A stretch of 33,213 nt of DNA from Thermoanaerobaculia bacterium (GCA_017998715.1 JAGOCP010000008.1:1-33213); one strand, 5' to 3'. Positions 1 through 33,213 are shown, counted from the stretch's first letter. Program-made: numbers and translations. Notes: generated by a model from the letters alone, not told the origin.

Positions 1-144
1 CCGCCGCAGCCGGCAGGCGACTCCGGCACCGGCCCCAACGACGCTGCCACCGCTACCCCCGCTACCGCCCAACTGAGGCGCGCCGGCGGGCGCGCGACCG
101 AGCGCTCCGTCGCTCGACTGCGAGTGGCGCAGCGAATCCGTTAG
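1..144 (+). CDS. possible 3' end of an upstream gene (frame uncertain)
   Basis: The window opens inside sequence that can be read as the tail of an upstream gene. Frame 1 stays open to a TAG at 142-144 and has good GC at third codon positions; it gives a Pro/Ala/Thr-rich then Arg-rich tail. Frame 2 is also plausible, giving a proline-rich tail that stops at 74-76. Neither tail has a recognisable domain, so no function can be given and the frame choice is a guess. Confidence 0.25.
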   Translation, partial: PPQPAGDSGTGPNDAATATPATAQLRRAGGRATERSVARLRVAQRIR

Positions 145-152
145 GATTCGTT
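131..152 (+). promoter_or_regulatory. hairpin overlapping a TAGGAT -10-like element before the molybdoenzyme operon
   Basis: CGAATCC (133-139) and GGATTCG (144-150) form a perfect 7-bp stem around a GTTA loop, extendable to 9 pairs with one G-T wobble. The right arm overlaps TAGGAT (142-147), which ends 11 nt before the ATG at 159. No clear Shine-Dalgarno sequence precedes that ATG. The element could be a short-leader promoter, an operator, or a weak terminator for the upstream gene; there is no T-tract. Confidence 0.3.
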
Positions 153-158
153 CCTCCA

Positions 159-1733
159 ATGCTCGATCGCGACGTTGCGCCCGCCGAAGAGACTCTTGTG
201 CGCTGGGCGAAGGTGGTCGATCAGTCGAGCTGCATCGGCTGTCACGCCTGCACGACGGCTTGCAAGTCGGAGAACGAGGTGCCGCTCGGCGTCACCCGGA
301 CCTTCGTCAAATACGTCGATGTCGGGACCTTCCCGACGGCGCGCCGCAACTATCAGGTCACGCGCTGCAACCAGTGCGCTGACGCTCCGTGCGTCGCCGC
401 CTGCCCGACGAAGGCGATGCATGTGCGGCCGGACGGCATCGTCGACTTCGAGAAGGACGTCTGCATCGGCTGCAAGGCGTGCATCGCCGCCTGCCCCTAC
501 GACGCGATCTTCATCAACCCCGAGGATCACTCGGCCGAGAAGTGCAACTTCTGCGCGCACCGCCTCGACGTCGGCCTCGAGCCGGCCTGCGTCGTCGTCT
601 GCCCGACGCAGGCGATCCTCATCGGCGACCTGAACGACCCGGAATCCAGGGTGTCGCAGATCGTCCACCGCGACCCGGTCGCCGTGCGCCGGCCGGAGAA
701 GGACACGCAGCCCAAGCTCTTCTACAAGCACGGCACCCAGGCGACGCTCGATCCGCTCGCCGCACAGCGTCCCGGCGGCGGCACCTTCCTGTGGAGCGAG
801 CAGCGCGCCGGCGGCCAGCACGTCGTCGGCGGCCATCCCGCGGAGGCCAACCGGCAGGGCGCGAACTCCTCGGCCGCGGCGATGCTCGCCTACGACATTC
901 CCCACAAGGCGCCGTGGGACTGGCGCGTGAGTCTCTACACGGTGACCAAGGCGATCGCCGCCGGCGTCTATATCGTGCCGCTCCTCCTCCTGCTCGCCGG
1001 GAAGATCGCCGCGACGAGCGCGCTCTGGATCTGGGGAGCGCCGATCCTCGGGCTGATCTTCCTCGCCATCACCGGCGGCCTGCTGATCTCGGATCTCACT
1101 CACCCGACGCGCTTCTACATGATCTTCACCCGGCCGCAGTGGCGAAGCTGGCTGGTCCGCGGAGCCTTCCTGATCGCTGGCTACGGCGCCGTGCTGACCC
1201 TGCACCTGCTCGCAGTCTGGAGCGGAAAGACGGAGATGCTGCTGCCGCTTGCCGTCGCCGGAGCGCCCTTCGCGCTGGCCACCGCGATCTACACGGCCTT
1301 CCTTTTCGCCCAGGCGAAAGCCAGAGATCTCTGGCAAAGCGCGCTCCTGCCGCCGCACATGACGGTGCAGACCGTCCTCGGCGGCGCCGGCGCGACGCTG
1401 CTGCTGGCCCTCGCGGTAGAACCGCAAGCGTCGCCTTCCCTTTACTGGACGCTTTTTCTTTCCGTGGCACTGCACCTGCTGCTCCTTGCCGGAGAGATCT
1501 TCCTGCCTCATGGCACTGCGCACGCCCGCCTGGCGGTTTGGGAGATGACGAAAGGGAGATTCAGGGGCTACTTCGTCGCCGGCGGGCTGCTGCTGGCGGC
1601 GACCCTCGCCGCGCCCTGGGTCGCCCCGGCTTCGCCGTTGGTCGTGGCGATCGCCGCGATCGCGGCGATCGCGGGTCTGCTGGCGCACGAACACGCTTAC
1701 GTTCAGGCCGGCCAGTCGGTGCCGCTCGCATGA
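159..1733 (+). CDS. fused 4x[4Fe-4S] ferredoxin / NrfD-DmsC-like membrane subunit of a molybdoenzyme
   Basis: This 524-aa protein joins two subunits that are separate in most DMSO reductase, polysulfide reductase or sulfite dehydrogenase complexes. Residues about 20-190 hold four four-cysteine clusters (starting SCIGCHAC, RCNQCADAPC, VCIGCKAC and KCNFC), as expected for an electron-wiring subunit with four [4Fe-4S] centres. A low-complexity linker (about 200-250) follows. From about residue 255 to the end are roughly eight hydrophobic segments typical of a quinone-reactive NrfD/DmsC anchor. The gene lies 10 bp upstream of the catalytic subunit, so the two should form one complex moving electrons between the quinone pool and the molybdenum site. 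ATG at 159 is used; an in-frame GTG at 198 also keeps every cluster. The electron direction cannot be read from the sequence. Confidence 0.85.
   Translation: MLDRDVAPAEETLVRWAKVVDQSSCIGCHACTTACKSENEVPLGVTRTFVKYVDVGTFPTARRNYQVTRCNQCADAPCVAACPTKAMHVRPDGIVDFEKDVCIGCKACIAACPYDAIFINPEDHSAEKCNFCAHRLDVGLEPACVVVCPTQAILIGDLNDPESRVSQIVHRDPVAVRRPEKDTQPKLFYKHGTQATLDPLAAQRPGGGTFLWSEQRAGGQHVVGGHPAEANRQGANSSAAAMLAYDIPHKAPWDWRVSLYTVTKAIAAGVYIVPLLLLLAGKIAATSALWIWGAPILGLIFLAITGGLLISDLTHPTRFYMIFTRPQWRSWLVRGAFLIAGYGAVLTLHLLAVWSGKTEMLLPLAVAGAPFALATAIYTAFLFAQAKARDLWQSALLPPHMTVQTVLGGAGATLLLALAVEPQASPSLYWTLFLSVALHLLLLAGEIFLPHGTAHARLAVWEMTKGRFRGYFVAGGLLLAATLAAPWVAPASPLVVAIAAIAAIAGLLAHEHAYVQAGQSVPLA
1647..1672. repeat. 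26-bp perfect palindrome built from three GCGATCGC units
   Basis: Three tandem 9-bp units of GCGATCGC plus one base form a perfect 26-bp palindrome centred between 1659 and 1660. It lies in the codons of the last membrane helix of the ferredoxin/NrfD fusion, where it encodes Ala-Ile-Ala repeats. The octamer is the same as the cyanobacterial HIP1 element. Here the peptide repeat is enough to explain it. Confidence 0.6.
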
Positions 1734-1743
1734 GGAGCCCGCG

Positions 1744-4677
1744 ATGAGCTCGAAGAACCCTCCGAAACCGCCGGCGAAGCCGGCGCGGGTCCGGGCCTCG
1801 AAGAGCGAGACGGAAGCGCGCGGTGAGACCTTCTATCCCGGGCCGAGCCGCTCCCAGCTCGGCGCCTATCCGCCACAGGAGCGCTGGGACGACTGGGTCG
1901 AGCTCGACTCGAAATCGTGGCCCGAGCGGGTGGAGAAGCGCTACCGCCTGGTGCCGACGACCTGCTTCAACTGCGAATCGGCCTGCGGCCTGCTCGCCTA
2001 TGTCGATCGCGAGACCGGCGAGATCCGCAAGTTCGAGGGCAATCCGGAGCATCCCGGCTCACGCGGCCGCAACTGCGCCAAGGGCCCGGCGACGCTCAAC
2101 CAGATCCAGGATCCCGACCGCATTCTCTTCCCCCTGAAGCGCACTGGTGAGCGCGGCTCCGGCCAGTGGAAGAGAGTCTCGTGGGACGAAGCACTCGACG
2201 ACATCGCCGGACGGATCTCGAAAGCGATCCGCGACGGCCGCCAGAACGAGGTCATGTACCACGTCGGCCGGCCGGGCGAGGACGGCTTCACCGAGCGCGT
2301 CCTCGCCGCCTGGGGGGTCGACGGCCACAACTCGCACACCAACATCTGCTCCGCCGCGGCGCGCGCCGGCTACGAGCTCTGGTGCGGCATCGACCGCCCG
2401 AGCCCCGACCACGCCCGCGCCAAGGTGATCTACCTCGTCTCCTCGCATCTCGAGGCCGGCCACTACTTCAATCCGCACGCCCAGCGCATTCTCGAGGGCA
2501 AGAAGAACGGCGCCAAGTTGATCGTCGTCGACACCCGCCTGTCGAACAGCGCCACCCACGCCGACCACTGGCTGGCGCCGCAGCCGGGCTCCGAGGCGGC
2601 GATGCATCTCGCCTTCGCCAACTACATCATCCAGGAGAAGCGCTACGACCGCGAGTTCGTGCGCCGCTGGTGGAACTGGCAGGAGTACCTGGCTGAGCTC
2701 CACCCGGACGCCCCGGCGACCTTCGAGTCGTTCGAGGAGAAGCTGGCAGCGGAGTACGCTGAATACACCTTCGAGTTCGCGGCTGCCGAGTCCGGGGTCG
2801 CGGAAGCGACCCTTCGAGACGTCGCCGAGCTCGTCGCCGCGGCCGGCACCCGCCTATCGACCCATACCTGGCGCAGCGCGACCGCCGGCAACGAAGGCGG
2901 CTGGCAGGTGGCGCGCACGCTCTTCCTGTTGAACGCCCTGCTCGGCGCCATCGCCACCGAGGGCGGCACCTATCCCAACGCATGGAACAAGTTCGTGCCG
3001 CGGCCGATCCACCTGCCGAAGCAGCACCCCGACAAGTGGAACGAGCTCAACTGGCCGCTCGAGTTTCCGCTGTCGATGTACGAGATGTCGTTCCTCTTGC
3101 CGCATTTCCTGCTCGAAGGGCGCGGCAAGCTCGACGTCTACTTCACCCGCGTCTACAACCCGGTGTGGACCAACCCGGACGGCTTCCGCTGGATCGAAGC
3201 GCTCACCGACGAGGCGAAGGTCGGTCTGCACATCGCCCTCACCCCGACCTGGAACGAGACCGCCCTCTTCGCCGACTACGTGCTGCCGATGGGGTTGGCG
3301 TCCGAGCGCCACGATACCCACTCCTACGAAACCCAGGACGGCCAGTGGCTGGGCTTCCGCCAGCCGGTCCAGCGGGCGGCGCGCGAGCGTGACGGCGAGA
3401 CCATCACCGACAGCCGGCAGACGAATCCCGGCGAAGTCTGGGAGGAGAACGAGTTCTGGCTCGAGCTCACCTGGCGCATAGACCGCGACGGCGCGCTGGG
3501 CATTCGCGGCTTCGCCGAGTCGAAAGCGACGCCGGGGACCCGTCTCCCGGTGGAGGAGTACTACCGCCACATCTTCGAGAATTCGGTGCCCGGTCTGCCG
3601 GCGAAGGCCGCTGCGGCCGGTCTCGATCCGCTCGCCTACATGCGGCGCTTCGGTGCTTTCGAAGTGTCGAAGGACGTCGGGCAGCTGTTCGAAGTGGAGG
3701 TTCCGGAGAGCGAGCTGGTCGATATCGCGGAGGATCGCTTCGGCCGGGTGTACACCCGCGCGGCGGCCGCGGCGGCGGTCAACCTCGCGCCGACCGGGGC
3801 GCCGGCGGGCGACGCCGACGGCCGGCGGGCGGTCGGCGTGCGCGTCGACGGCAAGGTCCTGCGCGGTTTTCCGACCCCCTCGGGCAAGCTCGAGTTCTTC
3901 TCGACCACCCTCGCGCAGTGGGGCTGGCGCGAGGTCGCTCTTCCCGGCTACATCGTCAGCCACGTCCATCCCCGTCGTCTCGAGCCGGGGCAGATGCCGC
4001 TGATCTCGACCTTCCGCCTGCCGGTGCACGTCCACACGCGCAGCGCCAACGCCAAGTGGCTCGACGAAATCGCGCACTCGAATCCGCTCTGGCTCCATCC
4101 GACCGACGCCACCCGTTTGGACCTCGCGACCGGCGATCTGGTGCGGGTCGAGACCGAGATCGGCCACTTCGTGGTCAAGGCCTGGGTCACCGAGGGCATC
4201 CGGCCGGGGGTGGTCGCCTGCTCGCATCACATGGGGCGCTGGAAGCTCGAGAACGGTAGCGGACAGAATCAGGGCCAGCGCCAGATGATGGCGACGGTCG
4301 CCCTCGACCGCTCGGGATCGGACTGGGGTCTGCGTCGCGAGCGCGGGGTCGAACCCTACGCCTCGAGCGATCCCGACACGCTGCGCATCTGGTGGAGTGA
4401 CGCCGGAGTGCACCAGAACCTGACCTTCCCGGTCCATCCCGACCCGATCTCCGGCATGCACTGCTGGCATCAGGCGGTGCGGGTGACCAAGGCCCTGCCG
4501 GGCGACGGCTACGGCGACATCGCCGTCGACACCGACAAGTCGCAGCGCGCCTACGAGAACTGGCTCGCCAAGTGCCGCCCGGCCGACCGCCACTCCCCGG
4601 ACGGCACCCGTCGCCCCGCCTGGCTCATCCGCCCGGTCAAACCGACCCCCAAGGCCTACAAACTGCCCGAAAAGTAG
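1744..4677 (+). CDS. molybdopterin oxidoreductase catalytic subunit (DMSO reductase / CISM superfamily)
   Basis: This is a 977-aa large subunit of a complex iron-sulfur molybdoenzyme. The N-terminal [4Fe-4S] motif is C74-x2-C77-x3-C81 with C111 (in GRNCAKG). The middle holds the molybdopterin oxidoreductase domains, and about residues 750-900 the dinucleotide-binding domain (GDLVRVETEIGHFVVKAW). C202, in SHTNICSA, sits where the family places its molybdenum ligand, so a cysteine-ligated Mo is predicted. There is no twin-arginine signal; the first 70 residues are Pro/Lys-rich, so the subunit probably faces the cytoplasm, as in SoeA-type sulfite dehydrogenases. A GAGGAG ribosome site (1732-1737) overlaps the stop of the upstream electron-transfer subunit, indicating tight coupling. 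Sulfur compounds or formate are possible substrates by family analogy, but I cannot assign one. Confidence 0.85.
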   Translation: MSSKNPPKPPAKPARVRASKSETEARGETFYPGPSRSQLGAYPPQERWDDWVELDSKSWPERVEKRYRLVPTTCFNCESACGLLAYVDRETGEIRKFEGNPEHPGSRGRNCAKGPATLNQIQDPDRILFPLKRTGERGSGQWKRVSWDEALDDIAGRISKAIRDGRQNEVMYHVGRPGEDGFTERVLAAWGVDGHNSHTNICSAAARAGYELWCGIDRPSPDHARAKVIYLVSSHLEAGHYFNPHAQRILEGKKNGAKLIVVDTRLSNSATHADHWLAPQPGSEAAMHLAFANYIIQEKRYDREFVRRWWNWQEYLAELHPDAPATFESFEEKLAAEYAEYTFEFAAAESGVAEATLRDVAELVAAAGTRLSTHTWRSATAGNEGGWQVARTLFLLNALLGAIATEGGTYPNAWNKFVPRPIHLPKQHPDKWNELNWPLEFPLSMYEMSFLLPHFLLEGRGKLDVYFTRVYNPVWTNPDGFRWIEALTDEAKVGLHIALTPTWNETALFADYVLPMGLASERHDTHSYETQDGQWLGFRQPVQRAARERDGETITDSRQTNPGEVWEENEFWLELTWRIDRDGALGIRGFAESKATPGTRLPVEEYYRHIFENSVPGLPAKAAAAGLDPLAYMRRFGAFEVSKDVGQLFEVEVPESELVDIAEDRFGRVYTRAAAAAAVNLAPTGAPAGDADGRRAVGVRVDGKVLRGFPTPSGKLEFFSTTLAQWGWREVALPGYIVSHVHPRRLEPGQMPLISTFRLPVHVHTRSANAKWLDEIAHSNPLWLHPTDATRLDLATGDLVRVETEIGHFVVKAWVTEGIRPGVVACSHHMGRWKLENGSGQNQGQRQMMATVALDRSGSDWGLRRERGVEPYASSDPDTLRIWWSDAGVHQNLTFPVHPDPISGMHCWHQAVRVTKALPGDGYGDIAVDTDKSQRAYENWLAKCRPADRHSPDGTRRPAWLIRPVKPTPKAYKLPEK

Positions 4678-4708
4678 GCGTCTGGGGGGGAAACGGCCCG
4701 GTTTTTGA

Positions 4709-4714
4709 TATAAG
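4709..4714 (+). promoter_or_regulatory. TATAAG -10-like element upstream of the 182-aa protein / xseAB operon
   Basis: TATAAG, within an unusually AT-rich patch (TTTTTGATATAAG) in GC-rich DNA, lies 24 nt before the ATG at 4739. A GGAGGG ribosome site falls in between. No convincing -35 hexamer is visible. Confidence 0.4.
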
Positions 4715-4738
4715 GGTCCGTTCGGAGGGACGAAAACC

Positions 4739-5287
4739 ATGGCCTCACGCCGCCTATTGAACCGGATCTACTACTTCACCGTCGAGGACGAAGGCATCCT
4801 CGGCGAGGCTTTCCCCAAGTTCGAGCAGCAGAGCTTCTGCCTCGCCTACAAGGTCCTCGGCACCGACGACGTCTTCGTGACCTCGTCCGAGACCAAGGAG
4901 GCGATGGACCGGCACGACGTGCCGTACAACCTGCTGGCGGAGGAGGAGGCCGGCAAGATCGCCCTGCTCCACACCCCGCAGTCGAAGGAGGAGCTGGCCG
5001 ACCACGAGGATGCCTTGAAGTCGCTGATCCTCGCCCACCGGTCGATTGCCGCCGCCTGTGTCGGGGTCAACGGCGACGCCGACCTCGGGATTGCCCTTTC
5101 GAATGGCGCCCAGGACTTCACCTACTTCACCGCTCCGGCCGGCCACACCTTCATCTTCCGGCTGTTCACCGATCGCAAAGAGGCCGTGCAGTTCATGAAG
5201 AAGCGCACCGGCGGCGACAAGAAGTCGGTCGAGTGGGCGGAGACGATTCCGTTGGCCACCGCCAAGGAGCTGCAGAGCTATCACTGA
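4739..5287 (+). CDS. uncharacterised 182-aa cytoplasmic protein upstream of xseA
   Basis: I do not recognise this protein. It is 182 aa, has no signal peptide or membrane helix, and looks globular: mixed charge, an aromatic N-terminus (RIYYFTVEDEG), and a central acidic/helical stretch around LAEEEAGKI and SKEELADHEDALKSL. It has two cysteines and no obvious catalytic motif. The ATG follows a good GGAGGG ribosome site, and a TATAAG element sits 24 nt upstream. Its stop codon overlaps the proposed start of xseA, so it heads an operon with the exonuclease VII genes. That would fit a role in DNA metabolism or simple co-regulation. A late accessory gene of the preceding molybdoenzyme operon is also possible. 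Confidence 0.8.
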   Translation: MASRRLLNRIYYFTVEDEGILGEAFPKFEQQSFCLAYKVLGTDDVFVTSSETKEAMDRHDVPYNLLAEEEAGKIALLHTPQSKEELADHEDALKSLILAHRSIAAACVGVNGDADLGIALSNGAQDFTYFTAPAGHTFIFRLFTDRKEAVQFMKKRTGGDKKSVEWAETIPLATAKELQSYH

Positions 5288-6560
5288 TACCGAGCCGACC
5301 TATTCCGTCTCCCAGCTCGGCCGGGAGATCAAGGATCTTCTGGCCGAGGCGTTCGCTTCGGTCTGGGTGGTCGGTGAGGTGCAGCGCCTGCGCCCGAGCG
5401 CCGCTGGCCACCAGTACTTCGATCTCGTGGAGAAGGGTGAAGGGGCGGCGCGCGATCAGGTCGCGGGCGTCCTCTCGGCGGTCATCTGGAAGGGCGAGTA
5501 TCTGCGTCTGCGTCCGGTGCTCGAGCGCGCTGGCGAGCGTCTCGCGGATGGCCTCCGCATCCGCTGCCGGGTGAGCGTCGACTTCTACCCCCCTGGCGGC
5601 CGCCTGCAGGTCCAGATCCGCGAGATCGATCCCACCTTCACCCTCGGCGATCTGGCGAAGCGCCGCCAGGAGACCCTCCTGGCGCTCGCCGAGGCCGGGC
5701 TGATGGAGCGCAACAAGGCCCTCGCGCTGCCGCCGTTGCCGCTGGCGATCGCCCTCGTGACTTCGGCCGGAAGCGCCGCCTACCACGACTTCCTCGCCAC
5801 GTTGCAGGAAAGCGGCTACGCCTTCCGGGTGCTGCTGGTGCATTCCGCCGTGCAGGGCGCCGAAGCCGAGCGCACGCTCCCGGGTGCGCTCGCGCTGGCC
5901 GCCGCGAGCGCCTGCGACTGCGTCGTGCTGATTCGCGGCGGCGGCGCCAAGAGCGACCTCGCGGTCTTCGATAGCCAGGCGGTCGCCGAGGCGGTGGCGC
6001 GAGCACCGAAGCCGGTGTTGACCGGCCTCGGCCACGAGATCGACGAAGCGGTCGCCGACCTCGTCGCCTGGCGCTCGTTCAAGACGCCGACCAAGGTGGC
6101 CGAAGAGCTGGTCGCCCGGATCGCCAACGCCGAGCTGGCCATCGCGCGCCTGCGCGAGCAGCTGGCGCGCCAGGCGCGACTCACGGTGGCGGAGGCCGAC
6201 GGCCGCCTGGCACGCGCCGAACGCCGGGCGGTGGCGGCGCGGGCGCGACTGGCGCAGGCCGGACTGCGCCTCGCGACGCTGGCGGAGGGCCTGCGCCGGG
6301 TCGCCCGGCACCGCCTGCGTTCGGCCGAACAGCAGCTCGCCGGCTGGACGCGGCTGGTGGCCGAGCTCGCCCCGGCGCGAACCCTTCGGCGCGGTTTCAG
6401 CATCACGCGTGATGCGACCGGGGCGGTCCTGCGCGATCCGGCGGCGGTCGCCGCCGGCACACCGATCGAGACCGAGCTTGCCGGCGGTCTGCTGTGGAGC
6501 CGGGTCGAAACCGGAGACCGGAGCGCGCCTGGCGCGCGGCCGGGCGGGGAGAAGAGATGA
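5280..6560 (+). CDS. xseA: exodeoxyribonuclease VII large subunit, with apparent non-canonical AUC start
   Basis: XseA is the catalytic large subunit of exonuclease VII, which degrades single-stranded DNA. An N-terminal OB-fold (YSVSQLGREIKDLL, SGHQYF-like AAGHQYF) is followed by the catalytic domain with SAGSAAYHDF, VLIRGGG and LTGLGHEID. A long helical region follows, then the C-terminal LRRGFSITRD. The conserved N-terminus begins at 5301. No ATG, GTG or TTG lies in frame between the stop at 5196-5198 and GTG 5367, and starting at 5367 would remove about 29 conserved residues. ATC at 5280, 10 nt after AAGGAG (5264-5269), would give a normal M-T-D-T-E-P start and overlap the upstream stop. 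I therefore place the start there; a G-to-C consensus error in ATG is the simplest alternative. The 3' end overlaps xseB as ATGA. Confidence 0.85.
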   Translation: MTDTEPTYSVSQLGREIKDLLAEAFASVWVVGEVQRLRPSAAGHQYFDLVEKGEGAARDQVAGVLSAVIWKGEYLRLRPVLERAGERLADGLRIRCRVSVDFYPPGGRLQVQIREIDPTFTLGDLAKRRQETLLALAEAGLMERNKALALPPLPLAIALVTSAGSAAYHDFLATLQESGYAFRVLLVHSAVQGAEAERTLPGALALAAASACDCVVLIRGGGAKSDLAVFDSQAVAEAVARAPKPVLTGLGHEIDEAVADLVAWRSFKTPTKVAEELVARIANAELAIARLREQLARQARLTVAEADGRLARAERRAVAARARLAQAGLRLATLAEGLRRVARHRLRSAEQQLAGWTRLVAELAPARTLRRGFSITRDATGAVLRDPAAVAAGTPIETELAGGLLWSRVETGDRSAPGARPGGEKR

Positions 6561-6811
6561 GTCCGAAGAAGACCGCAGGACAGGAATCCGAGGCCGTCGC
6601 CGGCGCCGATGCCCCGGCCGAGCCGGGTTTCACCGCCGCGATGCGCGAGCTCGAAGGCATTCTGCAGCGCATCGAGGGGGACGAGCTCGACATCGACCGG
6701 TTGGCGGAGGAGCTGCGCCGCGCCACCGCCCTTCTCGAGCTCTGCCGCGGCAAGATCCGCCGCGCCGAGCTCGAAGTCACCGAGATCGTCCAGAAGCTCG
6801 AACAGGCCTAG
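6557..6811 (+). CDS. xseB: exodeoxyribonuclease VII small subunit
   Basis: This 84-aa product matches the small, helical XseB family. After a charged, flexible N-terminus come FTAAMRELEGILQRIEGDELDID and LEEL-like helices that bind the XseA helical arm. Several small subunits assemble on each large subunit. The chosen ATG (6557) overlaps the xseA stop as ATGA and follows a GGGGAGAAGAG purine run. An upstream in-frame GTG at 6494 would add an unsupported arginine-rich extension within xseA. Coupled translation would keep the subunits in ratio. Confidence 0.9.
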   Translation: MSPKKTAGQESEAVAGADAPAEPGFTAAMRELEGILQRIEGDELDIDRLAEELRRATALLELCRGKIRRAELEVTEIVQKLEQA

Positions 6812-6838
6812 CGCGAAGGTCCGCTGCGGGCGCCGCGC

Positions 6839-7456
6839 TCAGCCGTGCACGGTCGGTGCGATGCCGGCCGCGAGCGCCAGATCGCGATCGAGCTCGAGCC
6901 AGCCGCGGAATCTCTCCGCCAGCGCCTCCGCCGCGACTTCGCGGCCGGCGAGGCGGAAGAAGAGCTGCCAGTGCCGCTTCTCGGCGGGGCCGAGGTCGGC
7001 GAGGAGCCGGGCGACCTCCGGGTCGCTCTCCTGCAGCACCTCGAGCAGGCGGGTGAAGCGCTCGCAGCTCCTCGCCTCGACGATCGCGCCGAAGAGCAGC
7101 CGATCGACCTTCGTCCAAGGACCCTGGCGCTCTTCGATGTGGGCGCGCAGCGACTTCACCCACCGGTTGACCCGGCGGCCCCCCGTCGGCAGCTGCCGGC
7201 GATTCAGGATGGCGACGACGCGACGGAAGTGCTGGATCTCCTCGGCGGCGAGATTCGCCGCCGCCTCGACCAGCTCGAAGTCGTCCGGATACCAGCCGGC
7301 GAGCGACAGCGCGTAGAGCGCCACCTGCTGCTCGCAAACGGCATGGTCGGCGAGGAAGATCGGCAGATTCGCCGCCGCGAGCTCGGCCCAGGCCGGCTTC
7401 GTCGCGACGAGGAGCGGAAGCTCCTTCGCCACCTCGTCGTAGGAAACGCTCGGCAC
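6839..7456 (-). CDS. miaE: MiaE-like tRNA-(ms2io6A) hydroxylase, di-iron ferritin-like
   Basis: This 205-aa protein belongs to the MiaE family, non-haem di-iron enzymes that hydroxylate the isopentenyl group of ms2i6A37 in tRNA. The di-iron residues are visible in two ExxH pairs: EEIQHF and EKRHWQLF. They are supported by the glutamate of LADHAVCEQQ and by EARSCERF, a hallmark of the family. I use the GTG at 7456, just after the stop of the upstream small membrane protein gene, because the protein then starts where MiaE proteins of this size class start. An ATG at 7540 would add 28 low-complexity residues and overlap the neighbouring gene. No other tRNA modification gene is adjacent. Confidence 0.8.
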   Translation of the reverse strand: MPSVSYDEVAKELPLLVATKPAWAELAAANLPIFLADHAVCEQQVALYALSLAGWYPDDFELVEAAANLAAEEIQHFRRVVAILNRRQLPTGGRRVNRWVKSLRAHIEERQGPWTKVDRLLFGAIVEARSCERFTRLLEVLQESDPEVARLLADLGPAEKRHWQLFFRLAGREVAAEALAERFRGWLELDRDLALAAGIAPTVHG

Positions 7457-7466
7457 TGGCCGCAAG

Positions 7467-7775
7467 CTACTGCCTTCTCGCCGCGTCGATGTCGAAGGCG
7501 ACCGGCCGCGCGGCTTTGGCGTCGGGGCGGGCGACGCCATCCTCGCGCAGATCCTCGCGAATCAGCAGCTCGAGGAAGAGCTCGCGGACGCCGGTGCGGC
7601 CGCGCTGTTTGAAGATCCGGCGGATCTCGCGCGGCGTCACCCGGATGCCGGTCATCGCGCGCAGGTACTGGCTGAAGACCCGCGGCCGCGAGGCAAAGCT
7701 CACGACCAGCAGGAGCAGCAGAACGACCGCACAGCCGAGCAGAATGAAGGTGGGATTGGCGAGCATGTTGAGCAT
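7467..7775 (-). CDS. small single-pass membrane protein of unknown function
   Basis: This 102-aa protein is not recognised. It has one strong N-terminal transmembrane helix (about residues 10-31: FILLGCAVVLLLLLVVSFA). A basic cytoplasmic tail follows (RVTPREIRRIFKQRGRTGVRELFLELLI) with helical potential. The ATG at 7775 is chosen because the hydrophobic segment begins right after it. A TAGGAT element ends 10 nt upstream, and the gene diverges from moeB. The miaE-like gene follows within about 10 bp, so the two are probably co-transcribed. Confidence 0.65.
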   Translation of the reverse strand: MLNMLANPTFILLGCAVVLLLLLVVSFASRPRVFSQYLRAMTGIRVTPREIRRIFKQRGRTGVRELFLELLIREDLREDGVARPDAKAARPVAFDIDAARRQ

Positions 7776-7785
7776 CGGTGTCGCG

Positions 7786-7791
7786 ATCCTA
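7786..7791 (-). promoter_or_regulatory. TAGGAT -10-like element for the small membrane protein gene
   Basis: TAGGAT on the minus strand is separated by 10 nt from the ATG at 7775. This spacing would give a leader of only a few bases. No -35 match is seen. Confidence 0.35.
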
Positions 7792-7832
7792 GCGCTTTCG
7801 CGTCCGCAGGTGCCTGGATCGCGGCGCCGCGG

Positions 7833-7838
7833 TAACAT
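7833..7838 (+). promoter_or_regulatory. TAACAT -10-like element for moeB, predicting a leaderless mRNA
   Basis: TAACAT lies exactly 7 nt before the moeB ATG at 7846. Transcription would start at or next to the start codon. There is no Shine-Dalgarno sequence, which agrees with leaderless initiation. Confidence 0.35.
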
Positions 7839-7845
7839 CCGGGCA

Positions 7846-8997
7846 ATGACTGCGCTTTCCGCCGAAGGGCTGCGCCGCTACGCCCGGCATCTGTCGCTGC
7901 CCGAGGTCGGTATCGCCGGCCAGGAGCGCCTGGCGGCTGGCAGCGTCCTACTCGTCGGCATGGGTGGGCTGGGCTCGCCGGCGGCGCTCTACCTCGCGGC
8001 GGCCGGTGTCGGACGGCTCGGTCTGGTCGATTTCGACGTCGTCGACGGCTCGAACCTCCAGCGTCAGGTGCTCTACGCCGAGTCGGACGTCGGCCGGAGG
8101 AAGCTCGACGCGGCGGCCGAGCGGTTGCGGGCGGCCAACTCGGCGCTCACGCTCGACCTGCACGCCGAGCGACTCGGCAAGGCGAACGCCCAGGAGTTGG
8201 TCGCCGGCTACGACGTCGTGGTCGACGGCACCGACAACTTTCCGACCCGCTATCTGGTGCACGATGCCTGCTACTTCGCCAGCCGGCCCTACGTCTACGG
8301 TTCGATCTTCCGCTTCGAGGGCCAGGCGTCGGTCTTCGCGCGCGGCCTCGGGCCTTGCTACCGCTGCCTCTTTCCCGAACCGCCGCCGCCCGGGTCGGTG
8401 CCCTCGTGCGCCGAGGCCGGAGTGCTCGGCGTGCTGCCGGGGATCATCGGATCGATCCAGGCCAACGAGGCGCTGAAGCTGCTGCTCGGCGTCGGTGAGC
8501 CGCTGTTCGGGCGTCTGCTGCTGTTCGACGCCCTGGCGATGCGCTTCCGCGAGCTCAAGCTCCAGCGCGATGGCGGCTGTCCGCTGTGCGGCGACCGGCC
8601 GACCCAGCACGGGCTGGTCGAGTACGACGATGCCTGCGCACTCCCCGAAGCTCCCGCTGGGTCATTCTCGGCGGCGCTGCCGGTCGAGATTGAATCGTCG
8701 GAGGTCGCGCGCCGCGCGGCTGCTGGCGAGGCGTGCACCTTGCTCGACGTTCGGCTCGCGCACGAGCTCGTTCTCGCCAGCCTCCCGGGCGCACTGTGGA
8801 TTCCGCTGCACGAGCTTTCGCGCCGCCTGGCCGAGGTTCCGCGCGACCGCCCGGTGTATGCGCTTTGCCACCTCGGGCAGCGCTCGGCGGCGGCGACAGC
8901 GTTTCTGCGCGAACAGGGCTTCGCCGCGGCGCAGAACGTCGCCGGCGGCATCGACGCCTGGAGCCGCGAGGTCGATCCGACGGTGCCGCGCTACTGA
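7846..8997 (+). CDS. moeB: MoeB/ThiF-type adenylyltransferase fused to a rhodanese domain
   Basis: This 383-aa E1-like enzyme adenylates the C-terminal glycine of a ubiquitin-like sulfur carrier. Residues 1-250 are the MoeB fold: nucleotide loop GMGGLGSP near residue 39, zinc ligands C171/C174 (CYRC) and C245/C248 (CPLC), and the conserved C188 in PSCAEAG. Residues about 280-383 are a rhodanese domain with catalytic C341 in CHLGQRS. This architecture matches eukaryotic MOCS3 and many bacterial fusions, in which one protein both activates and sulfurates the carrier. The likely partner is MoaD at 17271-17516; it could also serve ThiS or another carrier. The ATG at 7846 is chosen because the conserved LRRYARHLSLPEVG follows at once. 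Confidence 0.88.
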   Translation: MTALSAEGLRRYARHLSLPEVGIAGQERLAAGSVLLVGMGGLGSPAALYLAAAGVGRLGLVDFDVVDGSNLQRQVLYAESDVGRRKLDAAAERLRAANSALTLDLHAERLGKANAQELVAGYDVVVDGTDNFPTRYLVHDACYFASRPYVYGSIFRFEGQASVFARGLGPCYRCLFPEPPPPGSVPSCAEAGVLGVLPGIIGSIQANEALKLLLGVGEPLFGRLLLFDALAMRFRELKLQRDGGCPLCGDRPTQHGLVEYDDACALPEAPAGSFSAALPVEIESSEVARRAAAGEACTLLDVRLAHELVLASLPGALWIPLHELSRRLAEVPRDRPVYALCHLGQRSAAATAFLREQGFAAAQNVAGGIDAWSREVDPTVPRY

Positions 8998-9007
8998 GGC
9001 GCGGCCA

Positions 9008-9025
9008 CCCAGGTTCACGCCTGGG
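9008..9025 (+). terminator. hairpin just after moeB, possible terminator
   Basis: CCCAGG (9008-9013) and CCTGGG (9020-9025) form a perfect 6-bp stem with a 6-nt loop, 10 bp after the moeB stop. The following AGAACTTTCC has only a short T run, so termination would be weak. A second GC-rich hairpin (GCGCGG 9062-9067 / CCGCGC 9074-9079) lies nearer the next gene. Confidence 0.35.
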
Positions 9026-9101
9026 AGAACTTTCCCCGTCAGTCGTCGTATCCTCGTCACCGCGCGGGCTGTGCCGCGCACGGACGAAGTCACTCCCCCG
9101 G

Positions 9102-10901
9102 ATGGTGCGCAAGATGAGAACACGTGAGAGATCTGCGGTCGTGCTGGTGCTGCTGACGCTCGGCTTCGGGTTCGCCACGGCCGCGCTGGTCGCTGAGCAG
9201 AAGGCCGAAGTTCCGGTCGGCGAGTTCACGCTCGCCAACGGCATGAAGTTCCTCGTCGTCTCCCGGCCGTCGCAGGCGACGGTCATGGGCGGGTGGGTGG
9301 CCCACGTCGGTTCGGCCAACGAGCGCCCGGGGATCACCGGTGTCGCCCACTTCTTCGAGCACATGATGTTCAAGGGCAGCCGCATCGTCGGCACGACCGA
9401 CGCGGTGCGCGACCAGGAGATCATGCTCGAGCAGGAGAAGCTGCAGGAGAAGATCCGCGCGGAGTACGCGCGCCAGCGGGCGCGCTTCCGCAAGGGCGAG
9501 ATCGACGATCCGTTCGCTCCGGCCAACCGCACGCCCGAGCTCGAGAAGCTCGAGGCCGATTTCCAGAAGCTGGTCGAGGAGCAGCGCGCCCTGACGGTGA
9601 AGGACGAGTTCGACAAGATCTACACCGAGGCCGGCGCCTCGGGCATGAACGCAACCACCAACTCGGACTCGACGATCTACTTCATCACCGTGCCGGCCAA
9701 CAAGATCGAGCTCTGGTTCTGGATGGAGTCCGAGCGCCTGCTGCAGCCGGTCTTCCGTGAGTTCTACTCCGAGCGCGATGTGGTGCAGGAGGAGCGCCGG
9801 CTGCGCGTCGAGTCGACCCCGACGGGGCGCTTCGACGAGCAGCTGAATGCCATGTTCTGGACCTCTCACCCCTACAAGTGGGACGCGATCGGTTGGATGT
9901 CCGACCTGAAGACGTTGTCGATGACCGATGCGCAGGACTTCTTCTCGACCTACTACGCCCCCGGCAATCTCACCGCGGCGCTGGTCGGCAACATCACGCT
10001 GCCCGAGGCCAAGGCGCTCGCCGAGAAGTACTTCGGGCGCATCCCACCTTCGGGCAAGCCGGTGCCGGACATCGTCACCCTCGAGGAAAAGCAGCTCGCC
10101 GAGAAGCGGATGAACGCCGAGTGCGATTGCCAGCCGCAGGTCTCGGTGCAGTTCCACACCGTGCCGTTCGAGCATAAGGACCAGTACGCGCTCGACGTCG
10201 TGCAGAGTCTGCTCAACGGCCAGACCGGCCGGCTCAGGAAGAGCCTGGTGCTCGATCAGCAGATCGCTTCGTCGGCCTCCGCCGGGCAGCAGTCGCAGCG
10301 CTGGAACGGCTCGTTCTTCCTCGCCGCCGAAACCAAAGGGGAAGCGACACCGGCGGCGCTCGAGGCGGCGCTCTGGGCCGAGCTCGACAAACTCCGCGCC
10401 GAACCCGTTCCGATGGACGAGCTCGCCAAGGTCAAGAACCAGATCGTCGCCGAGTCGTACCGCAATCTCGAGAATCCGTTCTTCCTCCTTCTGCAACTCC
10501 TGTTCTACGACGGCTGGGGAGACTGGAAGTACCTGAACGAGTGGTCGGCGAAGACACTCGCGGTGACCCCAGAGGACGTGCAGCGCGTGGCGAAGCAGTA
10601 CTTCTCGGTCGAGAACCGCACGGTGGCGTCTTACAACCGCAAGGCCGGCTCTGCCGGCGAGGAGATCCCCGCGGAGGTCGCGGCCCTGCCTGCCGAGGTG
10701 CAGCAGCAGGTGATGGCGCAGATCCGCCAGATCCGGCAGATCCAGGATCCGGCAATGCTCGAGCAAGCCCTCGCCGGCATCGAGCAACAGCGGGCGCAGA
10801 TTCCGGCGGAGATGAAGCCTATGGCCGATGCCATCGAGAACGCGATGCGGGAGCAGCTCGAGAAGCTGAAGAGCGGCGGCAACGCCGGAGGTGGACGATG
10901 A
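9102..10901 (+). CDS. exported M16 family zinc peptidase, catalytic subunit
   Basis: This 599-aa protein begins with a basic stretch and a hydrophobic segment (SAVVLVLLTLGFGFATAAL), giving a signal peptide or N-terminal anchor. The inverted zinc motif of M16 peptidases is H83-F-F-E86-H87, and a downstream glutamate pair (E230-E231 in QEERR) can supply the third ligand. A charged insert of about 60 residues (around 110-170) separates them. M16 peptidases degrade short or unfolded peptides. The arginine/tyrosine pair used for substrate binding is missing here but present in the next gene, which is typical of two-subunit M16B enzymes. ATG 9102 is used; ATG 9114 is equally possible. TATCCT at 9049-9054 is a possible -10. 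Confidence 0.87.
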   Translation: MVRKMRTRERSAVVLVLLTLGFGFATAALVAEQKAEVPVGEFTLANGMKFLVVSRPSQATVMGGWVAHVGSANERPGITGVAHFFEHMMFKGSRIVGTTDAVRDQEIMLEQEKLQEKIRAEYARQRARFRKGEIDDPFAPANRTPELEKLEADFQKLVEEQRALTVKDEFDKIYTEAGASGMNATTNSDSTIYFITVPANKIELWFWMESERLLQPVFREFYSERDVVQEERRLRVESTPTGRFDEQLNAMFWTSHPYKWDAIGWMSDLKTLSMTDAQDFFSTYYAPGNLTAALVGNITLPEAKALAEKYFGRIPPSGKPVPDIVTLEEKQLAEKRMNAECDCQPQVSVQFHTVPFEHKDQYALDVVQSLLNGQTGRLRKSLVLDQQIASSASAGQQSQRWNGSFFLAAETKGEATPAALEAALWAELDKLRAEPVPMDELAKVKNQIVAESYRNLENPFFLLLQLLFYDGWGDWKYLNEWSAKTLAVTPEDVQRVAKQYFSVENRTVASYNRKAGSAGEEIPAEVAALPAEVQQQVMAQIRQIRQIQDPAMLEQALAGIEQQRAQIPAEMKPMADAIENAMREQLEKLKSGGNAGGGR

Positions 10902-12424
10902 ATTTCGCGCAGCGCAGTCTGGTTTTCGCGGGGACGGCTCTGTTGACCCTCGGACTCACCCTGCCCGTCGCCGCGGCGACGGCGGCGCAGGGCGCGGGCG
11001 GAGTGCCGGCGCGCCCGGAGCAGCTGACCTACAAGCCGTTCGCCTTCGCCGCGCCCGACGGCGACAAGTACCGGCACACTCTGCCGGGCGGCGTGGTGGT
11101 CTACATCGTCGAGGATCACAGCCTGCCGTTGGTCAAGCTCCAGGCGACCTTCCGCACCGGCGCCTTCCGCGAAGGAGCGCACGAGACCGGTCTCGCGGCG
11201 ATGACCGCGGCGATGATGCGCCAGGGCGGAACGACGAAGCTCTCCCCCGAGGAGTTCGACCAGAAGGCCGATTTCCTCGCCGCCCTGGTCGGCAGCTCGG
11301 CCGGCGCGACCTCGGCGTCGGCGTCGCTCGACGTCATCACTCCGGCGCTCGGCTCCGGCCTCGATCTGCTCTTCGACATGGTGCGCAATCCGCGCTTCGA
11401 CGAAGCGCGCCTCGCCGTTCAGAAGAGCACGGTGCTCGAGGAGATGAAGCAGAGGAACGACGACGCCGGCGACATCGCCGATCGCGAGTGGGACTTCCTT
11501 TCGCGAGGCGAGAAGCACTATGCCTCGCGACGCATGACGCAGGCCGACCTCGAGGCGATCACGCGCGACAAGCTGATCGCCTTCCACCGCCGCACCTGGG
11601 GTTCGGAGCACCTCGTCGTCGCGATCTCCGGTGACGTCGACACGAAGGCCATGTTGGCGGACCTGGGCAAGCGTCTCGCCGGCTTCAAGGCTGGCGAACC
11701 GAATGCGCCCTGGCCGCCCAGTGGGCCGGCCTTCACGCCGCCGCCTGGTCTGTTCCACATCGAGAAGGACATCCCGCAGGGCAAGGTGACGCTCGGCGAG
11801 CTCGGCATCCAGTGGAAGGACTACGCCGATCCGGAGCCCTACGCCCTCACGGTGATGAACGACATCCTCGGCGGCGGCGGCTTCACCGCCCGGCTGATGA
11901 AGCGGGTGCGTTCGGACGAAGGCCTCGCCTATGGCGCCTACTCGCAGTTCGGCATCGGCACCTTCTGGCCCGGGCTGTTCGAGGTCGGCTTCGCGTCGAA
12001 GAACCCGACGGTCGCGCTCGCCACCAAGATCGTCCTCGAGGAGGTGGAGAAGATCCGCACCGGCCTGGTCTCCGAAGAGGAGCTCCGGGTTTCGAAAGCC
12101 TCCTTCATCGACACGTTTCCGCGCACGTTCGAGTCGCCGGCGGCGACCGCGCGCACCTTCGCCAACGACGAGGTGATCGGCCGCCCGCACAGCTACTGGA
12201 CCGAGTATCGGCGGCGGATCGAGGCGGTCTCCGCCGAGAATATCCGCGCCGCGGCGGCGAAGTACCTCGATTCCGCGAAGCTCGCCATGCTGGTGGTCGG
12301 CAAGTGGAGCGAGATCGAGGCCGGCGATGCCGCCGGCCGGGCGAAGATGGCGGAGCTCTTCGGCGGCCAGGTGAAGCACCTGCCGCTGCGCGATCCGCTG
12401 ACGCTCGTGCCGTTGCCGCAGTAG
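10898..12424 (+). CDS. exported M16 family peptidase-like protein, non-catalytic partner
   Basis: This 508-aa M16-fold protein overlaps the catalytic subunit gene by ATGA. It has a clear signal peptide (SLVFAGTALLTLGLTLPVAAA). Where active members have HxxEH it reads HETGLAAM, so the zinc site is lost. It keeps the RSDEGLAYGAYS region, whose Arg and Tyr bind the substrate C-terminus in heterodimeric M16B peptidases. The two products should therefore assemble into one functional periplasmic or surface protease, this one contributing substrate binding. Translational coupling supports a 1:1 ratio. It is somewhat shorter than the partner, which carries the insert. Confidence 0.87.
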   Translation: MNFAQRSLVFAGTALLTLGLTLPVAAATAAQGAGGVPARPEQLTYKPFAFAAPDGDKYRHTLPGGVVVYIVEDHSLPLVKLQATFRTGAFREGAHETGLAAMTAAMMRQGGTTKLSPEEFDQKADFLAALVGSSAGATSASASLDVITPALGSGLDLLFDMVRNPRFDEARLAVQKSTVLEEMKQRNDDAGDIADREWDFLSRGEKHYASRRMTQADLEAITRDKLIAFHRRTWGSEHLVVAISGDVDTKAMLADLGKRLAGFKAGEPNAPWPPSGPAFTPPPGLFHIEKDIPQGKVTLGELGIQWKDYADPEPYALTVMNDILGGGGFTARLMKRVRSDEGLAYGAYSQFGIGTFWPGLFEVGFASKNPTVALATKIVLEEVEKIRTGLVSEEELRVSKASFIDTFPRTFESPAATARTFANDEVIGRPHSYWTEYRRRIEAVSAENIRAAAAKYLDSAKLAMLVVGKWSEIEAGDAAGRAKMAELFGGQVKHLPLRDPLTLVPLPQ

Positions 12425-12444
12425 AGGATCCGGGGCGCCGGCGG

Positions 12445-13533
12445 ATGCCCACACTCGGCTCCGGCGCACTCGCGTTCGCGCTGGTCGTGGGCGTGGCCCC
12501 GGCTCCGGCGGCTCCGGTGGCGCCGGCGGCCCCGGCGGCCCCGGCGCAGGCGGTCGCAACAGACTCGGTAGCGGGCGAGCCACCTCTCGGGCGGGCGGTG
12601 GTGCCGCCGCTGCCGCTGCCCGCCATGGCGCCCGATCCGGTGCGTCTCGCCGCGGCGCGCGCCCTGCTCGCCCCGCCGGGCACGGAGTCGGTCGTCGGCG
12701 GCTACCTCCTGCTCAGCGACATCGCCGATCCGGCGCTGCTGGCGCGCGTCGCGACGGTCGTCGGCGGCCTCGAGTCTTGCTACATCGAGCGCTACGGCCG
12801 CCTGCCGGTCGGCGCGCCGCGCGAGGCGATCGTGCTGTTCGCCGGCGAGAAGGAGTACCGGCGGTTCCAGGCGGGCGACCCGCGGCTGGCCGGGCTCGCG
12901 TCGTCGACCGGTCTCGCCGGCAAGGGGATCGTCGCGACGTATCGCGGCGCGCGCTCGGACGACGAGCTCCTGGGCACCCTCGTCCACGAGCTTGCCCACC
13001 TGCTCAACCGGCGCGCCCTCGGGCCGTCGCTCCCTTCCTGGCTGGACGAAGGCATCGCCGACGATCTCGGGGCGAGCCGGATCGACCGCGAGGGCCGGTT
13101 GCTGCCGGGAAGTTGGTCGCGCACCCTGGACGTCCAGGGCCAGGAGATCCGGATCTCGGGCGGCGAAGCCGCGCTGCGCGATCTCGCGCAGCTCTTCGGG
13201 CCCTACGGCGGCGCCCCCGGGCGGCTCGGCCTCGGGGCGCTCCTGGCGCTCGACTGGGAAGAGTTCGTCGCCGAAGAGAGCGCCGAGCTGAACTACGCTG
13301 TCGCGGCTTCTTTCATCCGCATGCTGCTCGCCGCGCCGCCCAGAGCGGTGCTGACCCGGGGCTGGCTGGCTGGCGTCTCGGCAGGCGCTTCGCCAGACGC
13401 CGACGAGCTTCGGCGGGCTCTCGGCCGGACCTGGGACGAGCTCGAGCAGGACCTCGCCCTCTGGACGCGCGGCGAGCTCGCCCGACTGCCTGCGCTGCGC
13501 GCGGCAGGACAGGCCTCCCTTTCAGTTGAGTGA
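12445..13533 (+). CDS. exported HExxH metallopeptidase (peptidase MA-like)
   Basis: This 362-aa protein has a signal-like hydrophobic N-terminus merging into an Ala/Pro-rich linker (about residues 8-40). The zinc-binding motif is H181-E-L-A-H185 in VHELAHLLNR, and E202 in WLDEGIADD fits as the third ligand of a gluzincin. This layout resembles the peptidase MA-like/DUF1570-type families, though overall similarity is not certain. It starts 20 bp after the M16 pair on the same strand, so the three form a probable operon for extracytoplasmic proteolysis. ATG 12445 is the first start compatible with the signal peptide; a GGGGCG stretch precedes it, but no clear ribosome site. Confidence 0.75.
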   Translation: MPTLGSGALAFALVVGVAPAPAAPVAPAAPAAPAQAVATDSVAGEPPLGRAVVPPLPLPAMAPDPVRLAAARALLAPPGTESVVGGYLLLSDIADPALLARVATVVGGLESCYIERYGRLPVGAPREAIVLFAGEKEYRRFQAGDPRLAGLASSTGLAGKGIVATYRGARSDDELLGTLVHELAHLLNRRALGPSLPSWLDEGIADDLGASRIDREGRLLPGSWSRTLDVQGQEIRISGGEAALRDLAQLFGPYGGAPGRLGLGALLALDWEEFVAEESAELNYAVAASFIRMLLAAPPRAVLTRGWLAGVSAGASPDADELRRALGRTWDELEQDLALWTRGELARLPALRAAGQASLSVE

Positions 13534-13586
13534 CAAATTTGGGCAGTCTGGAGTGGCGGAAGACGTCGCCGCCGGGGAATTTGCTC

Positions 13587-13600
13587 GGCATACGCATGCC
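13587..13600 (+). promoter_or_regulatory. hairpin or operator-like inverted repeat upstream of the LuxR-type gene
   Basis: GGCAT-ACGC-ATGCC is a perfect 5-bp inverted repeat with a 4-nt spacer in the 138-bp gap between the metallopeptidase and the LuxR-type regulator. It could be a binding site or a small hairpin. Nothing else is recognised in this gap. Confidence 0.25.
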
Positions 13601-13671
13601 TGAGAGCGCGCTCCCGCCTCTCTGCGCCTTGCCGTTCGAACTGGCGCAGAAGCTGCAGGGCTCGCCTGCGC

Positions 13672-14685
13672 GTGATTTCGCGAGCCTCCCTGCCGTCTGC
13701 GGACGAGCTTCTCGATGTCGTCGGTGACCTGCTGATTGCCGTGCAGGAGCCGGGACTCTGGCCGGCGGCGCTGTCGCGCCTCGCCGGCTGCCTCGGCTGT
13801 CAGCAGGTGATGATCCTGCGCGGGGAAGGCGCACGCCGGGCGGTGTTGGCTACCAACAGCCTCGATCCCGGTGCGATTCGCCGCCTTGCCGGCCGCAGGA
13901 GCGACCTCGACGCCACCTGGCCGGTCTGTCCGCCCGAGTATCGCGAGTTCGCTCTTCCCGGCGAGGGGCGACTCTCGCTGCTTCTCGATCGCGCCGATCT
14001 CGACGCCGAGACCCATCAGCTGGTGGAGAGAGTGGCGCCGCTCCTCGCCCGCGCCTGGCGTCTCACCGACGCGATGGCGGCCGCCGAACGCCGGCAGTCC
14101 TGGAGCGCGCGTGTCCTCGAGCCGCTGGCGACCGGCACTCTGGTGGTCGGCCGCGATGGAGTCGTGCTGCAGACGAACCCGGCGGCGCGGGCGAAGCTCG
14201 CCGCGCAAAGCGAGCTGAGGATCGACGACGGTCGGTTGCGTGGCGCGAGCCAGGCGCTCGATCGTTCACTCGCCGCGTTGTTTTCGAGCGACAGCCAGTT
14301 CGACGAGCGCCGCGTCGCCACCGAGTCGATGCTCATCTCGCGCGGCGGCGACGGTGCGCTCGAGGTGCTGGTGATCGCCTCGCCCCGCTTCGCCGACGCC
14401 TTGCCGACGGCGGTCGCGGTGGTCCTGCTCTTCGATCCGCGCGCCGACGCCGAAGATCCGGCGGTGGCGCTCGCGGCGCGTTATGACCTGTCGTTCGAGC
14501 AGGCCCAGGTCGTCGGTCATCTGCTGCGCGGGCGCAGTATCCCCGAAGTGGCGAGCGAGCTCGGCGTGCCGACACCGGTGATCTCCTCCTGCCTCGGCGG
14601 GATCTATCAGCAAGTCGGCACCACCCGCCAGGTCGAGCTCGTCAAGCTGCTGCTCGCCGGCCCGCCGCGTCCGCACGGCTCCTGA
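13672..14685 (+). CDS. LuxR-type HTH transcriptional regulator with PAS-like sensor region
   Basis: This 337-aa regulator has a C-terminal LuxR/GerE helix-turn-helix (about residues 275-332): LSFEQAQVVGHLLRGRSIPEVASEL, then a recognition region ending in TTRQVELVKLLL. The middle (about 140-240) resembles a PAS fold (VLEPLATGTLVVGRDG, LQTNPAARAKL). The N-terminal 130 residues look like a ligand-sensing domain of unknown specificity. There is no phosphoreceiver domain. The GTG at 13672 is used because no other start fits the frame. It converges on the diguanylate cyclase gene with only 3 bp between stops, so each transcript probably runs antisense into the other. Confidence 0.8.
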   Translation: MISRASLPSADELLDVVGDLLIAVQEPGLWPAALSRLAGCLGCQQVMILRGEGARRAVLATNSLDPGAIRRLAGRRSDLDATWPVCPPEYREFALPGEGRLSLLLDRADLDAETHQLVERVAPLLARAWRLTDAMAAAERRQSWSARVLEPLATGTLVVGRDGVVLQTNPAARAKLAAQSELRIDDGRLRGASQALDRSLAALFSSDSQFDERRVATESMLISRGGDGALEVLVIASPRFADALPTAVAVVLLFDPRADAEDPAVALAARYDLSFEQAQVVGHLLRGRSIPEVASELGVPTPVISSCLGGIYQQVGTTRQVELVKLLLAGPPRPHGS

Positions 14686-14688
14686 AGG

Positions 14689-16833
14689 CTAGACGCGCCC
14701 TTCTCTGCCGGCGTCGGTGTCCTCGGCGGCGGCGGCTTTCGACTCGGGTGCGACATGGACCCGGTCGCGCCCCGCCCGCTTGGCTTCGTAGAGCGCATGG
14801 TCGGCCTGCCGCAGGAGCACCTCCGGAGTCGCCCCCTGACGTGGATAGCCGGCGATACCCATCGAGGCCGTGACGCCGGTGATCGCCTCGTCTCCATAGG
14901 CAATGGCACTCGCGCGGAGCGCCGCCAGCAGGCTCTCGGCCCGGCTCTTCGCCTGGTCGGTCGAACAGTCCGGAAAAACCAGCGCGAACTCCTCGCCGCC
15001 GTAACGGCAGAGGACGTCCTGGGTCCGGAAGTGCGCCCGCAGGAGCCCGGCGAAGTGCCGCAGCACCTGGTCGCCGGCCTCGTGCCCCCAGGTGTCGTTG
15101 AGGCGCTTGAAATGATCGAGGTCGGTCATCGCCACGGTGAGCGCTGAACCCTTCCGCCGCGCGCGGTCGATTTCGCGGGTCAAGGTCTCCTCGAGGTAGC
15201 GGCGGTTGAACAGCGCGGTGAGGGGATCGCGCACCGATTTCGCCAGAAGCTCGGCCCGCAGGGCGAGGTTGCTGAGCGCGAGTGCGACCTCGGAAGCGAC
15301 CGCCGGCAGGAGGCCCAGGGCTGCGCCGAGTCGCGCGCCGTTGTCGCCGGGCTCGGTCTGCAGGTGGAGCAGGCCGAGATTCTGACCCTGGGCGGTGAGC
15401 GGCATGCAGACGTAGGGCCACGGCGGCGCAGCGAGATGCGCGCACACCAGAGAGGCCGCGGGATCGAGCACCAGGTAGGTCTGCCCTTTGCGCAACCCCC
15501 AGCAGCCGCCGGGGTCGAAGCGTTCGGCCCCGGCGCGCAGAGGCTCGCCGAAAACCGCGCGGCGCACGACCTCGGCGGTCCCCCGGTCCGTGGTGTAGAG
15601 CGCCCCCGAGGCTCCCGGAACGAGGGCAGGCAGGAGCCGCGCGACGATCCCGAAGGCCTCTTCCTCGTCGTTGGCGGCCTGCAGGAGCTGTCCCATGTCG
15701 TGCAGCAGGGCGACCTCGCGATCGCGCGCGGCGACGCGGTCGGCCAGCTGGTTGAAGGAACGCGCGAGGCGCCCGAGATCCTCGCCCTCGATCTCCGTGA
15801 CACGTTGCCGGAGGTCGCCTGCCGCGAGCTTCTCGGCGGCGCGTCCGACGGTGCGCAACGAGCTCACCAGCCGCCCAGCCATGGCGAGCGCGGTCGCCAG
15901 GCCGAGGCCGAGCGCGAGGACGACGTTGGCGACCGCGAGCCAGCCGGCGATGCGCCCGTGGCGGGCCGTGGCCTCCAAACGCTCTTCGAGGCGCTGGCGC
16001 TCCTGGGTGGCGACCGTGGCCTCGAGCTTGCGGATCCAGTCGATCAGCTCTTTGCCGGCGCCGGAGGCGAGCGGCAGCAGGGTAGCGCGCTCGTGCGCAC
16101 GCGAGGCCGCGGCGGCGATGTTGGTCTGCCGCAGCAGCGCTCGCAGAGCCGCATGGCGGGCTGCGGCCGGGTCTCCGGCGGCCAGAGTCCTTTCGAGTAC
16201 TTCGAGCCGTCGCTGCGCTTCGCTCCACAGCATCGTCATGCGCGGCTCGTGGAGGGAGGTCTGCGCCGCCGCGAGCTGGGAACGCAGCTCCTCGAGATGC
16301 GCCCGTTGCTCGTCGTCGTCGGCGGCGGGCTTCAGGCGGCCGCCGCCTTCCTGATTCTCTTCGAGCAGAGCGAAGAGGGCCGCGCGCAGCGCCTGGATGG
16401 CCTCGAGATGCGACAGCGGAAGCTCGCGCCGGCCCGAGATCACCGGCCGGGCCACTTCCGTCAGCCAGGTGGAGAACAGCGAGTCCATGCGTTCGAGACG
16501 GGCGAGCTGGTCGGGAGCGTCGACGAGCGCGGCGCGCAGCTCCTGCAGGACCTCGAACCAGCTCTCGGTGGCGTCGTTGAAGGAGGTGAGATAGGTCAGC
16601 TGACCGGTGAGGGCATAGCCGCGCTGGCTCGATTCGCCGTCGACCACGATCAGCAGCAGCTGCTCGCACAGCGCGAGCCTGCGGTCGGCCTCGCGCACCT
16701 CGCGCTGCGCCGAGACGGCGAAACGCAGCGCGAAGAAGAGAGCCACGCCGGCGCCGATGGCGAACAGCAAAGGGATGCCCACCGCCAGCAACAGCCGCCC
16801 ACGCAGACCGGCGGTGAACCGGGAGAGGTTCAT
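14689..16833 (-). CDS. membrane diguanylate cyclase (CHASE3-HAMP-GAF-GGDEF)
   Basis: This 714-aa enzyme makes cyclic di-GMP. An N-terminal helix (about 13-38) and a second one near 310-335 frame a periplasmic CHASE3-type sensor (GESSQRGYALTGQLTYL). A HAMP segment follows, then a GAF-like domain (about 390-520), then the GGDEF domain. The active site reads GGEEF at 612-616, so catalysis is expected. An RxxD inhibitory site (RTQD, 603-606) stands exactly five residues before it, predicting product feedback inhibition. The downstream DPLTALFNRRYLEE and MTDLDHFKRLND segments are canonical. The ATG at 16833 is one base after the moaE stop, so the cyclase is translated from the molybdopterin-synthase operon. 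Confidence 0.9.
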   Translation of the reverse strand: MNLSRFTAGLRGRLLLAVGIPLLFAIGAGVALFFALRFAVSAQREVREADRRLALCEQLLLIVVDGESSQRGYALTGQLTYLTSFNDATESWFEVLQELRAALVDAPDQLARLERMDSLFSTWLTEVARPVISGRRELPLSHLEAIQALRAALFALLEENQEGGGRLKPAADDDEQRAHLEELRSQLAAAQTSLHEPRMTMLWSEAQRRLEVLERTLAAGDPAAARHAALRALLRQTNIAAAASRAHERATLLPLASGAGKELIDWIRKLEATVATQERQRLEERLEATARHGRIAGWLAVANVVLALGLGLATALAMAGRLVSSLRTVGRAAEKLAAGDLRQRVTEIEGEDLGRLARSFNQLADRVAARDREVALLHDMGQLLQAANDEEEAFGIVARLLPALVPGASGALYTTDRGTAEVVRRAVFGEPLRAGAERFDPGGCWGLRKGQTYLVLDPAASLVCAHLAAPPWPYVCMPLTAQGQNLGLLHLQTEPGDNGARLGAALGLLPAVASEVALALSNLALRAELLAKSVRDPLTALFNRRYLEETLTREIDRARRKGSALTVAMTDLDHFKRLNDTWGHEAGDQVLRHFAGLLRAHFRTQDVLCRYGGEEFALVFPDCSTDQAKSRAESLLAALRASAIAYGDEAITGVTASMGIAGYPRQGATPEVLLRQADHALYEAKRAGRDRVHVAPESKAAAAEDTDAGREGRV

Positions 16834-16834
16834 G

Positions 16835-17278
16835 TCAGCGGTCCTGCCGCGCGACGAGCGGCTCGAGCTCTCGCCAGTCAGCGCCGCCATCGGCGTAGAT
16901 CTCGCGCTTCCAGATCGGCGCCTCCGACTTCACCCGCTCGAGAGCGGTGCGGACCGCGACGAGCGCGGCATCCCGCCGCGGCGCCGCGGCGACGATGGCG
17001 ATCGCCGCTTCGCCGACGGCGAGCCGGCCGAGCCGGTGGCGCAGCGCGAGGCGCAGACCGGGAGCCTCGGCCTCGAGCTCGGCGGCGATGCGCGCCAGGA
17101 CTCTGGCCGCCATGGCGTCGTAGGCGGTGTAGTCGATCGCCACCACACACCGACCGTTATTGAAGTTGCGCACGGTGCCGAGAAAGATCGCCTGCGCGCC
17201 GCAGGCGGGATCGGCGACTTCGCCCAGGAGCGCTCCGAGATCGAGCCTCTCGCTGGTGAGCAGCGAGCGTTCAGCCAC
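16835..17278 (-). CDS. moaE: molybdopterin synthase catalytic subunit
   Basis: MoaE inserts dithiolene sulfurs into precursor Z (cPMP) using thiocarboxylated MoaD. The 147-aa protein has VRNFNNGRCVVAIDYTAYD, the HRLGRLAVGE segment, and two lysines K117 and K124 (VKSEAPIWKRE). Their spacing matches the catalytic K119/K126 of E. coli MoaE. The GTG start at 17278 overlaps the moaD stop by 8 bp, so the two subunits are coupled. Longer readings of the same frame run back through moaD and are not real. The product should supply cofactor to the molybdoenzyme encoded at 1744-4677. Confidence 0.92.
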   Translation of the reverse strand: MAERSLLTSERLDLGALLGEVADPACGAQAIFLGTVRNFNNGRCVVAIDYTAYDAMAARVLARIAAELEAEAPGLRLALRHRLGRLAVGEAAIAIVAAAPRRDAALVAVRTALERVKSEAPIWKREIYADGGADWRELEPLVARQDR

Positions 17279-17516
17279 CGGAAACCGGGGGCAGGAGAGC
17301 CACCTCGGCGCCCTCGCGGAGCGCCTGGTCGGCGCCGGCGATTTCGCCGTCGATCGCGAACGCGAGCCGCGGCAGCAGCGGCGCCAGGGCGGGGTAGCGC
17401 GCGAGGAGCGCCCGGCGAAGATCGCCGACCCGGTTCCCGTCGGCGAGCTCGAAGGAGCTCTCGGCGGCGCCCAGGGCGTCGCTCGCGGAGGCAAAGGCGA
17501 GAATACGCAGGCGCAT
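17271..17516 (-). CDS. moaD: molybdopterin synthase sulfur carrier subunit
   Basis: This 81-aa protein is a ubiquitin-like beta-grasp sulfur carrier. It starts MRLRILAFASASDALGAAE, contains FAIDGEIAGADQALREGAEVALLPPVSGG, and ends in the required Gly-Gly. The terminal glycine is adenylated by MoeB (7846-8997) and then thiocarboxylated. The ATG at 17516 gives the usual MoaD length and N-terminus. A TACGAT element ends 7 nt upstream, predicting an almost leaderless message. It is the first gene of moaD-moaE-diguanylate cyclase. Confidence 0.92.
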   Translation of the reverse strand: MRLRILAFASASDALGAAESSFELADGNRVGDLRRALLARYPALAPLLPRLAFAIDGEIAGADQALREGAEVALLPPVSGG

Positions 17517-17523
17517 CGAAAAG

Positions 17524-17529
17524 ATCGTA
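17524..17529 (-). promoter_or_regulatory. TACGAT -10-like element for moaD-moaE-cyclase operon
   Basis: TACGAT on the minus strand lies 7 nt before the moaD ATG, the spacing expected for transcription starting at the start codon. No Shine-Dalgarno sequence is present in between. Confidence 0.4.
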
Positions 17530-17574
17530 GCACCGAGGTGCGGCAGGGGCGGCATCGGATAGATTCAGGGACTG

Positions 17575-17596
17575 TATCCTCAAAGCCCCAAGGAGG
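17575..17596 (+). promoter_or_regulatory. TATCCT -10-like element and strong AAGGAGG ribosome site
   Basis: TATCCT (17575-17580) sits 21 nt before the TTG at 17602. AAGGAGG (17590-17596) lies 5 nt before that TTG, and this decides the start. The same GTATCCTC string occurs upstream of the M16 peptidase at 9048-9055. Confidence 0.45.
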
Positions 17597-17601
17597 CCTC
17601 G

Positions 17602-19266
17602 TTGACGGTTCTGCAATCCGAGCTCAAGAAGGACGATCTGTTCGCCAGCCGGCGGGCACACTGGTTGGCCGAGATCGAGCGCCTCGTCGCCGAGGAGGCG
17701 ACCCTCTGCGCCGGAGGCGGCGAGAAGGCCCAGGCGCGTCAGCGCGACCAGGGCAAGATGACCGCGCGCGAGCGCGTCGCCGCACTCTGCGATCCGGCGA
17801 CTCCCTTCCTCGAGATCGGCCTGTGGGCTGCGCACGGCATGTACGCCGAGTGGGGCGGGGCGCCCGGCGGCGGTGTCGTCGCCGGCGTCGGCTGCATCCA
17901 CGGGCGCGACGTGATGGTCGTCGCCGACGACGCCACCGTCAAGGCCGGCGCGAAGTTCCCGCTCGGCATCAAGAAGGTCCTGCGGGCGCAGGAGATCGCC
18001 CTCGAAAACCGCCTGCCGACGGTCTACCTCGTCGACTCGGCCGGAGTCTTTCTGCCGATGCAGGACGAGATCTTCCCCGACCGCGAGCACTACGGCCGGA
18101 TCTTCTACAACAACGCCCGCCTCTCCGCCGCCGGTGTCTTCCAGATGGCGGCGATCGTCGGCTCGTGCGTCGCCGGCGGCGCCTACCTGCCGATCATGAG
18201 CGACGAGACCCACATCGTCGAGGGCAGTGGCTCGATCTTTCTCGCCGGCTCGCACCTCGTTGCCGCAGCGATCGGCGAGCGCATCGACAACGAAGCGTTG
18301 GGCGGCGCCGTGGTGCAGAGTGACATCTCGGGAGTGGTCGATCATCGCCACCCGAACGAGGCCGCCTGCTTCGCCAAGCTCCGCTCACAGTTCGCGCAGC
18401 TAGCGGCAGGCTCCCGCGCGCCGTTCGCGCGTCGCGAACCGCAGGCGCCGCTCCACGACCCCGAGGAGCTGCTCGGCGTCATGCCGGTCGAACGCACGCG
18501 GCCCTACGACGCGCACGAGCTCCTGGCGCGGCTTCTCGACGGCTCGGAGTTCGACGAGTTCAAGGAGACCTACGGCCGCACGCTGGTCTGCGGCACCGGC
18601 TGGATCGGCGGCCACGCGGTCGGCATCGTCGCCAATCAGCGCTCGGTGGTCGACCGCCGGACCGGGCTCGAACCGCGCGACAAGGAGCTGCAGATCGGCG
18701 GCGTGATCTACAGCGACTCGGCCGACAAGGGGGCGAGATTCGTCGAGCTGTGCAATCAGAAGAAGATCCCGCTGATCTTCCTGCAGGACGTCACCGGCTT
18801 CATGGTGGGCTCGCGCTCGGAGCGCGGCGGAATCATCAAGGACGGCGCCAAGATGGTGAACGCGGTGGCGAACTCGGTGGTACCGAAGATCACGGTATTC
18901 GTCGGCAACAGCTACGGCGCCGGCAACTACGCGATGTGCGGCAAGGCCTACGGCGCGCGCTTCCTCTTCGCCTGGCCGTCGGCGTCGATTGCCGTGATGG
19001 GCGGCGAGCAGGCGTCGAAGACGCTGCTCGCGATCCAGCTCAAGAACCGCGGCGACGAAGTCTCGGAGGAGGAGAGAGCCGCCCGCCTCGCCGACATCCA
19101 GAAGCGCTACGCCGACGCCATGAACCCGCGCTACGCCGCAGCGCGTCTCTGGGTCGACGCCATCATCGACCCGCGCGCAACGCGCGAAGTGGTGGCCCAA
19201 GCGCTCGCGGCTTGCGCCAACAACCCGGAGGTCGCCGAGTTCCGGACCGGCGTACTGCAGACGTGA
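17602..19266 (+). CDS. acyl-CoA carboxylase carboxyltransferase (beta) subunit, methylcrotonyl/geranyl-CoA type
   Basis: This 554-aa protein transfers carboxyl from carboxybiotin to an acyl-CoA. The N-terminal carboxyltransferase half includes TARERVAALCDP, LPTVYLVDSAGVFLPMQDE, FPDREHYGRIFYNNARLSA and SCVAGGAYLPIMSDE. The C-terminal half includes PLIFLQDVTGFMVG and VFVGNSYGAGNYAMCGKAYG. These strings resemble 3-methylcrotonyl-CoA carboxylase beta subunits more than propionyl- or acetyl-CoA types, which suggests leucine or isoprenoid catabolism; substrate choice is inference. The start is TTG, marked by a near-perfect ribosome site. No biotin-carrying alpha subunit or HMG-CoA lyase is adjacent, so its partner must be encoded elsewhere. 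Confidence 0.9.
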   Translation: MTVLQSELKKDDLFASRRAHWLAEIERLVAEEATLCAGGGEKAQARQRDQGKMTARERVAALCDPATPFLEIGLWAAHGMYAEWGGAPGGGVVAGVGCIHGRDVMVVADDATVKAGAKFPLGIKKVLRAQEIALENRLPTVYLVDSAGVFLPMQDEIFPDREHYGRIFYNNARLSAAGVFQMAAIVGSCVAGGAYLPIMSDETHIVEGSGSIFLAGSHLVAAAIGERIDNEALGGAVVQSDISGVVDHRHPNEAACFAKLRSQFAQLAAGSRAPFARREPQAPLHDPEELLGVMPVERTRPYDAHELLARLLDGSEFDEFKETYGRTLVCGTGWIGGHAVGIVANQRSVVDRRTGLEPRDKELQIGGVIYSDSADKGARFVELCNQKKIPLIFLQDVTGFMVGSRSERGGIIKDGAKMVNAVANSVVPKITVFVGNSYGAGNYAMCGKAYGARFLFAWPSASIAVMGGEQASKTLLAIQLKNRGDEVSEEERAARLADIQKRYADAMNPRYAAARLWVDAIIDPRATREVVAQALAACANNPEVAEFRTGVLQT

Positions 19267-19351
19267 GATCGGTTGGCCGACCCGGTGGCCGCCAGCGTCA
19301 CTTCGCCGGTGGCCCAGGTCTGCTGCTCGATGCCGCGTGCTGGCGCGGATG

Positions 19352-19371
19352 CGGACCTCTTGTAGAGTCCG
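19352..19371 (+). promoter_or_regulatory. inverted repeat containing a TAGAGT -10-like element
   Basis: CGGAC (19352-19356) and GTCCG (19367-19371) flank a 10-nt loop. TAGAGT (19363-19368) overlaps the right arm. The gap 19267-19416 upstream of the small beta-rich gene holds this and nothing else that I recognise. Confidence 0.3.
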
Positions 19372-19416
19372 ACCTTCTCATTTCGTCCGAGTGTCGACCA
19401 GAGCCCAGGAGGCCAG

Positions 19417-19746
19417 ATGCCGAGTTTCGAAGGTACTTGGAACACGACTCGCTACCGCACAGCGACACCGGACACTCCCGAGCAGATCGTATTGACGATC
19501 ACATTGGATACGACCGCTGGATCGCTCGATGGCCAGTACGCCCGCAGCGGCCCGGACGCGCGGATGTTCGGCACGCTCGACGCGACGAATTTCGTCTGGA
19601 GCGCGAGCGTCGACGAAGCAGGAAGCACCAATGACGCCGGCCAAGCGGTCTTCTTCATCTCGACGGATGGGAACACCATCCATGGTGCCTGGACGAGCGC
19701 ACAGACTGGTCCAGGTCCTCAGCCCTGGTTCGGATCCAGGGTCTAG
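19417..19746 (+). CDS. small beta-rich protein of unknown function
   Basis: This 109-aa protein is not recognised. It has no signal peptide or cysteine. The pattern of short hydrophobic strands and turns (FEGTWNTTRY, IVLTITLDTT, GSLDGQYA, GTLDATNFVWSAS, AVFFISTDGNTIHGAW) suggests a small beta-barrel or sandwich such as a lipocalin- or avidin-like fold; this is inference from pattern only. A strong AGGAGG ribosome site precedes the ATG. The gene is visibly less GC-rich than its neighbours and uses more A/T-ending codons, so it may be recently acquired. It stands alone between the carboxyltransferase and the convergent sigma factor. Confidence 0.7.
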   Translation: MPSFEGTWNTTRYRTATPDTPEQIVLTITLDTTAGSLDGQYARSGPDARMFGTLDATNFVWSASVDEAGSTNDAGQAVFFISTDGNTIHGAWTSAQTGPGPQPWFGSRV

Positions 19747-19774
19747 CCAGGGAGGTCGTTGACGACAGCGTGCC

Positions 19775-20392
19775 TTACCCCTCGCTGGTCGCGAGCTCGA
19801 GGTGGAGGAGGGCGCGGGCGGCGCGCCAGTCGCGCTGGACGGTGCGGCGGGAGACGTCGGTCGCCTCGGCGATCTCGGAGAAGGTGAGGCCGCCGAAGAA
19901 GTGCCATTCGACGGTCTGCGCCAGGCGGGGGGCTTCGCGCTCGAGGCGCGAGAGCGCATCGTCGAGGGCGAGGAGGTCCTCGACCGGCGCGGAGGCTGCC
20001 GGCGCCGCCACCTGGATCGCCTCGAGGTCGACATCGGTCTGGCCGCCACCGCGCTTCGAGGCTTTCCGCCCCCGGGCATCGTCGATCACGATCTGGCGCA
20101 TGGCGCGCGAGGCGACGGCGAAGAAGTGGGTGCGGTCGGCGTACGGCAGATCGCCGCGCTTGGCGATGCGCAGAAACGCCTCGTGGACGAGCGAGGTCGC
20201 CGACGGGCCGGCGTTGCGCGCCCCGCGCACATGGCGCCCGGCGAGCGCGCGCAGGTCGGCGTAGACGATCTCGAACAGTTTGCCCGGCGCCGCGCTGTCG
20301 CCGCCGCGAGCCGCGGCGAGCAGCCGGGTGACGGCGCCGGCGTCGGCGGGTGCCTTGGCGGGAGGGTCGAAGTCGGACACGTTGGCGCGCAT
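19775..20392 (-). CDS. ECF-type RNA polymerase sigma factor
   Basis: This 205-aa protein has the two sigma regions of ECF factors. Region 2 spans about residues 25-95 (LVHEAFLRIAKR, HFFAVASRAMRQIVIDDAR). Region 4 spans about 140-200, with the helix-turn-helix FSEIAEATDVSRRTVQRDWRAARALL. Its sequence resembles the ECF sigma factors common in Acidobacteriota and Planctomycetes that are linked to Ser/Thr kinases rather than to an anti-sigma gene. No anti-sigma is adjacent, while a kinase gene diverges 62 bp away, which fits control by phosphorylation. A TACAAT element overlaps the ATG at 20392. If it is the -10, the true start is the in-frame GTG at 20380, removing four residues. Confidence 0.88.
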   Translation of the reverse strand: MRANVSDFDPPAKAPADAGAVTRLLAAARGGDSAAPGKLFEIVYADLRALAGRHVRGARNAGPSATSLVHEAFLRIAKRGDLPYADRTHFFAVASRAMRQIVIDDARGRKASKRGGGQTDVDLEAIQVAAPAASAPVEDLLALDDALSRLEREAPRLAQTVEWHFFGGLTFSEIAEATDVSRRTVQRDWRAARALLHLELATSEG

Positions 20393-20443
20393 TGTAGCTC
20401 CCGGCGCCGAGCCGGGGTATCTCCGGGCGAGGCGTGGCAGAAT
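20391..20443. promoter_or_regulatory. divergent promoter region between ECF sigma factor and Ser/Thr kinase
   Basis: The 62-bp gap holds TACAAT on the minus strand (20391-20396), a perfect CCCGG/CCGGG inverted repeat (20400-20404 / 20412-20416) with another CCGGG at 20423-20427, and CAGAAT on the plus strand (20438-20443), 11 nt before the kinase ATG. The inverted repeat between two outward promoters is well placed for a shared operator or ECF recognition site. This is inferred from layout. Confidence 0.4.
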
Positions 20444-20454
20444 CGCGGCTCCCG

Positions 20455-23238
20455 ATGACCGCCCCGGAAAGTCCTGTCGAGCGCCGCGCGCGCCTCTTCT
20501 CCGAGCTCTGCGAGCTCGCAGAGCCGGAGCGCCAGGCGGCGCTGGCGCGACTCGCAGGCGAGGACCCGGCACTCGCCGCGGATGTCGCGCGCCTGCTGGA
20601 GCTCGATCGCCAGTCGATCGGCCCGATCGAAGGGCTCCGCGACGAAGTTGCCGGTGCCGCCGGGCGCCATCTGCTCGCAGCGGAGATGGCGGAGCCGGCG
20701 CCGCCCGAGCGCCTCGGTGCCTGGTTGCTGGGCGCCAAGCTCGGCGTCGGCGGCATGGGCGAGGTCTGGGCGGCGGAACGCGTCGAGGGCGGCTTCACCC
20801 AGCGCGCTGCGGTGAAACTGGTGCGCTCCGGCATGGCGAGCCGCGAGATCGTCGCTCGCTTCGCCATCGAGCGCCAGCTCCTGGCGCGCCTCGATCATCC
20901 GGCGATCGCGACGCTGCTCGACGGGGGCATCGCCCCCGATGGCCGTCCATGGTTCGCCATGGAGCGCGTCGACGGCTTGCCGATCACTCATTTCGCCGAC
21001 ACCCGCGGCCTCGACCTCGAAGCCCGCCTGCGACTCCTCCTGGCGGTCGCCGACGCGGTCGACTTCGCTCATCGCTCTCTGGTCATTCACCGCGACCTCA
21101 AGCCGTCGAACATTCTGGTGACGCCGGCGGGCGCGCCGAAGCTGCTCGATTTCGGGCTCGCCAAGTTGCTCGAGCCCGGGTTCGAGTCGGGGATCGACCC
21201 GAACGTGACCAAGACCGAGTTCCGGGCGCTCACACCGGCCTATGCCGCGCCCGAGCAGATTCTGGGCGAGCCGGTCACGACCGCCACCGACGTCTACTCT
21301 TTGGGCGTCATCCTCTATGAGCTTCTGACCGGCGAGCTGCCTCACCGGCGCCGCGTGAGCTCCGCCACCACCCTCGCTTCCGAGGTGGAACACGAGACGC
21401 TCGAGCGGCCGTCGAGCCGGCTGCGCCGGCTCGGATCCGGACCGGCGCGCGGAGCTTTGCAGAGCCGGCGCATCACGCCCGATCTGGACATCATCGTGCT
21501 CAAGGCTCTGGCCCGCGAGCGCGCGCGGCGCTACCCCTCGGTCGCGGCTTTCGCTGCCGACCTCGTCGCCTACCTCGAGCGACGCCCGATCACGGCGAGG
21601 GCGGATACGGTGCGCTACCGGCTGTCGAAGTTCGTACGCCGCCACCGCCTCGCTGTCGCCGCGGGTGTCGTCGTCTTCGCGGCGCTGGTCCTGGCGCTCT
21701 CTGTCTCGATCCGGCAGACGCGCCGGGCCAACGCGGCGGCCGAGGCGGCCCGCCTCGAGGCGCGGCGAGCGGAGCGCGTCAAGGGGTTCCTCGTTTCGGT
21801 TTTCGAACAGGCCGATCCAAATCAGTCGCGCGGCGCCGAGATGCCGGCGCGGCAGATTCTCACCGAGGGGGCCAGCCGGCTGGAGGTCGAGCTCCGCGAC
21901 GAGCCCGAGGTTCGCGCCGAGCTCTACGACTCGGTGGCACGGATCCAGGGGAGCCTGGGACTGCTCGATGAAGGGCTGGCCTCCGCTGAGCGCGCCGCGG
22001 CGGAACGTGCCCGCCTCTTCGGGCCGCGCTCCCGCGAGCATGCGCAGAGCCTGGTGACGGTCGGCAAGGCGCTCCTCGCCCAGGGCCGCGTCGAAGAGGC
22101 AGGCAAGCGGTTCGAGGAGGCGGTGCTGCACTTCGGGAGCGCAGGTGAAGCGCGCTCGGTCGATTGCGCCGCGGCGCTCTCGGGCCGCGCCGAGGTGCGC
22201 ATGCTGACGGGAGACCTCCCAGGTGCGCTCACCGACGAGCGTCTCGCCTTCGAGCTCACCGCTGCGGCGCTGGGCGAGACCGATCCCCAGACCCTCGAGC
22301 ACCTCTCCAACATCGCCGTGCTGCAGACCGAGTCCGGCACCTTCGCCGAAGCGGTGCGCATCTTCCGGGAGATCCTCGCGGTACTCGAGCCGACCGAGGG
22401 CGCCGATTCTCCGAAGGTCCTGAACGTCGTGCTCAATCTCGCGACGGCGCTCGACTCGGCGGGAGAGACCACCGAGGCGCTGGCCGACTTCGAGCGCGTC
22501 GTGGCCGGGCGCCGCCGGATCTATGGCGCGCAGCATCCGGCGCTCGGCGAGGCCCTGGTGATCACCAGCCTCCGACTCTCCCGCGCCGGCCGCAGCGCCG
22601 ATGCGCTCGCCGCACTCGCCGAGGCGCGGGCCATCTACGAGCCGCTCGACCATCCGGAGCTCGGTTCGGTCGAGAACTACACCGGCCTCGCGCTCTCCGA
22701 TCTCGGCCGTTTTGCCGAGGCCGAGCGCGCTTTCGAGCGCGCTGCGGCGCGCTTCGCGAAAGACCTGGGCGCCGACGCGATCCTGACCGTGAACGCGCAG
22801 TCGAACGAGGCCTACACGGTGAGCGAACAGGGGCGGGTGGCCGAGGCGGAGGCGATGTTCGGGCGCGCCATCGCGGCGCTGCGCGCCCTGGGCGAGTTCG
22901 ACAACCCGCGGCTGCTGCGGACGCGCCTCAACTGGGGCGCGAACCTGCGCAAGCTCGGCCGCTTTCGCGAGGCCCGTACCGTGCTCGACGAGGCTCTGGC
23001 TCTGGCGCGCCTGAAGCTCGACGCCGGGCACCTGCGCATCGCCGAGGGCGAGGTCGAGCTCGCGCGTCTCGACCTCGCCGAAGGCGGATCTGGCGAGGAG
23101 CGCGCCGCCGCCGTGGCGCGGGCCGGAGAGCGGCTTGCCGTCGCCGAGGCGATTGCCGCGACGAAGGCTCCCTCTCCGACCTTCCGGCGCAATATGGCGG
23201 CGGCGAAATCCGAGCTCGCGCGGGGCGGTGGAAGCTGA
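20455..23238 (+). CDS. membrane Ser/Thr protein kinase with TPR sensor domain
   Basis: This 927-aa Hanks-type kinase has all key residues: glycine loop LGVGGMGEVW, lysine in AAVKLV, glutamate in FAIERQLL, catalytic HRDLKPSN, DFGLAK, and AAPEQI. The kinase domain spans about residues 80-370. A single membrane helix follows near 397-420 (LAVAAGVVVFAALVLALSVSI). The rest is about 500 residues of TPR-like helical repeats (for example AEAVRIFREILAVLEP, GRFAEAERAFERAAARFA), probably outside the membrane and able to bind peptides or proteins. The N-terminal 75 residues are helical. ATG 20455 is used; a GTG at 20434 lies upstream of the putative -10. The adjacent ECF sigma factor is the likely downstream target. 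Confidence 0.9.
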   Translation: MTAPESPVERRARLFSELCELAEPERQAALARLAGEDPALAADVARLLELDRQSIGPIEGLRDEVAGAAGRHLLAAEMAEPAPPERLGAWLLGAKLGVGGMGEVWAAERVEGGFTQRAAVKLVRSGMASREIVARFAIERQLLARLDHPAIATLLDGGIAPDGRPWFAMERVDGLPITHFADTRGLDLEARLRLLLAVADAVDFAHRSLVIHRDLKPSNILVTPAGAPKLLDFGLAKLLEPGFESGIDPNVTKTEFRALTPAYAAPEQILGEPVTTATDVYSLGVILYELLTGELPHRRRVSSATTLASEVEHETLERPSSRLRRLGSGPARGALQSRRITPDLDIIVLKALARERARRYPSVAAFAADLVAYLERRPITARADTVRYRLSKFVRRHRLAVAAGVVVFAALVLALSVSIRQTRRANAAAEAARLEARRAERVKGFLVSVFEQADPNQSRGAEMPARQILTEGASRLEVELRDEPEVRAELYDSVARIQGSLGLLDEGLASAERAAAERARLFGPRSREHAQSLVTVGKALLAQGRVEEAGKRFEEAVLHFGSAGEARSVDCAAALSGRAEVRMLTGDLPGALTDERLAFELTAAALGETDPQTLEHLSNIAVLQTESGTFAEAVRIFREILAVLEPTEGADSPKVLNVVLNLATALDSAGETTEALADFERVVAGRRRIYGAQHPALGEALVITSLRLSRAGRSADALAALAEARAIYEPLDHPELGSVENYTGLALSDLGRFAEAERAFERAAARFAKDLGADAILTVNAQSNEAYTVSEQGRVAEAEAMFGRAIAALRALGEFDNPRLLRTRLNWGANLRKLGRFREARTVLDEALALARLKLDAGHLRIAEGEVELARLDLAEGGSGEERAAAVARAGERLAVAEAIAATKAPSPTFRRNMAAAKSELARGGGS

Positions 23239-23266
23239 GAGTCGATTGCCCAGGAGGTGCGCTCCG

Positions 23267-23746
23267 ATGAAGCACGATTCCGTCAGGCCATCCTTCACGT
23301 TGCAGCCGATCGGAGTGGTGCTGTCGCCCTTCCGGACGAAAGACGATGTGCCCAAGGGTCTGGGGGCCAGGCACGACGAGGAGGGCCGGTTCGAGATCTT
23401 CCCTGAGTTCGCTTCCGGCCTTGCCGACATCGAAGGCTTCTCGCACCTTTACGTGCTCTGGATCTTTGATCGCGCCGGTGACTACGAGCTCCTGGGAAAG
23501 AACCCGACCGACGGCCTCGTGCATGGTGTCTTCGCGACCCGCTCGCCGCGCCGGCCGAATCCGCTGGCGCTCTCGGTCGTCGAGCTCCTCGGCCGCGACG
23601 GCGACACGTTGCGCGTGCGCGGCGTCGACATGCTCGACGGCTCGCCGATCGTCGACCTGAAGCCGTACCTCTCGAGCGTCCCGCCGGAGAAGCTGCGCCG
23701 CGGCTGGCTCGACGCCGCGGAGGCGGCGAAGCGGGTCGGAGGCTGA
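23267..23746 (+). CDS. trmO: tRNA (N6-threonylcarbamoyladenosine(37)-N6)-methyltransferase
   Basis: This 159-aa protein is TrmO (TsaA/YaeB family), which uses S-adenosylmethionine to methylate t6A37 in threonine tRNA. It starts with the family pattern FTLQPIGVVLSPF, then FSHLYVLWIFDR, the signature FATRSPRRPNPLALSVVELL, and ends near GSPIVDLKPYLSSVP. The ATG at 23267 follows a good AGGAGG ribosome site 28 bp after the kinase stop, so it may be read from the kinase transcript. It is shorter than E. coli TrmO, which has an extra C-terminal domain. Together with the MiaE-like enzyme it is the second position-37 tRNA modifier in the window. Confidence 0.88.
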   Translation: MKHDSVRPSFTLQPIGVVLSPFRTKDDVPKGLGARHDEEGRFEIFPEFASGLADIEGFSHLYVLWIFDRAGDYELLGKNPTDGLVHGVFATRSPRRPNPLALSVVELLGRDGDTLRVRGVDMLDGSPIVDLKPYLSSVPPEKLRRGWLDAAEAAKRVGG

Positions 23747-23762
23747 TTCGCTCCAGGGTCGC

Positions 23763-25475
23763 CTACGGCGCGTCGGGCCAGGCGGCGGTCGTGCCCTCCT
23801 CGAAGCCGTCGCCGAAGATCCGGCTGTCGACGGTGAAGAGGTGGAAGCGGCCGTCGACCAGCTCGTCGGAGTAGTAGAGCGTGCCGGCGCTGTCGGGGAA
23901 GACCTCGAAGGTGGAGATCCGGCCGCCGGCGACCGGGTCGCCGTTCAGGCGTTTGTCCTGGACGTAGCGTGGCGAGAGACGCTGTTCGTAGAGACCGCGC
24001 TGATCGGACGGCGCGTCTTCGTCGACGGTGAAGACGACGCGTCGCCCGTCGGGATGGAATCTCCACAGGGTGCCGGTCGAACGGTCCGGACCCGGAATCG
24101 AGCTGTCGTTGGTGATCCGGTCCTGGGTCGCGGAACCGTCAGCCGGCACCGAATAGAGGTCGAAGCGGTCGTTCTGCGAGATGTCGGCGCGGAAGACGAT
24201 CGACGCACTGTCGGGCGTGAACTCCAGGCCGGTGACGTCGGATCCCGCGGCGACGATGCCCGAAACCAGCTGCACCGCGAGCGTCGACGGCCCGGCGATC
24301 GGCACCGACCAGGCGCGGAAGGTCTCGTTCGTCGTTTGGTCGGCGATGTAGGCGACGCGCGTGCTGTCGGGGGAGATGTCGAAGGAGCTCTCGACATCGC
24401 CGCCGGCAACGAGGGCCGGGTTGAGGCGCACCATTGCGCCGGCGGGGCCGGCGATCGGCACGCTCCAGAGCTCGAAGCGCTCGTCGACGAGCTTGTCGGC
24501 GCGCAGCACCATGTACTGCCCATCCGGTGACGTGGAGAACGACTGGATCGCTCCGCCCTCGACGAAGCTCCCGCCGAGGGAGACCGACTCGGAGGCCGGT
24601 CCCGCCATCGGCACGCTCCAGAGTTGGTTGGTGCGGTCCCCCACCGGGGTGTCGCAGGTCAGGGCATAGGCGATGCGCTCGGCCTGGGCCGAGGCCGCGA
24701 CGAGGAAGGCGATGCAACCCGGCGGCGCCGCGTCGAGCAGGGAGACCCCGGCCGCCGCCGGGCCGGCGAGCGGCGCCGACCAGAGCCTGACCGCGCCGGT
24801 TGTGGTGTTGTAGATCAGCAGCACGACCCGGCTGTCGGAGACGACCAATCCGCCGTAGATCTGCTCCTCGACGGTGAGATCGAAGTCGAGCCGCACGCTG
24901 GCCGCGGCCGGCCCGGCGACCGGCACGCCCCAGAAGCCGACCCCCGACGCCGTTTCGGCCAGATACCCGATGCGCCCGCCGGCTGCCGGTATCGTGGACC
25001 CGGAGACGCCGGCGCCAGTGACTGGCAGATTGAGCTTGACGGCGGAAGCCGGTGTGCCGGCGATAGGCGCGCTCCAGAGCTCGTCGAGGCCGGACGTTTC
25101 GAGATCACCGCGGTAGATGACGAACCGGCCGTCGATGGAGAGCTCGAGGCTCTGCACTGCGCCAAGCGGTCCATACGGCGACAGCCGGTGGAGCTCGGAG
25201 CCGCTGCGGCGCCGCGAGTAGACCGCCTCGGCACCGGTGTTCTCGACGTCGCCGACGAACACCACCCACTCGCCGCGCCGATCGACCTCCCACAGGAAGC
25301 TCACCGACGAACCTGGCTCGCCCGGAGGCGAGAACTGCCGCCAGACATAGTCGGGAGGCAGGGATAGCTGGGCGGCGGCCGGGACTGCGGCGAGCGCGAG
25401 AAGCGCGGCGAGTGGCAGAGGTGCCTTGGAGAAATCACTTCGCAGCCACCGGAGTCCGAGAACGCTCATGCCCAT
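23763..25475 (-). CDS. secreted beta-propeller protein (TolB/WD40-like repeats) with C-terminal DGFE tail
   Basis: This 570-aa protein has a signal peptide ending near PAAAQ (about residue 36). A string of WD40/TolB-type beta-propeller blades follows. Six blades contain a near-identical strand of the form W-S-x-P-x-A-G-P with a following V-x-L, repeating every 48-54 residues. Later blades carry FTPDSASIVFRAD and FHPDGRRVVFTVDED. The last residues read IFGDGFEEGTTAAW plus five, a tail shared with the two delta-60 proteins upstream. There is no membrane anchor and no enzyme motif, so a surface or secreted binding role is likely. ATG 25475 is chosen for the signal peptide; ATG 25469 is equally possible. 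It converges on trmO with 16 bp between. Confidence 0.78.
   Translation of the reverse strand: MGMSVLGLRWLRSDFSKAPLPLAALLALAAVPAAAQLSLPPDYVWRQFSPPGEPGSSVSFLWEVDRRGEWVVFVGDVENTGAEAVYSRRRSGSELHRLSPYGPLGAVQSLELSIDGRFVIYRGDLETSGLDELWSAPIAGTPASAVKLNLPVTGAGVSGSTIPAAGGRIGYLAETASGVGFWGVPVAGPAAASVRLDFDLTVEEQIYGGLVVSDSRVVLLIYNTTTGAVRLWSAPLAGPAAAGVSLLDAAPPGCIAFLVAASAQAERIAYALTCDTPVGDRTNQLWSVPMAGPASESVSLGGSFVEGGAIQSFSTSPDGQYMVLRADKLVDERFELWSVPIAGPAGAMVRLNPALVAGGDVESSFDISPDSTRVAYIADQTTNETFRAWSVPIAGPSTLAVQLVSGIVAAGSDVTGLEFTPDSASIVFRADISQNDRFDLYSVPADGSATQDRITNDSSIPGPDRSTGTLWRFHPDGRRVVFTVDEDAPSDQRGLYEQRLSPRYVQDKRLNGDPVAGGRISTFEVFPDSAGTLYYSDELVDGRFHLFTVDSRIFGDGFEEGTTAAWPDAP
24288..25070 (-). repeat. six tandem WSxPxAGP blade repeats inside the propeller gene
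   Basis: Six copies of the P-I/V/M/L-A-G-P strand are centred near 24297, 24453, 24606, 24768, 24918 and 25062. The steps are 156, 153, 162, 150 and 144 bp, all whole codons. Nucleotide identity is highest around the CCGATCGCCGG core. Confidence 0.75.
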
Positions 25476-25577
25476 GAATACGCGAATCGAACCCGGCGGG
25501 CGACATCCGATCTCACTCATCCGCATCCCGGGAGGAAAGGCCATCCCGTCGCCTGGAACCGCGAATGGCGGCTCGCC

Positions 25578-26918
25578 TCAGTTCCCCAGCCACCCCGAGA
25601 CCGACCCGCGCTCGAAGCCGTCGGTGAAAATCAGGGCGCTCTGGGTGCGCAGGATAGCGAAGGCGGAGCTTTGGGCACTGTCGGCGGGGCTCGTGGCGGC
25701 GCCGGCGGCGACGAGCTTCCCGCCGACGAACGCCGCTGCATAGGCGGCATCGGCCGCATCCGGCGCGGCATTGAACTCGTAGCGGACGACGCCGTTGTCA
25801 TCGAACGAGTTGTCGAGGGTGCCGTTCGTCTCCAGGCGCGCGAGAAAGAACCCGCCGAGCTCCGCACCGGTGTGGTCGATCGAGCCTGCGGCCACGACCT
25901 TCCGATCACTCTGCAGCTGGAGCGAGTTGAGTCGCGTGCCCTCTTCCAGGTCGAGATCGACGACGCCACTCGTGCCGAAGCCGGTATCGACGGCGCCGGT
26001 CGAGGTGCGCGCCAAAATGAAGCTCTGGCCCGCAATCAGAATCCGCCCGGAGACCGGATCGAGCTGGAGAGCGTCCGGAGAAGAGAACGGTGCGCCGTCG
26101 ACGAAGGCGATCCCGTCGCCGCCGCCGAAAGTCGGGTCGAAGTTTCCGGCGGTGGTCAGGCGGACGAGGAAGAGGTCGTGCGTGGCCACCGGAGTCGCTC
26201 CGATGACGACCGGTCGGCCGGCCTCGTCCACCGCGACCCGGATCGAGTTGTGGATCGCACCGGGGTCAGCGGTGAAGATCGCCCAGCCATCGTCGCCGAA
26301 AGCGGTGTCGATCTCGCAGTCGGCGTCCAGCCGGAGCACGAAGAGGGCGTTCGGAGCGCACAGCTCGCAGCTTCCGGCGACGAAGTAGCCGCCGTCCGGA
26401 CTGCGGGCGATCGCGTGCCCACCGAGATTGCCACCGGGAACCGGCACGTCCGGGATGATCTTGAGGCCGCCCGGCCCGAACGAAAGATCGGGCAGCCCAT
26501 TGGCGAGGATGCGCGCGAAGGCGATCGACGGATCGCTGTAGCGGTCGCGACCCGCGAGCACGATGGCGCCGTCGGGCTGGACGAAGATCGCGAGAACGAT
26601 GCCGTAGCTTTCGGGTGTCGCCACCTCGACGATCCCCGAGCTGCCGAAGGCGAGGTCGGGGGAGCCGTCGGACGCCAGTTTGACCAGCGCGAAGTGGTTG
26701 GAGCTGTTCGAGGTCTGTCCCATCGAACCGGCGACGAGGATCGAACCGTCCGAGAGCCCGGCGACGGCGCGGGCTGTGGCCGTGTTTTCGGCAGCGGACG
26801 GCGCCGCGATCACCTGTTTGCCGTCGCCCGCAAAGGCGCTGTCGAGATCGCCGTCGGCGGCGTGGAGCGCGGGCGGCAGCAGGAGCGTCAGGGCGATGGC
26901 GAGCGGGCGACGGAGCAT
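25578..26918 (-). CDS. secreted delta-60 repeat protein (copy 1) with C-terminal DGFE tail
   Basis: This 446-aa protein has a signal peptide (RRPLAIALTLLLPPALHA) followed directly by ADGDLDSAF, the start of the first delta-60 repeat. About seven repeats follow, each with a D-G-x-I-x-V-A-G strand, an F-x-L-x-R/K-L strand and a closing D-x-x-F-G-x-x-G turn (PDLAFGSSG, PDLSFGPGG, IDTAFGDDG, VDTGFGTSG, LDNSFDDNG). Such repeats form beta-propeller-like surfaces on exported proteins; the function is unknown. The tail is ALIFTDGFERGSVSGWLGN. It is paralogous to the gene at 28590-29951, most closely in the last 90 residues. The ATG has GGAG 10 nt upstream, inside a small hairpin. Confidence 0.8.
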   Translation of the reverse strand: MLRRPLAIALTLLLPPALHAADGDLDSAFAGDGKQVIAAPSAAENTATARAVAGLSDGSILVAGSMGQTSNSSNHFALVKLASDGSPDLAFGSSGIVEVATPESYGIVLAIFVQPDGAIVLAGRDRYSDPSIAFARILANGLPDLSFGPGGLKIIPDVPVPGGNLGGHAIARSPDGGYFVAGSCELCAPNALFVLRLDADCEIDTAFGDDGWAIFTADPGAIHNSIRVAVDEAGRPVVIGATPVATHDLFLVRLTTAGNFDPTFGGGDGIAFVDGAPFSSPDALQLDPVSGRILIAGQSFILARTSTGAVDTGFGTSGVVDLDLEEGTRLNSLQLQSDRKVVAAGSIDHTGAELGGFFLARLETNGTLDNSFDDNGVVRYEFNAAPDAADAAYAAAFVGGKLVAAGAATSPADSAQSSAFAILRTQSALIFTDGFERGSVSGWLGN

Positions 26919-26919
26919 G

Positions 26920-26936
26920 GTGGGAGTTCTCCCCAC
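26920..26936 (-). promoter_or_regulatory. RBS-containing hairpin of delta-60 copy 1
   Basis: On the minus strand GTGGG and CCCAC pair around a 7-nt loop, and the ribosome site GGGGAG runs from stem into loop, 10 nt from the ATG at 26918. The rest of the gap to the SDR gene (26937-27052) holds nothing I recognise. The other delta-60 gene has a comparable arrangement. Confidence 0.35.
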
Positions 26937-27052
26937 AAGAGAGAACGCACAACCGCGTCCGGGAGCGACAGTGCCGGCAGGCGGCTTGCGAGTGAGGGCA
27001 GGTCGGGGCAGACGGCGAGGCCAGCCTACAGGGGGCGAGCGGCTTCGGCGCT

Positions 27053-27772
27053 TCAGCCGACGAGGCCGCCGTCAACCGGGATCGCCGCACCGGTGACGAA
27101 GGCGGCGTCGTCGGAAGCGAGGAAGAGGCAGACGCGGGCGACGTCGTCGGCCGTCCCCAGGCGACGGAGCGCCGTCCGCGCGACGATCGCCTTCCTGAAC
27201 TCGACCGCGGCGGCGCTGTTCATCGCCGTATCGATGTAGCCCGGAACGACAGCGTTGACGGTGATACCGGCCGGCCCCAACTCACGCGCCCAGACCCGGG
27301 TGAGACCGAGGAGTCCGGCCTTGGCGGCGGCGTAGGCGGTCTGGCCGGGGAAGCCGGCGACGGCGAGGATCGAGGAGAAGTTGACGATCCGCCCGCCACC
27401 GCGCCGGCGCAGGAGCGGCAGCAGCGCCTGCGTGCAGTGGAGAGCGCCGGAGAGATTGACGTCGAGCACGCGGCGCCACTCTTCGGCCGTCACCTCCGCG
27501 ACCGTAGGCGAGCGGGCGAGATTGATTCCGGCGTTGTTGATCAGGATGTCGATGCCCGGCAGCCGCTCTGCGAGCGCCGCCGCTGCCACTGCGACGGCAG
27601 CCGCGTCGGCGACATCGACGCGCTCGACAGGATTCTCCTCCGCTCCGGCATCCAGGTCCCAGACCACGACCTCGGCGCCCTCGGCGCGAAAGCGCTCGAC
27701 GGTCGCTCGCCCAATGCCGCGCGCGCCGCCGGTGACGACGGCGATCTTGCCGCTGAGCCGACCGCCAGTCAT
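27053..27772 (-). CDS. short-chain dehydrogenase/reductase (FabG-like)
   Basis: This 239-aa classical SDR has the cofactor motif TGGARGIGRA near residue 14, INNAGINLA, the catalytic serine in IVNFSSILA, and YAAAK with the catalytic Tyr and Lys. It ends in the typical GAAIPVDGGLVG. The sequence resembles 3-oxoacyl-ACP reductase-like enzymes, but the substrate cannot be assigned. An acidic residue after the second strand (VVWDLDAG) favours NAD(H) over NADP(H). Its ATG overlaps the stop of the preceding SDR gene by 4 bp, so the two are translated together and may act in one pathway. Confidence 0.88.
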   Translation of the reverse strand: MTGGRLSGKIAVVTGGARGIGRATVERFRAEGAEVVVWDLDAGAEENPVERVDVADAAAVAVAAAALAERLPGIDILINNAGINLARSPTVAEVTAEEWRRVLDVNLSGALHCTQALLPLLRRRGGGRIVNFSSILAVAGFPGQTAYAAAKAGLLGLTRVWARELGPAGITVNAVVPGYIDTAMNSAAAVEFRKAIVARTALRRLGTADDVARVCLFLASDDAAFVTGAAIPVDGGLVG

Positions 27773-28524
27773 GGCTTCGCCCCCTGAGGAGCCGCCCGAG
27801 CAGGTCGCTTCGCCGGAAACAGGTCGAGCTCGGTCAGGTCGGCCCCGGGAGGCAGCTCGAGCGCGAAACGGACCGTCGCCGCGACCTCCTCAGCCTCGAG
27901 CATCGCCTCGCGACCCGAGAGGGCAACGCCCGAGGCGGCGAAGAAGCCGGTGGCGGTGAGATCGGGGCAGACCAGGACGACGCGCACGCCGCTGTCGCGA
28001 ACCTCCTGGCGCAGACATTCGGTGAAACCGCGCAGGGCGAACTTCGACGCTACGTAAGGTGTCCCCTGCGGCCAGCCGCGCTTCGAAGAGACCGAACCGA
28101 TGTTGACGATGGCGCCTTGGCCCTGCCCGGCGAGGATCGGCACGACATGTTTCGCCGCCAGGATCGCGCCGCGCACGTTGACCGCCCAGACCCGGTCGAG
28201 GAGCGCCGCGTCGAGTTTGTGCACCAGCCCGAAACCGCCGATGCCGGCGGCGTTGACCAGAATGTCGAGCCGGCCGAAGGCGCCGATGGCGCGAGCGACC
28301 AGGCGTTCGATCGCCGACTCGTCGGCGACATCGGTCGGCACCGCGAGGGTGCTCCCTGGCAGGTGCGCGAGCTCCGCTACCACCGTTTCCAGTTCTGCTT
28401 GGCGCCGCGCCGCGAGAACGACGTGCGCTCCGGCACCGGCGAGCTCCGCGGCGATCGCCCGCCCAATGCCGGAGCTCGCACCGGTGACGATCGCGACCTG
28501 GCCTGCGAGAGAGGCGGATGGCAT
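27769..28524 (-). CDS. short-chain dehydrogenase/reductase
   Basis: This 251-aa SDR carries TGASSGIGRAI, the NADP-type basic pair in LAARRQAELE, VNAAGIGG, the catalytic serine in NIGSVSSKRG, and YVASK. The C-terminal part (TELDLFPAKRPARAAP) differs from the adjacent SDR, and the two are not close paralogs. It probably acts on a different oxidation state or cofactor from its partner, given its Arg-Arg versus the partner's Asp. It is first in the pair, with a TAGAGT element 7 nt before the ATG and no ribosome site, suggesting a leaderless mRNA. The substrate is unknown. Confidence 0.87.
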   Translation of the reverse strand: MPSASLAGQVAIVTGASSGIGRAIAAELAGAGAHVVLAARRQAELETVVAELAHLPGSTLAVPTDVADESAIERLVARAIGAFGRLDILVNAAGIGGFGLVHKLDAALLDRVWAVNVRGAILAAKHVVPILAGQGQGAIVNIGSVSSKRGWPQGTPYVASKFALRGFTECLRQEVRDSGVRVVLVCPDLTATGFFAASGVALSGREAMLEAEEVAATVRFALELPPGADLTELDLFPAKRPARAAPQGAKP

Positions 28525-28531
28525 GGGGTGG

Positions 28532-28537
28532 ACTCTA
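28532..28537 (-). promoter_or_regulatory. TAGAGT -10-like element for the SDR pair
   Basis: TAGAGT on the minus strand lies 7 nt before the ATG at 28524, with no ribosome site between. The identical TAGAGTCC string occurs at 19363-19370. The 65-bp gap to the upstream delta-60 gene contains no clear terminator. Confidence 0.35.
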
Positions 28538-28589
28538 TGCGACGGAGACCTCGCGCGCGGCAGCAGGCGGACAGGCGATTCGTCGCGAT

Positions 28590-29951
28590 TCAGTTTCCCA
28601 GCCAGGCCGAGGTCGAGGCGCGTTCGAAGCCGTCGGTGAAGATGAGGGCGCTCCGGGTGCGCAGAACGGCGAAGGCGCGATCGTTCAACGGGCCAATGCC
28701 GGCGTAGCCAGCGGCGACGAGCCGGCCGCCCGGGAGAGCAAGAGCGGAACCAATGTCGCGCGCGTCGACGTCGCGGTCGAACTCGTAGCGAACGACGCCG
28801 TTGCCATCGAAGCTGTTGTCGGCTCCGCCCTCCGGCAGGAGGCGCGCGAGCAGAAAGCCGCCCTTCTGGGTGCCGGTGTGGTCGATATGACCGGCGAGAA
28901 CGATCCTGCGGTCGCTCTGCACCGCGATCGCGCTCATCCAGCTGCCCTCTTCGAGCGTCATGTCGGCGAAACCGTCTACGCCGAAAGCGGTGTCGATCTC
29001 TCCCGCGGTGTCGAGTCGCACGACCAGACCGGCGTCGAAGTTCGCGTCGTTGTCGCGCAGCGAGAGAATCGGCTTCCAGGTCGACGGATCGAGCGCCAGG
29101 TCGGCCGCGACCCAGACCTCGCCGAAGTCGACGATGTTCACGAGCTCGGCCAGGCCCGTCGTGCCGACGCGCAGGTAGACCGGGCGGTAGCTCGACGGCG
29201 CGAGAGCGTTGGCGGCGACGTGGATCCGGCCGAGGTCGTCGATCTCGACCGCGGCTGCGGACTCGGCGGTCGCGCCCGGAATGTCGAGCAGGGTCCAGCC
29301 GTCGCTCGAGAAGGTCGGGTCGGGAGCGCCGTTCTCGTCGATTCGCAGCAGGAAGATGTGTCCCTGGATGAATCCAGCGGGCGGACTCGAGGTCCCGAGA
29401 AGAACGACTTTGCCGTCCGGCTGCCGCACCGCATCTTCAATGTAGACCGATGTCGTCGCGTCCGGAAGCACGTCGAAGACGATCTTTCCGCCGGTGCCGA
29501 AGCCGGTGTCGAGGTCGCCGCCGGCCGTCAGGCGAGCGACTCCGGGCAGAAAGACGGTCGCCGTCTCGACGGTGCCGATGAGCAGGCTCTTGCCGCCCGG
29601 CAGCGTGAGGACTTGCCGCAGGCTGTCGCCTTCGTTGTCTCCGACGTCGAACGGGACGCGGGTGAAGCCCTGCTCGCCGAAGGCGGTGTCGACGCTGCCG
29701 TCGGCGCCGTAGCGCACGACACCGAAGTCCATGCTCGTGACTTTCACCTGGCCGCCGACCAGAATGGAGCCGTCAGCCGCCGCAGCAACTGCGAGGGCGT
29801 GCGTGAAGTCGACGCCCCAGTCCTGGATGTCCTGGCCGTCGCTGGAGAAGCCGGTATCGAGGTCGCCGTCGGCGGCGCAAAGCATCTGCGGCAGCGCGAG
29901 TGCCAGGGAGATGGCTGCGGCGAGCGACGCGTTCCGAAACCGTGGGCACAT
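28590..29951 (-). CDS. secreted delta-60 repeat protein (copy 2) with C-terminal DGFE tail
   Basis: This 453-aa protein has a signal peptide (LAAAISLALALPQMLCA) and then ADGDLDTGF, as in the paralog at 25578-26918. Repeats close with turns such as VDTAFGEQG, LDTGFGTGG, IDTAFGVDG and ADNSFDGNGVVRYEF. The tail ALIFTDGFERASTSAWLGN is nearly identical to that of copy 1. There are no catalytic motifs or lipobox; the cysteine at the signal cleavage region (QMLCAAD) lacks a convincing lipoprotein context. The ATG has a strong GAGGAGAA ribosome site with GGAG 10 nt upstream, the same spacing as copy 1. The two copies flank the SDR pair and are all on one strand. Confidence 0.82.
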   Translation of the reverse strand: MCPRFRNASLAAAISLALALPQMLCAADGDLDTGFSSDGQDIQDWGVDFTHALAVAAAADGSILVGGQVKVTSMDFGVVRYGADGSVDTAFGEQGFTRVPFDVGDNEGDSLRQVLTLPGGKSLLIGTVETATVFLPGVARLTAGGDLDTGFGTGGKIVFDVLPDATTSVYIEDAVRQPDGKVVLLGTSSPPAGFIQGHIFLLRIDENGAPDPTFSSDGWTLLDIPGATAESAAAVEIDDLGRIHVAANALAPSSYRPVYLRVGTTGLAELVNIVDFGEVWVAADLALDPSTWKPILSLRDNDANFDAGLVVRLDTAGEIDTAFGVDGFADMTLEEGSWMSAIAVQSDRRIVLAGHIDHTGTQKGGFLLARLLPEGGADNSFDGNGVVRYEFDRDVDARDIGSALALPGGRLVAAGYAGIGPLNDRAFAVLRTRSALIFTDGFERASTSAWLGN

Positions 29952-29962
29952 GGTCGTGGTTC

Positions 29963-29984
29963 TCCTCGAGTGGAAGAACGAGGA
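29963..29984 (-). promoter_or_regulatory. RBS-sequestering hairpin of delta-60 copy 2
   Basis: On the minus strand TCCTCG pairs with CGAGGA (6 bp, 10-nt loop), and the 3' arm is the ribosome site of the gene starting at 29951. Pairing would mask the site, so it could tune translation. No ligand-binding core is evident. Confidence 0.35.
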
Positions 29985-30055
29985 ATCCCGTCGCGCGGCG
30001 CCATCGACGGCTGCAGGTGGGGCAGAATGAGCGATGCTGCCGAAGGAGATGGATC

Positions 30056-31042
30056 ATGTCCGGACGATCGCTTGCCGCCCGCTCTGTTCCTAGCCTGCTG
30101 CTCGCCGTCATGCTCCTTGCGACCGGCGCCAGCGCCGATCCGCCGCACCCTTCCACCTTCTCGATCGTCGCCGCCGATCCGGCGACGGGGGAGGTGGGTG
30201 TGGCGGTCGCCAGCCGGTTTTTCGCCGTCGGCTCGGTGGTGCCGTACGCTCGCGCCGGCGTGGGCGCGGTGGCGACGCAGGCTTCGGCGAACACGACCTA
30301 CGGGCCGGGAGCGCTCGACCTCCTGGCCCACGGCGCGAGTCCCAGCGAGGCGCTCGCCATCCTCACCCGCGCCGACGATGGGCAGAGTCACCGCCAGGCG
30401 GGCATCGTCGCGGCGAGCGGAGCGTCGGCGACGTTCACCGGCCCCGAGTGCAGCGCCTGGGCTGGAGGCCGCAGCGGTCCGGGCTACGCTGTGCAGGGCA
30501 ACATCCTGACCGGCGAGCCGGTGGTCGCATCGATGGAGAAGGCGTTCCTCGCGAGCGCCGGCAAGCCCCTCGCCGAACGTCTCTACCTGGCGATCGTCGC
30601 CGGCGATGCCGCCGGCGGCGACAGCCGCGGCAAGCAGTCTGCGGTACTCCTGGTGTCGCGCGCCGGCGGCGGCTACGGTGGCAAGGACGACCGGGCGATC
30701 GACATTCGCGTCGACGACCACGCCGAGCCGATCGTCGAGCTCGGCCGGCTCACCCAGCTCGCGCTGCTCAACGACCTGTGGAATCGTGGCTGGGCGGCGT
30801 TCCGCGACGGCAAACGGGGTGAGGACCTGAAGTGGCAGGAGATGACCCTGGCGCGCGCGGAGGCGACACAGGCCGGCGTCCTCCCCGAAGTCCTCTACGA
30901 CACCGCGGTCATCCGCCTGGCGAACGGCGACGAGCCCGGCGCCCGCGCCGCCCTCGCCGGCGCCCTGGCACTCAACCCGAAGCTCGCGCAGCAGGCGGCG
31001 GTCGACGGCGACCTGGCCGGGCTGCGGGCGGCGAAGCCGTAG
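30056..31042 (+). CDS. secreted DUF1028 family protein
   Basis: This 328-aa protein has a signal peptide (SVPSLLLAVMLLATGASA) followed by a DUF1028 domain: HPSTFSIVAADPATGEVGVAVASRFFAVGSVVPYARAG, GNILTGEPVVASME, and VLLVSRAGGGYGG. DUF1028 proteins resemble Ntn-hydrolase folds, but their reaction is not established. The last 100 residues are helical and include a TPR-like unit (GDEPGARAALAGALALNPKLAQQ). The ATG at 30056 follows GAAGGAGAT. CAGAAT at 30023-30028 may be the -10. It diverges from the delta-60 gene, and both products are exported. Confidence 0.87.
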   Translation: MSGRSLAARSVPSLLLAVMLLATGASADPPHPSTFSIVAADPATGEVGVAVASRFFAVGSVVPYARAGVGAVATQASANTTYGPGALDLLAHGASPSEALAILTRADDGQSHRQAGIVAASGASATFTGPECSAWAGGRSGPGYAVQGNILTGEPVVASMEKAFLASAGKPLAERLYLAIVAGDAAGGDSRGKQSAVLLVSRAGGGYGGKDDRAIDIRVDDHAEPIVELGRLTQLALLNDLWNRGWAAFRDGKRGEDLKWQEMTLARAEATQAGVLPEVLYDTAVIRLANGDEPGARAALAGALALNPKLAQQAAVDGDLAGLRAAKP

Positions 31043-31146
31043 GCGACTCGTCCGAAGCCCGTTCGCCACGAGAGGAGCGAACCGGCGATCGCCCGCCCGA
31101 AGGGAGGTTGTGGAGCACTGAGCGGTCGGCGACGATGTGAGGCACC

Positions 31147-31332
31147 ATGACCCCCACCTGTCTCGCCTGTGGCCGCAGCGACGATGAAACTCCGCTCGTG
31201 CAGCTCCTCCATCGCGGCGTCGCGCGCTACATCTGCCCGCAACACCTGCCGATCCTGATCCACAACCCGGCCGAGCTCGTCGGCAAGCTCGAAGGGGCGG
31301 AGCAGTTGCGACCCGCCGAGCATCACGACTGA
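31147..31332 (+). CDS. 61-aa putative zinc-binding protein
   Basis: This small protein contains C5-x2-C8 and a later CPQH pair (around residue 30), enough for a single treble-clef or ribbon-type zinc site. The rest is LLHRGVARYICPQHLPILIHNPAEL, with a helical, charged C-terminus. Its function is unknown. The frame is supported by its tidy cysteine pattern and GC-rich third positions. No strong ribosome site is seen. It lies about 100 bp from the DNA glycosylase gene and could be its operon neighbour. Confidence 0.6.
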   Translation: MTPTCLACGRSDDETPLVQLLHRGVARYICPQHLPILIHNPAELVGKLEGAEQLRPAEHHD

Positions 31333-31424
31333 CGGCCACCGCAGGGCTGCCAACCCCGCCGCCCGGAGCCTCGCCGTCGCCTGCGGAGCCGGTAAGGCAA
31401 AGAGCTGGTCGGCGCTATTCCTGC

Positions 31425-31430
31425 GATACT
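31425..31430 (+). promoter_or_regulatory. GATACT -10-like element for tag
   Basis: GATACT (near-consensus TATACT) ends 6 nt before the ATG at 31437, with no ribosome site, again suggesting a leaderless mRNA. Confidence 0.35.
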
Positions 31431-31436
31431 GCCACC

Positions 31437-32048
31437 ATGAGCGACGGGGCGAGGAGTGTCGTGCCGGCCGAAGAGCTCATCCGCTGTTCCTGGGCGGGGA
31501 GCGATCCGTTGTATCGGGCGTACCACGACACCGAGTGGGGGGTGCCCTCGCGCGACGAGCGGCATCTCTTCGAGATGTTGAATCTCGAAGGGGCGCAGGC
31601 CGGGTTGTCCTGGATCACGATCCTGAAGAAGCGCGAGAACTACAGGCGCGCCTTCGACGGTTTCGATCCGGAGAAGGTGGCGCGCTACGACGACGCGAAG
31701 GTCGCTCTGCTCCTCGCCGACGCCGGCATCGTGCGCAACCGGCTGAAGGTGGCGGCGACGATCGGCAATGCGCGCGCCTATCTCGCGCTGCGCGCGAGCG
31801 GGCGGACGCTCGCCGACGTGATCTGGGCGCCGTTCGACGGCAAGCCGCGGCAGAACCGGATTCCCTCCATGGGCAAGGTGCCGGCGAAGACGGCGGAATC
31901 CGACCGGCTGTCGAAGGAGCTCGCGAAGCTGGGCTTCAAGTTCGTCGGCTCGACGATCGTCTACGCCTATCTGCAGGCGGTCGGCTGCGTCAACGACCAC
32001 CTCGTCACCTGCTTCCGCCACGACGAGGTCGCGAGTCTCTCGCGGTAG
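31437..32048 (+). CDS. tag: DNA-3-methyladenine glycosylase I
   Basis: Tag removes 3-methyladenine from alkylated DNA in base-excision repair. The 203-aa protein shows C17 in IRCSWAG, H30 in YHDTEWGVP, and H188-x3-C192 in NDHLVTC, matching the four zinc ligands of E. coli Tag (C4, H17, H175, C179). FEMLNLEGAQAGLSWITILKKR holds the conserved glutamate and the hallmark aromatic segment. GFKFVGSTIVYAYLQAVGCVNDH closes the domain. The N-terminus is about 13 residues longer than in E. coli. The next gene starts 60 bp downstream with its own promoter-like sequence. Confidence 0.93.
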   Translation: MSDGARSVVPAEELIRCSWAGSDPLYRAYHDTEWGVPSRDERHLFEMLNLEGAQAGLSWITILKKRENYRRAFDGFDPEKVARYDDAKVALLLADAGIVRNRLKVAATIGNARAYLALRASGRTLADVIWAPFDGKPRQNRIPSMGKVPAKTAESDRLSKELAKLGFKFVGSTIVYAYLQAVGCVNDHLVTCFRHDEVASLSR

Positions 32049-32088
32049 GCCTGCGCGAGTCGGGATATGTGTCGCCGGCGGCCTGAAC

Positions 32089-32094
32089 TACAAT
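32089..32094 (+). promoter_or_regulatory. TACAAT -10-like element for the ELWxxDGT protein gene
   Basis: TACAAT lies 14 nt before the GTG at 32109, with GGAG (32100-32103) between them. It differs from the sigma-70 consensus TATAAT at one position. No -35 is obvious at the standard spacing. Confidence 0.4.
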
Positions 32095-32108
32095 CGACTG
32101 GAGCTACC

Positions 32109-33213
32109 GTGAAGCCCTCGGAAGAAGAGCCGACCAGTCTCTACCGACCGGCGAGTCGCCGAGATCGACTTGCGAAGCGATTCTTCGCCCTGGGCTTCTT
32201 GCTGGGGCTCGCAGCGCAGGCGATCGAGAGGCCGCGACTCGTCGCGGACCTCGCACCCGATCCGGGCGCCCGAAGTTCCTACCCCGCGGGAATGCATCGA
32301 CTCGGGAATCGCATCGTGCTCACGGCCACCGACCCGCTCCATGGAAACGAGCTTCGCAGTGTCAGCGAAGACCTGGGTGAGATGACTTTGCTCGTCGATG
32401 CGACGCCGGGAACGGCCGGTTCGACCGTCCTCTTCGTCGCCGCGTTCGATGGCGCACTCGCCTTCCTCGTGGGGACTCCGCCGCACTACAAGCTCTACGT
32501 CACCGACGGTACCCGGGACGGTACGCACCTCGTCCGCGACGGCGACGGCAGTGCCTTGATGATTTTCGGTTGGCTCTACGAAGCTCCTGCCGTAGCGGTT
32601 GCCGGCGAGCGACTCCTCTTCGCGGGCAGGTCCGTGACCGGATTCACCCACGGTCTGTGGGCCGTCGAGGCCAACGGGGCTGCGGCGCTCCTGCGGGCTG
32701 TCCCGGAGCCGGAGCCCTATTTTCTGGAGCGGCGATTCGGGGCTTTTCGCACCGTGGGCGAGAGCGTCTTCTTCCAGGAGGTCGTGGACTACTCACGTGG
32801 CCGGATCTGGATGACGGACGGCACCGTGGCCGGAACGCGCCTCGTTTCCGAAGCGGTCGAGGGCGACGCGTATCGGAGCGCGGCTACCGAGCATAGCTAC
32901 TTTTTCGCGTCGTTCGGCTATGGCACTCAGTCGCTCTATTCGATCAACGTCGATTCCGGAGAGGTCATGCTCCTCGGCACTTGGGAGGCCTACTTCTGGG
33001 AAGATCTGGAGCTCTATTCGGGCGGGTCGTCGCGCGTGTATTTTCGGGCTCCGAGCGACTCCGGAACCGGCCTCTGGGTGACCGACGGAACGCCTCAAGG
33101 AACGATCGAGGTCAGCTTCGACAGGAGCCCCTATTGGACGGAGTACTTCGCGTACGTTTGGTTCGGCGACGCATTCGTGTTCGAGACTCTAGGCGGCGAC
33201 GAAGTCCCCGTGC
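32109..33213 (+). CDS. ELWxxDGT-repeat exported protein, truncated by the window end
   Basis: The frame stays open from GTG 32109 to the last base (368 complete codons). A basic N-terminus and a hydrophobic stretch (RFFALGFLLGLAAQAIE) give a signal peptide or anchor. At least three ELWxxDGT-type repeats are visible: LYVTDGTRDGTHLV, IWMTDGTVAGTRLV and LWVTDGTPQGTIEV, spaced about 70-120 residues apart. This repeat is known from exported, probably beta-propeller proteins. The GTG start is supported by GGAG 5 nt upstream and TACAAT further up. Codon use is more A/T-rich than in its neighbours. The C-terminus, and whether it has the DGFE tail, lies outside the window. Confidence 0.8.
   Translation, partial: MKPSEEEPTSLYRPASRRDRLAKRFFALGFLLGLAAQAIERPRLVADLAPDPGARSSYPAGMHRLGNRIVLTATDPLHGNELRSVSEDLGEMTLLVDATPGTAGSTVLFVAAFDGALAFLVGTPPHYKLYVTDGTRDGTHLVRDGDGSALMIFGWLYEAPAVAVAGERLLFAGRSVTGFTHGLWAVEANGAAALLRAVPEPEPYFLERRFGAFRTVGESVFFQEVVDYSRGRIWMTDGTVAGTRLVSEAVEGDAYRSAATEHSYFFASFGYGTQSLYSINVDSGEVMLLGTWEAYFWEDLELYSGGSSRVYFRAPSDSGTGLWVTDGTPQGTIEVSFDRSPYWTEYFAYVWFGDAFVFETLGGDEVPV

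Follow-up and report, generated by a model that had tools for sequence, protein, structure and literature searches.

Exported proteins of this Thermoanaerobaculia bacterium share a short terminal tag that is likely to be one half of a split jelly-roll domain, the other half being a separate secreted acceptor on which the tagged proteins would dock non-covalently, probably at the cell surface. Judging from sequence comparison, the most likely partner of the tag is a jelly-roll lacking its first strand, and not a processing enzyme.

Tagged proteins in the window

Three genes on the minus strand of the window, the whole stretch of 33,213 nucleotides analysed here, encode exported proteins with a common tail at the stop codon, as the sequence-only reading had claimed and as reading all three ends confirmed. 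The first is a PD40/TolB-like propeller protein (23763-25544, weak Pfam PD40 match), whose likely start is at 25475 and whose signal peptide, called heuristically as for the other two, covers about 25371-25475. It terminates in SRIFGDGFEEGTTAAWPDAP, the 17 residues of the tag itself (FGDGFEEGTTAAWPDAP) being encoded at 23766-23816 and the stop codon lying at 23763-23765; the tryptophan of this tail is followed by four residues, not by the five counted earlier. The other two are delta-60 (DUF5122) proteins. One (25578-26936; TIGR02608, E=2.5e-56, and PF17164) has its signal peptide at about 26859-26936 and terminates in ALIFTDGFERGSVSGWLGN, with the tag FTDGFERGSVSGWLGN at 25581-25628, and the second (28590-29951; TIGR02608, E=2.4e-45) has its signal peptide at about 29874-29951 and terminates in ALIFTDGFERASTSAWLGN, with the tag FTDGFERASTSAWLGN at 28593-28640. 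The three proteins had been taken to differ in fold; delta-60 and PD40-like proteins are both propeller-type, and fold diversity among tagged proteins appears only genome-wide.

A Ser/Thr kinase with TPRs (Pfam Pkinase and TPR_12; 20434-23238, plus strand) adjoins the tagged propeller gene, and a DUF1028 protein (PF06267, E=1e-72; 29900-31042, plus strand) is encoded divergently from the second delta-60 gene.

The tag in its own genome

Across the 4.0 Mb genome, the pattern FxDGF[ED] has 86 DNA matches, against one for the reversed pattern, and FxDGF[ED]x6W has 72, against none for its control, far more than chance would yield. All 86 places of the shorter pattern were fetched and each reading frame was read individually. 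The motif stands 13-23 residues before the stop codon in 71 copies, 39 of them at exactly 18 (F...WSxxVP, then the stop), so that it is far from being internal as often as terminal; in eight tagged proteins, the tail stops exactly at the tryptophan. Seven copies directly follow an N-terminal signal peptide and form the mature N-terminus (e.g., of a GH123-like protein, a heparinase-like protein, and an alpha/beta hydrolase), three lie near the C-terminus with an extension of 41-90 residues to the stop, one precedes a jelly-roll-like stretch of about 140 residues, and four look like chance. The description of the tail as a C-terminal signal, thus, holds for most copies but not for the seven N-terminal ones, nor for a tagged gene of another genome (G275) discussed below.

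That the tail belongs to exported proteins is borne out by signal-peptide-like starts in 55 of the 59 complete C-terminally tagged proteins, versus 50 of 131 untagged neighbours, the latter having been scored with more freedom. Tagged proteins match at least 36 Pfam families, among them FG-GAP and delta-60 propellers, M28 and M12B peptidases, and ice-binding proteins. The synonymous-site difference between tails is 0.47, where codon usage alone predicts 0.54-0.63, which indicates that the residues are kept by selection rather than by recent copying; the conservation of the tail is old and selected. A variant of the tag, found in the same genome at L012, L035, L057, L039, and L049, has a cysteine two residues before the tryptophan and another at or near the end (e.g., FSDGFDLGDACAWSLAQGGGC before the stop), which suggests a disulphide-closed version of the same element. 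Among 59 relatives, the tag-motif count ranges from 1 to 174, with one genus (g6, 14 genomes) at background.

Known sorting signals and other candidate partners

The tail was rightly said to be unlike LPXTG or PEP-CTERM signals: only 2 of the 71 tails have a hydrophobic 18-residue window in their last 45 residues, none has two or more K/R in the last six, and the tails contain neither a basic cluster nor an invariant cysteine. No Pfam or NCBIfam model matches them above noise, PDB sequence searches with the tail and with the acceptor described below returned nothing significant, and no paper on the tag, nor a description of such a system, was found in the open-access literature searched. The possibility, raised in the sequence-only reading, that the tail is simply the last strand of a delta-60 repeat was discarded, given the breadth of Pfam families that carry it and a tagless delta-60 protein in the tag-poor genome G033.

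An association with one secretion gene family had also been envisaged, and this did not hold, since the type II-like secretin does not track the tag: it is found in tag-zero and tag-rich genomes alike, including the tag-zero genus g6. A GspD search had first seemed to separate tag-rich from tag-zero genomes, but the strong match turned out to be PilQ in a PilMNOP-like cluster, the type II-like secretin being everywhere, and the secretin was rejected as a partner. The PilQ-type secretin is missing in genus g6, yet present in tag-poor genomes. In genomes with the PilM-PilN-PilO-PilP-PilQ type cluster, two conserved lipoprotein-like genes come after it (L193-L206, L210-L212); genus g6 appears to lack the cluster.

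Clustering of the neighbours of 143 tag loci yielded no sorting enzyme; the only families to emerge were Ser/Thr kinases with TPRs and a small one resembling regulators. As raw counts out of about 143 loci, the Ser/Thr-kinase-like family lies near tags in 15, and the second small family, possibly a putative ECF sigma factor, in six; such neighbours were recorded at L020, L035, L036, L060, L074, L095-L097, L099, L106, L107, L146, L147, and L151. The lone tags of genomes from other classes (G250, G095) have no sortase-like neighbour. The earlier idea of a different kind of sorting tag was right in spirit, although the partner is likely to be the acceptor half of a split domain rather than any known sorting enzyme.

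A predicted jelly-roll strand

In other bacteria, internal copies of the motif open a domain of about 200 residues, in which I-F-x-D-G-F-E-x-G-x4-W is invariant (alignment A3); these are the residues fixed in the tag. Intact domains with the motif occur in Chloroflexota, in Acidobacteriota, and in a phage. An AlphaFold model of the intact domain, built from 10 sequences, gives a beta-sandwich (pLDDT 90, pTM 0.88), whose first 30 residues, at about 80 pLDDT, comprise a strand at residues 2-5 (MIFA) and then the DGFE...W loop; an earlier model, from eight sequences, was poor at the N-terminus. Foldseek matches of the model include TtX122 domains, alginate lyases, and other ConA-like folds. As the motif opens the intact domain, coincides with the modelled strand 2-5, and belongs to a domain with ConA-like matches, the tag is, according to the model, strand 1, plus its following loop, of a ConA-like jelly-roll of the laminin-G or alginate-lyase type.

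The undivided jelly-roll, its own strand 1 included (LFTDGFESGNLTAWD...), is also found on phage-type viral contigs (L291, L292, L371); in one case, it opens a repeat protein of 1251 residues.

A candidate acceptor without the first strand

A search of the relatives with the intact domain found short stand-alone proteins that match only from about residue 23 on. These candidate acceptors consist of a Sec signal peptide followed directly by strand 2 (e.g., ...SASA/ANSLAVTAGAALNGTNFGL...), have ~190 mature residues, and end in a short FESFR(TLAP) signature. They were read in 32 genomes, and in 32 of 32 there is no strand 1 between the signal peptide and strand 2. In hhalign, acceptors and intact domains align with 100% probability (E=6.6e-43), acceptor residues 24-206 pairing with domain residues 27-205, so that the acceptor sequence sets in just past strand 1 and its loop. 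The linker lengths of the two forms agree: the intact domain has W+9 to L[AS]V, and the split form W+5 at the end of the tag plus about three residues at the start of the acceptor. No Pfam or NCBIfam model describes the acceptor.

The genome under study has a single acceptor match at E<=1e-12, versus at least 71 tags. It is encoded outside the window, not next to the window genes (L271; G000:C415:705-1355, plus strand), and its mature sequence is MKKLTLAVALLL...FESYR. Most genomes have an acceptor of this kind, a small soluble secreted protein with no obvious anchor of its own. In four genomes, it runs on into SLH-like repeats, supported by Pfam SLH (E=8e-17) for G012 (L287) and by eye for G002 (L269), G004 (L266), and G033 (L361), the acceptor of G020 being cut by a contig end; these repeats suggest surface anchoring.

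Tag-poor relatives show what looks like the ancestral, undivided state. In G046, the same stand-alone protein has strand 1 in place, IFADGFESGDTSAWS...SFRTLSP (...AQQIFADGFESGDTSAWSKARK...SFRTLSP), and in the tag-poor relatives of group f3, the intact domain lies at the C-terminus of cargo, for example, of a glucose/sorbosone dehydrogenase-like protein. From these sequences, the tag-rich state looks like an intact domain split into a donor strand on the cargo and an acceptor in trans.

Co-occurrence and gene adjacency

Among the 59 relatives, the acceptor is found in 28 of 30 tag-rich versus 4 of 29 tag-poor genomes (Fisher, p=2e-10, a value that overstates independence given the shared ancestry of the genomes and is a guide only), and genuine tags are present, too, in each of the four tag-poor genomes that have one. 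Counted per genus, the acceptor is present in 16 of 16 tag-rich versus 1 of 10 tag-poor genera (p=3e-6, to be read with the same caution); this test and the adjacent gene pairs depend less on shared ancestry than the genome-level values. Of 297 genomes sampled from the phylum, five contain two or more tags, and each of these five has an acceptor, versus 3 of the other 292. The three further phylum genomes with an acceptor are G225, whose single genuine tag shares a contig with the acceptor at a distance of about 15 kb, G275, and G277, in which no tag was seen.

A tagged gene lies directly upstream of the acceptor gene in four genomes, with an ATGA overlap of 4 nt in G275 and spacings of 2 nt in G017, 13 nt in G012, and 34 nt in G033. 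The gene that overlaps the acceptor start in G275 is N-terminally tagged.

No acceptor was found in G005 (26 tags, 93% complete) or G038 (15 tags, 91% complete), whose congeners have one, in G250 and G095, which have a single tag each, or in the f3 genomes G048 and G050, which have genuine tags. G275 and G005 use a variant tag, DDFE, and the divergent acceptor of G017 was missed by the first search; assembly gaps, divergent acceptors, and variant tags may explain some of these exceptions.

Distribution in other genomes

The tag-rich genomes among the 297 of the phylum all belong to the same order. Among the matches listed, named genomes are mostly Acidobacteriota/Thermoanaerobaculia, whose tails are 13 or 18 residues long, a pattern suggestive, though not proof, of an origin of the window in that group; in Chloroflexota, Patescibacteria, and others, the motif is internal. 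The sequence-only reading had mentioned similar tails in Acidobacteriota and some Xanthomonadales: the former is supported by the matches listed, and the latter was not confirmed, with no tag-rich genome among 185 from the class of a Kangiella MAG. This MAG has one tagged C-terminus, on a 7 kb contig (L137, JAPHRL010000065.1), and is otherwise a gammaproteobacterial MAG without tags; the contig is probably mis-binned.

Proposed mechanism and alternative explanations

In the mechanism that we propose, strand 1 of the jelly-roll would be carried by dozens of exported cargoes, in most cases at the C-terminus but in some at the mature N-terminus, and the remainder of the domain would be a separate secreted acceptor, beginning at strand 2 after its signal peptide. 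Cargo and acceptor would both be exported through Sec, whereupon the F-x-D-G-F-E-x-G-x4-W segment of the tag would enter the vacant strand-1 slot of the acceptor and complete its fold. Many different cargoes could, in this way, dock on one acceptor without covalent processing, and the completed lectin-like domain, SLH-fused in some lineages, would hold them at the cell surface or in the matrix. That the tag completes the acceptor fold by strand insertion is inferred with good support, while retention of the cargo at the surface or in a matrix, as a consequence, is more speculative. A fuller picture can be drawn only tentatively, and we regard it as slightly more doubtful than probable: one secreted strand-less jelly-roll would capture some seventy exported proteins, by tags of 13-23 residues at either end, into a surface coat or extracellular scaffold, the system having arisen by fission of an ancestral C-terminal lectin-like domain.

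The resemblance of the acceptor fold to polysaccharide lyases, together with its being small, soluble, and secreted in most genomes, could also be taken to mean that it recognises the tag as an enzyme or a chaperone, either a transient export chaperone or a lyase-like protein acting on cargo or glycans, and not as a stable dock. We judge this unlikely, though the least so of the alternatives: the invariant positions of the acceptor include no obvious catalytic residues, and the SLH fusions suit anchoring better than catalysis.

A little less probable still is that the tail is a C-terminal signal for a membrane or outer-membrane machine (type II secretion, a type IV pilus secretin, or an unknown sortase), as in GlyGly-CTERM and MYXO-CTERM proteins, the acceptor being an unrelated passenger. 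Some tagged families do include types that have sortase-dependent tails elsewhere (choice-of-anchor Q, and M36 peptidases dependent on myxosortase, rhombosortase, or T9SS), and the relatives have a locus that resembles type II secretion. Nevertheless, the composition of the tails, without membrane helix, basic cluster, or invariant cysteine, does not suit such a machine, nor does the distribution of either secretin, the type II-like one also occurring in tag-zero g6 and the PilQ-type one, absent there, occurring in tag-poor genomes. Tags at the mature N-terminus do not fit C-terminal processing; they argue against a cleaved tail and suit a donated strand. The adjacent strand-less jelly-roll genes would, moreover, be left unexplained.

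Finally, it is very improbable that the tag is a functionless leftover strand of whole C-terminal jelly-rolls since truncated, in spite of the intact C-terminal domains on cargo in tag-poor relatives and the intact-like motif copies inside longer proteins, because F, D, G, F, E, and W are retained even as synonymous sites approach saturation and AGC and TCN replace one another as serine codons. The tails are, moreover, tightly grouped in length, 39 of 71 having 18 residues, and a relic would not follow a strand-less acceptor from genus to genus or adjoin it in operons.

Comparison with known systems and significance

The proposed docking by strand donation is closest to donor strand complementation, known from chaperone-usher pili and archaeal threads (PMC9715654). 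As there, a short exported peptide would complete the incomplete beta-sandwich of another protein non-covalently, and features of such a pair are found here: the acceptor lacks exactly the strand of the tag, and donor and acceptor co-occur or adjoin. However, donor strand complementation polymerises one subunit family with Ig-like folds, whereas the single ConA-like acceptor proposed here would be shared by dozens of cargoes unrelated to one another and would take the donor strand from either end of the chain.

C-terminal sorting tags processed by membrane proteases, such as GlyGly-CTERM (PMC3237569) and MYXO-CTERM (PMC11980579), offer another comparison. With these, PEP-CTERM, and LPXTG, the tag shares a short tail common to many exported folds, a many-to-one pairing, and a partner found via phylogenetic co-occurrence. 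It differs from them in having no transmembrane helix, basic end, or invariant cysteine, and in also occurring at the mature N-terminus, and its proposed partner is a soluble jelly-roll missing one strand, unlike their membrane proteases.

In cohesin-dockerin systems, too, many secreted enzymes dock non-covalently on one shared partner. A dockerin is, however, a folded calcium-binding domain of about 60-70 residues, whereas the tag has 13-23 residues and would complete the fold of its partner; in Pfam and NCBIfam searches, the tail showed no sequence relation to dockerin. The C-terminal sorting domains of T9SS, found mainly in Bacteroidota, are Ig-like and about 70-100 residues long. Like the tag, they mark the ends of exported proteins, and they direct outer-membrane translocation and anchoring; no T9SS sorting-domain family in Pfam or NCBIfam matches the tails.

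If the proposed pairing is true, it would be a natural tag/catcher pair for protein engineering. It would also represent protein sorting or docking without a membrane enzyme or covalent anchor, in which a domain has been split in two and one half placed on dozens of exported proteins. Many proteins so far without an assigned role in this lineage, which, among the matches listed, is mostly Acidobacteriota, could then be annotated and given a function.
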